Origin: a virus | Strand: one strand, 5' to 3' | Length of the DNA: 64,000 nt | IMG/VR virus record: IMGVR_UViG_3300032093_000002 | Span: 62,001-126,000 of that record | Shown here: positions 1 through 64,000 of the stretch, one piece after another | How positions within the stretch are numbered: position 1 is the stretch's first letter | How the letters are laid out: every line of letters begins with the position of its first letter | The notes under the pieces: generated by a model | Seen by the model: only the letters and a program-made list of their open reading frames with translations | Told to the model about the DNA's origin: nothing | Database searches by the model: none | Program-made: the position numbers and the translations under genes

Positions 1-1137
1 CAAATAATAATCCAAATCTGTTTCTTCAAAATGTTCTGCAATCCACTGCCTTCCTCCACAAATACCCAAGTTATCTTTTTTGATATGTTCAAAATTATAT
101 TCATCACAAAGTTGTTTATACTCTTCTGTTGTTGACAAATCACTTGAGTTATCAAGTAAGAATTTTTTTGTTTTAAGTATGAATTCTTTATCATACATTA
201 ACATTGAATTAATCAACGTTTTGAATTGGTTTGGACTATTGAAAGTTATAACATATAGACCAACTTTGTTAATATCCAAATTTGAAACTTGTCTATGAAC
301 TGATTCTGTTTTTACTTTCAAATCATCGTTCTTCAAATCCTCAAAAAATTTACCTAACAAACCATTTGATTCTATTTCAAAATAATTTATTAACTCGGAG
401 TGTCTATAACACATTATGCTGAATAAAGATTCTTCAGTTCCCATATATCCCGAATCCAAGGTTTCTTTCATCAGAGAATAATATATTGAATTGATTTCTG
501 ATATTGAGTGTTTTGGTCCACCGAAGAACCCACCTCTAGCAACCCTCTCAACTTTAGCACCTGCCATAGAGTTCATCTTATCGAAATTGAACCCGTGGAC
601 TTCTGTATTAGCTTCATAAGGAAAACAAACGAAACTGAATTTGGAGATATATTTTACTAATTTATCCAAAACCTTGTCGTGTGTAAAGTAACCAGGATGC
701 ACAGTATTTGTCAACCCACCGTCAATCCAAAACAGATATTCTGAATCAAACCTATCCATTATTTTTGCATCATTCAAAAGATAAACTTTTGACATAACCA
801 ACGGGTTATAGTTTTCCAATCTCGATTGAGTTGAATCTTTTAACCAACCAACTTGATTATACCACTCAGGGTTATTTCTTATGTTTTGGATTTTATCAAA
901 AAATTCATTATTCCTGAACCAAGACATGTCTCTTACAATAAATTGTGTATTTGACTTATCCCTTTTTGAAAAAACAAATTCCTCTAAACTTTTATCACCA
1001 TAGATAATCATATTGGTATTGACATCCAATAGTTTTTCAAATTTATCCAAATAATGTTGAAAAGGTCTTGACCAACCTTCACTTAAATCACCTCTTCCGA
1101 TGTCCCAAATTCCTGTTACAAGTGTTATATTACTCAT
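1..1137 (-). CDS. HtrL/YibB-like glycosyltransferase fused to a GT2-like domain (3' end outside window)
   Basis: The frame opens at an ATG complementary to 1135-1137 and stays open to base 1, about 379 codons, so the C-terminus is missing. The N-terminal part starts 'TLVTGIWDIGRGD' and carries 'YLFWIDGGLTNTVHPG' and 'RVARGGFFGG', the pattern of the HtrL/YibB glycosyltransferase-like family. From about residue 292 a second fold begins, 'VGLYVITFNSPNQFKTL' followed by 'LLDNSSD' and 'NLGICGGRQW', which looks like the start of a family 2 (GT-A) glycosyltransferase. It overlaps the end of the upstream gene by 8 nt, so the two are co-transcribed. Likely role: adding sugars to a phage or host glycan; substrate unknown. 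The family call for the first half is moderately sure, the second less so. Confidence 0.7.
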   Translation of the reverse strand, partial: MSNITLVTGIWDIGRGDLSEGWSRPFQHYLDKFEKLLDVNTNMIIYGDKSLEEFVFSKRDKSNTQFIVRDMSWFRNNEFFDKIQNIRNNPEWYNQVGWLKDSTQSRLENYNPLVMSKVYLLNDAKIMDRFDSEYLFWIDGGLTNTVHPGYFTHDKVLDKLVKYISKFSFVCFPYEANTEVHGFNFDKMNSMAGAKVERVARGGFFGGPKHSISEINSIYYSLMKETLDSGYMGTEESLFSIMCYRHSELINYFEIESNGLLGKFFEDLKNDDLKVKTESVHRQVSNLDINKVGLYVITFNSPNQFKTLINSMLMYDKEFILKTKKFLLDNSSDLSTTEEYKQLCDEYNFEHIKKDNLGICGGRQWIAEHFEETDLDYYL

Positions 1138-2014
1138 AAATTCTTTTAAATTCTTCTAATATTTTATAGAAACTTTTATTTTTCTGAAATAACTCATCTG
1201 TTACACCTTGAGGTGCATTATCCCTGCACCACCAAATATCAAAATGTTTTCTCTCAAATAACTCAATATGATTGAAATACATAAGAGTCATTATTTGTTC
1301 TTCATGAGGTAAACCCTCATCGTTAGATAAAACTTCTTGGACATAGTTTTCGAATATATTGACTATATTATCCCACTTGTCCCTGTGACCACCAAACAAT
1401 CCTCCTATGATATGAATACTTCTATCATAATTTTTATACCATCTTGGACTTACAGTTCCTGACCAATAGTTTCTTTCATTTTCTTTTCCTAAAATTAAAA
1501 ATTTGTCTTTAGTGTCTTCTATCAAATTTTTCAAAAAATCATTATCAAACAAATTGCTTTCATAAAATCTTCTTAAGGCATGTTTTGTTTCAGTCAAATA
1601 CTTGAGAGGTATTAAACCACAATGGGATAATCCCGCGTCTATCCAATAATAGTTATCGTAGGATTTATCCTCATTCCACCACCATGAAAATTTAGAATAT
1701 TGTATTTCGATACATCTATCCCCTCTTTTAATCTCATCGACATTTTTTCTCGAATCAATTAAATGTTTAAACTTGGAATTTGAAATATCGTATGTTGTAA
1801 ATTTCAACTTGGATTCTGGTATATTGTTTTCTTCATAGAAAAATTTCTTTAGGGAATCTATTTCTCTATCCGAGGTATAACATAAAAAATCCGCATCGGT
1901 CATCTTCAATAATGACAATAAACTATATCTATAGTGGGCACCTCTGTTAGGTCTACCACCAAATTCAGTTCCATAAAGGTCACTATAAATTGCGGTTATA
2001 AACTTAGTTGACAT
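1130..2014 (-). CDS. HtrL/YibB-like glycosyltransferase-family protein
   Basis: 294 aa. The central 'YYWIDAGLSHCGLIP' and later 'IIGGLFGG' parallel the WIDGG and GGFFGG blocks of the neighbouring gene at 1-1137, and an acidic 'GLPHEEQIMTLMY' segment follows. This pattern fits the HtrL/YibB glycosyltransferase-like family, here as a single-domain version. It is the third gene of a four-gene minus-strand run and overlaps both neighbours (11 nt at its start, 8 nt at its end), indicating one transcript. No signal peptide or membrane segment is visible, so it acts in the cytoplasm. The acceptor is unknown; the adjoining Thr-rich fibre proteins are one candidate (inference). Confidence 0.62.
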   Translation of the reverse strand: MSTKFITAIYSDLYGTEFGGRPNRGAHYRYSLLSLLKMTDADFLCYTSDREIDSLKKFFYEENNIPESKLKFTTYDISNSKFKHLIDSRKNVDEIKRGDRCIEIQYSKFSWWWNEDKSYDNYYWIDAGLSHCGLIPLKYLTETKHALRRFYESNLFDNDFLKNLIEDTKDKFLILGKENERNYWSGTVSPRWYKNYDRSIHIIGGLFGGHRDKWDNIVNIFENYVQEVLSNDEGLPHEEQIMTLMYFNHIELFERKHFDIWWCRDNAPQGVTDELFQKNKSFYKILEEFKRIYE

Positions 2015-2747
2015 TATAAGGTAAATATTTTTTTTCTGTTTTCATTTTTTTATTTTCTGATTCATTCAAAAATCTGTGATTAATCTTGATTGGTGAATAG
2101 ACATTCCAATTGTATGTTTGGGCGTAGAAATTGTTATACATTCCCTGCGACACATCAGAATAAGAATTTTTCTGAGGGGCAATTGGTAAGATTGGTGCAT
2201 ATGATTGAATTGAAGGATACACATGTTTTACCAATTGTTCATCAATAGGAATGATAAAATCACCACTATAAAAACACTTATCTTTAATTTTTTCTATTTT
2301 TTCGAAAGATGATTCATCGTATATCAGAATATTTGTTGCGAAAGTTTCGGTCAATCTTTCATGTGGTTTTGGAGGTAAGTTTGTCAAATCCAAAAGCATA
2401 CTGTATTTTTCACTGACGTTCATTGGACGATTGAGTGTTGGAGAAAGATTCAATACACCAAAATCAATTCCATTTATATTTCTCTCCAAATCCTCAATGA
2501 AATTTTTTGCATAAGGCATAAATACACAATCATCTTCTATCACCATTACTCTCTTGTAACCTCTTTCTTTAGCCATTTCAATTATTGACAAATGAGAAAG
2601 AGCACAACCCATATAATCGTTACGTGGAACAGCCTTAAACAAATCGTAATCCCAACCGATGTAATTCATCTCGAACTTTATATCTTCAAGTCTGTCAGGT
2701 CTACTTTCCAAATTTATAACAAATTTTGGTATGTCTTTGAAAATCAT
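2004..2747 (-). CDS. Glycosyltransferase family 25 (LPS-type) protein
   Basis: 247 aa. The N-terminus 'FVINLESRPDRLEDIK', then 'GCALSHLSIIEMAKERGY' near residue 47 and 'VMVIEDDCVF' near residue 68 are the standard order of GT25 motifs: the INLxxRxDR start, the GCxxSHL block and the EDD metal/nucleotide-sugar motif. GT25 enzymes are best known as LPS galactosyltransferases and collagen-type glucosyl/galactosyltransferases. Length agrees with the bacterial family. It shares one base (ATGATTTTC/TAG junction) with the gene at 2747-4021 and overlaps the next by 11 nt. Acceptor unknown. Confidence 0.85.
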   Translation of the reverse strand: MIFKDIPKFVINLESRPDRLEDIKFEMNYIGWDYDLFKAVPRNDYMGCALSHLSIIEMAKERGYKRVMVIEDDCVFMPYAKNFIEDLERNINGIDFGVLNLSPTLNRPMNVSEKYSMLLDLTNLPPKPHERLTETFATNILIYDESSFEKIEKIKDKCFYSGDFIIPIDEQLVKHVYPSIQSYAPILPIAPQKNSYSDVSQGMYNNFYAQTYNWNVYSPIKINHRFLNESENKKMKTEKKYLPYNVN

Positions 2748-4021
2748 TAGCTTACAACATTATGATTTAATTGTCCAGTGATTCTATCACACCATCCTTT
2801 TGATACCGAGTGAGGCCAAACAACCCAATATGTGGGAGTAACGTCCGTTTGAAATTCTCTCCAAATCTTACAATATTTGTCAGGGTCTCTCATATAACCA
2901 GCAATTTCATTTTTGTCGGAGTCCTTTCTGAATAAAGTTTCGTCGTTAGGTCCGTGGAAAGCCACAACCCAAAAATCATAATCCGTTTCAGGAACCTGTG
3001 AGTATCCAATATCTATACAATGTTTGAATACCTTAGCAAAATCATTTTTCCAATCTTCCTCTGATGAATAGTTATATGGGTTTGGAGGATAATTCTTATC
3101 GAGTGTATATTTTTGAACAGCTCTCTTTTCAAATAAAATACCAGCATACTTCTCATATTCTCTTAAAGTTCTCACAGGACCAAAACCATAAGGTCCATCA
3201 TGACCCTCTTGGGTTTCACCATCCATACCAAAAAGTTTTCTGTTGGTCAAATGGGATACTTTGTTTTTCTCACCCCAAGTTTTGTCATCATCCCATTGTT
3301 TTGTCCTACCCTTACGTGTGTATTCATGATAGACAACAGGAATGTGAGGGTGAAATAAATCATAACCCCATGTGTAAGCTCTAGCTGCAATTGAGATTTC
3401 TTCTCCGTGGAAGTAATATTCAGGATTGTGTTGGACTTCTAGAGAAAACTGACCCAAAGTAAAACAAAAATGTGCAGAATAAAATCTCGCTGTTACGGGT
3501 TTTGTCATCTCTCTCCAACCAGGAATTGTTTCAGGGAGAAAAAACACAGCACCCTCAGGAATGAATCTATCAAATGCCATTCTCCAAGCATCTTGTGCCC
3601 TTCCCGCTGGGTCATTTTCAGGGTCAAAGGAGGGCACATAACCCGTAAGTAGAGGTTTTTCATACCCATCCTTTTGTAGACCCTTAATCATTTTTATTAA
3701 TATTTCATCCCAATCCTTTACAAATCTCATGTGGGAATCAATTTGCATTGTGTATCCTTCACCATCGTAAAGTTGTTGGGTTAAGTTTCTTGCCCAACAA
3801 ACGCCTCTAGATTCTTGATAAGGTATATCTAAAATCTTGAATCTTTTATCTTCTCTAAACTCATCTAAGTTGTCAAATCCATCTGTTTCACTAAATTGTC
3901 TTGCGATTGAGAAAACCAAGTTCTTTGGTTTTTTAGCGTTTGCAATCATATCTTTGAGTGTTGGAACTAACTGTGGGTCCCTGTATGATGCGATTTGAAT
4001 AAAAATTTTACTGTTAGACAT
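2747..4021 (-). CDS. GlcNAc-type glycosyltransferase (GT60/PF11397-like)
   Basis: 424 aa. The opening 'IFIQIASYRDPQLVPTL' and 'MQIDSHMRFVKDWDEIL' near residue 95 are hallmarks of the GlcNAc-transferase family that includes the Skp1 hydroxyproline GlcNAc transferase of Dictyostelium. The DSH triplet serves as the metal-binding DxD-like motif. Further family-like segments are 'YFHGEEISIAARAYTWGYDLFHP' in the second half. Family members attach sugar to hydroxylated side chains of proteins, so an adhesin target such as the Thr/Pro-rich fibres next door is attractive but inferred. First gene of the leftmost minus-strand operon, separated from the fibre gene by a terminator at 4045-4072. Confidence 0.82.
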   Translation of the reverse strand: MSNSKIFIQIASYRDPQLVPTLKDMIANAKKPKNLVFSIARQFSETDGFDNLDEFREDKRFKILDIPYQESRGVCWARNLTQQLYDGEGYTMQIDSHMRFVKDWDEILIKMIKGLQKDGYEKPLLTGYVPSFDPENDPAGRAQDAWRMAFDRFIPEGAVFFLPETIPGWREMTKPVTARFYSAHFCFTLGQFSLEVQHNPEYYFHGEEISIAARAYTWGYDLFHPHIPVVYHEYTRKGRTKQWDDDKTWGEKNKVSHLTNRKLFGMDGETQEGHDGPYGFGPVRTLREYEKYAGILFEKRAVQKYTLDKNYPPNPYNYSSEEDWKNDFAKVFKHCIDIGYSQVPETDYDFWVVAFHGPNDETLFRKDSDKNEIAGYMRDPDKYCKIWREFQTDVTPTYWVVWPHSVSKGWCDRITGQLNHNVVS

Positions 4022-4044
4022 ATTATCTTTTTGTCTAAAAATAA

Positions 4045-4072
4045 AAAACCCTCCACGAAAGTAGAGGGTTTT
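4045..4072 (-). terminator. Intrinsic terminator of the fibre gene 4092-6110
   Basis: Inverted repeat AAAACCCTC ... GAGGGTTTT with a 10-nt loop. Read on the minus strand it is followed by a T-rich tract, so it ends the fibre transcript just past its stop codon. Confidence 0.75.
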
Positions 4073-4091
4073 ATCTTTATTATTTTTAAAT

Positions 4092-6110
4092 TTAATCTGT
4101 AAGTGTGATTTTTGCTACATCTGTATCTTGTAAAGGAACTCCACCACTAGTTAATCCAATCATTGATGGTGGGATTGTTGACCCTGAATATAAGAACGAC
4201 CCATTAAGTTCAACTATAAAATTAACAGGAGTTCCTGTTATAGAAGCTCTTGGATTACCGAATGTTAGACCGTGTAGTGCTGTAAAAGTTTGACCTGATG
4301 TTACAGGTAAAGCTCCTGATAGATTGGTAAGTGTTATACTTCCACCATCATCAACAAAATCTATAATTTCCGCTCCACCTGTTGATTCGTTAACCGCTAT
4401 GATTTCGGGACAAATAAGAGTTCCTGTTATTTCACCGTTAGTTAATTCCCATCCGCCACCGCCAAGTAAGTTAAGCCATCCTGATGGATAAATATCTGAG
4501 AAAGATGCCCCACTAAATATGATATCATTCGGATATGACGGTTGATTATAGTAATAAGAAGTTGTCGAAGTTCCTCCTGAACAAGCGTCCAATCCAGACA
4601 CTGTTGAAAATTTAGTTGCACCAATTAATGCGAAAGTTCCTGGTGTTTCAGTAGGTGTTGGTGTGTATGTTGCAGTTTGAGATGGTGTTTGAGTTGGAGT
4701 TTCTGTGTTGGTTGGTGTTTGAGTTGGAGTTTCTGTGTTGGTTGGTGTTTGAGTTGTTGTTGGTGTTGGTGATGATATTGGTGTAGATGTTGAAGTCACT
4801 GTAGGTGTCGGTGTCGGTAAGTTCGAACATCCGTTAGGGTCGGAACTTGTAATCAATCCTGCTCCACCGCTAACAATAAACCAAGCAATCCCATTAGAAT
4901 AATAACCATCAATAACAGGAACTGTCAGAGCTGTATTTTGATAAAGTGACTCACCAACGTTTGGACCTACTCCACCCGCTACAGTTCCGTAGACAGGATT
5001 AGTTGAACCCAAACAAGCTTCATTCGGAGTTGAACCTGAACCTAAATTATATGTATAGTATCCAAATGTTGCTGTTGGTGTTGTAGTTGGAGTCGGTGTT
5101 GGTGTTTCAGTTGGAGATGCGGTTACAGTTGCTGTTGGTGTTGGAACAACCAAACAAGAACTGAATGCACCCACTTGAGCACCATTCGAATCTATTTCTG
5201 TTACAATATTTGAACTGTTATAAAAACCTGCCAACATTGTTGACGGACCAAAACTTTCAGGATAGAATTGTGTGCAGTTATCGAAAAGAACCGCATTACC
5301 CCAAATATTTCCAACTATTCCTGAAGAACATGCTTCATTCTCAGTTGAACCTGAACCTACTGAAAACTCAAATCTTACTGGTGTCGGTGTAGGTGTTGGA
5401 GTTTGAGTTGGTGTTTCTGTGTTAGTTGGAGTTGGTGTAGGTGTTTGACTTGAAGTAGGAGTTGGTGTTGGACCACAATTTCCATCAACTGTAATTGTAG
5501 CTCCCGTAATACAACCTGGTCCACAACCAGAAGCAACTATGTAAATAATACCATCTTCAGTATAATAACCTTCCGGATTACCTGTATTTGGACCTGTAGC
5601 ATCTGACCAAACTAATGTTGAATCCGCCAAACTTGTTCCATTTACAAATATGTTTGCTGTTTGAACACAATCACAAGTTAGTAATATATCCGTCTCATCG
5701 TGACATCTCACAATAGCAGTTCTCTCAACGTTTGTAGGTGTTGGAGTTTGCGTTGGAGTTTCCGTGTTAGTCGGAGTCTGTGTGAACGTTGGAGTATTTG
5801 TCGGTGTTTCTGACGCAGTTGGTGTCTGAGTATTGGTTGGTGTTGTTGTAGGCGTTGCAGTGTTCGAAGGTGTTTGAGTCGGACTAGATGTCGGAGTAGG
5901 TGTGGGTCCAGTTGGTGGGAACGCACCCATATTTTGGAGAACGATTGTTGTATTCGCCGTGGAATATGTTCCATCTATCAACCAAATGTTTTTTACCTGA
6001 TTTGGTTCTAATTCTACTTGGTAATCCCACATTGAATCTTCGCATCTTCTATAGTTGAAAGTTGCTATTGTGGAACCTGTGTTTGTTAAAATATATTTAC
6101 TACAAGCCAT
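4092..6110 (-). CDS. Thr/Pro-linker tail-fibre/adhesin protein with repeated small modules
   Basis: 672 aa. An N-terminal domain of about 65 residues is followed by four Thr/Pro-rich linkers (repeats such as [10 protein letters not shown]) that separate small globular modules. Two or three modules share the outline 'GSGSTENEACS ... GFYNSSNIVTEIDSNG ... FSSC', also seen in the 1309-aa protein at 7076-11005. A 150-residue C-terminal domain ends the chain. This bead-and-linker layout with paired Cys suggests a virion surface adhesin or fibre; no family is recognised. Thr density makes the linkers possible O-glycosylation targets. A TATTTATA element lies 13 nt upstream of the ATG, so expression is probably late. 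Linker DNA is internally repetitive and could change length by slippage. Confidence 0.75.
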   Translation of the reverse strand: MACSKYILTNTGSTIATFNYRRCEDSMWDYQVELEPNQVKNIWLIDGTYSTANTTIVLQNMGAFPPTGPTPTPTSSPTQTPSNTATPTTTPTNTQTPTASETPTNTPTFTQTPTNTETPTQTPTPTNVERTAIVRCHDETDILLTCDCVQTANIFVNGTSLADSTLVWSDATGPNTGNPEGYYTEDGIIYIVASGCGPGCITGATITVDGNCGPTPTPTSSQTPTPTPTNTETPTQTPTPTPTPVRFEFSVGSGSTENEACSSGIVGNIWGNAVLFDNCTQFYPESFGPSTMLAGFYNSSNIVTEIDSNGAQVGAFSSCLVVPTPTATVTASPTETPTPTPTTTPTATFGYYTYNLGSGSTPNEACLGSTNPVYGTVAGGVGPNVGESLYQNTALTVPVIDGYYSNGIAWFIVSGGAGLITSSDPNGCSNLPTPTPTVTSTSTPISSPTPTTTQTPTNTETPTQTPTNTETPTQTPSQTATYTPTPTETPGTFALIGATKFSTVSGLDACSGGTSTTSYYYNQPSYPNDIIFSGASFSDIYPSGWLNLLGGGGWELTNGEITGTLICPEIIAVNESTGGAEIIDFVDDGGSITLTNLSGALPVTSGQTFTALHGLTFGNPRASITGTPVNFIVELNGSFLYSGSTIPPSMIGLTSGGVPLQDTDVAKITLTD
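4691..4750 (-). repeat. 30-bp tandem repeat in a Thr/Pro linker
   Basis: Two identical direct 30-nt copies (4691-4720, 4721-4750) encode a ten-residue [10 protein letters not shown]-type unit on the minus strand. In-frame length means copy-number change would keep the reading frame. Confidence 0.85.
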
Positions 6111-6123
6111 TTTACTTTTTTTA

Positions 6124-6131
6124 TATAAATA
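6124..6131 (-). promoter_or_regulatory. Late-promoter-like TATTTATA element
   Basis: TATTTATA in the sense of the fibre gene, 13 nt before its ATG at 6110. Confidence 0.5.
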
Positions 6132-6161
6132 CTGAGAACTCGCTCAATTTTATTTTCTTTT

Positions 6162-6797
6162 TTAATAAATCTTATTCAGAACAAAAATATCACTGAAAAT
6201 TGAGTTCAAAGGACTATTAGAACTAAACTGAGCAGTCACATTCAGAGTATTCGGAATAGTTGTATCAAAGGTTGTATCGTTTACAGTATTGAACGCAAAA
6301 CCTGCAGGAACACCACTTGATTGTTTTGTTGTATGAAATACTCCAAGAGATACAATATCGGCAACTCCAGCAACACCAAGAGTTCTAATTGTAAAATTTA
6401 TTGAGAACTGCCAAACATCGTCTGTCGCTGAACTCATAGTTTGTACACCACTGTCCGCCAACACAACTGAACCCGCCTTCACACGGATTTGAATTGTGTC
6501 TCCATTTTTTGAAGACAATAACCCACCAAAATCCGCTCTAAAAGAATCCCCAATTTGAAATTGATTCGCACCAACGGTAAGAGTTCCAACACCCCCATTG
6601 ATTAAAGTCCCTTCAACAGTTGTTGCACTAATTGATACGCTATTTGCCGTTTGGGAAAATAATCCATAAACAGTTGGAAATGGTGCTAATGTGCTATTTT
6701 TAACACGATAAGTTACTCCTCCTTGAGCAACTGCGAATTCAGCGTTGGCAGTCATCGCGGTTAATTCTGGTAATGCAGATATTGGTAAATTAGGCAT
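6162..6797 (-). CDS. Virion fibre/appendage protein (beta-rich, unknown family)
   Basis: 211 aa. The start 'MPNLPISALPELTAMTANAEFAVAQGG' is the short 'L-P-x-L-T' segment often seen at the base of trimeric phage fibre proteins. The remainder is Ser/Thr/Gly-rich with alternating hydrophobic residues, as expected for a beta-structured jelly-roll. It follows the 91-aa gene at 6799-7074 with one base between them and belongs to the same minus-strand fibre operon that starts at 11005. No enzymatic motif is seen. Its place among adhesin genes suggests a fibre tip or head fibre; the exact role is not recognised. Confidence 0.6.
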   Translation of the reverse strand: MPNLPISALPELTAMTANAEFAVAQGGVTYRVKNSTLAPFPTVYGLFSQTANSVSISATTVEGTLINGGVGTLTVGANQFQIGDSFRADFGGLLSSKNGDTIQIRVKAGSVVLADSGVQTMSSATDDVWQFSINFTIRTLGVAGVADIVSLGVFHTTKQSSGVPAGFAFNTVNDTTFDTTIPNTLNVTAQFSSNSPLNSIFSDIFVLNKIY

Positions 6798-6798
6798 A

Positions 6799-7074
6799 TT
6801 ATGTAATTAAAATTTTGTAATTATCCTCTTGGTCAAGGGTTGAATAATCTTCTTGTAATAAATAGTTTGTATCGGGGTTAGAAATATAGGTATAACATGT
6901 TTGGTCAAAAGCCCCAAAATAAAGTTCATAACTTCCATTAAAATATTCCAACTCAACCGTATATGGTAACACATTTGCACCCAAGCTCACAGTTCCTCCC
7001 GTATCAGGATAAAAGGTAATATTGGCTATCTGACCATTAAAATTCGTGCTTGATATTTGTACTCCTGTAGTCAT
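6799..7074 (-). CDS. Small virion-associated protein of unknown function
   Basis: 91 aa. Predicted beta-rich ('TFYPDTGGTVSLGANVLPYTVELEYFNGSYELYF'-like alternation, quoted in part) with an acidic C-terminus. It sits one base after the 1309-aa fibre gene and one base before the 211-aa fibre gene, so translation is probably coupled. Such small proteins between fibre genes can be chaperones or joint proteins of the fibre, but no family was recognised here. Confidence 0.55.
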   Translation of the reverse strand: MTTGVQISSTNFNGQIANITFYPDTGGTVSLGANVLPYTVELEYFNGSYELYFGAFDQTCYTYISNPDTNYLLQEDYSTLDQEDNYKILIT

Positions 7075-7075
7075 T

Positions 7076-10000
7076 TTATAATAGTGGTATATTCCATTTA
7101 TTTGATAGATATTGTTGGACAGATTGTAACTCCGATGGAGATAAAGCTCTACTGTAAGCTAACACATCAAACAAAAATCCATTATAGAAGAACTGTGTGG
7201 TTCCCGCGGGTGCTCCCGTATAGGATACTCCCAAGAACACATAATCAAGAAGTGCATTTGTTGTTGTTCCAACATTAGTTATATAGGTCAAGGTTTGTCC
7301 TGAACCATCAATATAAAACTTTAATTTATCTTGATTGGTCACACCTGTTCCACTAAACACATAAGATATAATGTGTGGATTTGTATTAACAACACCACCC
7401 GTAGCAAAACCACCACCAGCCGCAATGTTGTATGTTGAACCACTTTGTCTTATGTATGTTGCATCCAACCCTGTATTTCCATCAGAACCTCCCTGAATAT
7501 ATTGAGCCGTATTAGTTGAATTGAGTGTCTTAACAACCATAATGATTGTTTGTCCTGATTTTGATGATAAGTCAACAAGAGGGTTTACACTTAAACCATC
7601 TGAGGTTCCATTGAACCAAACTCCTCCTAAACCATTTTGAACACCGCTCCACCATTCAGGAGAAGGACCAGCTCCACCACCAATTGGGTTGGCATTGTGC
7701 GCACTTGCAGATGAATCTTCCCATTGTGTAAATGTCGAACCACTTGTTGCATTAGGGTTAAATTGGTCACCAGTCTGACCTTGATAATAAATTTCAAGGG
7801 TTGGGTCACTTGGTACAATCGCTTGAGTTGGTGTAGGTGTTACATCTGGTGTGTTGGTTTGTGTTGGAGTACTTGTTACCTCAGGTGTTGGTGTTTGAGT
7901 TGGAGTTTCAGTAGGTGTTGGACTTGGTTCATTTGTTGGTGTTGGTGTCTGAGTTGACGAAGGAGTAGGTGTTGGTAGTAAGGTTATTTGAATATCACAA
8001 ACAGGATTAGGTGTTACATCAGGTGTTGGTGTTTGAGTTGGAGTTTCAGTATTAGTAGGAGTATTAGTAGGTGTATCTGTGATTGTTGGAGTTGTAGTAT
8101 TAGTAGGAGTATTAGTAGGTGTATCTGTAATTGTTGGAGTTGTAGTATTAGTAGGAGTATTAGTAGGTGTATCTGTAATTGTTGGAGTAGGCGTAGATGT
8201 AGAAGTATCGGTTATGGTTGGTGTTACAGTATTAGTAGGTGTTTGAGTTGGAGACTCAGTTGGCGTATTTGTAGGAGTTTCAGTTGGAGTGTTAGTAGGA
8301 GTTTCTGTTGGTGTTTGGGTTACGGTTTCTATCGGGGTTCCTGTTGGAGTGTTAGTAGGAGTTTCTGTTGGAGTCTCAGTTTGAGTTGGTGTCTCAGTCG
8401 GAGTGTTAGTAGGAGTCTCTGTAGGAGTTCCGGTGTTAGTTGGAGTTTGTGTTATGGTTTCTGTTGGAGTCTCAGTAGGAGTTTGTGTTGGTGTCTCAGT
8501 TTGAGTTGGGGTATTTGTTGGGGTTTCACTCGGAGTTTGTGTTGGCGTCTCACTCGGAGTCTGTGTAACCGTTGATGTTGGTGTTGTTGTAGGACATATT
8601 GAGAAACTACCAATTGTGAACCCCTCTGAATCAAGTTCAACCACAATGTTATTATATGAATAATATCCAGAAAGATTAACCGTGTTTGAACCCGTAGGAG
8701 AATCAAAGAATTGATTATTCTCATCGAAGTTCTCAAACTCACCATATATAATTCCATTATCAACACATTGACATGCATCAATCAAAGTAGTTCCCGAACA
8801 AACATTAAACGCGAATCTCAATTTCGTCGGTGTTGGAGTGTTGGTAGGTGTTTCGGTTGGAGTTTCAGTTGGTGTCTCCGAAGGTGTGGATGTAGGAGTT
8901 GATGTTTCTGTAGGAGTATTTGTTGGTGTCTCGGTAGGTGTAGGTGTTTGAGTTTCAGTTGCAGTTGGAGTTTGACCAGGACTTGCAGTAATTGAAGGTG
9001 TAGGAGTATTTGTTGGGGTTTCTGATGGCGTAACGGTTGGTGTTTCCGTACTTGTTGGTGTCAAGGTTGGTGTTTCCGAAGCGGTAATCGAAGGTGTTGG
9101 TGTTACAGTAGGAGTTACTGTAGGTGAAGGTGTTGGTAAAATTAAAACTCTACAGTCAGGACACTTAGGGTCTAACAAATCATATTTGTCTTTTTGAATT
9201 TTGAAATTGTGCCAAATCTGTGAAGCATTTAAAGGCTCTGTATACATTCTAAATGCACTAATGTCCCCAATTAAACTGCCACCAAAATATTCTTCAAGTT
9301 TGATGTGTGTTGTTAAACCTGAATAGATTGTGTTGTCCAAATCATGTGTTGTTAAACACTCTGGGTCTTGTTGATAAACTATTTCGTCAACAGTTTCAGG
9401 ACATCCTCCTGAGAATGTAAGGTTGTCGTGTAATCCCTGTGTTCCACCACCAACAGAAATGTTATAAGAAACGCCTATTTGTTTTTCTCTTGGTGTGTCT
9501 AAAAGTCTCGGAATAATCTCTTCAAAGTTTTCAACAACCATGAAAAGTCTACCATTTACGTATAACTTGAATTTACCCAAACGGTATATTTGTTCAAGTG
9601 TCCAATTGTCATTAAAAGTTACAATTTCAGTTGTTGCCGGGTCATAATCTTTCTCATGGGTTAGAGGAGGTTCAATAAGACTAACACTATTGTGAGCAGG
9701 AGTAGCGGTATAGATTGTTTCTGTTATCAAACCTAATCCCCCTTTTTCATATAAATCACAAGTATCAAACCATTCATTTCTTTCAAAAACAGCATCTATT
9801 TGTACCCAATGCTCAAGCTTTGAATAATCAGTTTGTTCACAATCATGGAAGATACCCCTTGTTGAACACCATTCATTTACTGTAACACCAGTAACATAAG
9901 TTAAACCCGACAGGCATGCACCTGTAAATTCACAATCCCCTGTAATTCTATATGTTTTAACACACAGTCTTGGATTACCAGTGTCCCCACTCAATCTCAA

Positions 10001-11005
10001 AGAAAGTGCATTTGACACTCCGTCATATAGTGGGTCTAGCTCAGGATACTTGACAGTTGTTTCACAATTACACGGACAACCACAGGAGCAATTTGTTGAT
10101 GTTCCTCCCGATTGTTGATAAACTTTCATACAAGAATGTTCAGCGGTAATTCCCGTCAGTAGACATTCGCAGGTATGCATACAAGTCAACCCAGATGTAA
10201 CTCTTGTGTAACCTGTATCTTGTTTTGGGTGTCCGTCCGCATAATGATAAAATTTGTTTTCGGCTCTCGCACCCATGTAGAAGAATGCCCCTTTATTTTC
10301 AGGGTATCTTTTATTCAAACCTACATTTGTATCACCAGTCCATCTATAACGTAACATAACCTCAGTTGTCCAACCCCAATGAGGTCTTTGAGGGAATACT
10401 TGATAGGTATAACCTGGTAACTTATAGAATCCTTGGTAAAATCCTCCATTCAATCTGGCAAAATTTCCTACTAAATCACCATAACTGTCATACGATAAAT
10501 CGTAGGTATATGAATCATCATTCCAAAGACGGTTACTTGTTGTTGTAAAACCTGTGATAGGATGAAGTTTCATTCTCCTATCATATTTGTATCTTGAAAA
10601 CTTGTCGGATATGTTTGTATATAGACCAGTCGTTATCTCAATTGTTTCACCCGACATTCTTTTTACTAAACCATTATCAATACCCGTAAGACCAACATCA
10701 CAAAGAGTTTGTGCTGATGGACAAAAATTTGGGTCGAGGTTGTCTGGGTTCCAGTAGTTTTCGGATACTATGGTATCAAAATCAAATGTTACCGCAGAGA
10801 CTGTCGCAACAGTTGTCCCTGTCGAATTAAATTCAAATTTAAAAGGCATTCTATTACCGTCATCATCACCAATTAATAATGGTGAAAAAATTACCTCTTG
10901 GTCAAAGGTTTTTTCGTCTGACGCAAGACAAATATCCGTTATTTCATTAACAGGTAATAGGCCTAACCTTCTAAAATTGTATTGATTAATATTCTGATAC
11001 GACAT
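7076..11005 (-). CDS. Large tail-fibre/baseplate adhesin with Thr/Pro linkers and two LamG-like domains
   Basis: 1309 aa. Residues 1 to about 625 form a Cys-containing domain that ends in a concanavalin/LamG-like part ('[12 protein letters not shown]' ... '[20 protein letters not shown]'). About 110 residues of Thr/Pro linker, a small '[17 protein letters not shown] ... [16 protein letters not shown]' module (shared with 4092-6110), and about 250 residues of further Thr/Pro repeats follow. The last 230 residues are a typical LamG sandwich ('KLKFYIDG', '[17 protein letters not shown]'). LamG domains bind sugars or proteins, so this is probably the main receptor-binding fibre. It is the first gene of the fibre operon; a TATTTATC element sits 8 nt upstream. 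Confidence 0.78.
8048..8191 (-). repeat. 48-bp tandem repeat, three copies, inside a Thr/Pro linker
   Basis: Units begin at 8048, 8096 and 8144 and are nearly identical (one base differs in the first; the last is cut short). Each encodes 16 residues of the [16 protein letters not shown] type on the minus strand. They lie within a longer imperfect Thr/Pro-coding array, about 8020-8590. Confidence 0.88.
8825..9140 (-). repeat. Imperfect Thr/Pro-coding repeat array (first linker of the large fibre)
   Basis: G/T-rich plus strand made of degenerate GT(T/A)GG(A/T)GT-type units encoding about 105 residues of TPT/TETP repeats. The units are in frame but diverged, as expected for an old slippage-prone linker. 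Confidence 0.7.
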
Positions 11006-11013
11006 AAACTAAT

Positions 11014-11021
11014 GATAAATA
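11014..11021 (-). promoter_or_regulatory. Late-promoter-like TATTTATC element for the fibre operon
   Basis: Minus-sense TATTTATC, 8 nt before the ATG at 11005. It is arranged back to back with the plus-strand element at 11035-11042 in a 52-bp divergent intergenic region. Confidence 0.45.
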
Positions 11022-11034
11022 CCTTGTGTCATAG

Positions 11035-11042
11035 TATTTATA
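11035..11042 (+). promoter_or_regulatory. Late-promoter-like TATTTATA element
   Basis: Plus-sense TATTTATA, 15 nt before the ATG at 11058. Confidence 0.5.
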
Positions 11043-11057
11043 GTTTAAAAAGAAGCG

Positions 11058-11876
11058 ATGATTACAACAGATAAAGAATTTTATTCTTCACCATATTATT
11101 TCTTTTTAAGAGATAAAGGAAAAGACTATTCATTATATTTCTCTGTAGAGCCAACTCTTGTGGAAGCAAGAAAAAAAGATGAAATGATTAAGGTCCCTAA
11201 ATCTAAGGTTAAACACGTCTTAAATTATTTGGAAAAATTATTGAAAAATAAATCAAATAAAAACACAAAAGACATGAAAGGGGAAATTGAGGAGCTAGTT
11301 GCAACCGATGGTTCAATGACAAACTCTAAAATCCCAATCTTAGACCCGAAACTTCACCCTAGAAAAACTATGGACCAAACTGTTGCAGCTTCCCGTATAA
11401 CAAACGACCCAATTTCACGTGGTTACAGAACTTACTATGGCGAGTCAATCGAAGAAATGAGCGAAGAGGATATGTCTGCAGCTTTCGGATATGAAGAAAC
11501 AAAAGACCTCGACGGAAAAGAAACTTTCAAGTATTTCAAAGATGAATTAGAAATGGGTTCCGAAGAGGCCAAGGACCGAACAGAACAACAAGGCAAAGAC
11601 CCTTCAGGTAAAAGAGACAAAAAGTCAAAATACAGAAAAGACCCTAATTTTATTTCAAGACAAATTTTACCTGAAATCCAAAAACAAAAAGCAATAAAAA
11701 TGTTAGAGGATATGTTGGCCAAGAAAAAGGATTCGTCGAACGCAGACATTTCAGAAAAAGAAAAAAATATAGAAGTTTCAAGTCTGCTTAAGAAAAATGC
11801 GAAATCTTTGTTGAAACAAATGGAAAAAGAAGGATTATCTAAAAAAGACTTTTTGAAATTACTAGACGGTGAATAA
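11058..11876 (+). CDS. Hypothetical phage protein, lysine-rich and helical
   Basis: 272 aa, not assigned to a family. An N-terminal 70-residue part with aromatic 'SSPYYFFLRDKGKDYSLYF' is followed by a central 'TNSKIPILDPKLHPRKTMDQ' stretch and a charged, probably coiled-coil C-terminal half rich in Lys and Glu. First gene of a five-gene plus-strand run; its end overlaps the next gene by 8 nt. It carries a TATTTATA element upstream and is divergent from the fibre operon, so a virion or assembly role is plausible but unproven. Confidence 0.6.
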   Translation: MITTDKEFYSSPYYFFLRDKGKDYSLYFSVEPTLVEARKKDEMIKVPKSKVKHVLNYLEKLLKNKSNKNTKDMKGEIEELVATDGSMTNSKIPILDPKLHPRKTMDQTVAASRITNDPISRGYRTYYGESIEEMSEEDMSAAFGYEETKDLDGKETFKYFKDELEMGSEEAKDRTEQQGKDPSGKRDKKSKYRKDPNFISRQILPEIQKQKAIKMLEDMLAKKKDSSNADISEKEKNIEVSSLLKKNAKSLLKQMEKEGLSKKDFLKLLDGE

Positions 11877-12336
11877 AGATTTATACGATAAGGAAATTGA
11901 ATTACCCGCACACATAAGAAAGCATCTAAAAAAATCTTTCAAATATGTGGGAGAAGTTGATGAAAACACTGAAGGACTTAAAAGAAATAAAGAACTTCAA
12001 GACAAAAGATTTATTGGGTATAAACAATTGAAAAGAATAAAAAACTTTTTCGATAGTTTTAAGGGAAATCAAAACGAAAAGGAATTCATTCTAAACGGTG
12101 GTCATCTGATGAAAAATTTTGTGAATGATGAGTTAAGAAAAATGAGGGAATTTGGTCACCTTACTAAAAGAAATAAGATGGATGCAGGAATGCAGAATCA
12201 ATTTATAAAACCTCACGAAAAAAAGGATTTTACAAATGTGAGACCTTCAAAAGAACATTCGAAAACCGTGGACAAATATACTGCCGCGGTAACTGAAAGT
12301 CTGAAAAGGATAAACGAAATAATTTCAAAATTGTAA
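11869..12336 (+). CDS. Hypothetical phage protein (GTG start)
   Basis: 155 aa, highly basic and helical. The only upstream start in frame is GTG, which overlaps the stop of the preceding gene (GTGAATAA); no later Met leaves a sensible length. 'HIRKHLKKSFKYVGE' and 'HLTKRNKMDAGMQNQ' are recognisable blocks without a known function. The overlap suggests coupling to the 272-aa gene. The C-terminus 'TESLKRINEIISKL' is an amphipathic helix. Confidence 0.55.
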   Translation: MNKDLYDKEIELPAHIRKHLKKSFKYVGEVDENTEGLKRNKELQDKRFIGYKQLKRIKNFFDSFKGNQNEKEFILNGGHLMKNFVNDELRKMREFGHLTKRNKMDAGMQNQFIKPHEKKDFTNVRPSKEHSKTVDKYTAAVTESLKRINEIISKL

Positions 12337-12339
12337 TTT

Positions 12340-12633
12340 ATGTCAGAACAAATCAATGTTGATTTATCACAGAACATACCTAATACCCTTACCGCTATCG
12401 CAGACGCTGAGAGAGCAAAGTTAATTCCAAAAAACGATTTTAATGCGGTTGGGAATGAATACTCATCAGTTAATAGAGACGCTGTTGCCGACGGTGATTC
12501 AATGGGTAGAGGAACGGGAACATTTTTAGATGTTTACAATGTTAATGCAGGAACAATCACAGACATTGTTGAAAGAAAAAATGAAATAAAAATCAACAAA
12601 TTCAATTCAAGTAAAACTTACCCTGATTTCTAA
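12340..12633 (+). CDS. Small hypothetical phage protein
   Basis: 97 aa. Neutral, with 'SQNIPNTLTAIADAERAKLIPKNDF' helical N-terminal half (quoted in pieces: 'NIPNTLTAIADAE') and a Gly/Asn-rich middle. No family recognised. It lies 3 nt after the previous gene, and its stop codon overlaps the next start (TAATG), so it is part of the same operon. The conserved small size and position suggest a structural accessory protein. Confidence 0.5.
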   Translation: MSEQINVDLSQNIPNTLTAIADAERAKLIPKNDFNAVGNEYSSVNRDAVADGDSMGRGTGTFLDVYNVNAGTITDIVERKNEIKINKFNSSKTYPDF

Positions 12634-13037
12634 TGAATCTAACGAACACACTAAAAGGTTTACTCACGGAGATTGCTTCCATACAAACAGTTCAAGATGC
12701 TGTCAATGGGAGAAAAGTTTGTGTGATATACTACGATGGTGACGAGCCAGGTGGTAGAGGACTTCGTGAAATAGAGCCCGTGGCTTTAGGTAAAAGTAAG
12801 GCAGGTAATTTAGTCATGAGAGGTTGGGATAGAGAAGGAGCATCTCACACAGGATATAAGGGTGAACAACCTTTACCTGGATGGAGATTATTTAGACTTG
12901 ATAAAATCCTATCTATGAAACCAACAGGTGAAGTTTACAATACTCCGAAACCAAATTATAATTTTAACGGAGATAAGAGTATGGTATCAGTAATTACGAT
13001 TGCTAAGTTTGATAATACTCAACCTCAAACAACATAA
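12633..13037 (+). CDS. Stand-alone WYL-domain protein
   Basis: 134 aa. Residues about 20-100 follow the WYL-fold pattern: 'RKVCVIYYDGDEPGGRGLRE' leads into 'IEPVALGKSKAGNLVMRGW' and closes with 'WRLFRLDKILSM', matching I-x-Y ... R-x-IEP-x-x-L ... FRLDRI. WYL domains usually sit behind a DNA-binding domain in bacterial regulators and bind nucleic-acid or nucleotide ligands. Here no helix-turn-helix is attached. A possible role as a ligand or RNA/DNA-binding subunit is inferred. Translation is coupled to the upstream gene by TAATG overlap. Confidence 0.72.
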   Translation: MNLTNTLKGLLTEIASIQTVQDAVNGRKVCVIYYDGDEPGGRGLREIEPVALGKSKAGNLVMRGWDREGASHTGYKGEQPLPGWRLFRLDKILSMKPTGEVYNTPKPNYNFNGDKSMVSVITIAKFDNTQPQTT

Positions 13038-13041
13038 TTTT

Positions 13042-13647
13042 ATGAACGAGAACGATTTAATGAGTAGATTAGTGGCTTCAAAAGCCATAATGGACAGTCC
13101 AAAATTCAACCAATCTAGAAATAGTATTAGTGGTGGATTGCCACCAACATCTTTACAAGACTTCGATGTCCCACAAGCAAAATACAATATTCCACAGGAG
13201 TATTTACAAGAACAACAATCTGCACCTCTTCTGAGTCAAATCCCAAGAGAAAATACTAAACCTGTTGGAGTTCCTAGTGTCGATGCAATCAAGAACTCAA
13301 AATTACCTGACGAAATCAAAAGATTAATGATTGAACATCCGATTGCGCAAGCACAACAACAACAAGCAACTCTATCAAATGACTTAGTAGAAAAAGCTTC
13401 AAGATTAATGAAGAGAGAAGATAGTAACTACATTCCTGAATCTGCTAAGAACAAACAAACAACAAAAGTATCCTCAGGTATTGACTACAACATGATTCAA
13501 AAAATGATTGAAGAGGCCGTAGAGAAAGCATTAGAAAAAAATGGACTTTTGGTTGAAAGTGCAGAAAAAACTAATGAGATTTTCTCTTTCAAGGTTGGTA
13601 AACATATTTTCGAAGGAAAGGTTACAAAGATTAAAAAGTTATCCTAA
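13042..13647 (+). CDS. Hypothetical Gln/Ser-rich phage protein
   Basis: 201 aa from the ATG at 13042; a longer reading from a TTG at 13000 would overlap the WYL gene and is less likely. The N-terminal 110 residues are low-complexity (Gln, Pro, Ser). The C-terminus contains an amphipathic 'IQKMIEEAVEKALEKNG' helix, then a compact 'EIFSFKVGKHIFEGKVTKI' beta segment. Last gene of the 11058-13647 run. Function unknown; the helix-plus-beta C-terminus looks like a protein-binding tail. Confidence 0.55.
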   Translation: MNENDLMSRLVASKAIMDSPKFNQSRNSISGGLPPTSLQDFDVPQAKYNIPQEYLQEQQSAPLLSQIPRENTKPVGVPSVDAIKNSKLPDEIKRLMIEHPIAQAQQQQATLSNDLVEKASRLMKREDSNYIPESAKNKQTTKVSSGIDYNMIQKMIEEAVEKALEKNGLLVESAEKTNEIFSFKVGKHIFEGKVTKIKKLS

Positions 13648-13669
13648 CATATTTCTTTATTCAACATAG

Positions 13670-13702
13670 ATTGTTATATTTCTCCAATATAACAATTTTT
13701 TT
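13670..13702 (+). terminator. Intrinsic terminator before the glycan block
   Basis: A perfect 11-bp AT-rich stem (ATTGTTATATT/AATATAACAAT) with a 5-nt loop, followed by seven T, ending one base before the ATG at 13703. It separates the small-gene operon from the glycosyltransferase block, or acts as a 5'-UTR hairpin. Confidence 0.6.
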
Positions 13703-14914
13703 ATGCCCAAAATTAACGTATTAGTTGTCCCATCAGATAGAACAGGTGTTGGCAAATTTAGGTCTGTAGACCCTCACATTTTTCTACAAAATTTATATCC
13801 TGAAGAGTTTCATGTCGATATTATATATGAAGTTCCGTATAACGATGATTCTTTTTGGAAGAAATACCAAATAGTTGCGTTCCATAGAAGTTTAGGTGCT
13901 GATTTCGAAAAAGCCTATGAATTGATTCCGAGATTGAAATCAATGGGAATTAAAACAATATGTGACATCGATGACTATTGGATGCCAGGTAAGGAACACC
14001 CAATCCACGATGTAATAAGATTCAACAAAATAAATGAGAAAATTACAAACAATCTCAAAGTCGCCGAATTTGTTACAACAACTACCTCAATATTTGCAGA
14101 CGAAATAAAAAAATTGAACAAAAACGTTTTCGTTTTTCCAAACGCAATTAACCCAACAGAATCACAATTTAAGGAACCAACACCTGAATCAGACAGATTA
14201 CGAGTAGGTTGGCTTGGAGGTTCTTCTCATCTACACGACCTACAGTTGTTAGACCAATCATTCAGTAAGTTATCTAAACTTTCAGACAAACTACAGTTTG
14301 TAATTTGTGGATTTGACACAAGAGGAACAATAACTGAAATCAACCAACAAACAGGAGAACATAAAAAAAGAAACATATTACCACACGAAACTGTTTGGGC
14401 TAATTACGAAAAAATATTCACACAAGATTTCTCTATTGTATCCGAAGAATATAAAAATTATCTTTTGAAATACTCTCAAGAATCTTACCCTGAAGAAAAC
14501 AAAGAATCATATATCAGAGTCTGGACCAAACCAGTTCAGTCATATGCAAAAAACTATTCAAAGTTCGACATATCTTTAGCACCAATTAAAAATCATATGT
14601 TCAACAGAATGAAATCTCAACTTAAAGTAATTGAGGCTGGTTTTTACAAAAAAGCAATAATTGCTTCTAACTTAGGTCCTTATACAATAGATTTAAAACA
14701 CGCTTTAAAAAATGGAGAATTTACAGACGGTAATGCTCTTTTAGTTGAAGAAAATAGAAATCATTCAGATTGGGCTAAGTTTATAGAAAAATTAGAAAAA
14801 AATAGAAATTGGGTTACCGATTTAGGTGAAAGGTTGTATGAAACCGTGAAGGACAAATATGATTTGAACATAGTCACCAAACATAGAGCAGAGTTTTATA
14901 AATCTATATTATGA
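13703..14914 (+). CDS. GT-B (family 4-like) glycosyltransferase
   Basis: 403 aa. The N-terminal Rossmann-like half begins 'INVLVVPSDRTGVGKFRS' and contains 'TICDIDDYWMP'. The C-terminal half starts at 'LRVGWLGGSSHLHDLQLL' and ends with a donor-site stretch 'SLAPIKNHMFNRMKSQLK' and 'EAGFYKKAIIAS'. This two-lobe order is that of GT4/GT1-type GT-B enzymes using nucleotide sugars. It overlaps the exonuclease gene by 4 nt (ATGA). It is the first gene of a long plus-strand operon; donor and acceptor are unknown. Confidence 0.8.
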   Translation: MPKINVLVVPSDRTGVGKFRSVDPHIFLQNLYPEEFHVDIIYEVPYNDDSFWKKYQIVAFHRSLGADFEKAYELIPRLKSMGIKTICDIDDYWMPGKEHPIHDVIRFNKINEKITNNLKVAEFVTTTTSIFADEIKKLNKNVFVFPNAINPTESQFKEPTPESDRLRVGWLGGSSHLHDLQLLDQSFSKLSKLSDKLQFVICGFDTRGTITEINQQTGEHKKRNILPHETVWANYEKIFTQDFSIVSEEYKNYLLKYSQESYPEENKESYIRVWTKPVQSYAKNYSKFDISLAPIKNHMFNRMKSQLKVIEAGFYKKAIIASNLGPYTIDLKHALKNGEFTDGNALLVEENRNHSDWAKFIEKLEKNRNWVTDLGERLYETVKDKYDLNIVTKHRAEFYKSIL

Positions 14915-15612
14915 TAAACATTCCACTTAGTAAGATTCTTTTTTTAGATATCGAAACCGTTGGAGTCCAACCCAATTGGGATTCCTTGGTAAAAAACCAA
15001 CCAGCGTTGTCTTTCCAATTTGAAAACTATTTTGATTGGTTTCAAAAAAGATTCCCAGAAGATGCGGACAAACCAATCGGTGATATGTTCGTCAATAGAG
15101 CGGCACTTGTCCCTGAGTTTGCAAGAATTGCATGTATAAGTGTTGCATTTGTGACCGAACAAGGTAACACACGAATGCAATCTTTCAGTGACCCTGATGA
15201 GAAAAAGATATTATTTGAAGTTCAGAAACTTTTACAAAAAGTTGGGGAGTTAGGTTTTTTTCTTTGTGGACATAATGTAAAAGGTTTTGACATTCCAATG
15301 TTGGCTAAAAGAATGATTATAAACGGTTTTCAACCACCAAAGATATTACCAGGACACGATACGAAACCTTGGGAAATAAAGGCTTTTGACACTAAGGAAT
15401 TTTGGCAATACGGTGGCTATGGCTCAATTGCATCCTTGGAACTTATGTGTGTATGTTTGGGTGTAGAATCTTCGAAGACCATGGAAATTACAGGTAATAA
15501 GGTTCATGACGCTTTTTGGGTAAAAAAAGATATTGAAGGTATTGTAAAATATTGTGAGAAAGATGTGTCTGTATTAATTGATGTAATTAAAAAAATTCAA
15601 AAACTTAAATAA
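14911..15612 (+). CDS. DnaQ-like 3'-5' exonuclease (PolB-exonuclease type)
   Basis: 233 aa. The three DEDDy motifs are visible: 'LFLDIETVG' near residue 10 (Exo I, D and E), 'GHNVKGFDIPML' near residue 118 (Exo II) and 'YCEKDVSVL' near residue 210 (Exo III, Y and D). The family removes 3' nucleotides from DNA or RNA; the version without a polymerase domain is predicted to act in DNA repair or RNA trimming. It lies between a glycosyltransferase and the dUTPase, overlapping the former by 4 nt. All catalytic residues appear intact. Confidence 0.86.
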   Translation: MINIPLSKILFLDIETVGVQPNWDSLVKNQPALSFQFENYFDWFQKRFPEDADKPIGDMFVNRAALVPEFARIACISVAFVTEQGNTRMQSFSDPDEKKILFEVQKLLQKVGELGFFLCGHNVKGFDIPMLAKRMIINGFQPPKILPGHDTKPWEIKAFDTKEFWQYGGYGSIASLELMCVCLGVESSKTMEITGNKVHDAFWVKKDIEGIVKYCEKDVSVLIDVIKKIQKLK

Positions 15613-15613
15613 C

Positions 15614-16219
15614 ATGCAAAAAAAAGATGAAGAACTTCTGAAAGAAATCATGGAACAATTCCAAAGGATAAAGGATGAGGTAGGTATGGAACCTGATGAG
15701 AATTACCAACGTGAGTTGGAAGATTTATTTGGGATGTCCATGGAACAAATGAATGCCGACGCAACAATTGCATTACAGACACAAACGGTTGAGATTGAAC
15801 TAATTCATGAGGACGCAATCTTTCCATCATATAACTACCCAACTGATTCAGGATTTGATTTATATTCTGTTGATGAAATGACCTTAGAACCATTTGGAAG
15901 AGGTTTGGTTTCTACTGGTCTAAAGTTCAATTTCGAAGAGGGATATGAAATACAAATAAGAACCAAAAGTGGATTAGCAGTTAATCAAGGTTTAATGGTC
16001 TTAAACTCGCCAGGCACCGTAGACCAAGGATACACAGGGGAAATAAAAGTGCCTGTTTTTAATGCAAACCCAACCAAATTTACAATCTCAAAAAACATGA
16101 AAGTTGCTCAAGCAGTTCTTTGTCCTGTGAAAAACGGAAGATTTGTCAATTTAGTTCCTGTTGATGAGATTGGTCAAAAAGACAGGGGAGACAATGGTTT
16201 TGGAAGCACAGGAATTTAA
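15614..16219 (+). CDS. dut: dUTP diphosphatase (dUTPase) with N-terminal helical extension
   Basis: 201 aa. All five trimeric dUTPase motifs are present in order: 'DSGFDLYS' (I), 'RTKSGLA' (II), 'GTVDQGYTGEI' (III, including the uracil-pocket Tyr), 'QAVLCPV' (IV) and 'RGDNGFGSTG' (V, the mobile P-loop-like arm). It hydrolyses dUTP to dUMP and PPi, keeping uracil out of phage DNA and supplying dUMP. About 60 extra residues rich in Glu and Met precede motif I; normal bacterial enzymes are about 150 aa. The extension is helical and may bind a partner. Confidence 0.95.
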   Translation: MQKKDEELLKEIMEQFQRIKDEVGMEPDENYQRELEDLFGMSMEQMNADATIALQTQTVEIELIHEDAIFPSYNYPTDSGFDLYSVDEMTLEPFGRGLVSTGLKFNFEEGYEIQIRTKSGLAVNQGLMVLNSPGTVDQGYTGEIKVPVFNANPTKFTISKNMKVAQAVLCPVKNGRFVNLVPVDEIGQKDRGDNGFGSTGI

Positions 16220-16229
16220 ATTTTTGATA

Positions 16230-16400
16230 ATGGGAAAATACTACGAAAATCTGGACACTTTGATTGAATTAATCAAAAAACTAGAGAGGAAACATTTGCT
16301 CGCTGAGTTTATTTTGGATTGCATCCAAATATCCAAAATTGACCCCAACAAAACACCACACGAAATTATAAAAGAAGCAAAGAAAAAAAGATTAGGATAA
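16230..16400 (+). CDS. Small hypothetical protein
   Basis: 56 aa from the ATG at 16230, just past the dUTPase stop; an upstream in-frame start at 16161 would lie inside dUTPase and is less likely. The sequence is one long charged helix pair ('NLDTLIELIKKLERKHLLAE', 'TPHEIIKEAKKKRLG'). Its last base is the first of the next gene's ATG. No family recognised; the tight packing supports a real gene. Confidence 0.5.
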   Translation: MGKYYENLDTLIELIKKLERKHLLAEFILDCIQISKIDPNKTPHEIIKEAKKKRLG

Positions 16401-18028
16401 TGATAACAGTTGGTTATTCAAGCAGAGAACACAAGCCTGAATTTATAGAATATTTAAAAAAGTCATCAGGATACAAAAAAATTAACGTTATTGAAAAAAT
16501 AAATAACGGAGAAAAATCATTGGCTCAAGTTTATAACGAAATTCTGAAAGAATCAGAAACTGATATTATCGTATTTTGTCATGATGACATTTATTTCGAT
16601 ACAAACTCCTGGTATTCCAAAATCACTAAACATTTCGAAAAAACCGACTATGGTATTATCGGTATGGCAGGAACAACATCTATGCCCGCGAGTGGAAAAT
16701 GGTGGGAGGATAGAAGAAAAATGATAGGAATTGTTAATCACGAAAGTGGAGGAAAAAAATGGGAATCAAAATACTCGGAATCAATTGGTAGTTCGGTGAC
16801 TCCTGTGATTGTCTTGGACGGTGTTTTCATTGCTGTCAGTAAAAGTCGAATTAAGAAAAACTTCAATGAAGAATTCGAAGGATTTCATTTCTATGATATC
16901 CCATTTTGTTTTGAAAACTTTATGGAAGGTGTTAAGATTGGAGTAATCACAAATATAAGAATAACTCACAAATCAATCGGTGCCACCAATGACCAATGGG
17001 AAAAAAATAGACAGTTATTCGAAACCAAATACAGCCAAAACCTACCTGTCAAAATACCATATGATACTCAAAGAAAAATTAGAGTTTTATTGAGTTGTTT
17101 ATTTTTTAAAACTTTTACCGGTTCTGAATTATACGTTTATGAATTAGCACAAAAATTACAAAAATTGGGTTGTGATGTTACAATCATGTCTCAAATAGGT
17201 GGAGTGTTAACCGATATGGCAAAAAGACAAGGTATCAAGGTTATAAGTTTCGAACAAGCGCCTGGTTTTAAATTGGGTGACGGGAAATGGGGATTTACAA
17301 CGGAAAAAGGATTTCAACCTTCTACACCAAATATGATGTATAGAGTTACAGAGGCGCCATTCGATATTATTCATATGCAACACAAACCTGTTGCGGAAAG
17401 GATGATTCAATTCTATCCTGAGGTTGAAAAAGTTTATTCGATACATTCTGAAGTCATTGAATTAGAAAATCCAATCAAACATGAATCTATAAAAAAATAC
17501 ATTGCAATCAGACCTGAAATAAAAAATTATATGATTGAAAATTTTCAGATTTCTGAAAATGAGATTGAAGTGATTTATAACCCTATAGATGAAAACAAAT
17601 TTGTTACTAAGAATGTAAAAAAAGAAAACGCGATATTGTTTGTTGGGACTATAGATTATCTTAGAAGAGAAACAATAATGGATTTGATTGACTACACAAA
17701 AGAAAATGAAAAGGAACTTTGGATTGTTGGAGAGGATAAATCGAATTATCTTCCACAAATTCTTTTGAATTCACACGTCAAGCATTTCCCACCAACTTGG
17801 AATGTTGAAAGTTTTATAAATAGATGTTCAGAGACAGCCGGAATACAATTGGGTAGAACAACAATAGAGGGTTGGTTATGCCAGAAACCAGGTTGGATAT
17901 ATAAGGTAGATTCGAATGGATTTATTATTTCTAAAGAACTTTATCAAGTTCCCGATGACGTTGAGAAATACCACAGTAGTAAAGTAAGTGAAAAAATAAA
18001 AAATATATACAGAGAAGTTTTATCATGA
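16400..18028 (+). CDS. Bifunctional glycosyltransferase: GT2-like N-half, GT4-like C-half
   Basis: 542 aa. Residues 1 to about 215 resemble the GT2-type family with 'TDIIVFCHDDIYFD' (DxD-like) near residue 53 and 'HFYDIPFCFE' later. From about residue 225, 'IRVLLSCLFFKTFTGSELYV' begins a GT-B fold with 'DIIHMQHKPVAERMI', 'VYNPIDENKFV'-like (seen as 'IYNPIDENKF') and 'NAILFVGTIDYLRRETI'. The fusion could transfer two sugars in sequence. Its stop overlaps the next gene by 4 nt. The usual C-terminal GT4 Glu motif is weak, so the second activity is less sure. Confidence 0.75.
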   Translation: MITVGYSSREHKPEFIEYLKKSSGYKKINVIEKINNGEKSLAQVYNEILKESETDIIVFCHDDIYFDTNSWYSKITKHFEKTDYGIIGMAGTTSMPASGKWWEDRRKMIGIVNHESGGKKWESKYSESIGSSVTPVIVLDGVFIAVSKSRIKKNFNEEFEGFHFYDIPFCFENFMEGVKIGVITNIRITHKSIGATNDQWEKNRQLFETKYSQNLPVKIPYDTQRKIRVLLSCLFFKTFTGSELYVYELAQKLQKLGCDVTIMSQIGGVLTDMAKRQGIKVISFEQAPGFKLGDGKWGFTTEKGFQPSTPNMMYRVTEAPFDIIHMQHKPVAERMIQFYPEVEKVYSIHSEVIELENPIKHESIKKYIAIRPEIKNYMIENFQISENEIEVIYNPIDENKFVTKNVKKENAILFVGTIDYLRRETIMDLIDYTKENEKELWIVGEDKSNYLPQILLNSHVKHFPPTWNVESFINRCSETAGIQLGRTTIEGWLCQKPGWIYKVDSNGFIISKELYQVPDDVEKYHSSKVSEKIKNIYREVLS

Positions 18029-18735
18029 TTATTCTAACCACCACTTTTAACTGCGAACAATTCATTGAAAGGTGTTTGTTGAGTATAATGGGTCAAAAAT
18101 TCAAAGATTTTATATGTTACATAACTGATGATTTATCTACGGATAAAACTAGAGAAATCATCAAAAGGACTATATCTGACGACCCAAGGTTTATTCTTAT
18201 TGAAAATCATATCAAGTTTTATCAACCAGGCAACTACGACCAAATAATAAGATGGAGAGGTATTGAAGGGGAAGAAATCTGTGTTGAGATTGATGGAGAC
18301 GATTGGTTACCAAACTCACAAGTTCTGTCCAATATTGCAAAAGTCTATGAAGATAAAAATGTTTGGATGACAAGTGGTTCGTTCAAGTATCATGACGGAA
18401 GACCAGGTTTTGCAAATCCACCTACGACAAATGTAGATGTAAGAAAACAAGTTTTCACCCTTTCTCACATGAGAACATGGAAATCTTGGCTTTGGAAAAA
18501 AATTGACGAAAAAGACTTGAGAGACGACAAAGGTAACTATTGGGATGTTGCTGGTGACCTATCTTTTATGTTTCCGATGTTTGAAATGTCAGGTATGGAA
18601 CATTATAGATTTTTGACCGACATAAATTATATTTACAATGAATCTAACCCACTCAATGACCATAAAGTCAATATGAACAAGGTTATTGAAACGGTCAATA
18701 AAATCAGAAACAAAACCCCCTACACAAAACTATGA
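18025..18735 (+). CDS. Glycosyltransferase family 2
   Basis: 236 aa. 'MIILTTTFNCEQFIERCLLS' at the start, 'DDLSTDKTREI' near residue 35 and 'CVEIDGDDWLPN' near residue 88 are the three classic GT2 blocks, the last containing the metal-binding DGDD. It overlaps both neighbours by 4 nt, so it is one unit of the glycan operon. No membrane segments are seen, which suggests a soluble enzyme working on a protein or nucleotide-linked acceptor. Sugar specificity cannot be read from sequence. Confidence 0.85.
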   Translation: MIILTTTFNCEQFIERCLLSIMGQKFKDFICYITDDLSTDKTREIIKRTISDDPRFILIENHIKFYQPGNYDQIIRWRGIEGEEICVEIDGDDWLPNSQVLSNIAKVYEDKNVWMTSGSFKYHDGRPGFANPPTTNVDVRKQVFTLSHMRTWKSWLWKKIDEKDLRDDKGNYWDVAGDLSFMFPMFEMSGMEHYRFLTDINYIYNESNPLNDHKVNMNKVIETVNKIRNKTPYTKL

Positions 18736-19379
18736 GTTTTGATTCAAGTATAGAAAACATTATTTTGGAAATTAACCAAACAAAAAAAATAGACAACATC
18801 CTCCACATCGGAGCGTGTTTAGGTGAAGAAGTAACTTTTTACAACAGACTCAATCCAAAAAAAGTTTACTGGTTCGAACCAAACCCAAAACTATTGAGCC
18901 AATTAGAAAAAAACCTTGCAGGATATAATTTTGAAAACTCATTATTTCCCTATGCGGTAAGCAATAAGAAAGGAGTTGCTAGTTTCAACATAATTGAAAA
19001 CACATCGAAAACAAACCCAGGATGTTCATCCCTTCAGGATTTGAAAATCCACTTGGAACTTTATCAAGATATACAGAAAGTTGATACTTGCCAAGTTAAT
19101 ACAATCAACATAGATGAATTCATTTCTGAAAATAATTTAGAGTCTAATTTCGATTTAGTCAGTCTTGATACACAAGGACATGATTTTGAAATACTTAATT
19201 CGAGTGAATTAATTTTTAATGCGAATATAATAGTAATTGAGACGGCTAAAGTAGAATTATACGAAGGTCAGAAAATTGACACAGAAATAGATTCATTAAT
19301 GGAGTCCAAGGGATTTCATAAAAAATACTATCACCAATTTCATAGTGTTTGGGGTGATACTCTATATGTAAAAAATTAA
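18732..19379 (+). CDS. FkbM-family SAM-dependent methyltransferase
   Basis: 215 aa. The SAM-binding block 'NILHIGACLGEEVTFY' near residue 23, 'VYWFEPNPKLLSQLEKNL' next to it, and 'FDLVSLDTQGHDFEILNSS' near residue 140 are the FkbM pattern (E-P acidic loop and 'D-x-Q-G-x-D-x-E-x-L'). The family O-methylates sugars and polyketide-like hydroxyls. Among glycosyltransferases it most likely methylates a glycan, possibly capping its growth or masking it from recognition. It overlaps the GT2 gene by 4 nt. Confidence 0.86.
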   Translation: MSFDSSIENIILEINQTKKIDNILHIGACLGEEVTFYNRLNPKKVYWFEPNPKLLSQLEKNLAGYNFENSLFPYAVSNKKGVASFNIIENTSKTNPGCSSLQDLKIHLELYQDIQKVDTCQVNTINIDEFISENNLESNFDLVSLDTQGHDFEILNSSELIFNANIIVIETAKVELYEGQKIDTEIDSLMESKGFHKKYYHQFHSVWGDTLYVKN

Positions 19380-19383
19380 AGTG

Positions 19384-20211
19384 ATGTCGAATTTAATATC
19401 AGCACACCTTATGGGTGGATTAGGAAATCAATTGTTTGAGGCTGCACACGCTTTAGCTCAAGGCTGGAAACACAACAGAGAGGTAAAATTCTTTCCTGAT
19501 TCTTGGACACCAGGTCAAGGGAGAAATGCTAAAAATTACATCGATAACGTATTCAGAAACTTGGAATTTTCAGATAAGATTGAAGGTTTTACACACGTAT
19601 ATGAAGGACCTTTCGAGTATTCTGAAGTGAATCCACTGGAAACCAATACCTCATTCTATGGATACTATCAAAGTTCCAAAAATTGGTTTGGATACGATGA
19701 AAAAATAAGAGATATTTTTCAACCTAACCCTGAATTGGTCGAAGAAATGAAATTAAAATATCCTCAATTATCCCAACCAAATACTTTATCTCTCCACGTC
19801 AGAAGAAGTGAATATCTTCAATTCCCTGAGATTCACCCAACAATTAGTTTAGAGTATATTCAAGAAGCTCTAAAAGTAATTGGGGAATACTCAACAGTAT
19901 TTGTTTTCAGTGATGACCACGATTTTGTTAAACAAAATTTAAATTTTCCAAGTGTAGTTTATGTAAATGAGTCTGAGGATTGGAGAGAATTATACTTAAT
20001 GGGACTCTGTCAAAATCACATAATATCAAACTCCACTTTTTCATGGTGGGGTGTATTTTTGAACAAAAACTTAAATAAAAAAATTGTCGCCCCATCTCGT
20101 TGGTTCGGTCCTAAAGGTCCTAATGCAAAGGATATCTACGAATCTTACTGGCACACTATAAATTGTGATTGGGTTGAGGGTGGAAGATTAATTCCTCTAA
20201 AAAATGATTAA
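19384..20211 (+). CDS. GT11-type alpha-1,2-fucosyltransferase-like protein
   Basis: 275 aa from the ATG at 19384 (a GTG three bases earlier is possible). 'MGGLGNQLFEAAHALAQG' at the N-terminus, 'LSLHVRRSEYL' (the HxRR donor motif, near residue 135) and 'HIISNSTFSWWGVFLN' near residue 215 are the three diagnostic GT11 blocks. GT11 enzymes move L-fucose from GDP-fucose; they may also take GDP-L-galactose. The nearby GDP-mannose 3,5-epimerase-like gene would supply the latter (inference). It ends 8 nt inside the next gene. Confidence 0.88.
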   Translation: MSNLISAHLMGGLGNQLFEAAHALAQGWKHNREVKFFPDSWTPGQGRNAKNYIDNVFRNLEFSDKIEGFTHVYEGPFEYSEVNPLETNTSFYGYYQSSKNWFGYDEKIRDIFQPNPELVEEMKLKYPQLSQPNTLSLHVRRSEYLQFPEIHPTISLEYIQEALKVIGEYSTVFVFSDDHDFVKQNLNFPSVVYVNESEDWRELYLMGLCQNHIISNSTFSWWGVFLNKNLNKKIVAPSRWFGPKGPNAKDIYESYWHTINCDWVEGGRLIPLKND

Positions 20212-20836
20212 TACAAGTCCAAACAGCGAATCTTGTCAAATATCTGACGTAAAAAAAATTGTTACATCTCGAAACTTCAAATTGGATGGTGATGTAATTG
20301 AATTTGGAACTTTCACAGGTGGGAGCACCAAAGTCCTTTCAGGTCTTTTCCCCGATAAAACCATCTTCACAATAGACCATTTTCAAGGGTTAGAAAAAAC
20401 AAACAAAAACGTTCCTAAAGATAGTGATTGGATTGAGAGAGCATTTGCTTTGGACAATCCTTTGTATAAACATATTTCTAGTGTTCCAAAATCTATAGAA
20501 GAACTTAAAAATAGATTCAAAGGTCATAATAATATCGAAATGATTATATCGGATATCCATGACTTAACTGAACCTTCGGATTATAATATCTCAAAAATTT
20601 CCATATGTAACCTTGATGTTGACATTTATGAACCAGCAGTTTCTTCATTAGAGTTTTTAACAAAATGCGAATGGTCCGAGATATTCATCAGGTTTGACGA
20701 TTGGCACGGAGGTGAATCCGAATACGACCAACATGAACGTTTAGCATTCGTAGAGTGGATTGAAAAATATAAATATGATTTCCAAATAACTCACGGTGGT
20801 TATATAGGTGGGGTCCACGTAAAAAGAGCAAGATGA
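20204..20836 (+). CDS. TylF-like class I methyltransferase, copy 1
   Basis: 210 aa. 'GDVIEFGTFTGGSTKVL' near residue 28 is the SAM-binding loop and 'FIRFDDWHGGESEYDQHERL' near residue 165 carries the acidic metal-binding cluster of TylF/macrocin-O-methyltransferase-type enzymes. 'TIDHFQGL' follows as the adenosyl-binding acidic residue. These enzymes methylate sugar hydroxyls with Mg2+. The next gene is a tandem paralogue sharing long blocks (see 20833-21441). Part of the glycan operon with short overlaps on both sides. Confidence 0.75.
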   Translation: MINTSPNSESCQISDVKKIVTSRNFKLDGDVIEFGTFTGGSTKVLSGLFPDKTIFTIDHFQGLEKTNKNVPKDSDWIERAFALDNPLYKHISSVPKSIEELKNRFKGHNNIEMIISDIHDLTEPSDYNISKISICNLDVDIYEPAVSSLEFLTKCEWSEIFIRFDDWHGGESEYDQHERLAFVEWIEKYKYDFQITHGGYIGGVHVKRAR

Positions 20837-21441
20837 ACAACTCAAACCTTTCATGTAAATTAGAAATTTTAAAAGAGATATCGAAAAAATATTCTCTAAT
20901 TGGTGATGTTTTGGAGTTTGGAACTTGCACTTGTCAAAGTGCAATCCAACTTGCCACAATGTTTCCTGACAAAACAGTATTCACAATTGACCATTTTCAA
21001 GGACTTGGAAAAAGTTCCAAACCATTACCATCCTCAAGTGATTGGAGGGAAGGTTCTTTTGCGTTGGGTGCATGGAACGCAAAAGGTTGCGAGTTTCCAA
21101 AAACAATAGATGAGGCCCTGCAAAAACTATCAAGTAAGCCAAATATAAAACCAATTATCTCAGATATTCACAAATTAACACATCCATCAGATTACGGAAT
21201 CGGAAAAATTTCTATATGTAATGTTGATGTAGACATATATGAACCAACGGTATCATCACTCGAATTTTTGTTAAAATGTGAATGGTCAGAGGTTTTCATA
21301 AGATTTGATGATTGGCATGGTGGGAATTCTGAATATGACCATCACGAAAGGCAGGCCTTCAACGAATGGATAAATAAACATAATCTCCAATTTGAATTAA
21401 CCCATAATGGGACTTATGGTGGAGCATATATTAAAAGATAA
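20833..21441 (+). CDS. TylF-like class I methyltransferase, copy 2
   Basis: 202 aa, a tandem paralogue of the previous gene. Both share 'FPDKT.FTIDHFQGL', 'DVDIYEPxVSSLEFL', 'KCEWSExFIRFDDWHGG' and the C-terminal 'GGxxxKR'; by eye roughly half of residues match. The SAM loop is 'GDVLEFGTCTCQSAIQL', with Cys replacing Gly in the second half of the loop, so substrate or activity may differ. The ATGA overlap couples it to copy 1. A duplicated enzyme suggests two methylation positions or a heterodimer (inference). Confidence 0.75.
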   Translation: MNNSNLSCKLEILKEISKKYSLIGDVLEFGTCTCQSAIQLATMFPDKTVFTIDHFQGLGKSSKPLPSSSDWREGSFALGAWNAKGCEFPKTIDEALQKLSSKPNIKPIISDIHKLTHPSDYGIGKISICNVDVDIYEPTVSSLEFLLKCEWSEVFIRFDDWHGGNSEYDHHERQAFNEWINKHNLQFELTHNGTYGGAYIKR

Positions 21442-21444
21442 AAA

Positions 21445-22278
21445 ATGGAAAAAAAATTAATCAGGAAAGTATCAGATTGGTGGGGTGAATATGATTGTTC
21501 ATCAAACCGCAACATGCCAAAGTATATACAATGGCTATCTAGAGAAACTGAAACACCACACGAAGTTAGTGTATATGTTGATAACTACATTAAAGATTGG
21601 GGATTCAATGACCCATCAAGAGAAAAAATTGGATGGTTACTCGAATCACCACAGATGAATGAGCACACAATCAAATATCTCTTAGATAATATTGACAAAA
21701 CAAGGGAACATTATAAGTGGATATTCACTTGTATGGATAGTCTTGTCGAAATGGGTGCACCATTTGTTTACAATATATCAAATGCGGTTCCTTGGATTTG
21801 GGAAAGAAATAGAATGATACACCCAAAAACTAAACTTGTATCCATGATTGCATCCAATAAAGGATGGTTGAGGGGTCACCAAAACAGACTACAATGGGTT
21901 GAGAGATTGAAAGATAAAGTGGACCTATTCGGTTCAGGCAGACCCCACCAAATAAACGATAAAGAGGATGGATTGAGAGATTATATGTTTTCAGTCTCAA
22001 TTGAAAATGATAATTCTGACACATACTTCACAGAGAAACTTACAGATAATTTTGTTATGGGAACTGTCCCTGTATATTATGGTTCGAGGAAGGTCGTTGA
22101 GAAATACTTCGACCCAACAGGAGTAATATTCTTGGAGGATGACCCCGACTTGTCAAGTTTAACTGTAGAAAAATATCAGTCCATGATGCCCGCAATTGAA
22201 AGAAATTTCAAGAAAGCGTTGGAATTACCACTAGCAGAAGATTACATGTGGGAAAACTATCTTAAAAATTTATTCTAA
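21445..22278 (+). CDS. GT10-type alpha-1,3/1,4-fucosyltransferase-like protein
   Basis: 277 aa. The signature is in the C-terminal half: 'FSVSIENDNSDTYFTEKLTD' near residue 180 followed by 'FVMGTVPVYYGSRKVVEKY', matching the GT10 donor-binding motif (E-N-x-x-x-x-x-Y-x-T-E-K-L ... G-x-V-P-V-x-x-G). GT10 enzymes transfer L-fucose from GDP-fucose. Together with GT11 at 19384 and the GDP-mannose-derived pathway at 23095, it suggests a fucose-like or L-galactose branch. It shares one base with the downstream SDR start. Confidence 0.87.
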   Translation: MEKKLIRKVSDWWGEYDCSSNRNMPKYIQWLSRETETPHEVSVYVDNYIKDWGFNDPSREKIGWLLESPQMNEHTIKYLLDNIDKTREHYKWIFTCMDSLVEMGAPFVYNISNAVPWIWERNRMIHPKTKLVSMIASNKGWLRGHQNRLQWVERLKDKVDLFGSGRPHQINDKEDGLRDYMFSVSIENDNSDTYFTEKLTDNFVMGTVPVYYGSRKVVEKYFDPTGVIFLEDDPDLSSLTVEKYQSMMPAIERNFKKALELPLAEDYMWENYLKNLF

Positions 22279-23093
22279 TGAAATATCTTGTTTTAGGCTC
22301 CGAAGGACAAATCGGAATGGAATTATGTAAATTCCTCAGAAACAAAGGGGAAACAGTAATAGAATTTGATAACGCTAAAATACCCAGTCAAGATTTAAGA
22401 ATACCAAATATCATTGATGATTTGGTGATGGAATCTGATTTTGTGATGTTCTTGGCTTTTGATGTTGGTGGTTCAAGATATTTGAAAAAATATCAACACA
22501 CATATGAATTTATTGAAAATAATACAAAGCTAACACTATACACTTTTGAAAGTTTGAAAAAACATAACAAACCTTTTATATTTGCATCATCACAAATGGC
22601 AAATATGTCATATTCACCATATGGAGTTTGTAAAAGTTTAGGTGAGATTTTCTCAACTGCACTGAATGGAGTCACAGTCAAGTTTTGGAACGTGTATGGA
22701 CCTGAACATGATTTGGAAAAATCACACGTTGTGACTGATTTCATATTAAAGGCTAAAAAAGGTCAAATTACAATGATGACCGATGGAACAGAAGAAAGAC
22801 AGTTTTTACATGCTGAGGATTGTTCAAATTGTTTGTATATTCTTTCACAAAAATATAATGAGATTGATAGGTCAAAAAACCTACACATAACAAATTTTGA
22901 ATGGAATACAATTTTAGAAGTTGCAAATATTATTCGTGAGACAATTCCTTGTGAAGTCATTCCTTCAACCGAAAAAGATTCTGTTCAACTTAATAAAAAG
23001 AACGAACCCGACCCTTACATATTGAATTTTTGGAAACCTGAGATATCCTTGAAAGAGGGTATCAATAAAATTATAAATGAAATGACAAATTAG
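22278..23093 (+). CDS. NAD(P)-dependent sugar epimerase/reductase (extended SDR)
   Basis: 271 aa. The dinucleotide loop 'YLVLGSEGQIGMELCKFLR' (GxxGxxG) is at the N-terminus. The catalytic Tyr-Lys pair appears as 'YGVCK' near residue 115, preceded by 'FIFASSQMA' with the catalytic Ser. 'VKFWNVYGPEHD' and 'ERQFLHAEDCSN' complete the extended-SDR pattern. Such enzymes interconvert or reduce nucleotide sugars. Placed immediately before the GDP-mannose epimerase-like gene, it probably takes part in making the same donor; the exact reaction cannot be told. Confidence 0.82.
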   Translation: MKYLVLGSEGQIGMELCKFLRNKGETVIEFDNAKIPSQDLRIPNIIDDLVMESDFVMFLAFDVGGSRYLKKYQHTYEFIENNTKLTLYTFESLKKHNKPFIFASSQMANMSYSPYGVCKSLGEIFSTALNGVTVKFWNVYGPEHDLEKSHVVTDFILKAKKGQITMMTDGTEERQFLHAEDCSNCLYILSQKYNEIDRSKNLHITNFEWNTILEVANIIRETIPCEVIPSTEKDSVQLNKKNEPDPYILNFWKPEISLKEGINKIINEMTN

Positions 23094-23094
23094 T

Positions 23095-24195
23095 ATGAAA
23101 CAAAAAAAAGTAGTTGTTTTAGGTGGTGGAGGATTCATAGGGGGGCATTTGGCTAAAAGATTAAAAGAAGAAGGATGTCACGTTAGAATATGTGATATAA
23201 AAAAACATGAATACTTTTTCCAAGATGAAATATGTGATGAATTTATTTTGGGTGATTTGACTGACCCAAAGGTTGTGGAATTGGTAATCGAAGAAGGTGT
23301 TGACGAAATTTATCAGTTAGCTGCAGATATGGGGGGTGCTTTGTATATTTTCACAGGAGAACACGATGCAGATGTAATGTATAACTCAGCAATGATTAAT
23401 CTCAATGTTGCAAGAGAATGTGTTAAGAAAAAAGTAGGAAAGGTTTTTTACTCTTCTTCTGCTTGTATGTATCCCGAGCACAATCAATTAGACCCCAACA
23501 ATCCAAATTGTGAAGAATCTTCAGCATATCCTGCAAATCCAGATTCGGAATACGGATGGGAAAAGTTATTCTCAGAGAGAGTATTCCTTTCATTTCATAG
23601 AAACTATGGACTCAATGTTAGAATAGCAAGATTTCATAATATTTTTGGACCTCAAGGAACTTGGAAAGGGGGTAGAGAAAAATCACCCGCAGCGATGTGT
23701 AGAAAAGCTGCAGAATCAAAAGACGGTGATGAGATAGAGGTTTGGGGAGAGGGTAATCAAACCCGTTCATTTCTTTATGTAGACGAATGTGTAGAAGCTG
23801 TGTTAAGATTAATGAAGTCTGACTTTACCGGACCTGTCAACATAGGAAGTGAAGAAATGGTTTCAATCAACGAATTAGCAATTCTAGCAATCAATATTTC
23901 AGGTAAGAAATTAAAAGTCAAAAATATTGCAGGTCGAGAGTTTGAAAAAAAATACGGTTTCAAGTGTCCGTTGGGTGTTAAGGGAAGAAACTCAGACAAC
24001 AAGTTATATAGAGAAAAAATTGGATGGGAAGTTAGTCAACCTTTAGAAGTTGGTATAAGAAAAACATATCAATGGATTAAATCTCAGGTTGATGACTATG
24101 AGACACAAACCCCTTGGATATATGAAACACCTGACAATGGTAAAACAGTTTATAGAAGAGAAATAAACAATCCAATTAGAAAAAAAATTAAATAA
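23095..24195 (+). CDS. GDP-mannose 3,5-epimerase-like enzyme (extended SDR)
   Basis: 366 aa. 'VVVLGGGGFIGGHLAKRL' is the NAD+ loop. The middle is strikingly GME-like: 'YQLAADMGGALYIF', 'FYSSSACMYPEHNQLD', 'SEYGWEKLFSER' (catalytic Y..xK) and 'RFHNIFGPQGTWKGGREKSP'. GDP-mannose 3,5-epimerase converts GDP-D-mannose to GDP-L-galactose (and GDP-L-gulose). Length equals that of the family. In this operon it would feed the GT10 and GT11 enzymes, which bind GDP-L-fucose-type donors. Specificity is an inference from residues I recall, not from alignment. Confidence 0.85.
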   Translation: MKQKKVVVLGGGGFIGGHLAKRLKEEGCHVRICDIKKHEYFFQDEICDEFILGDLTDPKVVELVIEEGVDEIYQLAADMGGALYIFTGEHDADVMYNSAMINLNVARECVKKKVGKVFYSSSACMYPEHNQLDPNNPNCEESSAYPANPDSEYGWEKLFSERVFLSFHRNYGLNVRIARFHNIFGPQGTWKGGREKSPAAMCRKAAESKDGDEIEVWGEGNQTRSFLYVDECVEAVLRLMKSDFTGPVNIGSEEMVSINELAILAINISGKKLKVKNIAGREFEKKYGFKCPLGVKGRNSDNKLYREKIGWEVSQPLEVGIRKTYQWIKSQVDDYETQTPWIYETPDNGKTVYRREINNPIRKKIK

Positions 24196-24196
24196 A

Positions 24197-24583
24197 ATGA
24201 TAAATGTCCCTGTTAGTGTCGGAGAGTTAATTGATAAACTTTCCATCCTTCAAGTAAAAAAGACAAAAGTAAAAAATACAGAAAAACTTGAATACATCAA
24301 AAAGGAATTCGAGTTACTTTACAACTTGTCTTCAGAATATTTGAACGATATGACAATTGAAAATTTATACCACGATTTGGTAAACACAAACTCAAATCTG
24401 TGGGAAATTGAGGATAGACTCAGAGTTTTGGAACTTGAAAGTAAATTCGAGGGTGAGTTTATAGATTTGGCTAGAAAAGTGTATATCACAAACGACAGAA
24501 GATTCGAATTGAAAAACGAAATCAATTCAATCACTTCATCTGAAATAAGAGAAGTAAAAGAATATGTGAACTACAAAAGATAA
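24197..24583 (+). CDS. DUF6165-like helical protein in glycan operon
   Basis: 128 aa. 'VSVGELIDKLSILQVKKTKV' at the N-terminus, then a long helical region with 'LWEIEDRLRVLE', resembles DUF6165, small proteins that often accompany LPS-type glycosyltransferases in bacteria and phages. One base separates it from the epimerase gene. Function is not known; a regulator or scaffold of the glycan enzymes is possible. Confidence 0.6.
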   Translation: MINVPVSVGELIDKLSILQVKKTKVKNTEKLEYIKKEFELLYNLSSEYLNDMTIENLYHDLVNTNSNLWEIEDRLRVLELESKFEGEFIDLARKVYITNDRRFELKNEINSITSSEIREVKEYVNYKR

Positions 24584-24599
24584 AAATTAAATTTATACA

Positions 24600-25334
24600 A
24601 TGGCAAAAACGACGAGAAAGTTGAGTGGAACGACCGCTCAGAGAGATGAGGCACAAATAAAAACAAAGAAAGACTTAATTTGTTCGATAGTAAAAAAGAA
24701 AACCAAACAAAAATTTTTATCTGAAAATCAAAAAATATATTACGACACACTTTTAAATAATCAAATTACAATCTGTTCAGGACCAGCAGGTGTTGGTAAA
24801 AGTTATGTTGCAATGAAATGTGCAATAGACTTACTTTCTGACCCTCTAACTCCTTTCGAAAAGATTATCATCGTCAGACCGGCGGTGGAGGCAGAAGAAA
24901 AATTAGGTAGTTTACCTGGTGGCGTTGAAGAAAAGTTAGACCCATACATTTTTCCATCATACTATCTTTTGAATAAAATAATAGGTAAAGAGACGAGAGA
25001 AAAACTTAAGGAAGCTGAAGCTATTGAGGTCTTTGCATTAGCTTATATGAGAGGTATGAATATTGATAATTCAATACTCATTTTCGAAGAAGCTCAAAAC
25101 TCAACTCCGAGTCAAATGAAATTATTATTGACAAGAATAGGATTCAATTCGAAATTTTTCATATCAGGGGATTTGGAACAATTTGACAGACATAAAGATA
25201 AAACACAAACAGGTTTATGGGACGTGATTAGAAGATTCGATGACATTGAAGATGTTGGCATTTTCGAATTCAAACCTTATGATGTAGTTAGAAATCCATT
25301 GATTTCGAAAATATTAAAAAAATACGAACAATGA
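24600..25334 (+). CDS. phoH: PhoH-like P-loop ATPase
   Basis: 244 aa. Walker A 'CSGPAGVGKSYVAMK' near residue 58, then 'IIVRPAVEAEEKLGSLPGG' and Walker B 'SILIFEEAQNSTPSQM' near residue 160, and 'FISGDLEQFDR' mark the PhoH family, common in phages. A basic N-terminal 30 residues precede. PhoH proteins are predicted RNA-linked ATPases; their role in phage infection is not settled. The preceding 16-nt gap contains AATTTATAC, not a strong promoter. The next gene overlaps by 4 nt. Confidence 0.92.
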   Translation: MAKTTRKLSGTTAQRDEAQIKTKKDLICSIVKKKTKQKFLSENQKIYYDTLLNNQITICSGPAGVGKSYVAMKCAIDLLSDPLTPFEKIIIVRPAVEAEEKLGSLPGGVEEKLDPYIFPSYYLLNKIIGKETREKLKEAEAIEVFALAYMRGMNIDNSILIFEEAQNSTPSQMKLLLTRIGFNSKFFISGDLEQFDRHKDKTQTGLWDVIRRFDDIEDVGIFEFKPYDVVRNPLISKILKKYEQ

Positions 25335-25924
25335 GAATTGGAATCGAAATAAATGGAGTTTTAAGAGACACCTTAAAAAAGATTCAAGAAGTTTATGAGA
25401 AGTGGTTTATAGAAAATCGTTTCGATGATGACGAAGAACCTAAAGGTGAAGTTTTTTCAGAATTGAATTCCTTAGAAATTATGAAACATCTTAAATTTAA
25501 AGATGAAGATGAATTATATAATTTCTTATACAAAGAGTATACTATGGAAATATTCGGTCATGCCGGTTCTAAGGAATATAACGGTATGAATGATTTTAAT
25601 GATTTTTATTTGGACATGAGAGAAGAACATGATATTATTGTTGTTTCTGACGAAATAGGAAAATCGAAACCAGCTTCTTTATTTTTTCTATCCAAGTTCG
25701 GATGTCTTACAGAAAACGTCAAATTTTATAGTGAATCTACAATAAATTATCTTTGGGACAGCGTAGACGTTTTACTTACTGCAAATCCAAACCTATTATT
25801 AAATCATCCTTCTAATGTGGAAGTCATTAAATATGAAACGTCATACAATAAGGATATAAATACAAACCATTCAATTCAGTCGATAGGAGAATTGAAATCA
25901 AAATTGAACAAACTTTATGATTAG
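25331..25924 (+). CDS. Degenerate HAD-like protein
   Basis: 197 aa. The N-terminus 'MRIGIEINGVLRDTLKKIQE' looks like the HAD motif I (hhhDxDGVLxD), but the first nucleophilic Asp is Glu and the second acid is Asn. 'IIVVSDEIGKSKPASLFFLS' near residue 108 is in the place of motif II/III (S/T and K). 'DVLLTANPNLLLN' resembles motif IV without its Asp pair. It is therefore possibly a catalytically dead deoxyribonucleotidase-type fold, or a binding protein. It overlaps PhoH by 4 nt and the next gene by 8 nt. Confidence 0.55.
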   Translation: MRIGIEINGVLRDTLKKIQEVYEKWFIENRFDDDEEPKGEVFSELNSLEIMKHLKFKDEDELYNFLYKEYTMEIFGHAGSKEYNGMNDFNDFYLDMREEHDIIVVSDEIGKSKPASLFFLSKFGCLTENVKFYSESTINYLWDSVDVLLTANPNLLLNHPSNVEVIKYETSYNKDINTNHSIQSIGELKSKLNKLYD

Positions 25925-26198
25925 TGTTTTAGGTGAAACTTATTATATCGATTTGGATAAAGTCGAAAATTATTTAGACATGTCCAATGATGAAAACTAC
26001 GAGCCACTTTCAGGAACATCTGAAATGAGAATAAATGTTATTAAATTTGAACTCATAAAATTATTATTAGAAACTGTTCTATCAGAACAGGAACCTCTCG
26101 AAGATAAGTTAGGTTTAAACAATCCGAAGAACGTTAGTATACCGTTCAAATTGGCATTTAATACCTTACTAAACAAAAAATTAATAAATCATTATTGA
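25917..26198 (+). CDS. Small hypothetical phage protein
   Basis: 93 aa, acidic, with two helices ('INVIKFELIKLLLETVL' and a C-terminal 'FKLAFNTLLNKKLINHY'). It resembles no family known to me but overlaps the HAD-like gene by 8 nt and is followed closely by a glycosyltransferase. A function in the same operon is possible. Confidence 0.5.
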   Translation: MISVLGETYYIDLDKVENYLDMSNDENYEPLSGTSEMRINVIKFELIKLLLETVLSEQEPLEDKLGLNNPKNVSIPFKLAFNTLLNKKLINHY

Positions 26199-26199
26199 T

Positions 26200-27249
26200 A
26201 TGCAGGCACCAGTAAAAGAAAAATTAGAAATTTCAATCAAAAATTTGGAAGACAAAAAAGCCAGAATTTATTTTTTGGTTCAAGATACCAAAAACAACGC
26301 TAAAGCTTCTGTTAGATTTATCTATCAAGTTGCAAAAACCCTTTTGGATAATGGATTCAATCCAATCATTTTACATGAAAAGAAAGATTACTTAGGTGTA
26401 AATTGGATGGGTGAGGAATACATGAAGATTCCTCATAAAACAATTGAAGGTGAGAATTTAGAAATTTCTCCCGAAGACTTTTTGGTAATCCCCGAGATAT
26501 TTGGATACGTTATGGAGCAAGTTAAACAATTGCCATGTGCTAAAATTGTTATAACTCAACAATATGCTCACATGTTAGAAACTCTCAATCCAGGTCAATC
26601 GTGGTCACAGTTTGGATTTTACAAATGTATAACTACCAATTTCAAACAAAAAGAATATATCGAGAAGGTAATGAGACAATCCTCAATTGATGTTTTGAAA
26701 CCTTATATAAATGATAAGTTCCAACCAAAAAATTTACCACCAATGCCGATTATTGGTATTCACACCAAAGAACAATCTGATGCGGTGAACATAATCAAAA
26801 CTTTTTATCTCAGGTTTCCACAATATAGATGGTTTACCTTCCGAGACTTAAGAGGGTTGTCGGAAACAGAATTTGCAAACTCTTTGAAAGAATGTTTTGT
26901 CAGCGTTTGGATTGACGATAAGAGTGGATTTGGAACATTTCCTTTAGAATCCATGAAATGTGGTGTTCCTTGTATTGGCAAAATTCCAGATTTGATGCCC
27001 GATTGGATGAACGAAGACAATGGGATATGGATTACAGACCAAACATTATTCCCTGATGTATTAGCAGATTTTGTTCAAAATTGGTTGGAGGATAACATCA
27101 AACCTGAACTTTACGAACAATTTCAAAAAACAGCAGAAACTTTCTCAAATAAACAAGAGTTTGAAGAGAACGCAGTTGAACTATTTCAATCGTATCTAAC
27201 CACAAGAGCAAACTCATTTAAAGAACAAATGTCAAAAACAGAAAACTAA
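26200..27249 (+). CDS. GT-B glycosyltransferase (GT4-like)
   Basis: 349 aa. 'ARIYFLVQDTKNNAKASVRF' begins the acceptor lobe; 'IIGIHTKEQSDAVNIIKTF' begins the donor lobe. 'GFGTFPLESMKCGVPCIGK' near residue 235 is the GT4 donor motif including the Glu. The sequence is soluble. It is followed by a GT2 enzyme one base later, so these two probably act in turn on one glycan. Confidence 0.78.
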   Translation: MQAPVKEKLEISIKNLEDKKARIYFLVQDTKNNAKASVRFIYQVAKTLLDNGFNPIILHEKKDYLGVNWMGEEYMKIPHKTIEGENLEISPEDFLVIPEIFGYVMEQVKQLPCAKIVITQQYAHMLETLNPGQSWSQFGFYKCITTNFKQKEYIEKVMRQSSIDVLKPYINDKFQPKNLPPMPIIGIHTKEQSDAVNIIKTFYLRFPQYRWFTFRDLRGLSETEFANSLKECFVSVWIDDKSGFGTFPLESMKCGVPCIGKIPDLMPDWMNEDNGIWITDQTLFPDVLADFVQNWLEDNIKPELYEQFQKTAETFSNKQEFEENAVELFQSYLTTRANSFKEQMSKTEN

Positions 27250-27250
27250 T

Positions 27251-28057
27251 ATGGAAAACAAATTTTCAGTATCTGTAATATTACCTATCAAATCTTCTAA
27301 AGCAAAAGACTTTGAAGAGTATTTTAATAAAGCAATCAATTCAATCAAAAATCAGTCTGTAGAGCTAGAGGAAATTCTAATCGTTCATTCAATTGAAGAA
27401 TCACTTCAAGAATTTTTGAAAAGTTATAATTTCGAAAATCTGAATGTAAAATTATTAGAGTGGAGTCAAAAACCTAATTACTGTTCTCAAGTCAACTTCG
27501 GAATTAAAAATGCGAAAGCAACTTGGATTTCTCTTTTTGAATTTGATGATGAATACTCAAATATTTGGTTCAAAAATGTAAAGAAATACGCTGAATCATA
27601 TCCTGATGTTCAGATGTTCTTACCAGTAGTTGTCGAAGTGGACGAAAAAGGGACCTTCGCTGGTTTCACAAATGAAGCAACGTTTGCGGCAAACTTTACA
27701 CAAGAAATGGGATTCTTGACAAATGACACACTTCAAGATTATCAGAACTTCCAAACCGCAGGGTCAGTATTCAAAAAATCTTTGATTGATGATTTTGGTG
27801 GTTTCAAACCCTCAATCAAACTCACTTTTATTTATGAGTTCCTTTTGAGACTTACGTATAATTCAGTTTCTATTATGACTATACCCAAACTTGGTTACAA
27901 ACACGTTAACCTTAGAGAGGGTTCAATATTTTGGAATTACAAAAATGGTGATTCGAAAATGTTAGAAGATGAAGTTAAGTTTTGGCTACAGACAGCCAAG
28001 AAAGAATATTTCTTTACTGACGACAGAGTCATAAAATATGAATCACCAAATGCGTAA
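27251..28057 (+). CDS. Glycosyltransferase family 2
   Basis: 268 aa. 'VSVILPIKSSKAKDFEEYF' is the GT2 opening, and 'ISLFEFDDEYSNIWF' near residue 95 is the DxD-type block ('FDDE'). 'FGGFKPSIKLTFIYEFLLRL' in the second half agrees with GT2 acceptor-side helices. It shares one base with the sigma-factor gene. No membrane helix is seen. Donor unknown. Confidence 0.75.
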   Translation: MENKFSVSVILPIKSSKAKDFEEYFNKAINSIKNQSVELEEILIVHSIEESLQEFLKSYNFENLNVKLLEWSQKPNYCSQVNFGIKNAKATWISLFEFDDEYSNIWFKNVKKYAESYPDVQMFLPVVVEVDEKGTFAGFTNEATFAANFTQEMGFLTNDTLQDYQNFQTAGSVFKKSLIDDFGGFKPSIKLTFIYEFLLRLTYNSVSIMTIPKLGYKHVNLREGSIFWNYKNGDSKMLEDEVKFWLQTAKKEYFFTDDRVIKYESPNA

Positions 28058-28803
28058 TGCAAGAAACCCTCTCCGCTTTAACAGAAGATATATCATCGAA
28101 AAAAAGGGGTAGGAAAGCAGTTAAAGAAAATTATTTTGACGTAAGGGAAGAGACTGCGGTAAGAAACTTTTTGTTAGCCGAATCTTCAGAAGAAAAAAAT
28201 AAAATCTATAACGAATTCCTAAGAGCTCCTTTGGATAAGATGATATCATCTATTATCCGAAGATACAAATTGTATCGTAAAGATATGGATTTCATTGAAA
28301 TACACACTGACACTCATTCTTTCCTGATGACAAAGGTGGATAAATTCAAACCCTCTAAAAACAAAAAAGCTTATTCTTATTTCGGCACTATTTGTAAGAA
28401 TTATTTGATGGGTCAAATAATTAAAGACCAAAAAGAGACGAACAGAAAAATATCTTATGAGGATATATCCTCAATGATTGAAGAGCGTCCAGATATGATT
28501 TACACAATTGATGATGACGTTTTGGAAACAGATGTATTGATTGTAGAATATCTCAAAGAATTGAAGGATTTTATTGAGGTAGAAAACTTGAATGAAAATG
28601 AAAAAAAGTTGGGTTATGCACTCATAGACTTGTTTGACAACTACGAAAGTATTTTCTCCGGCGCAGATAACAATAAATTCAATAAAAATGTAATCTTATT
28701 GTCATTGAGAGAGATGACAAATCTAAGCACCAAAGAAATCAGAAGTTCAATCAAAAGATTCAAAAAGTTATACTTGGTTATTCAACATAAATTAAAAAAT
28801 TAA
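28057..28803 (+). CDS. gp55-like late-transcription sigma factor
   Basis: 248 aa. The central section 'EFLRAPLDKMISSIIRRYKL' then 'DTHSFLMTKVDKFKPSKNKK' and 'YSYFGTICKNYLMGQIIKD' fits sigma-70 region 2 in the short T4-gp55-like style, where 'AYSYFGTICKN' is the conserved aromatic core that melts and binds the -10. A weaker C-terminal helix pair follows; no region 4 is evident. T4 gp55 directs host RNA polymerase to TATAAATA. The TATTTATA element found before many virion genes here is a candidate target. It is the last gene before the baseplate block, and starts immediately after a GT2 gene. Confidence 0.72.
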   Translation: MQETLSALTEDISSKKRGRKAVKENYFDVREETAVRNFLLAESSEEKNKIYNEFLRAPLDKMISSIIRRYKLYRKDMDFIEIHTDTHSFLMTKVDKFKPSKNKKAYSYFGTICKNYLMGQIIKDQKETNRKISYEDISSMIEERPDMIYTIDDDVLETDVLIVEYLKELKDFIEVENLNENEKKLGYALIDLFDNYESIFSGADNNKFNKNVILLSLREMTNLSTKEIRSSIKRFKKLYLVIQHKLKN

Positions 28804-28811
28804 TGAAAAAG

Positions 28812-28819
28812 TATTTATT
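28812..28819 (+). promoter_or_regulatory. Late-promoter-like TATTTATT element
   Basis: Sense TATTTATT, 3 nt before the ATG at 28823, directly after the sigma-like gene. Confidence 0.4.
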
Positions 28820-28822
28820 GAT

Positions 28823-29188
28823 ATGCCAAGACCACAAAGAAAAGAAATTAATTTCACTAAGGACTCCATCCTTGCCTTGATGCAAGAGATATACAACGAA
28901 CTTGTAGAACAAAGACAAACCGCTATTCGTATCCAAAATAAAATGTTGTCAATGTTAAAGGACCCTGAAGACATGACAACCATAGGTCCCGTTATAGAGA
29001 AACAACAAAAAATTGTAAACGATTGTGTTGAGAAAAAAATAAGTCTTTCGAAACTACAGTCTAGTATTTGGGAAAAATCCAATAATTCACAGGAAAGCTT
29101 CTCAATGGCTGATTTGGATGACGACCTACTTCAAAATCTCATTGAAAAGGATGTTTCTAATGACGAGGGAACATACAAAATGAGATAA
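28823..29188 (+). CDS. Hypothetical helical phage protein
   Basis: 121 aa, predicted all-helical, with 'DSILALMQEIYNELVEQRQT' and a Gln/Asn/Ser-rich tail. It overlaps nothing, has a TATTTATT element upstream and is the first gene of the baseplate/tail group. No family recognised. Confidence 0.55.
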   Translation: MPRPQRKEINFTKDSILALMQEIYNELVEQRQTAIRIQNKMLSMLKDPEDMTTIGPVIEKQQKIVNDCVEKKISLSKLQSSIWEKSNNSQESFSMADLDDDLLQNLIEKDVSNDEGTYKMR

Positions 29189-29189
29189 G

Positions 29190-31301
29190 ATGCAAGCTAA
29201 CAATGTCATAGATTTAACAAGTGGGGAACAAAGAGTAAACTCAAGAATAAGCGCTCTCAAGGCCGCGGTGGAAACTCTTAAAGCTGAAAAAGATTTATCA
29301 AAGTCAGTTGCGAACTCATTTGCCGAATCAAAAAATTTTACAACAAGTCAACTCGATAAAGTAAAAGATTTACAAAAAAGGTATCAAAGAAATCCCCCTA
29401 ATTCGTTAGACCAATTAATAGGATACATCTTTCAAACTAAAGGACAAGGTTCTGAAACATTAAAATATCTAAGAAAAAAACTTTTAGAGGTAGCTACTAC
29501 CTTAGAGCCAAAAGCCGCCGCAATTCTCAAAGAAGAATCTATAAAAGCTTTAGGTTGTTCACAAGAACAAACCTATAAAGGTGTATCACCTTCTTTACTT
29601 CAACTTCAACCACTCTCAACAATTCCTCAGGGACCTAATGATGGATTCCTTTACATACCCGTGCAATCAATCGATTTTTTAGAAAATTTAAAAAATGCAC
29701 CCGATACTAAGATAGGAAAAGTTTATTACGAAAAACCAGAGCCATCCGCTGACCCAAAATTTAAACCATTTGGTGGGATTGATTATTATCCAATGAATAA
29801 ACAACTCTATCAACTCATGGAACCTTCAAATAGTGGTAGAAGTTTATCTCAAATCTTGGGAAAAAATTACCAAGGAAAATCAGGACAGAATTTATTTGAT
29901 GTTCAATATACCACAACAAATGGATTGGGTATTACTGGTAACTTTTATCGTGTTGCGTTAATTGATAGGGAAAATAATGCTGGGTTAACCTCTAACAAGG
30001 TTGGTGAATTTATCTCGGACTACTATAGCACAATAACCATAAATGACCCAGTGGATATTGGTGCACAGCTTGTTAACATAATTTCAGGTGCAATTGATAT
30101 TGAAGCCAAAACAGGGTCAGGGCAAATCGATAATCAATCAAGATATGGAATCATATTACAGAGGATTTTGGGATTATGTTTTGATAACAGAAGGGAGATT
30201 GATGTCAGTGGAATTGCAAAGATAGCCGAATTAGATGGGGTTGATGAAAGCTTTTTTGAATTCAATGAGATTGATTTAAGAAATATTGATATACAAATTT
30301 CAAACATCAAAAATGGTGTGATGGAATTTGAAGACTGTGATAATATCAAACTCCCAGTAGACGCTACAAATTTAGTTGACCAATTAATTGCTTTTAGGGA
30401 TTTAACTGGTGCCACAGTAGAAGAAAAAGTTGGTGTTTTGGAACAAATTCTAGATTCAATAGTAGAAAATCCTGAATGGAAAGTTTATGGAATCAATAAT
30501 TTGAATTTGGATGTTTCTGTGAACAACAAAATTCTGAAAACTTTGCCATTAGCGGTTGTGGCAAATATTCTATCGCCAAAGGTTCTTTTACCAATATTCT
30601 CTGTGATGGCCATAACACAATCGGCTGCAACATTTACCTATAACCAAGCAGTTACAAGTGCCAACACTTACATAAATTCCGCGAATACAATAATCAATTC
30701 AGGAAACACCATGGCTACTGAAATTGGTCGAGAGGGTAGTAACATCATCACAAGTGGAACTGATTTTACAAAAAAATGGAAACAATTTATGATTTCCATG
30801 GTCACCAAAATCAATGCTGAATTTCTGAAAACACTTTATGATATTTTGAAAAGGGACATATTGAATTTAATTAGTATCATAATAAAAGATGTCGAAAATT
30901 CCAAAAGATTAAAAAACTATGCAATCATACTTAGATTAATTGAACTTGTATTAATAGTATCTCAATTAGTAAATGATTTTGCAAGGTGTAAAGATTTGAC
31001 AAAAAATATTTTATTACTATTGAACTCAATCAATGGAATTTCTAATAATGCAATCCCTTTGGCATTGTTACCCGCAGCAGCAATATTACCAGGTTTTTCA
31101 CCTCAAAGAGCAAACATTAACTTTTTGGAAAAATTACAGGCCTTGGGAATACCCACAGGTGTATTACCCGATGGCTCCCCCAATTTAATGAATTTGTATA
31201 ATTTACTAACCAATAGAGCAATTGACGAGGAAAGAGCAGCAAACGAAAAAGTGGAAATCGTATTAACAAGCCCAATTAGTGGAGTCGGAAAAGCAATATA
31301 A
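29190..31301 (+). CDS. Large putative baseplate/tail structural protein
   Basis: 703 aa. No recognised domain. The first 120 residues are helical and Lys-rich. A central part has mixed beta segments; the region near residues 450-520 is Ala/Thr/Asn-rich and hydrophobic ('VLLPIFSVMAITQSAATF' in part), followed by helices with a possible membrane-like stretch near residues 560-600. Size and position, between the late sigma gene and the gp5-like spike gene, suggest a baseplate wedge or hub component. It follows the 121-aa gene by one base. Confidence 0.6.
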   Translation: MQANNVIDLTSGEQRVNSRISALKAAVETLKAEKDLSKSVANSFAESKNFTTSQLDKVKDLQKRYQRNPPNSLDQLIGYIFQTKGQGSETLKYLRKKLLEVATTLEPKAAAILKEESIKALGCSQEQTYKGVSPSLLQLQPLSTIPQGPNDGFLYIPVQSIDFLENLKNAPDTKIGKVYYEKPEPSADPKFKPFGGIDYYPMNKQLYQLMEPSNSGRSLSQILGKNYQGKSGQNLFDVQYTTTNGLGITGNFYRVALIDRENNAGLTSNKVGEFISDYYSTITINDPVDIGAQLVNIISGAIDIEAKTGSGQIDNQSRYGIILQRILGLCFDNRREIDVSGIAKIAELDGVDESFFEFNEIDLRNIDIQISNIKNGVMEFEDCDNIKLPVDATNLVDQLIAFRDLTGATVEEKVGVLEQILDSIVENPEWKVYGINNLNLDVSVNNKILKTLPLAVVANILSPKVLLPIFSVMAITQSAATFTYNQAVTSANTYINSANTIINSGNTMATEIGREGSNIITSGTDFTKKWKQFMISMVTKINAEFLKTLYDILKRDILNLISIIIKDVENSKRLKNYAIILRLIELVLIVSQLVNDFARCKDLTKNILLLLNSINGISNNAIPLALLPAAAILPGFSPQRANINFLEKLQALGIPTGVLPDGSPNLMNLYNLLTNRAIDEERAANEKVEIVLTSPISGVGKAI

Positions 31302-31304
31302 TTT

Positions 31305-31514
31305 ATGACAAAAGAACAACTTGACGAAATTGTAAAAGAACAACCAAATCTGAATAATTTACCAAACAACTTATTGGTCAAATACATGGATTTATTGACA
31401 GATGATTTCGAATCAACAAAGAAAAATATTATCGCAGGGACGATTTATTTAGATAAAGTTGAAATGTTATATAATAATATTTTGAAAATTTACAACGATA
31501 GAGGAAATGGATAA
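31305..31514 (+). CDS. Small hypothetical phage protein
   Basis: 69 aa, two helices ('EQLDEIVKEQPNLNNLPNN' and 'LDKVEMLYNNILKIYNDR'). Its end overlaps the start of the spike-like gene by 8 nt. Too short to assign; the tight packing supports a real gene. Confidence 0.45.
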   Translation: MTKEQLDEIVKEQPNLNNLPNNLLVKYMDLLTDDFESTKKNIIAGTIYLDKVEMLYNNILKIYNDRGNG

Positions 31515-33039
31515 CAATTCAATTTTTTTTCAGGTAAGAGTTATCGATAACAATGACCCAATGATGCTCGGTAGAATTAGAGGGTGTCTCGAAATTGATA
31601 ACGTTGAGGACATTTTAAGAGCAGTGTCGGACCCACCGTGGAATCCAGAGAAAGACCCTTGGACATCCCGTGACCCATTGGTATTTAATCCGCTCCTACC
31701 ATACTTCTTATACCAAGTCCCCAAAAACGAGGAAATGGTTCAGGTTATATATTTGAACAAAGATTTCAAATATCAGAACCAATATTATGTTCAAAACACA
31801 TATTTTAGCCCAACTTCAACATTCAATCAATTCCAATTTGGCGCAAATAAATTTACAGGAACGGGTATGCAAATCAAAAGCCCAAAACCTTTAAAAAACC
31901 AAGATGGAACTTATTCTGATAAGGCAATACATAAAGGTGTTTTTCCTGAACCTGGTGATAATGCTTTATTGGGTAGGGGTAGTGCTGACGTAGTCATCAA
32001 ACAGGACGACGTTTTATTAAGAGCGGGTAAATTCAAAGGGGAAACTTTACAACCTAATGTTGTCCCCGTCAATAATCCCCAAAGGAGTTTTCTTCAACTT
32101 TCAAGATTTCAATACATTAAAAGAAATCAGCCAGATAGAACGTTTTATCAGTTACAAGAAAATGTAGTTTTGGTAAAATATCTTATAGAATGGGTTCTCA
32201 ACAATCCCGAAAATTCCCAAGACAAATTCAATGGTTCGGTTTTTCTTTATCAGTTGAAACCTGACGCAACCGTAAACTCTAAAAACTTAAAAGTTGATAG
32301 TGTAGTTAAGGAAAATCTTAAATTCTTGGTGACGAAACAAAGTTTCACAATGTTGTCAAAAGAGGATGCCATCAAATATATAAATAATTTTATCAGGGAC
32401 TGTAACAGTTCAGATAGAACCGTAGGTGGTAGAGTTGTTTTTCCGAATAACAACGCTGCCGAAAAGTTCCCAATATTTTATAGACCAAGTCGATTGATGA
32501 GTGAAAAACTAAATCTTACGACCCCGTCAGGTGTTAATGCAACATCAATTGAGGTCAAGAACATTTCGGATGTTTATAATAACATAAAATTATTATCAGG
32601 AATAAAAGGTGGTTATGGTCTCATATATGCAAAAAATAAAGTTGGTGAACCTCAAACAATTAAAAAACTTAAAGTTCCTGACGTAAAATATATAAACCAA
32701 CAAAATACAGTTGGGGCTCTAGGTGGTGACAAATTATTCTTACTATCACATAATTCTCAAATTCCAGGTAAAGGAAAAATAAATTTTGACAATACCTTGT
32801 ATGGTATCGGTCCTGAAGAATTTGCAAACATAGAATCTAAAACATCTAGCACCGTTAGAGGTGAAGAGTTATTGGAACTTATAAATTTGATTGTAAGATA
32901 TCTTATTACACACACTCACGCTTATCCTGGATTACCACCAATACCTGTGACAGAAGACGGTTCTACGTCTCAAGAAATACTTACTGAACTACAAAATGCG
33001 GTAAACAAAATTCTGAACTCCAATATCCGAATTAATTGA
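31507..33039 (+). CDS. gp5-like baseplate hub/central spike protein
   Basis: 510 aa. The start 'IFFQVRVIDNNDPMMLGRIR' is an OB-fold opening as in T4 gp5 and other spike proteins ('G-R-V-R-V'). 'MVQVIYLNKDFKYQNQYYV' continues the fold. The C-terminal 'LITHTHAYPGLPPIPV' is a common closing motif of baseplate hub/spike proteins. No lysozyme domain is seen, so membrane piercing rather than cell-wall lysis is expected from this protein. Confidence 0.72.
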   Translation: MDNNSIFFQVRVIDNNDPMMLGRIRGCLEIDNVEDILRAVSDPPWNPEKDPWTSRDPLVFNPLLPYFLYQVPKNEEMVQVIYLNKDFKYQNQYYVQNTYFSPTSTFNQFQFGANKFTGTGMQIKSPKPLKNQDGTYSDKAIHKGVFPEPGDNALLGRGSADVVIKQDDVLLRAGKFKGETLQPNVVPVNNPQRSFLQLSRFQYIKRNQPDRTFYQLQENVVLVKYLIEWVLNNPENSQDKFNGSVFLYQLKPDATVNSKNLKVDSVVKENLKFLVTKQSFTMLSKEDAIKYINNFIRDCNSSDRTVGGRVVFPNNNAAEKFPIFYRPSRLMSEKLNLTTPSGVNATSIEVKNISDVYNNIKLLSGIKGGYGLIYAKNKVGEPQTIKKLKVPDVKYINQQNTVGALGGDKLFLLSHNSQIPGKGKINFDNTLYGIGPEEFANIESKTSSTVRGEELLELINLIVRYLITHTHAYPGLPPIPVTEDGSTSQEILTELQNAVNKILNSNIRIN

Positions 33040-33047
33040 TATTTATA
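33040..33047 (+). promoter_or_regulatory. Late-promoter-like TATTTATA element
   Basis: Sense TATTTATA, 11 nt before the ATG at 33059. Confidence 0.5.
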
Positions 33048-33058
33048 AAAAAAAGTGA

Positions 33059-34567
33059 ATGTCAATTTTAAGGTCATATTTCAGTAAAAATAACACAATT
33101 ATTTCCAATTCATACGTGAACACAGGACGTAACCCTGTTGTTCAATTGAATTTTGGTGCGTCGGATTACATAGTTCCAAACTATGGATATACACGTTTCA
33201 TTTTTGATTTAGACCTACAACAACTAAGAGATTCGATTGCAAACGGAACAATTTCGACAGGATGCACATCGGCGATGACACATACACTTAAGATGACAAA
33301 CACGTCTTCTTTTGACAACGAGTTACTCAACACCTTTATGTCCGACTCAAGGAGAAGGGCGACCTCATTCGATTTAATATTATTCAGAATCCCCAAAACC
33401 TCAGGCTCAACAGGTAACCCTCAAGAATGGGATGAAGGGGTTGGATACGATTATAACAATTTTAATTTAGCACAGAACAGTGCACAAGGTGGTCAATCCC
33501 CTTTGACATACGTTGACCCAAGAGCCTTTTCTACAAGACCATCCAATTGGTATCAGACTACCACAATTGATGATTGGTCACAAGCAGGAATTTACAATAA
33601 CAAGAATGAGGGCAGTGTTAATTATACGGGTCTTACAGTCGTTTCTAGACAACATTTCGAGTTGGGTAATGAAGACCTCAACATGGACATGACAAACGAA
33701 ATTAACGGTGTTTTAAACGGTTCTATAACGGGTGTAACAGGTTGGGGTTTAGCATATCTTCCTCAGATTGAAAATATAACAGGTTTGACCGATAGTTACA
33801 GTGTTGCATTCTTCTCGAGACATACCCAAACTTTCTACCAACCATACCTTTTGACCAATTACGACGATTTGATTCAGGATGATAGAAACCAATTTCTGAA
33901 GAACCAAGAGAATAGATTATATCTCTACATTTATCAGAATGGTGATTTGGTTAATCTTGATAGTGACCCGTTTGTGAGAATAGAAGATAGAGTTGGTGTT
34001 GCTGTAACTGGTATGGAGGCATTGACAACTTGTTTAAGAACTAAAGGGGTTTATGAAGTAATTGTTCCGAATGGTTTTACAGGTGCTACCCCATGTCAAT
34101 ACTACGATGTTTGGTCAGGATTAACAATTAATGGTCAATCACTTCCAAACGTATCGAATACCTTCACTCTTCAACAATATTCTGCAGGAATACAAATCGG
34201 AACTCTATCCAAAGAACCTCAAAAGTTTGGTTTCAATTTTTACGGGATTCTACAGAACGAACAAATTTTGAATACAGACATTAGAAAGGTTGGTGTCACA
34301 ATTAAAAAAGCATACACCGGTCAACAAATGTTATTAGATGTATCAGCATTTTACAGGGTTTATGTCAAAGAAGGAACAACAGAAGTATTAGTTCAAGATT
34401 GGACACCAATAAACAGAACGCCAAATGAGTATTATTTCATTTTCGATATGAGAGATAAAATTCCTAATCAATATTATGTTGACATTCAAGTTAACACTTC
34501 AGGTGAGAAAGATACTTATAAAAGACAATTAACGTTTAACATAGTAAATCAGAAACAAAATGGCTAA
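33059..34567 (+). CDS. Putative virion structural protein
   Basis: 502 aa, Asn/Thr-rich and beta-structured, starting 'SILRSYFSKNNTIISNSYVN' and 'YTRFIFDLDLQQLRDSI'. The opening resembles beta-sandwich carrier domains found in phage tail proteins; no catalytic motif. The TATTTATA element and position after the spike-like gene favour a baseplate or tail surface part. It overlaps the next gene by 8 nt. Confidence 0.6.
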   Translation: MSILRSYFSKNNTIISNSYVNTGRNPVVQLNFGASDYIVPNYGYTRFIFDLDLQQLRDSIANGTISTGCTSAMTHTLKMTNTSSFDNELLNTFMSDSRRRATSFDLILFRIPKTSGSTGNPQEWDEGVGYDYNNFNLAQNSAQGGQSPLTYVDPRAFSTRPSNWYQTTTIDDWSQAGIYNNKNEGSVNYTGLTVVSRQHFELGNEDLNMDMTNEINGVLNGSITGVTGWGLAYLPQIENITGLTDSYSVAFFSRHTQTFYQPYLLTNYDDLIQDDRNQFLKNQENRLYLYIYQNGDLVNLDSDPFVRIEDRVGVAVTGMEALTTCLRTKGVYEVIVPNGFTGATPCQYYDVWSGLTINGQSLPNVSNTFTLQQYSAGIQIGTLSKEPQKFGFNFYGILQNEQILNTDIRKVGVTIKKAYTGQQMLLDVSAFYRVYVKEGTTEVLVQDWTPINRTPNEYYFIFDMRDKIPNQYYVDIQVNTSGEKDTYKRQLTFNIVNQKQNG

Positions 34568-35030
34568 AGTTGTAAAATTAACCGAATCAGATATAACCAA
34601 GTTGGTTAACAAAGTTCTCAATGAATCATACCAAGAGCATGAAAATTACATGTTTTTTTCTAACCTCAAACAGATTATGAGACAATGTAAAATGTTGTTG
34701 GAGTTTGACCCACAGATGATAGATGAAATTTTACAAAACGGTCACGACTGGGCCGATGACCACGTTACTGAGGCTAAAACCAACATGGACCAAGTTTTTG
34801 ATTTTTTCATGAATGAAAAATCTAAAATGGGAGATTATTTAGATTTCGAAGATTTGAGTGAAGGTAGAAAAAAAACAGGAACTAAACTTTGTGCAAGAGG
34901 TAAGGCAGCGGCTAAGAGTAAATTCAAAGTTTACCCATCAGCTTATGCAAATGGATATGCCGTTCAGGTTTGTAAAGGAAAAATGCCAGGTTTAGATGGA
35001 AAAAAACAATGTTCAGGTGCATATTGTTAA
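34560..35030 (+). CDS. Putative head-internal protein with N-terminal targeting helix
   Basis: 156 aa. The N-terminus 'MAKVVKLTESDITKLVNKVL' followed by NE/S is an amphipathic helix ending in a (V/L)xE motif like the prohead-protease sites, seen also at 36990-37556 and 35465-36358. Residues 105-156 form a Cys-containing block 'KLCARGKAAAKSKFKVYPSA' then 'YANGYAVQVCKGK' and 'CSGAYC'. That block occurs in phage proteins of unknown function. It is therefore a candidate capsid-packaged protein; the role of the C-terminal part is unknown. Confidence 0.6.
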   Translation: MAKVVKLTESDITKLVNKVLNESYQEHENYMFFSNLKQIMRQCKMLLEFDPQMIDEILQNGHDWADDHVTEAKTNMDQVFDFFMNEKSKMGDYLDFEDLSEGRKKTGTKLCARGKAAAKSKFKVYPSAYANGYAVQVCKGKMPGLDGKKQCSGAYC

Positions 35031-35053
35031 TTTGATTATTATTTTTATCTTTG
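35025..35053 (+). promoter_or_regulatory. Host-type (Bacteroidetes) promoter, TTG-N18-TATCTTTG
   Basis: TTG at 35025-35027 and an exact TAnnTTTG -7 element at 35046-35053. The ATG at 35058 lies where the transcript would begin, so the mRNA may be leaderless. Confidence 0.45.
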
Positions 35054-35057
35054 ATTA

Positions 35058-35468
35058 ATGGATAACAAAGTTGTTGGTTTCATCCCGAATATATTATATA
35101 AGGTTTTTTTAGCACTCAAGGAAAAGTTCGACCCCAAAAAACCGTTGCCGGCTGACGAAAGAATCACCTACGAAATATGTAGAAAGGTCCTTGACGACTC
35201 AGATTCAAAATTAACTTTAGCCCCATTATCTAATAAAAGATTTATAAAAAACGAGTCCAAGGATATGTTTATTGTTTTACATGACCATAGTGTAAAACTA
35301 ATAAATCATATATACAGTTATTCCGTGTATATCTCAGACACAAGTCTTTACGTAGAGTTAGTCGAAAAATTTGACAAGAAATTGGATGATGAAAGAATGA
35401 AACTTGAGATTGAAATCAATAATAATATCAATCATTCTTTAGAGGAAATTTTAAAAAAACTTGATTAG
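35058..35468 (+). CDS. Hypothetical phage protein
   Basis: 136 aa. 'KVVGFIPNILYKVFLALKEK' is followed by helices with an acidic C-terminal half ('EINNNINHSLEEILKKLD'). No family recognised. It ends with TAG, overlapping the convergent gene at 35465 by 4 nt. A host-type promoter is seen just before it, suggesting expression before the late genes. Confidence 0.5.
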   Translation: MDNKVVGFIPNILYKVFLALKEKFDPKKPLPADERITYEICRKVLDDSDSKLTLAPLSNKRFIKNESKDMFIVLHDHSVKLINHIYSYSVYISDTSLYVELVEKFDKKLDDERMKLEIEINNNINHSLEEILKKLD

Positions 35469-36358
35469 TATCTCCCACTAAAATATACGTATAATACCTC
35501 AGGTATTCTGAAACAACTTTTCTTTTCACCTTTATTGTTTACACAATCTATTGGTTTTAGATTTTTTACAAGTTTTCTCAGTTCATATGGGGCTTTACTT
35601 GTCATTAGGTAAACCTGTTCAACAGGATATAACAAATTGGGACTATATTCTTCTTTTAAAACCCTCTTAATTAATCCCCTCAAAGATTCATTTTTTGGTT
35701 TATATGAAGTCATTGTTGGTTTGTTACCTGTTCCCATTTTAGGGTCTTTTTTCTCAGCTTTCCTTTTTTGAGCACATGCATTCTTTTTTTGAGAGTCACT
35801 CATTTTTGAAGCAACACCTGCCGCTCTACATTTTGGATATCCCTTACTATCTGCCTCGGGTCTTCCACACGGAGGATGTCCCCCACCTTCTTTTTTTCTA
35901 CATATATTTACCCAAGGTCCTTTGGGTTGTTTACTACCTTTTGGTTTCTTTTTTGTCCCAAACCATACCGCTAAATCCTCTTTTAAAACTGGTTCATATT
36001 CAGTTTTTGGTATATGTGCAATTCTTTTTACTTCTTTGGGTGTTCCAAGGGCATCACTTCCCATGGGTGAATACCCATTTATTGGATTTCCGTCATCATC
36101 GCTTTGTGAAAACATTTCTTTTGCTTTTTTAGCTCTTTTTATTGCCTTCGTTTCGTTTTTTCTTATTAACGTTTGGTCCCTTTCCATTTCACCATCATAA
36201 CTATCGTAAGCATTCACCGCACTAACAAAGTTCGATACTGGTTTCGTGAAAGGTTCCAAGGGCTCTTTTTCCCATATTTGGGGTGCAAGAACTAATGGTA
36301 TTTTCATTCTACCTGAACTACCTGAACCAGTGGCTTCATTAATGAATCTTTTTTTCAT
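35465..36358 (-). CDS. Putative head-internal protein with DUF5872-like Cys block
   Basis: 297 aa from the ATG complementary to 36356-36358; an upstream start at 36400 is possible, but the chosen one has a TATTTATA element 11 nt ahead and begins 'MKKRFINEATGSG', like T4 internal proteins (FIAE/A). In the middle, 'GPWVNICRKKEGGGHPPCGR' then 'YPKCRAAGVASKMSDSQKKN' is a Cys-bearing motif of phage proteins resembling DUF5872. The C-terminus has a helix 'SLRGLIKRVLKEEY' similar to targeting helices, then an 'VYLMTSKAPYELRKLVKNL' block. Packaging into the head is an inference. Confidence 0.6.
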   Translation of the reverse strand: MKKRFINEATGSGSSGRMKIPLVLAPQIWEKEPLEPFTKPVSNFVSAVNAYDSYDGEMERDQTLIRKNETKAIKRAKKAKEMFSQSDDDGNPINGYSPMGSDALGTPKEVKRIAHIPKTEYEPVLKEDLAVWFGTKKKPKGSKQPKGPWVNICRKKEGGGHPPCGRPEADSKGYPKCRAAGVASKMSDSQKKNACAQKRKAEKKDPKMGTGNKPTMTSYKPKNESLRGLIKRVLKEEYSPNLLYPVEQVYLMTSKAPYELRKLVKNLKPIDCVNNKGEKKSCFRIPEVLYVYFSGRY

Positions 36359-36369
36359 ATATTTCTTAA

Positions 36370-36377
36370 TATAAATA
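36370..36377 (-). promoter_or_regulatory. Late-promoter-like TATTTATA element
   Basis: Minus-sense TATTTATA, 11 nt before the ATG at 36358. Confidence 0.45.
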
Positions 36378-36386
36378 TCCTGTAAA

Positions 36387-36584
36387 ATGTTTGATAACAA
36401 GAATCAATTAATTTCTCGAATTATAGAAATTGAATATCACATTACCTCAGAAATCTCTAAAGGACATAAACCTTTTTTTGGTGACTATTTAGAACCTCTC
36501 AGACAAGAAGTTGACACATTGAGATGTATTGTATTCGGTTACAATAGTCCATATTGTAAAAAAAAATTGGTGGATAAAAAATAA
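36387..36584 (+). CDS. Small hypothetical protein
   Basis: 65 aa with one helix ('QLISRIIEIEYHITSEISK') and two Cys in the last 20 residues. It starts in the divergent gap opposite 35465-36358 and precedes a signal-peptide gene. No family recognised; short, so the call rests on packing. Confidence 0.4.
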   Translation: MFDNKNQLISRIIEIEYHITSEISKGHKPFFGDYLEPLRQEVDTLRCIVFGYNSPYCKKKLVDKK

Positions 36585-36597
36585 TCGATTAATTTTG
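36567..36597 (+). promoter_or_regulatory. Host-type (Bacteroidetes) promoter, TTG-N20-TAATTTTG
   Basis: TTG at 36567-36569 and an exact TAnnTTTG element at 36590-36597. The ATG of the exported protein is at 36604, so the transcript would start at or beside it. Confidence 0.45.
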
Positions 36598-36603
36598 TGT
36601 GAT

Positions 36604-36993
36604 ATGAAAAAATATTATTTATTTATCTTGTTTGTTATATCTGTTTTTTCCACTTTCGGACAAAACCTCGGATTTAAAAATCCGAAAGATTGTTATCAAT
36701 TTTTATCACAATCAGAAAAAATCTTACTAAATGAATGTTTGGATTCTCTAAATGTTAAACTTGATTCAATCAAAGGAGTTGATGAAATTTATGATTCACC
36801 AATTTTATTGAACTGTAATATAAAAGCTGTAGTTAAAAGTGATTACCTTTTCAAGGATTCTAGAACACAAACTTATACAAACTATTTAATTGAAACACTA
36901 TTTCGTAATGCAACACTGATGGAACCAAAATACATGGTTTTTGTTAATAGGGATACTAATGGTTCAAAAATAACGGTGCAACAATATTATTAA
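36604..36993 (+). CDS. Exported small protein with signal peptide
   Basis: 129 aa from the ATG at 36604; an upstream frame from 36529 overlaps another gene. The N-terminus 'MKKYYLFILFVISVFSTFGQ' is a complete Bacteroidetes-type signal peptide with likely cleavage after TFG. The mature part has 'DCYQFLSQSEKILLNECLDS' and an Asp/Asn-rich middle, no lipobox. It is a periplasmic or secreted phage protein. A host-type promoter immediately upstream suggests early expression, e.g. to modify the host envelope (inference). Confidence 0.65.
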   Translation: MKKYYLFILFVISVFSTFGQNLGFKNPKDCYQFLSQSEKILLNECLDSLNVKLDSIKGVDEIYDSPILLNCNIKAVVKSDYLFKDSRTQTYTNYLIETLFRNATLMEPKYMVFVNRDTNGSKITVQQYY

Positions 36994-37556
36994 ACTTCGT
37001 AGGGTTTTGCTTCTTCCACGTCTTTAACTTCTAAAGAACGACCCTTGTTTTGTTTTACAATGAAATAATCATTTGGGGTGTAGGATTCTCCAGTCTTAAG
37101 TTTCTTTCTATTTTTTTTGTATTTGTCTAAAATATCAAAATCATACACAGGACCCAAAGATAATTTTCCGATAGCAGGTAAACCATTTTCTTTTGTATAG
37201 ACAACCCAATTACCCTGACTCCTTTCGAAGTTAGTTTTAATCAAAGAGGCAATCATATTCGCGGTTTCGGTTGTCTCATTATTTTCGAATGTGGAACCAT
37301 TCCACCTTAGCGATAACTCAGAAAGTTTCGGTAAACTAAATTCAGTTTTCTCAATGATGTTACTTTTAGGTCTTTTCGCAAAAACATCATAGGTATCTCC
37401 ATTTTTAACCAAATATATTTCCTCCGCCTTGGTAGGTTCCGTTAAGGATGTGTTTCTTGAAAAAATAAAATCATAGTTTTGCTGTTGTTCATTAATTACT
37501 CTATTAACAATTTCCACAAATTCCGATTCCGTTAATCTTATTATTTTCTTGGTCAT
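36990..37556 (-). CDS. Putative head-internal protein with targeting helix
   Basis: 188 aa starting at the ATG complementary to 37554-37556, which has a TATTTATT element 3 nt ahead; a start at 37571 adds five residues. The N-terminus 'MTKKIIRLTESEFVEIVNRV' then INE/Q is the same amphipathic pattern as at 34560. The remaining sequence is a globular domain of unknown family ('AEEIYLVKNGDTYDVFAKRP', 'PNDYFIVKQNKGRSLEV'). Located directly after the capsid gene on the same strand. Candidate packaged protein. Confidence 0.58.
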   Translation of the reverse strand: MTKKIIRLTESEFVEIVNRVINEQQQNYDFIFSRNTSLTEPTKAEEIYLVKNGDTYDVFAKRPKSNIIEKTEFSLPKLSELSLRWNGSTFENNETTETANMIASLIKTNFERSQGNWVVYTKENGLPAIGKLSLGPVYDFDILDKYKKNRKKLKTGESYTPNDYFIVKQNKGRSLEVKDVEEAKPYEV

Positions 37557-37559
37557 ATA

Positions 37560-37567
37560 AATAAATA
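37560..37567 (-). promoter_or_regulatory. Late-promoter-like TATTTATT element
   Basis: Minus-sense TATTTATT, 3 nt before the ATG at 37556. Confidence 0.4.
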
Positions 37568-37579
37568 TCATAATAAAAA

Positions 37580-37603
37580 AAAAGGGTCCCGAAGGACCCT
37601 TTT
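37580..37603 (-). terminator. Intrinsic terminator of the major capsid gene
   Basis: A 10-bp stem AAAAGGGTCC/GGACCCTTTT with CGAA loop, T-rich on the minus strand, just past the capsid stop. Confidence 0.82.
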
Positions 37604-37622
37604 ATATTTTGGTTAGACCATA

Positions 37623-39434
37623 TTATCTCAACTCTTTCAAATCGAATGTTCTAACACCATCAACTGTGATTCTACCGTAGAATCTGTTGTTCACCATTTT
37701 CTTAGCGTATCTAGTCATGATACCTTTGATTGGTGTGAAGTTGAATGGGTTATACATTGTTGGAGTAAGTTGTAAAGGTACATATGGTGCGTAAATGTAA
37801 CCTGTATCAAGAAGCGAAGTTCCTTTGTGACCGATTAACACTTGGTTTGGTGGGAAGTAAGGGTCTCTATAAACTTGGTATCTACCAGCTAGAGTTCCTA
37901 CTCTTTCAATACCCATGTTGTATTGGTCTTGCTCAGGAGCTGCGTTTGAAACGTGGAAATATTCTAAATCATCAAAAATCGCAGAGATTTCAGAAGATAC
38001 AACAATCCAGTTAGCACCGCCTCTTAAAGTTGATTTGTGAATTTGAGCTGACAATTGATTGATTGCAGTAATCAACGTTTGGTTCCAGTCTTTCTGAGTG
38101 TAAGAAACTGCGCCAGTTCCACCACCGAGTCTCTTCCAACCGTTGTAATCCCATCTCAAGTTCCATGCTGCACCTTTTCTAAGGTCTCTCAAGATTTCTC
38201 TATCGATTTCAGCCGCAACCTGCTCAGACAATAAAGCTGTCAATTCAGCTTCAGCGTCAATGTTGTGGAATGCTGCAACGTCTTGTGCCATTTCAGGTGA
38301 CCATTGTGCTCTTAACTTTCTTTCTGTAACAGAAACAGTTACTGACATAAGGTCAAATGAAACCTCACCAATTTTATCTTCAAATTCTAAGTTCTTATAC
38401 AATCTGTAAGTAGCTGAGAACGCTGAGTTTGCAGCTGTTGTTGAAGAGAATGTAGAACCTGTGTAACCGTCCATAGAACCTGTACATGTAATACATACTG
38501 GAACTTGAAGGTCGATTTCAAGATAGATATCACCATTTACATCACAGATGTTGTCATACTGACCACCATCAGTTAATGAACCTGGGAAATCTAAAGTAGC
38601 GTTGTTGTTACCGTATTGAACGATACCTTTACCATATCTTTGAGTTACTACTCTGAAAAGGTAAGGACCACCACCCGCTGTTGTTGGGTTAGCAGATACA
38701 CCGTAGATAGTCAAATCAGACAAGAATGATTCTGTGTCGATTGGGTTACCATCAGGACCGATTAATTTACCTGCTCCGTCAGATGCAAAACCTGACATGA
38801 TAACTAATACTTTTCTATAGTTATCTGTTGCGTATGCCGCTGGTTCAAGATTCAAAGTTGTGTTGTTCCACTGAGCTGTTACAACTGAAGTTATTGCAGA
38901 TGTTACAGAAGTGAAAGAACCCTTAGAATAATCGAATAAACCTGGTGGGTCTAACGCTGGTTCATTACCCTCATAAAATCTATCATAAAGGTCTCTACCA
39001 TTGTTATAGTTGTATCCTGCATTTGGAGATGTTGGACCATCTGGTGCACCGTATGGTGAATAGTGTTGATTAAGACCTGCAGGTGCTGCTGGGTCATAGC
39101 TCTGAATGTTTGGTACAAAGTAGAACAATTTACCGATTGGTAAGTTCATTGCTTGTACTGAAACGATATCGTTAGCCAACAACTTAGAGAACACTCTTCT
39201 CACGATTGGAAATACAACAGTTTCAAATGCACCTGTATCAGATGTAGATGAAGCTTCGTTGATTAAGTGAGAAGCTTGGTTTTCATAAAGTTGAGCTACG
39301 TTTTCTCTCATGTGACCTTTAAGACCCTCTAAGAATCCTAATTTGTCCCATTTGTTGATTGTGTCTTCTTTGATAACTTTAAGGTGCTTAAGACCGATGT
39401 TACCAACAAGACCTGATTCTAATAATGCTCCCAT
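37623..39434 (-). CDS. Major capsid protein (T4 gp23-like)
   Basis: 603 aa. The N-terminal 60 residues end in 'ENQASHLINE' followed by A, an (I/L)xE/A site for the S80 prohead protease; the mature chain would be about 543 residues. The next segment 'FPIVRRVFSKLLANDIVSVQ' corresponds to the gp23 'MVRR...NLIAFDICGVQPM' stretch. 'RLYKNLEFEDKIGEVSFDLM', 'AEAELTALLSEQVAAEIDRE' and the C-terminal 'VNNRFYGRITVDGVRTFDL' agree with the family. Upstream are the scaffold, protease and portal genes in T4 order. A terminator follows. Confidence 0.9.
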   Translation of the reverse strand: MGALLESGLVGNIGLKHLKVIKEDTINKWDKLGFLEGLKGHMRENVAQLYENQASHLINEASSTSDTGAFETVVFPIVRRVFSKLLANDIVSVQAMNLPIGKLFYFVPNIQSYDPAAPAGLNQHYSPYGAPDGPTSPNAGYNYNNGRDLYDRFYEGNEPALDPPGLFDYSKGSFTSVTSAITSVVTAQWNNTTLNLEPAAYATDNYRKVLVIMSGFASDGAGKLIGPDGNPIDTESFLSDLTIYGVSANPTTAGGGPYLFRVVTQRYGKGIVQYGNNNATLDFPGSLTDGGQYDNICDVNGDIYLEIDLQVPVCITCTGSMDGYTGSTFSSTTAANSAFSATYRLYKNLEFEDKIGEVSFDLMSVTVSVTERKLRAQWSPEMAQDVAAFHNIDAEAELTALLSEQVAAEIDREILRDLRKGAAWNLRWDYNGWKRLGGGTGAVSYTQKDWNQTLITAINQLSAQIHKSTLRGGANWIVVSSEISAIFDDLEYFHVSNAAPEQDQYNMGIERVGTLAGRYQVYRDPYFPPNQVLIGHKGTSLLDTGYIYAPYVPLQLTPTMYNPFNFTPIKGIMTRYAKKMVNNRFYGRITVDGVRTFDLKELR

Positions 39435-39469
39435 TTTGAGTATTTTTTAGTTTTTATTTATTTTATTTT

Positions 39470-41047
39470 TTACCCCAACTTAGACATTAAGTCTTTCATT
39501 CTTAAGAATTGAGGATTTTCGTATGTTTTAGATTCAATCAAATTTGTCGCTGAACCTGATGAAACAGTATTGTTAATTTTCTTTTCAACTGATTCGTTGA
39601 TAGACTTTGATTCAGTCTTACCCAACTCATCTTTGATTGACTTATAAAGAGATTTCGATTCTTTCAATGATTCAACGTCGTCAAATCTTCTTAGAATATT
39701 AATTTTCTCTTTTTTAGTTGTTGAATGTTCTGTAAACAATCTTGTAGCATATGCTAAGTTTGAATTGAAGATTGCAACTTCGTTCAGTTTTTCTCTGAAT
39801 ACATTAAGCGCTTTTCTATACTCTTCATTTTTCTCTCTCAACATTGTTACTTCAGCTTCTGTAGATTCTACTTTCACACCATTTTTACCATAAACAAAGT
39901 TTCTGTTTGGTGTAATTTTTCTTAGACCTCTACCTTCTTTTGAACCCATTCCGTAAGTTCTTGCAGCTTCTTTAGTTTCTGCCTTTTTAATAACTTTGGA
40001 TTTTCCTTCCATATTTTCGCCTTTCTTGTAGTCGAATTTAGCTTTACCAGTGCCCATTGTTTTAGGACCTTCTTTTTTGTCCTCTTTGAATCCACCAGCT
40101 GCTTTGTCCTTGTATTTGAATTTAGGACCGCTACCAATTCCAACCCCTTTAGGTTTTACTGACATTTTTTTACCCTCTTTAGTCTCAGACTTTTTCAAGC
40201 CCTTATGAGCTTTTTTGTGGTTGTATGCTTCGTCCAACATATCATCATCTTCTTCGATTTCTTCAGAATCATCCATGTCATCAGATTCGTCCATCATGTC
40301 TTCATCTTCTTCGTCCATTTCTTCAGATTCGTCCATCATGTCTTCATCCTCATCCATTTCTTCAGATTCGTCCATCATGTCTTCATCTTCTTCTAAAGAT
40401 GACTCGATGTCAAGTTCAGTGTCCATGGGTTGTTCGTCCATTTCTTCCTCTTCTTCATCGAATTCGATTTCATACATAACTTCTTCTTCATCTTGGTCAA
40501 CTTCAAAGTCGTTGCCGTCATTTGAGAAGATTGCGTCAATAACTTTTTGAGTATCAACGTCTTCCATTTCGTCCATTTCCATTTCTTCTAAGTTTTGGTC
40601 TTCTTCAGACTCACCAAGCTTTACAAGATATTCTGTGTCAGCATCGTTATCTTTAAGGTGAATGTCTTCACCATCTTTTTTAACAATAATTCCGTCTTCT
40701 TCGCCCATAGCTTTGAAGACTCTTAGAATTTCCTCGTCAGAAGCGTCAGTTAAATCTATTGGAGTTTCATCAGAATCCATGTCCATGTCTAATTCTACAT
40801 CCATGTCCATTTCATCATCATTATCAGTATCCATCTCGTCGTCTGACTCAACGTCTCCGACTTCCATGTCTACCTCTGCATCAACCTCTTCTTCATCGTC
40901 TTGCTCTGAAAGAGATTCTTTTACTAATTGATTGATTTCTTCCTTCATAGTAGAAGCAAGTATTCCTTTTGCATTTTGGGCAATAGCTTCTTCAACATTC
41001 TTCATTTGAAGAAGAGCCTCTTGTACTAAATTTTTATTTTCTTGCAT
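39470..41047 (-). CDS. Acidic prohead scaffold/core protein (gp22-like position)
   Basis: 525 aa with long Asp/Glu/Met runs in residues 50-290, a Lys-rich middle and a helical C-terminus ('EEYRKALNVFREKLNEVAIF'). The N-terminal 48 residues end 'INQLVKESLSE' before Q, another prohead-protease-like site. It lies directly upstream of the capsid gene and downstream of the protease, the place of T4 gp22. Proteolysis during head maturation is expected. TATTTATA is 23 nt upstream. The acidic repeat DNA makes spurious frames on the other strand. Confidence 0.78.
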   Translation of the reverse strand: MQENKNLVQEALLQMKNVEEAIAQNAKGILASTMKEEINQLVKESLSEQDDEEEVDAEVDMEVGDVESDDEMDTDNDDEMDMDVELDMDMDSDETPIDLTDASDEEILRVFKAMGEEDGIIVKKDGEDIHLKDNDADTEYLVKLGESEEDQNLEEMEMDEMEDVDTQKVIDAIFSNDGNDFEVDQDEEEVMYEIEFDEEEEEMDEQPMDTELDIESSLEEDEDMMDESEEMDEDEDMMDESEEMDEEDEDMMDESDDMDDSEEIEEDDDMLDEAYNHKKAHKGLKKSETKEGKKMSVKPKGVGIGSGPKFKYKDKAAGGFKEDKKEGPKTMGTGKAKFDYKKGENMEGKSKVIKKAETKEAARTYGMGSKEGRGLRKITPNRNFVYGKNGVKVESTEAEVTMLREKNEEYRKALNVFREKLNEVAIFNSNLAYATRLFTEHSTTKKEKINILRRFDDVESLKESKSLYKSIKDELGKTESKSINESVEKKINNTVSSGSATNLIESKTYENPQFLRMKDLMSKLG

Positions 41048-41070
41048 GAAAAAATATATTTATTTTACCT

Positions 41071-41078
41071 TATAAATA
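41071..41078 (-). promoter_or_regulatory. Late-promoter-like TATTTATA element
   Basis: Minus-sense TATTTATA, 23 nt before the ATG at 41047; it may serve scaffold and capsid together. Confidence 0.5.
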
Positions 41079-41101
41079 GTGTCAAAAGATAAAAAGTTTA
41101 T

Positions 41102-41425
41102 TTAGGCTTGTATAAAAGCCCTATTTTGTTTTGATAAAGAATTCAATGTTTTGTCAGTCTGATTAGCAATCCAACTATTCACATTAGATAATGTGTCATA
41201 AATCAAATATGATTGTTGTAGATTACTTTGGTTCAATAAAATCACACTGTAACAAACCTGTGACGATGGTTCATTGAGAATAACCTCCGTATCGAAATTT
41301 GAAATTGCCTGAGGTATAAAATTGTTTGAGTCACAATACAAAATTGCTGCGGACATACTACTACCACTTAAATTCACGAGGTGTAGAGTATTCTGAGAGT
41401 CTTTATAGGATAAATTGAATAGCAT
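41102..41425 (-). CDS. Hypothetical phage protein (head region)
   Basis: 107 aa, Ser/Asn/Leu-rich, no recognised family. It lies between the protease and scaffold genes with a TATTTATA element 12 nt upstream. Position suggests a minor head part or assembly factor. Confidence 0.5.
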   Translation of the reverse strand: MLFNLSYKDSQNTLHLVNLSGSSMSAAILYCDSNNFIPQAISNFDTEVILNEPSSQVCYSVILLNQSNLQQSYLIYDTLSNVNSWIANQTDKTLNSLSKQNRAFIQA

Positions 41426-41437
41426 ACTTATTTTCTT

Positions 41438-41445
41438 TATAAATA
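41438..41445 (-). promoter_or_regulatory. Late-promoter-like TATTTATA element
   Basis: Minus-sense TATTTATA, 12 nt before the ATG at 41425. Confidence 0.5.
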
Positions 41446-41460
41446 TGTTATTACAAAAAA

Positions 41461-41484
41461 AAAGTGGTCAAATTTGACCACTTT
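41461..41484 (-). terminator. Intrinsic terminator, perfect 24-nt palindrome
   Basis: AAAGTGGTCAAA/TTTGACCACTTT followed on the minus strand by a nine-T run. It ends the protease transcript after 41488. Confidence 0.85.
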
Positions 41485-41487
41485 GAA

Positions 41488-41700
41488 TTATTTTTCGATT
41501 ACTTCATCGATTTTACTTTCGGAAACTGAGGTTATCCTCCAATCATATGAAAATGATTCATATCTTTTGGTAACTTTAGCTTCCACATCGGTTACAGAAA
41601 AACCTTTTACTAATTTTTCCTCTCTAATTTTTTTGATTTTTCCTGTGCTATCGTCAGGTAATTCATATTGAATTTTTGCTACAAAATACTTTTCGTCCAT
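41488..41700 (-). CDS. DUF4494-like small protein
   Basis: 70 aa. 'YFVAKIQYELPDDSTGKIKK' then 'KLVKGFSVTDVEAKVTKRYE' resembles DUF4494, a small beta-alpha protein common in Bacteroidetes and their phages. It begins 5 nt after the protease stop and ends before a strong terminator, so it is co-transcribed with the protease. Function unknown. Confidence 0.65.
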   Translation of the reverse strand: MDEKYFVAKIQYELPDDSTGKIKKIREEKLVKGFSVTDVEAKVTKRYESFSYDWRITSVSESKIDEVIEK

Positions 41701-41704
41701 AAAT

Positions 41705-42421
41705 TTATTTTCCTAAATAATGAGTAAGTTTTTTCATTAAGTCAATAGACTTGTCCTTGGTATCAGTAACTTCTCTTGACTTTTTTTCCTCCTCCAAATT
41801 TTCTTCATATTTAATTCTGTCCTCAGGATTCGTGAACAAGTAAGCACCTGGTGTCGATGGTGATGAAACTAAATCAAAACAAATTAATTCAAAATCGTCT
41901 TGAACTTCATTTCTTTCCCCTACTTTTTTTAATGAACCAACTCCACGAGATGATATACCCAAAGTAACTCCTTGTCTCATGAGATTTGCAGCTACGTCAC
42001 CTTTGGATGATACTATACCTCTCTCATGAAAACCTGGTGTGGTAAGTAATTTTAACTTACCCATCAAAATATTTTTATCCCACCAAATGTCTGTAATTAA
42101 ATGTGATACTCTATCCAAATCAATTAGAGAGGATTCGGGATGGTTCAACTCAGAAGTAGACAAACCCTTAGAAATTATTTTTTTATAATTGTCAGCTTCT
42201 CTTTTCAGAATTCTTTCAGGATAAAATCTACCGTTCCTATTTGGTGTGTCATACTTTTGTAAAACAGCATAAAACTCAAATGGGTTCTTATAATCTAATT
42301 TTGCAGATTCTTGTAGTATCTTAAAATTATTTTCATCTTTTGGTGAAACATATCCCGCATCCATTTCGATGAGAATACCATGACCGAGTTCACTTGCTTC
42401 TAATATACGTAAATTTTTCAT
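41705..42421 (-). CDS. Prohead core serine protease (T4 gp21/peptidase S80)
   Basis: 238 aa. 'YDTPNRNGRFYPERIL' near residue 57, 'LSTSELNHPESSLIDLDRVS' near residue 83 (catalytic His) and 'GISSRGVGSLKKV' near residue 150 (catalytic Ser) are the S80 motifs, followed by 'ICFDLVSSPSTPGAYL'. The enzyme cleaves capsid, scaffold and core proteins after (I/L)xE-type motifs during head maturation. Length fits gp21. A TATTTATC element is 12 nt upstream. Its likely substrates here are discussed under the targeting-helix finding. Confidence 0.9.
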   Translation of the reverse strand: MKNLRILEASELGHGILIEMDAGYVSPKDENNFKILQESAKLDYKNPFEFYAVLQKYDTPNRNGRFYPERILKREADNYKKIISKGLSTSELNHPESSLIDLDRVSHLITDIWWDKNILMGKLKLLTTPGFHERGIVSSKGDVAANLMRQGVTLGISSRGVGSLKKVGERNEVQDDFELICFDLVSSPSTPGAYLFTNPEDRIKYEENLEEEKKSREVTDTKDKSIDLMKKLTHYLGK

Positions 42422-42433
42422 TAAGTCTTTTAG

Positions 42434-42441
42434 GATAAATA
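42434..42441 (-). promoter_or_regulatory. Late-promoter-like TATTTATC element
   Basis: Minus-sense TATTTATC, 12 nt before the protease ATG at 42421. Confidence 0.45.
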
Positions 42442-42446
42442 TATTG

Positions 42447-42896
42447 TTAATCCAAGTTTGTTTGTTCAGCCTTCTTAGTAATCATAAAAATGAAATGATT
42501 ATTATTTGAAATGTTATTTTTATAAATTGATTTTACAATTGATTTGATAGAATCTTTTAATTCTTTAGACTTAAAATCTAATGTGTTCTTTGTGAAAAGA
42601 TTTACTTCTAAATTGAAGAATGATTTTTTTCCTGATGATATTCCACTTGTTCTTAAGTCTAAATCAACAATACTTTGTTCTCTGAATATTTCAGTATCTA
42701 TTGAATTAAATACTGAGTGTTTTATCTCTCGACTGAGGTTACATACAACTCTATTCCAATTATCATTTTCATTTTTTGGAGTTACCCAAGACTGTATGTT
42801 TATGTATAAAGATTTTAAGTTTTTAGAGTCTACTGTTCCATACATTGTTTTGATGGGTTGAAATAGCTTCAACTTGACACTTTTTCCTTTCTTCAT
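42447..42896 (-). CDS. Hypothetical phage protein (head region)
   Basis: 149 aa, basic, with beta-strand-like 'SVKLKLFQPIKTMYG' and a Lys/Asn-rich C-terminus. It lies between bS21 and the protease on the opposite strand from bS21. No family recognised; position fits a minor prohead component, but there is no motif to support that. Confidence 0.5.
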   Translation of the reverse strand: MKKGKSVKLKLFQPIKTMYGTVDSKNLKSLYINIQSWVTPKNENDNWNRVVCNLSREIKHSVFNSIDTEIFREQSIVDLDLRTSGISSGKKSFFNLEVNLFTKNTLDFKSKELKDSIKSIVKSIYKNNISNNNHFIFMITKKAEQTNLD

Positions 42897-42969
42897 TAAG
42901 TTTCATATTATATTAGTTTATTTTGTAAAAAAATACTATATATAATCAGTAATGTCAAAAAAATGAATT

Positions 42970-42986
42970 TTTGGAATAATTCCAAA
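42970..42986. promoter_or_regulatory. 17-bp perfect palindrome upstream of bS21
   Basis: TTTGGAAT-A-ATTCCAAA, 12 nt before the bS21 ATG. The size and symmetry suit a dimeric repressor site; it could also form a hairpin in the mRNA leader. Confidence 0.5.
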
Positions 42987-42998
42987 TATATGTAATAT

Positions 42999-43184
42999 AT
43001 GTTGATTATTAATATAAAAGAAAACGAGAATATCGAAAAGGCACTCAAAACCCTTAAATCAAAAGTAATTAAAACCAAACAGAATCAAATTTTGTTTGAA
43101 AGAAAAGAATATACCAAACCCTCAATTAAAAAAAGGTCAGAAATACTTAAAGCAATCTACATAGAAAAAAAGAGAAAATCTTAA
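42999..43184 (+). CDS. rpsU: Phage-encoded ribosomal protein bS21
   Basis: 61 aa. 'MLIINIKENENIEKALKTLK' opens as in Bacteroidetes bS21 (MLII-V-K-x-x-E-x-I-x-x-A-L), and 'YTKPSIKKRSEILKAIYIEK' is the conserved second half (KPS-x-x-K-R-x-E-x-x-K-A). bS21 binds the 30S subunit near the 16S 3' end; in Bacteroidetes it helps to hide the anti-Shine-Dalgarno tail. It is the only plus-strand gene in an 18-kb minus-strand late block, with its own palindrome upstream and a 4-nt tail-to-tail overlap with 43181-43879. Some large phages are known to carry bS21. Confidence 0.88.
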   Translation: MLIINIKENENIEKALKTLKSKVIKTKQNQILFERKEYTKPSIKKRSEILKAIYIEKKRKS

Positions 43185-43879
43185 ATAGAATTCTCTAAGT
43201 CTTTCAATTTCATAAAGTTAATTTGGTCAAATTTTTCATCTTTCAATTTAACAATTGTTTCATTGATTTTTTCTTTGACTTCATTTTCTTTTTCTTGTTC
43301 TAAAATGCTTTCTAATTTTACTATAGTTTTTGTCTTAAGTTCTTCAAACTTATTCTCCAAAGTTTTGTTGTCTTCAGAAATTATTTGAAAAAATTCCTTT
43401 TTGGAATTTTCGTCCATAGTTTCAATAAAATTCATTAAAGTTTGATTCGCAATTTTGACCATGGAACTTACAGGAATATTGATAGATTCTTTTATTGTAT
43501 TCATCTCCTCTTTTAGAACTGAAACAATATTTTCTTTAGCCGTAATTCTTTCTTTCAAACTTATGTTTTTAGTATAAACCAAGGTATCAATATCTTTGTA
43601 TTTGTTTTCAATACTTTCTTGTAATGACTTAGGCATTTTGATATTCGGTAATATTCTCTGTAGTAGAGAAACTCCTTCTTCCAAAAATTCTTTAGCTTGA
43701 GATTCTGACAACCCTTGAGGTGAACTCAATTGGTCATAAATTGAGTAGGCTTTTGACAATGATTTATTATTCAAAACATTGTGTTTGAATTCTCTAATGT
43801 TTTTCTTAAATTGTGCTTCATCTCTGTAAGATTCAAGCAAGTTTTTTTCAATGATTGATTTTACTTTACCGAAAGTCAT
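43181..43879 (-). CDS. Putative prohead core protein
   Basis: 232 aa, mostly helical and charged. The N-terminus 'MTFGKVKSIIEKNLLE' then S is again a helix with an LxE/S protease-like site. 'GLSESQAKEFLEEGVSLLQR' and Lys/Glu-rich coils follow. It lies between portal and protease genes, where T4 has its small core proteins gp67/gp68. No sequence family recognised. TATTTATT lies 15 nt upstream. Confidence 0.6.
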   Translation of the reverse strand: MTFGKVKSIIEKNLLESYRDEAQFKKNIREFKHNVLNNKSLSKAYSIYDQLSSPQGLSESQAKEFLEEGVSLLQRILPNIKMPKSLQESIENKYKDIDTLVYTKNISLKERITAKENIVSVLKEEMNTIKESINIPVSSMVKIANQTLMNFIETMDENSKKEFFQIISEDNKTLENKFEELKTKTIVKLESILEQEKENEVKEKINETIVKLKDEKFDQINFMKLKDLENSI

Positions 43880-43894
43880 CTTGGTGTATTTTCA

Positions 43895-43902
43895 AATAAA
43901 TA
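43895..43902 (-). promoter_or_regulatory. Late-promoter-like TATTTATT element
   Basis: Minus-sense TATTTATT, 15 nt before the ATG at 43879. Confidence 0.45.
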
Positions 43903-45741
43903 TTATGAGTTCAACAACTTATCCAATTCTTTTTCAATTTCACCCAAAGATTGTTGTGCAATACCAAGATTGAGGGAACTCTTCCCTTTAATCATGTCAT
44001 TTTCCAATAAAATATTAAGTTCTTTCTCTTTCGATTCAGGAGTAATCTCACCCCCCTCAGTAGGTGGTGGTGGAGGAGGAGCAGCCCCTAACTCTTCACC
44101 TCCCCCTGGAGGAAGTGGTGGTGGAGGTGCAAGTTCTTCTTCTCCGCCTGGTGTTGTTGAAGCACCTGCGGAAGGTGTGCTACCTGAAGAGCTACCATAT
44201 AATTTGTCAATATTATCAAATAACCCTGTTTTACTTATAACAGTAGGTGTTGCTTTCAATTCTTCACCAACTGCTCTTTCGATTCTTTGTTGTTGTAAAT
44301 CGAGTCTGATTTCTTCATCAGACCAATTAAATATGTGTTTCTTAGCCCATGTTGCAGAAGTTGCCGCAATACCAAATCCAGTATCTGCAACCAAATCTTT
44401 ATATAGAAGAACTTTTTCTTTCCAAACATCAACTTTCAATAAGTCAGCTTGAGTTGATGGGTTAGTTAGTCCTAAAGTAAAATTATTCAATTCATCTTCG
44501 AATCCTAATAAGAACAGATGAACAATTGCAATCTTATTAAGTTCCGCCAACATACTCTTCTGAATTCTGTTGATAGTTCTAGCAAATCTAATATCTTGTA
44601 AGGCTAAGTTTTTACCATCTCCAACTACTTCCTCGAAACCTAAAAACGCCTTTGGAACACGGAGTGCAGTGAGTAACTTTTTCTGAATATACTCTATATC
44701 GGCAATCTCTGATAGGTTCGTTGCACCTGGTAATGTATCGATTGGACTAGGTGCCGCAGGGTCACGAACAGGAACAAAGTAGTCTTGGTCAACCGCCATT
44801 TGATTGAATCTCATGTCTACATTACCTGTCTTACTATCAACAATTTGTTCTCTTTTGAATTTGTTGGCCACACGTTGAACATATGCTTCAACATCGTCAT
44901 CGTTCATATTCCCTACGAACACCTTGAAAATTCTTCTTTCAGGTGCTCTTGAGGTTCTATAAATCAACATCGCATCTTCACAAAGAAGAAGTTGTTTCCA
45001 AGTTCTTCTCGCTTTCTCCAACATAGATGTTCCATAAGGAAGTTTTCTGTCATCACCTAATAATCTAAAGTGAGCCATTTCCCAAGATTGGAATTCCATA
45101 TTCTTGTTCTTCCATGTAAAATGAAGGGCTTTTTTGTCTTTATCTAATTCTTGTGTAATATCAACTGAGATTTTTGCACTAACTCCAACCTCATGTCTTT
45201 CTATTTCAATTGTTGGTAGTTGTTGACAACCTACAACACCCTTTTCAGGGTCCAGTTTCAAATAAACAAAGTTATCACCATACTTACAAGTGTTTCTTGT
45301 CCACATTGGCAAGTTGGTGTTGATGTCTAAATTACTATTGAATAAATCCGCCAAAACTCCTTTGATTCTTTTTGACTCAGAATATATCTGAAGAATAAAA
45401 CCATCCTCATTTGTAGTTGTCGACTCCTCTGCGTATATATCCAAAGCGGCTGAAATTTCGGGTGTATACTCCATTGACTCATAGTCATACTGAGCAGACA
45501 ATCTTGTTGGTTCGTAGTAGATTGCTTGAGAATATAAATTATTCTCTACCTTAGCCCACTGATTAGCCAAGTAGTAAGTCTGTTGTGCTTGAAGTTTTTC
45601 AACCTCGTATTCCTCTCTACTTTTGGTGCGTAGTAATTCTTTTTTATCAAACTTGAATGTAGGATAATCTTGATTCAGTAAAGAATTAGGTCCAAAAGTT
45701 TTCGACAGTCGTTGCCAAACTGTCATTTTTTGTTCAGCCAT
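43903..45741 (-). CDS. Portal vertex protein (T4 gp20-like)
   Basis: 612 aa. 'QYDYESMEYTPEISAALDIY' near residue 83, 'AEESTTTNEDGFILQIYSES', 'WEMAHFRLLGDDRKLPYGTS' near residue 225 and 'RRIFKVFVGNMNDDDVEAYV' near residue 270 are the gp20-type portal blocks; 'LLTALRVPKAFLGFE' follows. A Pro/Gly-rich linker at residues 510-565 precedes a helical tail. Portals form the dodecameric DNA entry ring at one capsid vertex. It follows the large terminase gene by 37 nt. TATTTATA is 28 nt upstream of the ATG. Confidence 0.9.
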   Translation of the reverse strand: MAEQKMTVWQRLSKTFGPNSLLNQDYPTFKFDKKELLRTKSREEYEVEKLQAQQTYYLANQWAKVENNLYSQAIYYEPTRLSAQYDYESMEYTPEISAALDIYAEESTTTNEDGFILQIYSESKRIKGVLADLFNSNLDINTNLPMWTRNTCKYGDNFVYLKLDPEKGVVGCQQLPTIEIERHEVGVSAKISVDITQELDKDKKALHFTWKNKNMEFQSWEMAHFRLLGDDRKLPYGTSMLEKARRTWKQLLLCEDAMLIYRTSRAPERRIFKVFVGNMNDDDVEAYVQRVANKFKREQIVDSKTGNVDMRFNQMAVDQDYFVPVRDPAAPSPIDTLPGATNLSEIADIEYIQKKLLTALRVPKAFLGFEEVVGDGKNLALQDIRFARTINRIQKSMLAELNKIAIVHLFLLGFEDELNNFTLGLTNPSTQADLLKVDVWKEKVLLYKDLVADTGFGIAATSATWAKKHIFNWSDEEIRLDLQQQRIERAVGEELKATPTVISKTGLFDNIDKLYGSSSGSTPSAGASTTPGGEEELAPPPPLPPGGGEELGAAPPPPPPTEGGEITPESKEKELNILLENDMIKGKSSLNLGIAQQSLGEIEKELDKLLNS

Positions 45742-45769
45742 ATTACAATTTAACTTATTACGTCAATAA

Positions 45770-45777
45770 TATAAATA
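45770..45777 (-). promoter_or_regulatory. Late-promoter-like TATTTATA element
   Basis: Minus-sense TATTTATA, 28 nt before the portal ATG at 45741. Confidence 0.45.
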
Positions 45778-45778
45778 G

Positions 45779-47536
45779 TTATTTGGCACCAAATAACCAC
45801 CCATATTTTTGATAATCCTGTTTAGAAGGACCCTGATTATTTGGGTGTTGCCTTCCCATTTGTGGCACGAAAGGATTGAAAAATTCTGAAGTATTTTTGT
45901 TTTCATTTACAACTGATGTCCATGAATTCAACATTGCCTTAGTATGATTTACGACTTTCTGTAATGATTGAAATGATTTTTCCGCAACATAAATTGCCAT
46001 TGACATCCCCATAATACAGTCGTCGTGATGTCCCTTTTGATGGTCGGGTCTACCATTTACATAAATGAACGTATTCATTTCGTTGTATAATCTATGTGAA
46101 TATATTTTGAATTTGTGTCTAACCGCTTCCTCAAATGATGAAATAATTTGAACTCTCTTGGAATTGAAATTTATTCCTGGAATTTTTTCATTCAGTTTGG
46201 GGTCCCATTTCCATTTGTTGGTTGTATCTACATTATCAACATATAGTCCTGCAGGATAAGACATCTCTTGCATTTTTCTTGCAGTTGAAACCCCCATCCC
46301 TCCTGTTATATCTATAACACAATATGCATTATACATTGAACCCCATTTGAATGCTATTTCTGCAATTACATCAGGTGGGACTTTACCAACATATTCTAAT
46401 ACCTGTTCTCTTTCATCAAAATCGATTATTTGTATACACGAAAAATCCTCAGAATCTCCACGTGATACGTCAACACCCATAACATATTTGTGATTATTTT
46501 CGGGTTCCTTGAATATCCATAACGCACCCCCCATTAGTTTTGCTGATGGTTCCCTTAGAGTGTTATGTGAGATTTCTTGCATCAAATCAGATTCGAAAAC
46601 GTTATCACCTGAACCCAAGAAGTTACATTCCAATTCCTGAGCAACTTTTCTTCTATCGAATTTGAGTTTCTTTACCATACCCTCAAACCAAGCAGAACAA
46701 GGTTTGTATCCTTTAGCAATATAATCTGTTGTTGTTGTATGGTCCCTTTCATAAGGGTTTTCTACAGATAAATCTAAAACTGTATCGGCAGGATAATCCT
46801 CCCTATTCAACAGAAAATGAACTAAGTCATTCGTTTTCACCATATACAGGTCTTTAGTATATCTTGGGTCTCTATACCAAAACATCTCAGAGATTTTGAA
46901 TTCATTCATTCCTCTCAAGGCTTGGTCATAGATATCATAATAAATTGGGTCATAACCGTTTGGAGTTGATATTACAATCACCTTACCACCCGTGGAGAGT
47001 GATGCCATACAAGCGGACCAAAAGTCGTTGTCGGCTTCAATGAACGCCGCTTCATCAAATACAAGTATAGTAGGGGTATAACCTCTCAGGGCATCTCTTG
47101 ATGTTGCAACCGCTTTTACTTCACAATCATTTGTGAGTTTGAAATGTCGTTGAGAATTTTTTTCAGCGGAAAATCCAACACCAACCCATGATGGCCATTG
47201 TTCAGTGAATCCCCTGATTTTGTTTGCCATCTCGACAGATGTATCGAGTTTGTTAGCGATAATGAGAATTTTTTCTGGCTTATTCTTTTTTGCAAATACT
47301 AATTTTTTTGATGCCCAAGCAGCAGTCACTGTTGATACTCCAGCCTGACGATACTTTAAGGCAATATTTTCATTATACTTATCGTAATCTTCTATCAGTG
47401 AGACTTGGTCAGGGAATAAATCTAATGGAACATACTTCTGAACAGTGTTGTCGTATGTTTGTAAATAAGTTCGAAGTGCATAAGGAGTGCTCCTAACACA
47501 CTTCGTAACCTCTATAATTAATTGTTCTTTAGTCAC
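45779..47536 (-). CDS. terL: Large terminase subunit (T4 gp17-like)
   Basis: 585 aa. 'LKYRQAGVSTVTAAWASKKL' near residue 60 is the Walker A variant of terminases, 'TILVFDEAAFIEAD' near residue 157 the Walker B with catalytic Glu, and 'VISTPNGYDPI' the coupling motif. The nuclease domain shows 'YVMGVDVSRGDSEDFS' near residue 352, 'CVIDITGGMGVS' and a late 'HHDDCIMGMSMAIYVAEKS', the acidic RNase-H-like site. It cuts and pumps DNA into the prohead. No split or intron is seen. Confidence 0.94.
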   Translation of the reverse strand: MTKEQLIIEVTKCVRSTPYALRTYLQTYDNTVQKYVPLDLFPDQVSLIEDYDKYNENIALKYRQAGVSTVTAAWASKKLVFAKKNKPEKILIIANKLDTSVEMANKIRGFTEQWPSWVGVGFSAEKNSQRHFKLTNDCEVKAVATSRDALRGYTPTILVFDEAAFIEADNDFWSACMASLSTGGKVIVISTPNGYDPIYYDIYDQALRGMNEFKISEMFWYRDPRYTKDLYMVKTNDLVHFLLNREDYPADTVLDLSVENPYERDHTTTTDYIAKGYKPCSAWFEGMVKKLKFDRRKVAQELECNFLGSGDNVFESDLMQEISHNTLREPSAKLMGGALWIFKEPENNHKYVMGVDVSRGDSEDFSCIQIIDFDEREQVLEYVGKVPPDVIAEIAFKWGSMYNAYCVIDITGGMGVSTARKMQEMSYPAGLYVDNVDTTNKWKWDPKLNEKIPGINFNSKRVQIISSFEEAVRHKFKIYSHRLYNEMNTFIYVNGRPDHQKGHHDDCIMGMSMAIYVAEKSFQSLQKVVNHTKAMLNSWTSVVNENKNTSEFFNPFVPQMGRQHPNNQGPSKQDYQKYGWLFGAK

Positions 47537-47544
47537 AGGTAAGG

Positions 47545-48852
47545 TTATTTAGGTCTTGATATACCTAAACTACCTAAGAAATCATCTAAGTCATCTTCGT
47601 CATCCTCATCTTCAGAGTCTGACCCAGTTTCTTCCTTGTAGTCATCAAACTCTCTTTTGAGTTCTTTAGCTTCTTTCATGATTTCATCGAATCTTTGAGT
47701 TGCTTTTTTCACTTTTGATTGGTCTTCGGAAATAGCGTTTCCGATAATCTCCAAAAATTCTTCGGCAGGTATTTGGTATAACTGAATGTGGAACCAGTTT
47801 ATTAGACCCTTGTTTTCCTCTTCAAACATTTCATCGGGTAATGCGAATCTGATTTTTTCTACGATTTCAGGACCTATTCTTAATTGCATAGGTTCGTTAG
47901 ATAAAATATCAACTTGACCTTGAACCTTTTGTCTCATGTCCGGGTCTTCAGGTAGACCATATCTACCTTTAGCTTCTTCTATACCTTTTATAATTTCATG
48001 ACACAAGATTGGGAAAATCATACCAAAGGCGTTTATTACAGTATCTGGTTTTTCTTCAGATTCTCCTTCTTCATCTCCTTCTTCATCATCATTGTCAGAG
48101 TTTCCTAATTCGACCTTTCCAGCTACGCCTTGACCTGTTTGGCTCATCATCTCAATCATTTGTTCCATAGTGAAATACATGAAATCATTGATTGCCATTA
48201 TACCCAAGTAATCCCTATATAGAGATGGGTCAATTGCATCCAACCTTTCTTTAATTTCAGGTTTTTGAAAAACGTAGTGTCCTTTTTTTGCCGCCCCTTG
48301 AATTATAGCATTAATGATGTTTCTTTTGTGTTTTTCAAGTTCTAATTGTTCTTCATCTGTCAAATCTTCAACATCAAAAGAAATTTGTGGCATTTGAGGT
48401 TTTTTTTCCTTTTCTTCTTCTTCGTCTTCTTCAGGTTCATATCTGAAGTTAGAAACATCGATTGGTTCCCTATTAAGATATGGCTTTATAGTAAACCAAC
48501 CAGCAGGAATTTCGGTCTCATCTAAAGACGCCTCAACAGCTAACTGCTCTAACTCATCCCTGTGTTGAGATTCGATTCTCATTATGTTAGGTAAACGACT
48601 CATCATTTCCTGATAAATCATGCCTTGAACCTGTTTTGAACTTATATTTCTATTTCCAGTAACTTCTCTCAACTTATCGGCTACTTTTCCGAAACGGGAA
48701 CTCACTAACCTTTGAACATCTTCAGTCCCCTTTTTCAGTGCAGGATTTTTTGCATAAAGACCTTCAGGGTCTTTCAATTTTCTTTCAAGACTAGGGTCCA
48801 TTCTTTCGCTTCTCCCACCGTAATTGATTTGTTCTTTAATTCTCTTTGCCAT
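47545..48852 (-). CDS. Hypothetical phage protein next to terminase
   Basis: 435 aa, strongly acidic in the middle and C-terminus, mostly helical. 'QGMIYQEMMSRLPNIMRIES' and 'EIPAGWFTIKPYLNREPIDV' are distinct blocks; the C-terminal tail is a run of Asp/Glu. It lies 8 nt before the terminase gene and after a presumed virion-protein gene. It could be a packaging or neck component, or a scaffold, but no family is recognised. Confidence 0.55.
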   Translation of the reverse strand: MAKRIKEQINYGGRSERMDPSLERKLKDPEGLYAKNPALKKGTEDVQRLVSSRFGKVADKLREVTGNRNISSKQVQGMIYQEMMSRLPNIMRIESQHRDELEQLAVEASLDETEIPAGWFTIKPYLNREPIDVSNFRYEPEEDEEEEKEKKPQMPQISFDVEDLTDEEQLELEKHKRNIINAIIQGAAKKGHYVFQKPEIKERLDAIDPSLYRDYLGIMAINDFMYFTMEQMIEMMSQTGQGVAGKVELGNSDNDDEEGDEEGESEEKPDTVINAFGMIFPILCHEIIKGIEEAKGRYGLPEDPDMRQKVQGQVDILSNEPMQLRIGPEIVEKIRFALPDEMFEEENKGLINWFHIQLYQIPAEEFLEIIGNAISEDQSKVKKATQRFDEIMKEAKELKREFDDYKEETGSDSEDEDDEDDLDDFLGSLGISRPK

Positions 48853-48853
48853 G

Positions 48854-49732
48854 TTATTTTTCTAATAGATTCATAATTAAGTCAATCACCTCATCTTTAG
48901 CAGACTTAGCGGAAACCTTTTTAGCTTTAGGTGCTGGATTTTCACCAGGGTTAGGATTTTGTCCAGGGTGTTTTGGTCTTGGTCTCGGGGCAGGTTTTCC
49001 AGGTTTCGTGCCAGGTTGTGTTTTTGGTTTGGTAGGAGCTGTTGAAGGTCCTTGTTCCGAGATATATTTAACTAAATCACCTTTAGTTATTCTTGGAGGC
49101 AAGTTTTTTTCTACTATCTTCATAATTTCGTTTTCTAAGAATAAAGATACAGGATTTTTTCCTTCCTTCAAAGACTTTTTTACATCCTTTACACATCTTT
49201 CGTATTTGTTTTTTTCTTTAGCACTCCAAAGATGTCTTTCCTTTGTTCCAAATTCTTTTCCTAATTGTGCAGTGCAGATAGCCCATGGATTTTTCTTTGT
49301 CTTCTCTTCCGACATCCCCATCATTTTTCTATTATTATCAGAATCATTATCCATTCCGTCAGGAGCCATATCATTTGCATCATGAGGTGCCTCTTGACCT
49401 GTAAGTGATTGTAACGCATCCGCACCCAAGGCGTTTTGGTCAGTTACATCATCTGTTTCAGTCTCATCTAATTCTCCTTCGGTTGTTTGAGATGCAACCA
49501 CATTACCCGCAGCATCCATCTTTATAGATACTCCATCAACATTAGCACCCGTAGTCCTTGCAGTTGCCGCAGGTATAGTTGTCTTTGTGATTTGTTTTTT
49601 TTCTTGTTTAACTTGTTCACTAATTACAAATCTATCAACAAGAATATCAATTTGGCTTTCGCTCAATTTAGAAAGTGTCTTTTCAGTAAGACCCTTCTCT
49701 ATCAGTTTTTTAATCTTTATTTCAGTTTTCAT
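48854..49732 (-). CDS. Putative head-internal protein with targeting helix and Cys block
   Basis: 292 aa. The N-terminus has a helix 'TEIKIKKLIEKGLTEKTLSK' and 'LSESQIDILVDRFVISE' before Q, an IxE-type site. The middle 'NPWAICTAQLGKEFGTKERH' then 'KNKYERCVKDVKKSLKEG' is a motif found repeatedly in phage proteins of this type. A Pro/Lys-rich linker leads to a C-terminal helix 'KDEVIDLIMNLLEK'. Multi-motif, likely packaged or core protein; no enzymatic site. Overlaps the next gene by 11 nt. Confidence 0.58.
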   Translation of the reverse strand: MKTEIKIKKLIEKGLTEKTLSKLSESQIDILVDRFVISEQVKQEKKQITKTTIPAATARTTGANVDGVSIKMDAAGNVVASQTTEGELDETETDDVTDQNALGADALQSLTGQEAPHDANDMAPDGMDNDSDNNRKMMGMSEEKTKKNPWAICTAQLGKEFGTKERHLWSAKEKNKYERCVKDVKKSLKEGKNPVSLFLENEIMKIVEKNLPPRITKGDLVKYISEQGPSTAPTKPKTQPGTKPGKPAPRPRPKHPGQNPNPGENPAPKAKKVSAKSAKDEVIDLIMNLLEK

Positions 49733-50114
49733 AAACTACTTTCTTTTCAAATTCTAAAATCAAATCTCTTTCGTAGAGTTTGTCTTTTATTTGTTGTTCT
49801 GTTTCACCAAATCTGAAGACTAATCTTTTTTTATTTTCATCATCAGACTCCCAAGCTAACGAGACTACGTCATCAATTGCATCTACCATAGAAAAAAAAT
49901 CGGAGTTCTGAATCAAATCCAATTTTATCTCGGTATTTCTCAGAACTCCTACTTTCTTTATATATTTTAACTCAGGTGGTGTCGGGTATCCATTAGATGG
50001 TTTACTCTCCCAATATTCTCCCCACACATCCAAAGTATCTGAGAAAATGAATTCGTAAAGGTTGTCTCCTTTATAGTTGGGACCTAATCCGTTTACAAAT
50101 ATCAATTGACTCAT
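49722..50114 (-). CDS. Hypothetical phage protein
   Basis: 130 aa, compact mixed alpha/beta ('QLIFVNGLGPNYKGDNLYEF', 'DTLDVWGEYWESKPSNGYPT'). No family recognised. It overlaps both neighbours by 4-11 nt within the head-associated operon 47545-51436. A structural joint protein is possible. Confidence 0.55.
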   Translation of the reverse strand: MSQLIFVNGLGPNYKGDNLYEFIFSDTLDVWGEYWESKPSNGYPTPPELKYIKKVGVLRNTEIKLDLIQNSDFFSMVDAIDDVVSLAWESDDENKKRLVFRFGETEQQIKDKLYERDLILEFEKKVVYEN

Positions 50115-51436
50115 ACTAATAATCCTTCAGGTGAAATTTTAACTTGTTTTCCTTTATTTTCAAAAACTAAGTTTTTTTTGTTACTTTTACCTATGATGGT
50201 TGCGTTAATGTTTTCTTCTAAAAACTTTTTTGCTGCCATTTTTTGTTCGATAGATTCACCAAGTCTTTTGACTTCGGTCATCTGTCTTTTCAAAGAAATC
50301 ATAGATTGTTTTTTTCTCTCACCAAATTTTTCTCTATTCTCCAATATTTCTTTTTTACTAATCTCGAAATATTTCGAAATAACTTTGTCGATTTTGGATT
50401 CACCAAAAATACTGTCAAAAATTGCTCCATTAGTAGATTTCTTTTCTTGCTCGTCTGATTGTGTTAGTTTCGAAGTTACATAAGATGCTACTACAGGTGC
50501 CGCTGCTCTTGCAATTGTATCCCATTGTTCACCTACCTCACCTTCAACTGGAATGTCCATATCTGTTTGGATATCTTCTACTTCAGTATCATAAGTAATA
50601 TCTTCCTCTGCTGATGGTTCTTCCATACCCATTTCTTCATCTTCACCTTCAACCTCTTCAAATTTAGATAAAATATCTTCTTTATCTTCTTCACTTAAAA
50701 CACCTAAATCCAATGAAGATAAAACCATGTTGATAACGTATTTCACGTTTTCAGATGTCATACCTTCTTCACTATCAAGAGTTCTTATTTTTTGTGTGAG
50801 TTTACCAGTAAGTTTTTGTATTGTTTTGAATGTAACTTTCTCTTCTCCACCAATTTCTACTTCAGCATCCATTTCAACTTCACCTTCAGGTGCACCCATT
50901 TCATCAGCCCCCATGTCTTCCATTCCCATTTCTTCACCGCCAATTGCATCTGGTGCATCTGCGGCAGAAACTTCAGCATCAGGTGATGGTGGTAATTCAG
51001 GAGATGGAACTGCAGGTGGTTCAGCTGGTGGAACATCCTGTGGTTCAGCAACGGGTTTTGGAGTCTTTAAAACGATTTTTTTTTGCTCACCATAAAGTGA
51101 GACACCTTCTTCGTTTTCGTTAATTCTATTCAACTCTCCCGCCAATAAATTCAATCTTTTGAATGCTTGAGAATATGATGAATAATATTTTCTATTCTTC
51201 ATCGGCTCGATGTAATCTGTCTGACCTTCAGATACCATTTTCTTAATGATGTAACCTTGTCTTTCTTTTACAATCTCATAAGAATTACCGTCAGCTAGAC
51301 CGATAGAATATTCGCTTCTACTTGTCTCATTAATTTGATTAGGAATAGACTCATTGAAACGAGCTATTTCCATAATTCTTTTAATTTTTTCTTGGCCTGT
51401 GAGCTTTTCACTTCCAATTGGTTTTAAGTCTGCCAT
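50111..51436 (-). CDS. Putative prohead core/virion protein, acidic, with protease-like site
   Basis: 441 aa. The N-terminus contains 'LTGQEKIKRIMEIARFNES' and then 'NQINE' before T, two (I/F)xE-type sites. Residues 120-330 are low-complexity (Pro, Ala, Glu, Met). The C-terminal part is helical and Lys-rich ('FDSIFGESKIDKVISKYFEI'). It is the first gene of the 51436-47545 operon. No family recognised; general features fit a core or head-filling protein. Confidence 0.55.
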   Translation of the reverse strand: MADLKPIGSEKLTGQEKIKRIMEIARFNESIPNQINETSRSEYSIGLADGNSYEIVKERQGYIIKKMVSEGQTDYIEPMKNRKYYSSYSQAFKRLNLLAGELNRINENEEGVSLYGEQKKIVLKTPKPVAEPQDVPPAEPPAVPSPELPPSPDAEVSAADAPDAIGGEEMGMEDMGADEMGAPEGEVEMDAEVEIGGEEKVTFKTIQKLTGKLTQKIRTLDSEEGMTSENVKYVINMVLSSLDLGVLSEEDKEDILSKFEEVEGEDEEMGMEEPSAEEDITYDTEVEDIQTDMDIPVEGEVGEQWDTIARAAAPVVASYVTSKLTQSDEQEKKSTNGAIFDSIFGESKIDKVISKYFEISKKEILENREKFGERKKQSMISLKRQMTEVKRLGESIEQKMAAKKFLEENINATIIGKSNKKNLVFENKGKQVKISPEGLLV

Positions 51437-51455
51437 ATCTTAAATTATAATTTTT

Positions 51456-52466
51456 TTAGTTGTTTAATCCGTTAAACCCTCCTAAGGTTATTGCGTTTAG
51501 TTGTATCGCAATGCCATTCTCGGTTGCGTATGCTGGATGAGGTACTTGTGTTCCTGCAGGTAATGTCCCGCCACTGAACGAACCTAACATTTCAGCAGTA
51601 TATTCATAATTTTGGTTTACAGAAGTTCCAGTATAAACCACACCACAATCTGCACAATCAACAAATGGACCGTCTACAAATGTTGCAGTTGCAACGATTG
51701 GACCATAACTTGTATCAGTTATGAAATAACAGTTATAATCTAAATTGTTGTTATCAAACGTGAATAAATACATTTCACCAATAGTTGGTGAAACTCCTGA
51801 AATCTCTACACTCCATGTTGTTCCAATACAATCCGTAATTAACCAGAATCCTGGAGGTGTTGGAGTTGGAGTTCTTGTTGGCGTAGGTGTTGTTGTGTTT
51901 GTTGGTGTCACAGGTGGTGTTCCTGTTGGCGTTGATGTTACAGTCGGAGACACAGTAGGTGTAGTTGTTGTTGTCGGTGTAACCGCTGGAGTTCCTGTGT
52001 TTGTTGGTGTTTGAGTTAATGTTGCCGATACTGATGGTGTAGGTGTTGATGTTTGAGCAGGTGTTCCTGTATTGGTATTCGTTGGTGTGTTTGTTGCCGT
52101 TACCGACGGAGTTGGTGTTGACGTAACTGAAGGAGTTCTTGTTGGAGTAGGTGTTTGAGTTCCTGTTACAGGAGGTGTTGATGTTACCGTAGGAGTTTGA
52201 GTTGTGGTAACTGATGGTGTAGGCGTTGGGGTGACAACCGCTTGACATGTTGCACAATCACCATAATCAGATGACATGAAACTAACCACATCCAAACCTG
52301 TTGTAGGCTCAGCATTATCGATAATGTCATAACAACCCTCAGCTGTAGCTCCTGTGAATCTTAAAAAGTAATTCCCGTTTACCGCAGGGAGATTTGAACT
52401 ATCAAAATCGACTAGTATCGCTGGACCGCCACTACAAGCACCAATAAGATATGTAACTAAAGCCAT
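51456..52466 (-). CDS. Thr/Pro-linker fibre protein with duplicated Cys module
   Basis: 336 aa. Two similar modules, residues 1-75 ('ILVDFDSSNLPAVNGNYFLR' ... 'YGDCATCQA') and about 205-280 ('EMYLFTFDNNNLDYNCYFIT' ... 'VDCADCGVV'), flank a 125-residue Thr/Pro linker. Each ends in DCAxC, perhaps a disulfide or metal site. The C-terminal 45 residues are Gly/Asn-rich. It is the third such bead-and-linker protein in the window and is far from the other two. A TATTTATA element is 12 nt upstream. Virion surface location is inferred. Confidence 0.72.
   Translation of the reverse strand: MALVTYLIGACSGGPAILVDFDSSNLPAVNGNYFLRFTGATAEGCYDIIDNAEPTTGLDVVSFMSSDYGDCATCQAVVTPTPTPSVTTTQTPTVTSTPPVTGTQTPTPTRTPSVTSTPTPSVTATNTPTNTNTGTPAQTSTPTPSVSATLTQTPTNTGTPAVTPTTTTTPTVSPTVTSTPTGTPPVTPTNTTTPTPTRTPTPTPPGFWLITDCIGTTWSVEISGVSPTIGEMYLFTFDNNNLDYNCYFITDTSYGPIVATATFVDGPFVDCADCGVVYTGTSVNQNYEYTAEMLGSFSGGTLPAGTQVPHPAYATENGIAIQLNAITLGGFNGLNN
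51857..52235 (-). repeat. Imperfect Thr/Pro-coding repeat array
   Basis: Degenerate GTTGGTGT-type units on the plus strand encode about 125 residues of Thr/Pro repeats on the minus strand, like those at 8020-9140. Confidence 0.75.
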
Positions 52467-52478
52467 CTAATTTTTCTT

Positions 52479-52486
52479 TATAAATA
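52479..52486 (-). promoter_or_regulatory. Late-promoter-like TATTTATA element
   Basis: Minus-sense TATTTATA, 12 nt before the ATG at 52466. Confidence 0.5.
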
Positions 52487-52515
52487 TACGATTTATATAA
52501 AATAACTAATTATTA

Positions 52516-53259
52516 TCAATCAAGAGACTTAATTTCAATTGAAAGTTCTTTGTCTTTGATTTTCGTTTTTTCATCGAATAATTTTCCAATGTGTCCTGAC
52601 CTTCTCAAAAATTTGAAAACTAAATTTTCATATGAGAATTCACCGTCTTTATTTAAACCTGATTGTCTGTAGTCTTTGAGTTTTTCTTTCAATTTTTTCA
52701 ACTCTTCAGTTTTACCTGTTGATTTAGCGTCTTCAACAGCATCGTCAATTTTTTCAGTCCAACATTTGATTTTATTTTTCAAAACTGACATATTAAGCTT
52801 CAATTCCTTTTTTTCAGGTTTATGAATCCATTCGTCATTCATTATTGAAAATACACCATCACTGTGGTGTTCGTCAGATTCACCCTGCGCATAGACTTCC
52901 ACATCATATCCATAAATTTTGATATTGTGTTTGGAATTGAATATTTTCTTTTTTAAGTCAAATAGTTCTACGTAAAGTTCTTTTTCTTTTCCGTATCTCT
53001 CAAAATCTATAATAACGTGTAAATCAAAGTCTGAAAACTCAGACCAATTGTAGTTTGCCAAAGAACCCATTAGAAACACGTCTTCAACAAAAACATCATC
53101 ACCTAAATCATCCACAAATTCTTCAGCAATCTTCATTAACCCTTTTCTGATTTTAGGTTTCAAAGTTGCCTCCTTTGGGTCATTTGGATTTTCCCAAATT
53201 TTTGGATTCAAAGTATCACGAACCGAAAAACTACTTATAATTTTTTGAAAATTACTCAT
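52516..53259 (-). CDS. Predicted nucleotidyltransferase (Pol beta-like)
   Basis: 247 aa. 'VFLMGSLANYNWSEFSDFDL' near residue 63 is the GS-x-x-x-x(9)-SDxD motif, and 'HVIIDFERYG' follows. A third acid near 'DVEVYAQGESDEHHS' completes the three carboxylates expected. Such enzymes transfer nucleotides to protein, RNA or small molecules, and many phages carry copies of unclear role. The C-terminal part has a helical 'NLVFKFLRRSGHIGKLFDEK' block. TATTTATT lies 4 nt upstream. Confidence 0.72.
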   Translation of the reverse strand: MSNFQKIISSFSVRDTLNPKIWENPNDPKEATLKPKIRKGLMKIAEEFVDDLGDDVFVEDVFLMGSLANYNWSEFSDFDLHVIIDFERYGKEKELYVELFDLKKKIFNSKHNIKIYGYDVEVYAQGESDEHHSDGVFSIMNDEWIHKPEKKELKLNMSVLKNKIKCWTEKIDDAVEDAKSTGKTEELKKLKEKLKDYRQSGLNKDGEFSYENLVFKFLRRSGHIGKLFDEKTKIKDKELSIEIKSLD

Positions 53260-53263
53260 CCTA

Positions 53264-53271
53264 AATAAATA
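53264..53271 (-). promoter_or_regulatory. Late-promoter-like TATTTATT element
   Basis: Minus-sense TATTTATT, 4 nt before the ATG at 53259. Confidence 0.4.
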
Positions 53272-53280
53272 GTCAGAGTG

Positions 53281-53523
53281 TTATAGTTTTTTATATTTGA
53301 ATTTTTTTGAAATATCAGTTGTGAAAAACTTTCCTTGTGATTCTGATTTTCTGAACTTTGTGTAAATCTGATGTGGAACTTCATCGTATTCATATCGAAA
53401 CCCGTTGTTAAATTCAACAATCATTTTTTTAGTTTCAGTATCATATTCGCTTTTTTTGATATTTGAAGATTTTATTTCATTCAAAATCTTTGTTCCTTTA
53501 ATTTCTTCTTTAATTATTGCCAT
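53281..53523 (-). CDS. KTSC-domain protein
   Basis: 80 aa. 'KSSNIKKSEYDTETKKMIVE' followed by 'FNNGFRYEYDEVPHQIYTKF' and 'ESQGKFFTTDI' is the KTSC pattern (S-x-x-I-x-x-x-x-Y ... Y-x-Y-x-x-V-P ... S-x-G-x-x-F), a small domain of unknown function found in phages and bacteria. The final Cys of the namesake motif is not present. It overlaps the next gene (53510-53812) by 14 nt. Confidence 0.75.
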   Translation of the reverse strand: MAIIKEEIKGTKILNEIKSSNIKKSEYDTETKKMIVEFNNGFRYEYDEVPHQIYTKFRKSESQGKFFTTDISKKFKYKKL

Positions 53524-53812
53524 TTTCGAGTGGGGTTAATGAATCAATTTTAGATAATTTAGGTTTTAAATAAAGTATGAAATCATCATGAGAAACATCA
53601 AACCCATAATTTTTTAATTGTTTTTGAAGATTGTCTGCAAGCATGGATATTTCTGCTCTGATTTCAAAAATTCGGATTGGACCAGACGATACACTTTCAA
53701 GAGACTTATCAGAATAACCTTGTTCTTGAAATATAATTCTAAGTTCCAAGTATTTTTCTAAGATTTCTTGGAAGGAGGAATTATCCTCAACAAATTTTTT
53801 CCATAGTTCCAT
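53510..53812 (-). CDS. Hypothetical helical phage protein
   Basis: 100 aa, mostly helical with 'FQEILEKYLELRIIFQEQGY' and 'EIRAEISMLADNLQKQLKNY'. It overlaps the KTSC gene by 14 nt and is divergent from the kinase-like gene. TATTTAAC, a weak match to the late element, is at 53816-53823. No family recognised. Confidence 0.5.
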   Translation of the reverse strand: MELWKKFVEDNSSFQEILEKYLELRIIFQEQGYSDKSLESVSSGPIRIFEIRAEISMLADNLQKQLKNYGFDVSHDDFILYLKPKLSKIDSLTPLENGNN

Positions 53813-53840
53813 ATTGTTAAATAGTTCTGATGATTATTAC

Positions 53841-53848
53841 TATTTACT
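53841..53848 (+). promoter_or_regulatory. Weak late-promoter-like element (TATTTACT)
   Basis: Sense TATTTACT, 6 nt before the GTG at 53855; one or two mismatches to the consensus. Confidence 0.35.
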
Positions 53849-53854
53849 AATATC

Positions 53855-54436
53855 GTGTCATCTTTAGAAAAAATAATAAAAAAAGTTTTAATTGAGGTAA
53901 GAACCCAAAAAAAAGACGAATTCAATCGTGGTATGGAACATAGAATATATGCATCCAAATCTAACCCCGATAGACTATTCAAAGTGGGAGATGAGGGTGT
54001 AGGATATTGGGTCGAAGTATTCCGTTCAAATCCTGATATTTTTGCACAAGTTTACAGAACAGGAAAATTGGATAAATGGAATTATTACGCCGAGATAGAA
54101 AAATTGGAAACAAATAGGGTTTTAAACGAATGGCAACAAATTGAAGAAAAATTAGAAGAAATTGGAATTATCGATTCTGAAGATGGTTCATACGGAAGAG
54201 ATATTACCGACATATACACCAATCATGGGCATGACCAAAAAACAATAACAGAAATTTCAGAGAAACTGAGAGATTACGACAAACAAACCTATAGTCTTTT
54301 TATCAAATATTTTAAACTTTTCAAAGATTGTGAAAGAGCTATTGAAAAAATTGTTGGTCATGAGACACTTGTTGATGCACATCGTTACAATTTTGGTTAT
54401 AGTAAGGATGGTAAATTGAAATGTTTGGACATATAA
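53855..54436 (+). CDS. Protein-kinase-like phage protein with N-terminal targeting-type helix
   Basis: 193 aa with a GTG start chosen because the first residues 'SSLEKIIKKVLIE' then V continue the amphipathic-helix pattern of other late proteins. 'HRIYASKSNPDRLFKVGDEG' and 'IFAQVYRTGK' resemble the small-lobe strands of kinases. The end 'DAHRYNFGYSKDGKLKCLDI' is the catalytic-loop plus DxD/DFG-like region (D-x-H-x-x-N-F-G ... L-D-I). The usual P-loop Gly motif is weak, so activity is not certain. If packaged in the head, it could be injected to act on host proteins (inference). Confidence 0.6.
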   Translation: MSSLEKIIKKVLIEVRTQKKDEFNRGMEHRIYASKSNPDRLFKVGDEGVGYWVEVFRSNPDIFAQVYRTGKLDKWNYYAEIEKLETNRVLNEWQQIEEKLEEIGIIDSEDGSYGRDITDIYTNHGHDQKTITEISEKLRDYDKQTYSLFIKYFKLFKDCERAIEKIVGHETLVDAHRYNFGYSKDGKLKCLDI

Positions 54437-54438
54437 AA

Positions 54439-54464
54439 AACCCCCGCCATTGATAACGAGGGTT
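54439..54464 (-). terminator. Intrinsic terminator for the sHSP gene
   Basis: Imperfect stem AACCC..CG / CG.GGGTT with a T6 tract on the minus strand. It lies between convergent gene ends, so it may act both ways. Confidence 0.6.
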
Positions 54465-54485
54465 ATGGATGTTCCTTTTCAGAGC

Positions 54486-54884
54486 CTATAGAATACTAAT
54501 TCTTTTCTTTTCTTGTTTTATATAATTGGGAACAAAAACTGTTAACATGCCGTCTTCAATTGTTGCTTCGATTGATGAAGGATTGTAACCTTCACCAATT
54601 TTAAATTCCTTAGAAATTTTCTTGGTTTTTTCTTCACCATTCAGTTTATAGTTTCTCATTCCGTCAATATGTAAAACACCATCTTCCATTTCTACTTTCA
54701 AATTTGTTTTGTTGAATCCTGGTGCTTCGAAAAAAAGATAAGCACCGTCTTTGGTGTGGTTTATTTCATAATTTTCTTCAGAATTATTTTTTAACACTGA
54801 GGTGGTGAAATTGTAATTTCCCCTTTTGTTGTTAAAGAATGAATCCATAAGGTCTTCAAAATTTGAGAAATTTGAGTAATACAT
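54486..54884 (-). CDS. Small heat-shock protein (Hsp20/alpha-crystallin)
   Basis: 132 aa from the ATG complementary to 54882-54884; a longer reading to 54956 is possible but starts with non-family sequence. 'AYLFFEAPGFNKTNLKVEME' and 'DGVLHIDGMRNYK' plus the closing 'IEATIEDGMLTVFVPNYIKQ' are the alpha-crystallin beta-strands, including the G-x-L-x-V/I-x-V-P motif. It prevents aggregation of unfolding proteins. Divergent from the ClpC-like gene with a shared regulatory gap. Large phages often carry sHSPs. Confidence 0.88.
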   Translation of the reverse strand: MYYSNFSNFEDLMDSFFNNKRGNYNFTTSVLKNNSEENYEINHTKDGAYLFFEAPGFNKTNLKVEMEDGVLHIDGMRNYKLNGEEKTKKISKEFKIGEGYNPSSIEATIEDGMLTVFVPNYIKQEKKRISIL

Positions 54885-54957
54885 AATTTTTAATTTTTGT
54901 TTTATAAATTTATTATTTATTTTTGAGTAGTCAACTTTGATACCAAACCACCACAAA

Positions 54958-55034
54958 TGACAATTTGTAAGTGGAATTATAGATAATATGACAAAGTGTC
55001 AATAAAAAAAATAAATCCTGTCAATTTGTCAAAA
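54958..55034. promoter_or_regulatory. Repeated TGACA/TGTCA elements between sHSP and ClpC-like genes
   Basis: TGACAATTTGT at 54958-54968, palindrome TGACA-AAG-TGTCA at 54989-55001 and TGTCAATTTGTCA at 55019-55031. Three related inverted or direct half-sites in the divergent gap suggest a common regulator of both chaperone genes. Confidence 0.5.
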
Positions 55035-55082
55035 CATTTGTTTGTGTCTCAAATTTGATGTTAATTTGTAAAAATATCTACT

Positions 55083-57098
55083 ATGAATGATTTAATGGAT
55101 GACGACGAAAAAATGATGAGCAAGAAACAAAAACAATCATCAGACAGTCCAACCCCTGTGTTGGATAATTTTAGTCGAGACTTAAATAAGCTCGCAGAAC
55201 AAGGTAAGTTGGACCCAGTTATAGGTCGCGACAGAGAAATCTTGAGAATTGCACAAATTCTTTCAAGAAGAAAAAAGAACAATCCAATTATTATCGGAGA
55301 ACCAGGTTGTGGTAAAACCGCAATTGTTGAGGGACTGGCAATGAAAATTGTAAGTGGTGATTGTCCCCGTAACTTAGTTGACAAACGTATCGTAAACTTA
55401 GACCTTACCTCTGTTGTCGCAGGAACAAAATATCGCGGCCAATTTGAGGAAAGAATGAAAGTTATCATCGAAGAACTACAATCCAATCCGAACGTTGTTG
55501 TATTCATTGATGAAGTACACACATTGGTTGGTTCTGGTAACTCGGCGGGGTCTATGGATGGTTCCAATATTTTCAAACCCGCTCTTTCACGCGGTGAGAT
55601 TCAAATTATCGGTGCTACAACCCTCGATGAATTCCGAAAGAATATAGAAAAAGACGGGGCACTAGAGCGTAGATTCCAAAAAGTTGTTGTTGACCCATCA
55701 ACAGTTGTTGAAACAATCCAAATTCTCAAAAACATCCGTGAGAAATATGAAAGTTATCACAAGGTTTCATATTCGGATGAGGTCATCGAATCATGTGTTA
55801 AACTTGCAGACCGATACATCACCGACCGTGAATTCCCTGATAAAGCATTCGACATCTTGGATGAAGTAGGTGCAAGAATGCAGACAGAACTCAAGGTCCC
55901 TGAATCAATCGAAGAATTGAAAAAGAAGGCGGCTGAAATACGTCAGTTAAAAGTTGATGTAGTAAAAAAACAGAACTACGAACAAGCGGCACAGTTACGC
56001 GATAAGGAAAAGAAATTGTTGGACAAATTGGATACTGAGAAGAAGAAATTCGAAGAAGAAATGATTAACAACAAACAACAAATTTCCGTTGAGGATGTGT
56101 ATGATGTGGTTTCTTCTATGACCAAAATCCCTGTGAATAAAATGAGTGTTGATGACACTAAAGCTCTTGTCAATTTGGATAAGGAATTAATAGGTAAAGT
56201 CATTGGACAAGACGATGCTGTTAGGAAAATTGCTAAGGCAATCAAAAGAAACAGACTTGGTATCAAAGACCCAAATCGTCCCATCGGTTCATTTGTTTTC
56301 TTGGGTTCGACAGGTGTGGGTAAAACTCACTTAGCTAAACAATTGGCAAAAGAAATGTTTGGAAGTGAAGACTCCCTAATCAGAGTTGATATGAGTGAAT
56401 ATCAAGAAAAACATACCGTATCTAAATTAGTAGGTGCTCCTCCAGGTTACGTAGGTTACGAAGAAGGTGGACAGTTGACTGAAAAGGTAAAAAATAAACC
56501 ATACTCAGTTATTCTTTTCGACGAAGTTGAAAAGGCGCACAAAGATGTGTTCACAATTCTTCTTCAAATTTTAGATGATGGACATGTAACTGACAGCTTA
56601 GGTCGTAAAATCAATTTCAAAAATACCTTGATTATTTTGACATCAAACCTCGGTGTAAAGAAATTACAAGATTTTGGAACAGGTATTGGGTTTGGTTCTA
56701 GCACTTATAGTAATGAAGAGGCCAAGAAACAAGTATTGATGAAGGAAATGAAAAATTTCTTCTCTCCTGAGTTTTTGAATCGTATTGACGATACAATTGT
56801 ATTCAACTCTCTTAGTCAAGATGATATTAAAAAAATCACTAAGATTGAACTTGATAAGTTAATCTCACGTCTCAACGAAATGAATTATAAAATCACATAC
56901 GATGAGACCTTGACTGAACATCTCGCAAAAGTTGGATTCGATGAACTATATGGTGCAAGACCTCTCAAACGAGCAATCCAAGATAAAGTCGAGGATTTGA
57001 TTTCAGAAGAAGTTTTGACCGACAAATTAGTAGAAGGAAAAAACTATATTGTCAAAGTAGAAGAAGATACTGTTAAGGTTGTTAAGAAAGGAAGATAA
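55083..57098 (+). CDS. ClpC-like AAA+ disaggregase/unfoldase without N-domain
   Basis: 671 aa. First AAA+: Walker A 'IIGEPGCGKTAIVEGLAMKI' near residue 73, Walker B 'VVFIDEVHTLVG' near residue 140. Middle: a UVR-like 'QNYEQAAQLRDKEKK' near residue 298. Second AAA+: 'FLGSTGVGKTHLAKQLAKEM' near residue 408, 'VILFDEVEKAHKDVF' near residue 475 and sensor 2 'DELYGARPLKRAIQD'. The order matches ClpC, but the usual 150-residue N-terminal repeat domain is replaced by about 30 charged residues, and no ClpP-docking loop (I-G-F-type) is obvious apart from 'TGIGFGSS'. It could thread proteins, tagged or not, with host ClpP or alone. Confidence 0.93.
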   Translation: MNDLMDDDEKMMSKKQKQSSDSPTPVLDNFSRDLNKLAEQGKLDPVIGRDREILRIAQILSRRKKNNPIIIGEPGCGKTAIVEGLAMKIVSGDCPRNLVDKRIVNLDLTSVVAGTKYRGQFEERMKVIIEELQSNPNVVVFIDEVHTLVGSGNSAGSMDGSNIFKPALSRGEIQIIGATTLDEFRKNIEKDGALERRFQKVVVDPSTVVETIQILKNIREKYESYHKVSYSDEVIESCVKLADRYITDREFPDKAFDILDEVGARMQTELKVPESIEELKKKAAEIRQLKVDVVKKQNYEQAAQLRDKEKKLLDKLDTEKKKFEEEMINNKQQISVEDVYDVVSSMTKIPVNKMSVDDTKALVNLDKELIGKVIGQDDAVRKIAKAIKRNRLGIKDPNRPIGSFVFLGSTGVGKTHLAKQLAKEMFGSEDSLIRVDMSEYQEKHTVSKLVGAPPGYVGYEEGGQLTEKVKNKPYSVILFDEVEKAHKDVFTILLQILDDGHVTDSLGRKINFKNTLIILTSNLGVKKLQDFGTGIGFGSSTYSNEEAKKQVLMKEMKNFFSPEFLNRIDDTIVFNSLSQDDIKKITKIELDKLISRLNEMNYKITYDETLTEHLAKVGFDELYGARPLKRAIQDKVEDLISEEVLTDKLVEGKNYIVKVEEDTVKVVKKGR

Positions 57099-57101
57099 TA
57101 G

Positions 57102-57127
57102 AAAAGGGGGATATTCCCCCTTTTTTT
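57102..57127 (+). terminator. Intrinsic terminator of the ClpC-like gene
   Basis: A 9-bp stem AAAAGGGGG/CCCCCTTTT with a 5-nt loop and seven T. Confidence 0.85.
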
Positions 57128-57128
57128 G

Positions 57129-57136
57129 TATTTATA
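57129..57136 (+). promoter_or_regulatory. Late-promoter-like TATTTATA element
   Basis: Sense TATTTATA, 3 nt before the ATG at 57140, immediately past the ClpC terminator. Confidence 0.5.
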
Positions 57137-57139
57137 AGT

Positions 57140-57748
57140 ATGAGTAATTTTTCAAGATTATTAGGTCAGTTCAAAGAACAGTTTCCTGATGAATTTAAAT
57201 CAAAAGTTGACATTATCGAAAAATTTGTTGTTGATTATATTAATAAAAACAAAATCACAATCAAGTTTTTGAATTCATGTGGAACCGGTTTCAGTGGGGT
57301 AAGAACCAAAGAACAAGTAATCATTTGTTCGCCAATGAACATGAGAACAATTGGTGATTTTCTTTATACCATATTTCACGAAATACGTCACGAAAAACAA
57401 ATCCGAGATATTAAGATGGATAATCCCTTAACCGATTATGATTTGGAGGATTTTGAAAAACTATATAATCAATACTGGGAAATGGAACTGGATGCAGACC
57501 AGTTTGCAAAAAATATGATTGCCAAATTAGTTATTAAATTAGAAATACCCATTTGGTTTGCCAAAGGGCAGTTCAATTTATCACACTATATCGAACAATA
57601 TCCATCGATGTCAAAAAGTGTTCAGATGTCCCTCAGGTCAATTGTAGACACAATTCGACATATAAAAAAATCGGGTGGTGAATTTAATGATATTCAAGAC
57701 CACCCGATGGTTAAAACACATATTGAAAGATTAGAAAACTTTATCTAA
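57140..57748 (+). CDS. Zincin-type metallopeptidase-like protein
   Basis: 202 aa. 'TIFHEIRHEKQIRDI' near residue 82 is an HExxH zinc site, and 'EMELDADQFAKNM' near residue 116 supplies the E-x-x-A-D third-ligand pattern of small phage and plasmid zincins (including ImmA/IrrE-type). It is soluble. Cleavage target unknown; anti-repressor, toxin-like or maturation roles are all possible. Convergent with the M20/M42-type peptidase gene, overlapping 4 nt. Confidence 0.72.
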   Translation: MSNFSRLLGQFKEQFPDEFKSKVDIIEKFVVDYINKNKITIKFLNSCGTGFSGVRTKEQVIICSPMNMRTIGDFLYTIFHEIRHEKQIRDIKMDNPLTDYDLEDFEKLYNQYWEMELDADQFAKNMIAKLVIKLEIPIWFAKGQFNLSHYIEQYPSMSKSVQMSLRSIVDTIRHIKKSGGEFNDIQDHPMVKTHIERLENFI

Positions 57749-58590
57749 ACCTTATAAGGGTTTTGGTTGTAACTATATTCCTTAGCCTTTTTAAAATGTA
57801 GTTTGTACCCAAGTTCTTCAATCATTTTTCTTCCCATATCGATTCCATTGTAAACATCTTCCACAACAACGTATTCATTTTTTGTGTGGTAATCATAGTA
57901 CCCTATTGAGAAATTAATACAAGAAAAATCAAACTTTCCTCTCAAGGCATAAACATCTGTATATGGATGGACCATATATTCCATATCCGTTGGGACCATA
58001 CCTTCAGTTAGTACTTTGTCACACGCCTTAAAAAAGTCCGTATCTCTATCGAATAGAATTTGACCGAAACATTTTTCAGTAATCATCCAGTTTTCAGGTG
58101 CGTCAAACTGAATTCCATATCCAACATTTTCGAAAAATTCAGGGTCTGCGTTTCTTGAACCGTGACAACCTGTTTCTTCAGAAACGAAAAACGCTGCTTT
58201 CAAATATGGAAGTTCTTTGAGTAATGTAAGACATGCAAACACTCCGCATTTATCATCTCCACCTATACCAGTGGGATTACCTTGGTCGTTATATGCCTTT
58301 AAAGATAATTTGAGTGCTCCTTGAGCATTTGGAAGATTTTCTTCAACAACGTTAATCGTGTCAAGTTTGTGTACAGTGTCTGTGTGAGATATTACACAAG
58401 GGAAATAAAAACCTTCAGGTAAATCCCCAACCGGTTTCTTTGTTGCATACACATTATTTTTTTCATCGAGATAATATTCGATTTGATTTTCTTCCAACCA
58501 TTTGGTTAGATAAAGAACCATTAAATCTTCTTTGTATGTGTGTGTTGGAACACTTAAAACTTCTTTGAGTAACTCTAAACTTTTTGTCAT
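57745..58590 (-). CDS. M20/M42-type di-zinc aminopeptidase
   Basis: 281 aa from the ATG at 58590 (a TTG at 58608 is less likely). 'CVISHTDTVHKLDTI' near residue 65 (His and Asp metal ligands), 'TGIGGDDKCGVFACL' near residue 107 (bridging Asp), 'FFVSEETGCHGSRN' near residue 135 (catalytic and ligand Glu) and 'YYDYHTKNEYVVVED' near residue 232 (His) complete the dinuclear site of the M20/M28/M42 clan; peptidase T-like spacing. It trims peptides; in a phage, possibly it recycles products of Clp-type proteolysis (inference). Confidence 0.85.
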   Translation of the reverse strand: MTKSLELLKEVLSVPTHTYKEDLMVLYLTKWLEENQIEYYLDEKNNVYATKKPVGDLPEGFYFPCVISHTDTVHKLDTINVVEENLPNAQGALKLSLKAYNDQGNPTGIGGDDKCGVFACLTLLKELPYLKAAFFVSEETGCHGSRNADPEFFENVGYGIQFDAPENWMITEKCFGQILFDRDTDFFKACDKVLTEGMVPTDMEYMVHPYTDVYALRGKFDFSCINFSIGYYDYHTKNEYVVVEDVYNGIDMGRKMIEELGYKLHFKKAKEYSYNQNPYKV

Positions 58591-58610
58591 ACTGCAAATA
58601 TATGACAAAA

Positions 58611-59657
58611 TTACAATTCAACCAAATTAAATAATTCTGGTTGATAAAGTAATTTGTTGAAACCGTCTTCAGAAATTTTGAATTTATTTATACCCGACAT
58701 CCCTTTCTTCTTTTTCAAAGATATGTCAATTTTTTTTGTTTCCCTATCAAAACCATCGATTCTAAAAATTAAATCCGACCCTTTTGGTATTTCATACCAT
58801 ATACCGATTTTATGTTTTTTTGTAACCCTATCAATCATATCCATAAAGGTGTTAGAATCACCTGATTCATAATCTTCTTCAATTCTCTCCAAAATTTTTT
58901 CCAACGACCTATTTGCTTCTTTATTAAAACTTTCATTGTCGAATACATCATCATCTTGATATTCAAACCTATCTTCATCCCATCCACCAATTGTTCTATT
59001 GGAATCTTGGAATATAGTTTTCAGTAATTTTTTGATTGACACGTGTGGAACATTATATTGAATGAAATTTGATATTAAATCACCCACAGTTGTTTTGATT
59101 CCATCTCCATGTCTCTGAAAACCAAAATCCCCTAAAAAATTATTCAATTCCGAATTTACATGTTCAGATGCAACGTGTCTTATTTCAATATTTTTTTCGT
59201 GGGTCCAATCAATCACTATTGAGCCAATCTCTCGGGGATAATACTTTTCTAAAAACACTGCAAAACCAGCTCTGTCTTCTTCATCCTCGTAGTCAAATTT
59301 TTTACTATATATAAGTTTGGATATTCTTTGTAAAAGTTCTTTATTATCTGAATCGAAATTGTACCAAGGACCATACCCGTCTAAAAAATCTTGTTCGGAT
59401 GCACTTGAATCTTGAATATCGTAAGTATTGTACGGATTGTTAATTGCCTGTTCGAACCAAATATCATCATCATCCAAACCAATAATTTTTCCAAACTCAT
59501 TCATGTCTGTGAATTCTATAATAACTTTTGACAAAGCAGGATTTTCCCTACTCGCAATAACTCTTCCAATGGACTTATCCGCCCCTTCCAATTCATACTG
59601 ATTAATTTTTCCTTTTACAAATTTTCTTAAAGCAAAAAAACTATCTCCTGGTTCCAT
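58611..59657 (-). CDS. Hypothetical phage protein
   Basis: 348 aa, acidic, no recognised family. The N-terminus 'DSFFALRKFVKGKINQYELE' and 'KVIIEFTDMNEFGKIIGLDD' is followed by Asp/Glu-rich middle regions and 'FRIDGFDRETKKIDISLKKK' near the end. A TATTTATA element is 4 nt upstream of the ATG and the gene runs toward the peptidase, so both may be one late operon. Confidence 0.55.
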   Translation of the reverse strand: MEPGDSFFALRKFVKGKINQYELEGADKSIGRVIASRENPALSKVIIEFTDMNEFGKIIGLDDDDIWFEQAINNPYNTYDIQDSSASEQDFLDGYGPWYNFDSDNKELLQRISKLIYSKKFDYEDEEDRAGFAVFLEKYYPREIGSIVIDWTHEKNIEIRHVASEHVNSELNNFLGDFGFQRHGDGIKTTVGDLISNFIQYNVPHVSIKKLLKTIFQDSNRTIGGWDEDRFEYQDDDVFDNESFNKEANRSLEKILERIEEDYESGDSNTFMDMIDRVTKKHKIGIWYEIPKGSDLIFRIDGFDRETKKIDISLKKKKGMSGINKFKISEDGFNKLLYQPELFNLVEL

Positions 59658-59661
59658 ATCG

Positions 59662-59669
59662 TATAAATA
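59662..59669 (-). promoter_or_regulatory. Late-promoter-like TATTTATA element
   Basis: Minus-sense TATTTATA, 4 nt before the ATG at 59657. Confidence 0.5.
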
Positions 59670-59678
59670 GACTTTTAA

Positions 59679-59709
59679 TTTGGAAATTTAATATTTATGT
59701 ATATCTTTG
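59679..59709 (+). promoter_or_regulatory. Host-type (Bacteroidetes) promoter of the tmRNA gene
   Basis: TTTG at 59679-59682, 19 bp, then an exact TAnnTTTG element (TATCTTTG) at 59702-59709. The mature tmRNA 5' end at 59730 is about 15 nt past the expected start, leaving a short leader for RNase P. A TATTTATG late-like element at 59692-59699 overlaps it. Confidence 0.7.
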
Positions 59710-59729
59710 TTGTGTTCTTTGAAAATATT

Positions 59730-60124
59730 GGGGAAGTCATGGCAATTGATTGGCGTGTGTAGTTATAGGTGGCACGTAGGAGCTGAGTTAACTCCTTTAT
59801 CAACTGATTTGAAAAAACAAATGGCAATACTTTTGCTAAGATGGCTGCTATCGGTTTAATCGCTGAAGAAGCTACTGTTGTTGCTTAATTTAAGTCACGA
59901 CACTCGGGTCGGTTAGGACATTAACCTAGGAACAGAAGTCCAATATACGGGTCACAGGTCAGAGCTCGTTTAAAATAATTCTGAGACCAAGTTGTTTGTA
60001 GGTGGGTTTCTCACATATATCAAACCTAATATTTCGGAACATTGAGAAACAATGTTGTAATAAACGTGTAGTCACTTATAGTTGTCGCGAACAAGACACG
60101 GGTTCGACTCCCGTCTTCTCCACA
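59730..60124 (+). ncRNA. ssrA: tmRNA (SsrA)
   Basis: About 395 nt. The 5' end GGGGAAG pairs with CTTCTCC at 60115-60121 (one G-U), forming the acceptor stem, and 'ACGGG-TTCGACT-CCCGT' just before it is a complete T-arm. CCA is not encoded. The reading frame starts GGC AAT ACT at 59823 and runs to TAA at 59886-59888, encoding the 21-residue tag GNTFAKMAA plus IGLIAEEATVVA. Known Bacteroidetes tags, as I recall them, start with Gly and end within about 9-10 residues in xAA. tmRNA rescues stalled ribosomes and tags the product for proteolysis. Followed by a strong terminator. It may be a phage copy; position within phage-like genes supports that. Confidence 0.88.
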
Positions 60125-60131
60125 GCAGATT

Positions 60132-60158
60132 AACCCCGAGAAACTCTCGGGGTTTTTT
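60132..60158 (+). terminator. Intrinsic terminator of the tmRNA gene
   Basis: A 10-bp stem AACCCCGAGA/TCTCGGGGTT with AAC loop and T6, eight bases past the tmRNA end. Confidence 0.9.
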
Positions 60159-60286
60159 ATTTGACTTGTTAAAGATTTATTAATATTATTTAGACGACTT
60201 TGGAAATTAAGACCATACTTATTTTAGTCGGAGAGCAATTTTATGAAATATTATTTACTGACGAACTTCAAAACTTGTAATATCGG
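60159..60286 (+). other. Non-coding gap between tmRNA terminator and next terminator
   Basis: No gene of convincing length. It holds CGACT ... AGTCG complementary segments near 60195-60230 and a 19-codon frame (60243-60302, 'MKYYLLTNFKTCNIGIPLA') whose stop lies inside the following hairpin, so a leader peptide or small RNA is conceivable but unsupported. Confidence 0.3.
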
Positions 60287-60320
60287 AATCCCGTTGGCTT
60301 AGCGTCCTCGGGATTTTTTT
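60287..60320 (+). terminator. Intrinsic terminator or attenuator upstream of the TonB receptor gene
   Basis: A 7-bp stem AATCCCG/CGGGATT with a 15-nt loop and seven T. It ends where the TATTTATA element of the receptor gene begins. Confidence 0.65.
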
Positions 60321-60327
60321 ATTTATA
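60320..60327 (+). promoter_or_regulatory. Late-promoter-like TATTTATA element
   Basis: Sense TATTTATA, 20 nt before the ATG at 60348. The same element as in virion genes, supporting phage control of the receptor. Confidence 0.45.
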
Positions 60328-60347
60328 AACCAATAAACAAAAAAGCA

Positions 60348-63300
60348 ATGAAAAAAGCAATCTTGATGTCACTTTTAACCTTATTCGTGACAATCACATC
60401 TTTCGGGCAGATTACAACTTCTTCCCTGTCAGGTGTAGTTAAAAATGAAAAAGGTGAGACTTTGGTAGGTGCTACAGTTCATGCGGTACACCAACCAACA
60501 GGTTCAGAATACCGTGCAACCACAAACAAAACGGGTGTCTACTCAATTCCGGCTGTACGTGTAGGAGGACCTTATCTTATTCACGTTAGTTACGTAGGCT
60601 ACAGAAAAGCTGAACTAACTGACATCAACACTCTTCTTGGGGTTACAAGTAATGTTGACGTAACTCTTATTTCTGAATCAAAAGAGTTGAAAGAAGTTAC
60701 TATTGTTGGAACGAGAAACAATTTATTCTCAAAAGACAAAACAGGGGCAGCTCAACAATTCGGACGTAGAGAACTAACTACAATTCCAATTACGGGTGCA
60801 AGAACAATTGACGGAATTACCAAATACAATCCTTTTGGTGATGGTCGTTCTTTTGGAGCACAGGATTCTCGATTGAATAATTTTACAATCGACGGTTCTC
60901 AGTTCAACAACAACTTCGGTTTGGGTTCATCAGCGGCTGCTGGTGGTAGAACAGGTGCTTCAGCAATTTCTTTGGATGCGATTGACCAATTACAGGTGAA
61001 CGTCGCTCCTTTTGACATTCGTCAAAGTGGTTTCGTGGGTGCAGGTATTAACGCTGTTACTCGTTCTGGAACTAACGAAATTGAAGGAAGTGTTTATCAA
61101 ACACAAAGAAACAATTCAAAAACTTATGTGGGAGACAACGCTAGAGGAACTACAGTAACTGCTCAGAAATTTGATGAAAAAGTTTTCGGTTTTAGATTGG
61201 GTGCACCAATCATCAAAAATAAATTATTCATTTTTGGAAACTATGAAAGCATCGTTAGAACTGAACCAGGCACAACTTGGATTTCTACCGGTTCTCCTTT
61301 GACAGGTTCACAAGTAAGTCGTGTTAAATACGATGACATGGTGAGACTTTCGAAGTTCATGAGAGATACTTTAGGTTATGAAACAGGTCCTTTTGAAGGT
61401 TATTCTAACACAAACGATTCAAGAAAATTCATGACTCGTTTGGATTGGAACATTAGTCCAAAACACAAGTTAATGGCACGTTTTGTTAATCACAACTCAT
61501 CCGCTGAGATTAACATTTCTAACTCTCAGTCAGCGGGTGCTGGAAACAGAACTACTCAATTCAACGCAATGAGTTTCCAAAACAGTGGATACATTATTAT
61601 GGATAATACTCGTTCAGGTGTATTAGAATTGAATTCTAAGTTTTCAAACACACTCCACAACAATTTGATTATCTCTTATGACAAACAAATTGAAGACAGA
61701 GCTTACATGAGTCAAATGTTCCCAACAATTGACATCAGAGAAGGTTCAGCAACTTACACTTCTGTAGGTTTTGACCCATTCACACCAGGAAATAAATTGA
61801 ACTATTGGACATTCAACGTTACTAACAACGTTACAAAATATTTGGAAAAACACACTTTGGTGGGTGGTTTCAACTATCAAATGTACCAATCAAACAATTT
61901 ATTCTTCCCAGCTTCGAACGGTGTATATATTTTCAACAGTTTGAATGACTTCTACACTGCAGCTAAACAATCAGTTGCTAATAATGGAGGACCTTCAGCT
62001 TTCGCACCAGCGAGATTTCAGTTTCGTTATTCTGCTTTACCTGGAGCGGTTGAACCAATGCAGGTATTGGAAGCTAATCGTTTAGACCTTTATGTTCAAG
62101 ACGAGTATAACCTTACTAAGAATTTAAAATTAACAACGGGATTGAGAGCGAACGTAATTTCACTTGGAAATACAGCTCTTGAAAATCCTGCAATCACATC
62201 AATGACATTTGGTGGTGGTGAAAAATTAAACACGAGCGTGATGCCGAAAACACAATTGTTATTCGAACCACGTTTCGGTTTCAACTATGATTTAAAAGGT
62301 GAAAAGAAAACTCAAATTAGAGGTGGTACAGGTATTTTCACAGGTAGACCTCCATTTGTTTTCTTATCAAACCAAATCGGAAATAACGGTGTATTAACAG
62401 GATTTATCGATGTATCAGGTGCTCAAGCATCACAATACGGATTTACTACAAATCCTAATCAATATTTTATTCCTCAAACACCAACATTACCTTCAACTTT
62501 TGATTTAGCTTTCACTGACGCAAATTACAAGTTCCCTCAAGTATGGAGAAGTAATTTAGCAATCGACCAAAAACTACCTTGGTTGGGTTTAGTGGCAAGT
62601 GCTGAAGTTCTTTACAATAAGACAATAAACGCAGTTCATTACTACAACGCAAACCAAGATGTTCCTGTAGGAACTTTAGGTGGTCCTGACAAAAGAGCAT
62701 TGTTTGCAAATACTGACCCTGGTGTTAGAGTAAATGATAATGTTTCTATGGCAGCAGTTTTAACAAACAAACAAGGTGCTTACAACAAGTCTCTTACATT
62801 GAAATTAGAAAAACCAATTTCGAAAGGAGTTTGGGGTTATGCAGCTTGGACTACATCAAGAGCTGAAGATTACATGAGTGCTGGTTCAATCGCGAGTGGT
62901 TCATGGCAATCAGCTCGTTCTATCAACGGAAACAACGATTTACAACTTTCTACTTCAGACTTTGTTGTTAGGAATAGAATCGTAGGTTTATTAGGTTATA
63001 GATTTGATTATGGTAAGAAATACGGTGGAGCAACTACAATCACTATTGGTTACGTAGGTGCTCAAAATAACCCATTCTCTTACACTGTAGCGGGTGACCT
63101 TAACGGTGATAGAGTTAGAGACAACGAACTTATGTTTGTACCTGTAAATGGTTCTGACATTCGTTTCTCAACTTTAACAGTAGGTACAAGAACTTATACA
63201 GAAGCTGAACAACAAGCGGCTTTCGAATCATTTATTTCTCAAGATGACTACCTTTCTACAAGAAGAGGTCAGTACGCTGAAAGAAACGCTTCTTTCCTTC

Positions 63301-63623
63301 CTTGGTTACACAGATTTGACCTTTCAGTGGCTCAAGATGTGTTCATAAAAATCAAAGGAAAAAGAAACACTTTCCAAATCAGAGCTGACATCCTTAACTT
63401 CGGAAACATGGTTAATAACAAGTGGGGTGTTTCTCAAAGAGCGGCAGTTCCTCAGTTGTTAAACTTTGTAAGTAGAGACGCGAACAATGTTCCTTCTTAC
63501 AGACTTTCAACTCAAATTCTTGATGGACAAACAGTATTGGCAAAACAAACTTACCAATTCAACTCATCAGTATTTGACGTATGGAGTGCACAGTTAGGTA
63601 TTAGATATACTTTCGGTAAGTAA
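60348..63623 (+). CDS. TonB-dependent outer-membrane receptor (Oar-like) with carboxypeptidase-regulatory-like domain
   Basis: 1091 aa. A signal peptide 'KKAILMSLLTLFVTITSFGQ' is followed by a CarboxypepD-regulatory-like domain ('LSGVVKNEKGETLVGATVHA', about residues 27-115), a plug ('NNFTIDGSQFNNNFGLGSSA', 'LDAIDQLQVNVAPFDIRQSG' near residue 210) and a large barrel ending in 'WSAQLGIRYTFGK' with terminal aromatic. This is the Oar/SusC-like architecture of Bacteroidetes receptors. Residues resemble complete, functional family members. It is framed by two terminators and has the late-type element, so it seems a single-gene transcript. Normally such a receptor belongs to a host genome; here it may be phage-carried. 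Confidence 0.9.
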   Translation: MKKAILMSLLTLFVTITSFGQITTSSLSGVVKNEKGETLVGATVHAVHQPTGSEYRATTNKTGVYSIPAVRVGGPYLIHVSYVGYRKAELTDINTLLGVTSNVDVTLISESKELKEVTIVGTRNNLFSKDKTGAAQQFGRRELTTIPITGARTIDGITKYNPFGDGRSFGAQDSRLNNFTIDGSQFNNNFGLGSSAAAGGRTGASAISLDAIDQLQVNVAPFDIRQSGFVGAGINAVTRSGTNEIEGSVYQTQRNNSKTYVGDNARGTTVTAQKFDEKVFGFRLGAPIIKNKLFIFGNYESIVRTEPGTTWISTGSPLTGSQVSRVKYDDMVRLSKFMRDTLGYETGPFEGYSNTNDSRKFMTRLDWNISPKHKLMARFVNHNSSAEINISNSQSAGAGNRTTQFNAMSFQNSGYIIMDNTRSGVLELNSKFSNTLHNNLIISYDKQIEDRAYMSQMFPTIDIREGSATYTSVGFDPFTPGNKLNYWTFNVTNNVTKYLEKHTLVGGFNYQMYQSNNLFFPASNGVYIFNSLNDFYTAAKQSVANNGGPSAFAPARFQFRYSALPGAVEPMQVLEANRLDLYVQDEYNLTKNLKLTTGLRANVISLGNTALENPAITSMTFGGGEKLNTSVMPKTQLLFEPRFGFNYDLKGEKKTQIRGGTGIFTGRPPFVFLSNQIGNNGVLTGFIDVSGAQASQYGFTTNPNQYFIPQTPTLPSTFDLAFTDANYKFPQVWRSNLAIDQKLPWLGLVASAEVLYNKTINAVHYYNANQDVPVGTLGGPDKRALFANTDPGVRVNDNVSMAAVLTNKQGAYNKSLTLKLEKPISKGVWGYAAWTTSRAEDYMSAGSIASGSWQSARSINGNNDLQLSTSDFVVRNRIVGLLGYRFDYGKKYGGATTITIGYVGAQNNPFSYTVAGDLNGDRVRDNELMFVPVNGSDIRFSTLTVGTRTYTEAEQQAAFESFISQDDYLSTRRGQYAERNASFLPWLHRFDLSVAQDVFIKIKGKRNTFQIRADILNFGNMVNNKWGVSQRAAVPQLLNFVSRDANNVPSYRLSTQILDGQTVLAKQTYQFNSSVFDVWSAQLGIRYTFGK

Positions 63624-63643
63624 TATCGAATATTAAAATTTTA

Positions 63644-63673
63644 AACCCTCATCTTCGGATGGGGGTTTTTTTT
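63644..63673 (+). terminator. Intrinsic terminator of the TonB receptor gene
   Basis: AACCCTCATC-TTCG-GATGGGGGTT, a 10-bp stem capped by a UUCG tetraloop, with eight T. Confidence 0.88.
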
Positions 63674-63701
63674 ATAACAAAAATTTCTTATCATTCTTTC
63701 A

Positions 63702-64000
63702 ATGAATAAGTTAGTTACAATTTTTTTTATTTTATCGGTTTACACCTTTTCACAAATTTTCACATTTTATCAACTACAAGGTCATCTTTGGAATAAATGG
63801 ATTAAAGACCACCCTTTCCTGATGAGTTTAATGGGTGTCCCTGTTGGTTATTTTGTAATTCTTGCAAGTAGAGAAATGGTAAGTCTATATGGAGGACAAA
63901 CTTGGCCAAACAGAATCATAGGATTTGTTTTCGGTGTGTTTGTCTTTAGTTTCATGGCATGGATAATGTTGAAAGAACCAATAACAACCAAAACTATAGT
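63702..64000 (+). CDS. Small membrane protein, partial (3' end outside window)
   Basis: At least 99 codons, cut by the window end. Three hydrophobic segments are visible: 'KLVTIFFILSVYTFSQIF', 'FLMSLMGVPVGYFVILA' and 'IIGFVFGVFVFSFMAWIML', followed by 'KEPITTKTI'. The 'TWPNRIIGF' and 'EPITTKT' elements recall small DMT/EmrE-like membrane proteins found in viruses of aquatic hosts, but this is from memory and not certain. It follows the TonB receptor by a terminator, so it has its own transcript. Confidence 0.55.
   Translation, partial: MNKLVTIFFILSVYTFSQIFTFYQLQGHLWNKWIKDHPFLMSLMGVPVGYFVILASREMVSLYGGQTWPNRIIGFVFGVFVFSFMAWIMLKEPITTKTI

Follow-up and report, generated by a model that had tools for sequence, protein, structure and literature searches.

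The tmRNA gene and its signals

The window analysed here, a stretch of 64,000 nucleotides, corresponds to bases 62001-126000 of a virus record of 317,210 bases. It carries a tmRNA gene (ssrA), a gene for a ClpC-like unfoldase on the same strand, and T4-type terminase, portal and major head genes (Table 1), so that the phage origin assumed in the original prediction is borne out for the record. Among the matches listed, very many IMG/VR contigs had a terminase at 85-100% identity, and the annotated phages nearest by terminase were below 30% identity. Thus, the record belongs to a large uncultivated jumbo-phage clade. These are T4-like jumbo phages, probably with hosts in the Bacteroidota, as suggested by a promoter of the TAnnTTTG type, by Gly as resume codon and by a gene for a TonB-type outer-membrane protein. 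In addition, a long same-strand run of genes at 11058-31301 includes glycosyltransferases (e.g. 13703-14914 and 16400-18028) and looks like a phage glycan-modification cluster.

Table 1. Positions of the features discussed in the text (window numbering, except for ClpP)
Feature	Position	Strand	Basis or remark
Major head protein	37623-39434		within window
Portal protein	43903-45741		within window
T4-type terminase large subunit	45779-47536		within window
Phage ClpC-like unfoldase, 671 aa	55083..57098	+	N-domain lacking; two AAA modules and a GIGFG resembling the ClpP loop
M20-type (peptidase T-like) metallopeptidase, between ClpC and tmRNA	57745..58608	-	PHROG 4191 'peptidase'
Fast-evolving conserved protein adjoining tmRNA	58611..59657	-	92/162 loci
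-33 element TTTG, Bacteroidota-type promoter	59679..59682	+	sequence; about 19 nt before -7 element
-7 element TATCTTTG (TAnnTTTG)	59702..59709	+	
boxA-like leader motif GTTCTTTGA	59714..59722	+	
tmRNA gene (ssrA)	59730..60123	+	ARAGORN, RF00023, covariation in acceptor stem, connector helix and T-arm
Acceptor stem 5' strand, contains G3 of G3-U70	59730..59736	+	
Pseudoknot 1 region, upstream of resume codon (approximate)	59779..59806	+	RF00023 alignment
Tag frame GNTFAKMAAIGLIAEEATVVA (21 residues, 59823-59885) and stop TAA (59886-59888)	59823..59888	+	RF00023 alignment, relatives' open frames, selection test
Codons 10-21 (IGLIAEEATVVA), beyond usual tag length	59850..59885	+	
Acceptor stem 3' strand and discriminator A	60115..60122	+	sequence, RF00023, covariation
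Predicted intrinsic terminator CCCCGAGAAACTCTCGGGGTTTTTT, strong hairpin	60134..60158	+	sequence
ClpP	G000:C1 143810-144337		same record as window, 22 kb further on

The tmRNA was found by ARAGORN and by the RF00023 covariance model, which matched over its complete length (model 1-374; 76.4 bits, E 6.7e-28, gathering threshold 47). The match spans 59730 to about 60123-60125 and is the sole tmRNA above the RF00023 cut-off in the whole record. The gene had been placed at 59730-60124; its start stands, and its end lies at about 60122/60123. The acceptor stem and T-arm had been described as intact, and compensatory changes were seen in both, as well as in the connector helix, with 36 pairs changed on both sides somewhere among 14 close sequences. 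For instance, acceptor pair 4 swaps between GC and CG, and all five T-arm pairs show compensatory changes. The alanine-identity pair G3-U70 is G-U in all 14 aligned sequences, and the adjoining pairs covary. The window tmRNA ends in CACAG with CCA unencoded (60122-60125), and CCA is encoded in 62 of 101 relatives. In 150 of 162 loci there is a linked gene for a protein with a nucleotidyltransferase fold (52516-53259 in the window).

TAnnTTTG is a known Bacteroidetes motif (PMC6847099, PMC2483708). Of 97 related phage tmRNAs, 83 have it ahead of the gene versus 9.3 expected in shuffles, at a median of 30 nt before the 5′ end. The leader motif was likewise found in 83 of 97 relatives versus 1.3 expected in shuffles, and ahead of just 15 of 60 bacterial tmRNAs. 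Its sequence resembles boxA, and it may have a role in antitermination. Furthermore, a perfect hairpin followed by a T run stands after 48 of 99 related tmRNA genes. The phage tmRNA is complete and in one piece, with promoter-like and terminator sequences of its own.

The tag frame and its conservation

In the RF00023 alignment the consensus resume codon falls on GGC at 59823, and the context before it (TAAAT/GGC or TAAAC/GGC) is the same as in Bacteroidia bacterial tmRNAs, so the Bacteroidetes-like Gly resume codon proposed in the original prediction is upheld. Relatives were collected by running a profile of phage tmRNAs on IMG/VR phage contigs, which gave 76 distinct full-length genes at first and 101 in the end. 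Read from the homologous resume position, the frame is open in 101/101 of them, for 21 codons (87 genes) or 22 codons (14 genes), and ends in TAA, TAG or TGA. Together with selection on its codons (see below), the covariance model and the relatives substantiate the predicted 21-residue tag.

ARAGORN itself starts the tag of the window tmRNA at position 133 of the gene, which yields AEEATVVA, and it does the same for some relatives; the resume codon would then be GCT at 59862 and the tag an ordinary 8-mer. We find this scarcely credible. It is contradicted by the RF00023 alignment, by a context identical to that of bacterial resume codons and by the frames open from the GGC-homologous position throughout, and residues 1-13, upstream of the GCT start, are conserved. 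Moreover, ARAGORN reports the 21-mer in many relatives, missed or misread many tmRNAs of the clade and misread two bacterial tags. AEEATVVA was rejected as the tag on the grounds of covariance model, codon context and selection.

The 101 tmRNAs encode 66 distinct tag peptides with the common pattern GN...K[ML]...GL...V.A. Gly11-Leu12 is present in 66/66 distinct tags with varying codons, and the last residue is Ala in 63/66. The penultimate residue is V, A, G, T, E, K or I; V-x-A and xVA types prevail, and 11/66 tags end in VAA. Selection was tested on single changes in 30 disjoint pairs, with an expected synonymous fraction of 0.31. Codons 10-21 showed 33 synonymous versus 13 non-synonymous changes (p = 2.3e-8), and the same test gave no synonymous excess in frames +1 and +2. 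Thus, judging from these substitutions, codons 10-21 are under purifying selection at the peptide level, that is, they are made and kept as peptide. The Nei-Gojobori pN/pS over the whole tag frame was 0.52, the two other frames giving 0.72 and 0.89; this modest contrast is probably due to many far-diverged pairs, and the disjoint-pair test is cleaner. We also considered whether an RNA helix sets the length of the tag and rejected this, because the predicted hairpins in the tag region track the conserved amino acids and show few compensatory changes.

The original prediction had taken the tag for a usual one of 9 residues with read-through into an extension. This does not describe the present tag, since residues 8-9 vary ('AA' is often replaced by SA, ET, AT, AL, EA or ST among the 66 distinct tags), whereas Gly11-Leu12 and the terminal Ala are constant. 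By its sequence the tag behaves as a single unit of 21-22 residues. As for its origin, read-through by a change of codon 10 from TAA to TTA may have occurred, and a stop at codon 10, which would mark an intermediate, was found in none of the related tmRNA sequences.

For comparison, we sampled 60 bacterial tmRNAs read by ARAGORN from the class, and from the family, to which a Flavobacterium belongs (Bacteroidia). In 58/60 the tag has 8-10 residues and ends in LAA or MAA. The two remaining ARAGORN tags, of 15 residues, are misreadings of the 9-mers GENDYALAA and GENNYALAA, so that 60/60 Bacteroidia tags have 8-10 residues, and the view that the phage tag is unlike usual tags holds. Among the phage tags an LAA or MAA ending occurs in 0/66, and lengths near 10 do not occur, with 21-22 residues in all 101 tmRNAs. 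A search for exact GNTFAK[ML]A, a pattern that covers the window-type tag only and not the GNVLNKM type, gave 16 chance matches over 84,980 bacterial and archaeal genomes, none of them in a tmRNA. The same long tag in bacterial homologues, which would have spoken against a phage-specific tag, was therefore not found with this pattern, and a tag common to bacterial relatives was rejected. Furthermore, a tree built from 56 phage and 40 bacterial tmRNAs separated the two sets fully, on a long branch with moderate support (0.63). Given the short bacterial tags and this separation, the phage tag is not a recently acquired host tag. That the RNA and its conserved tag are genuine we regard as nearly certain.

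The phage tmRNA shares with the chromosomal tmRNA of Bacteroidota (GENNYALAA and kin) the one-piece form, GGC in TAAAT/GGC, the Rfam layout and the promoter type. However, the chromosomal tag has 9 residues and ends in LAA/MAA, while the phage tag has 21-22 residues with a V-x-A type ending, and the phage RNAs stand apart in the tree on a long branch. The commonest tmRNA tag length is 10 (PMC11915505), and tmRNA occurs in about 2% of phage genomes (PMC9004378). Large tailed phages with tmRNA, some with SmpB, include Melnitz, whose tmRNA is in two pieces (PMC9004378), the huge phages of Al-Shayeb et al. (2020), for which the presence of tmRNA is reported (PMC7162821), and Bacillus phage G, whose tag we read as AKLNITNNELQVA (13 aa). 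The tmRNA of the mycobacteriophage Bxz1 group is also phage-borne with a long tag, ATDTDATVTDAEIEAFFAEEAAALV (25 aa; read from Momo and ET08, which belong to the same virus species as Bxz1), but this tag has no evident sequence relation to the present one and the host phylum is another. In addition, a 484-kb phage with a distant terminase (L409 1501-1947, LR756508.1 92434-92880) shows a tmRNA frame of 36 codons from TAACT/GGC (GVNNADYESAGFTAEDFAQMDGESLYHGSERKPAAV); ARAGORN calls another tag there, and this is a single sequence.

The ClpC-like unfoldase and neighbouring genes

The closest PDB match of the unfoldase is ClpC (E 1.1e-225), the best being ClpC of Staphylococcus aureus. Walker and pore-loop motifs are intact in both AAA modules, and GIGFG aligns with AGFG of S. 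aureus ClpC and is thus a putative ClpP-docking loop. Like S. aureus and other ClpC, the phage protein has two AAA modules and a ClpP loop; unlike them, it has no N-terminal domain, and its match begins at residue 147 of the 818 residues in S. aureus ClpC. In ClpC this N-terminal domain binds adaptors.

In 104 of the 106 related loci whose sequence continues for at least 4.5 kb past ClpC, the tmRNA lies downstream of ClpC on the same strand, at a median distance of 2.56 kb, and this linkage is seen at ClpC identities as low as about 69%. In the two unlinked loci the sequence stops 5.6 kb past ClpC, and in one of them, L195, the intervening peptidase is farther off. The nearby unfoldase of the original prediction is thus confirmed and found to be linked, with ClpP elsewhere in the genome. 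In the phage ClpP, GMAASMGS, MLHQ and DSSRDFW align with ClpP 1y7o, and the catalytic Ser, His and Asp regions are intact. ClpP was found in 12 records, including that of the window, and was not found in G151 and G152 (290,887 and 304,365 bp), both of which carry the tag. Meanwhile, tmRNA was not found in two phages of ~640 kb that have ClpP and a ClpC of 59% identity. These two (LR745206, LR756502) have GOLLD RNAs a few kb from ClpC (L417 5535-5940 and L418 2007-2413). A search of the records G000-G003, the window's own among them, found no SmpB gene, so that the phage would depend on its host for the first step of tagging. SmpB (E 3.3e-48) was found in one relative, G143 (L318, G143:C1 23555-23968), alongside tmRNA, ClpC and ClpP.

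The M20-type peptidase lies between ClpC and tmRNA on the opposite strand in 149 of 162 loci. Its HTDTVH, SEETG, FDAP and YH motifs are invariant in 16 relatives, and it weakly matches peptidase T 3gb0. The protein adjoining the tmRNA was considered as a ClpC adaptor and rejected, as its good AlphaFold model (pLDDT 89) had no PDB fold match at E ≤ 0.001. Its residues about 199-257 gave a weak profile match to the anti-CRISPR AcrIIC4 (E 0.0075), for which the fold search gave no support. Right after ClpC, a 202-aa protein (57140-57748) with an HExxH motif (FHEIRHEKQ) is metallopeptidase-like and present in 25 of 162 loci. Directly after the tmRNA stands the gene for the TonB-type outer-membrane beta-barrel protein (60348-63623, 1091 aa, PF25183 and CarboxypepD_reg), which is present in just 8 of 162 related loci; an outer-membrane receptor-like gene is unusual in a phage.

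Possible fate of the tagged proteins

By analogy with the tmRNA family, host SmpB and EF-Tu would deliver the alanine-charged phage tmRNA to ribosomes stalled on broken mRNAs, and the ribosome would then append Ala-GNTFAKMAAIGLIAEEATVVA, or Ala plus 21-22 residues across the clade. The tag, with its Gly-Leu core and V-x-A type endings in place of the host YALAA/YAMAA, may serve as a degron for the phage ClpC-like unfoldase, whose partner would be phage ClpP where present and host ClpP elsewhere. More speculatively, the adjacent M20-type peptidase could trim the products. Tagged proteins would in this way leave the host ClpXP route and stay under phage control. There is a precedent in mycoplasma and Mesoplasma, whose ssrA tags are also extended with an altered C-terminus and go with another protease, Lon (Gur and Sauer 2008; Ge and Karzai 2009, via PMC3985003; PMC9382460). 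However, those tags are cellular and end in YAFA, the phage tag is viral and unrelated in sequence, and the AFA ending of the Lon type, (NY)AFA, occurs in none of the 66 distinct phage tags. Since the linkage is conserved, the C-terminus is changed and this precedent exists, we infer preferential routing to the phage unfoldase, away from host ClpXP, and we judge the case for it to be evenly balanced. A fully private degron, written by the phage's own tmRNA, read by its own N-domain-less ClpC, ClpP and peptidase, and orthogonal to host ClpXP, is a tentative reading that we consider possible but lean against.

Several points weigh against routing to ClpC. The link between tag and ClpC is indirect, as the neighbouring genes may share a theme of proteostasis and not a substrate, and a tag ending in Ala after V or A might still be a ClpX substrate. 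Moreover, two large relatives carry the tag and yielded no ClpP, and the two ~640 kb phages with ClpC and ClpP showed no tmRNA. The main rival is that the long tag is still read by host proteases (ClpXP, Lon, FtsH), with the extension either lengthening the unstructured tail used for initiation or improving the fit to a host adaptor, and with the ClpC neighbourhood incidental. The prevalence of terminal Ala, the VAA endings, which are close to LAA, and the large relatives without detected phage ClpP are in keeping with it, as is the use of LVA-ending E. coli tag variants as degradation tags in E. coli (PMC9382460). On the other hand, all valid bacterial tags in the sample end in LAA/MAA and no phage tag does, Glu, Lys, Gly and Thr are found in the penultimate position, and the linkage to ClpC is near-universal; we take this rival to be rather unlikely.

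It is also conceivable that the tag is not chiefly a degron. The rescue of ribosomes itself needs no degron, as tmRNA-DD variants show, and the phage might need only ribosome recycling, the tag being harmless, stabilising or a means of evading host proteolysis. The abandonment of the LAA ending and the charged penultimate residues in some tags would suit such a role. Nevertheless, conservation of the whole peptide, Gly11-Leu12 and the C-terminal Ala included, points to specific recognition and makes this account improbable.

Phage tmRNAs, extended tags that go with another protease in mycoplasmas and the 25-residue Bxz1-group tag were already known. What is new is that tags of 21-22 residues form a conserved family across a broad phage clade and that this family stands in fixed linkage to a ClpC-like unfoldase of the phage; our literature search found no description of either, which is not proof of absence. 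A conserved, clade-wide tag whose length and ending set it off from every likely-host tag sampled and which stands beside a phage unfoldase makes the question of why phages carry tmRNA directly testable. If the private route is real, the virus would possess a degron-protease pair of its own, and the tag would offer an orthogonal degradation tag for synthetic biology in Bacteroidota.
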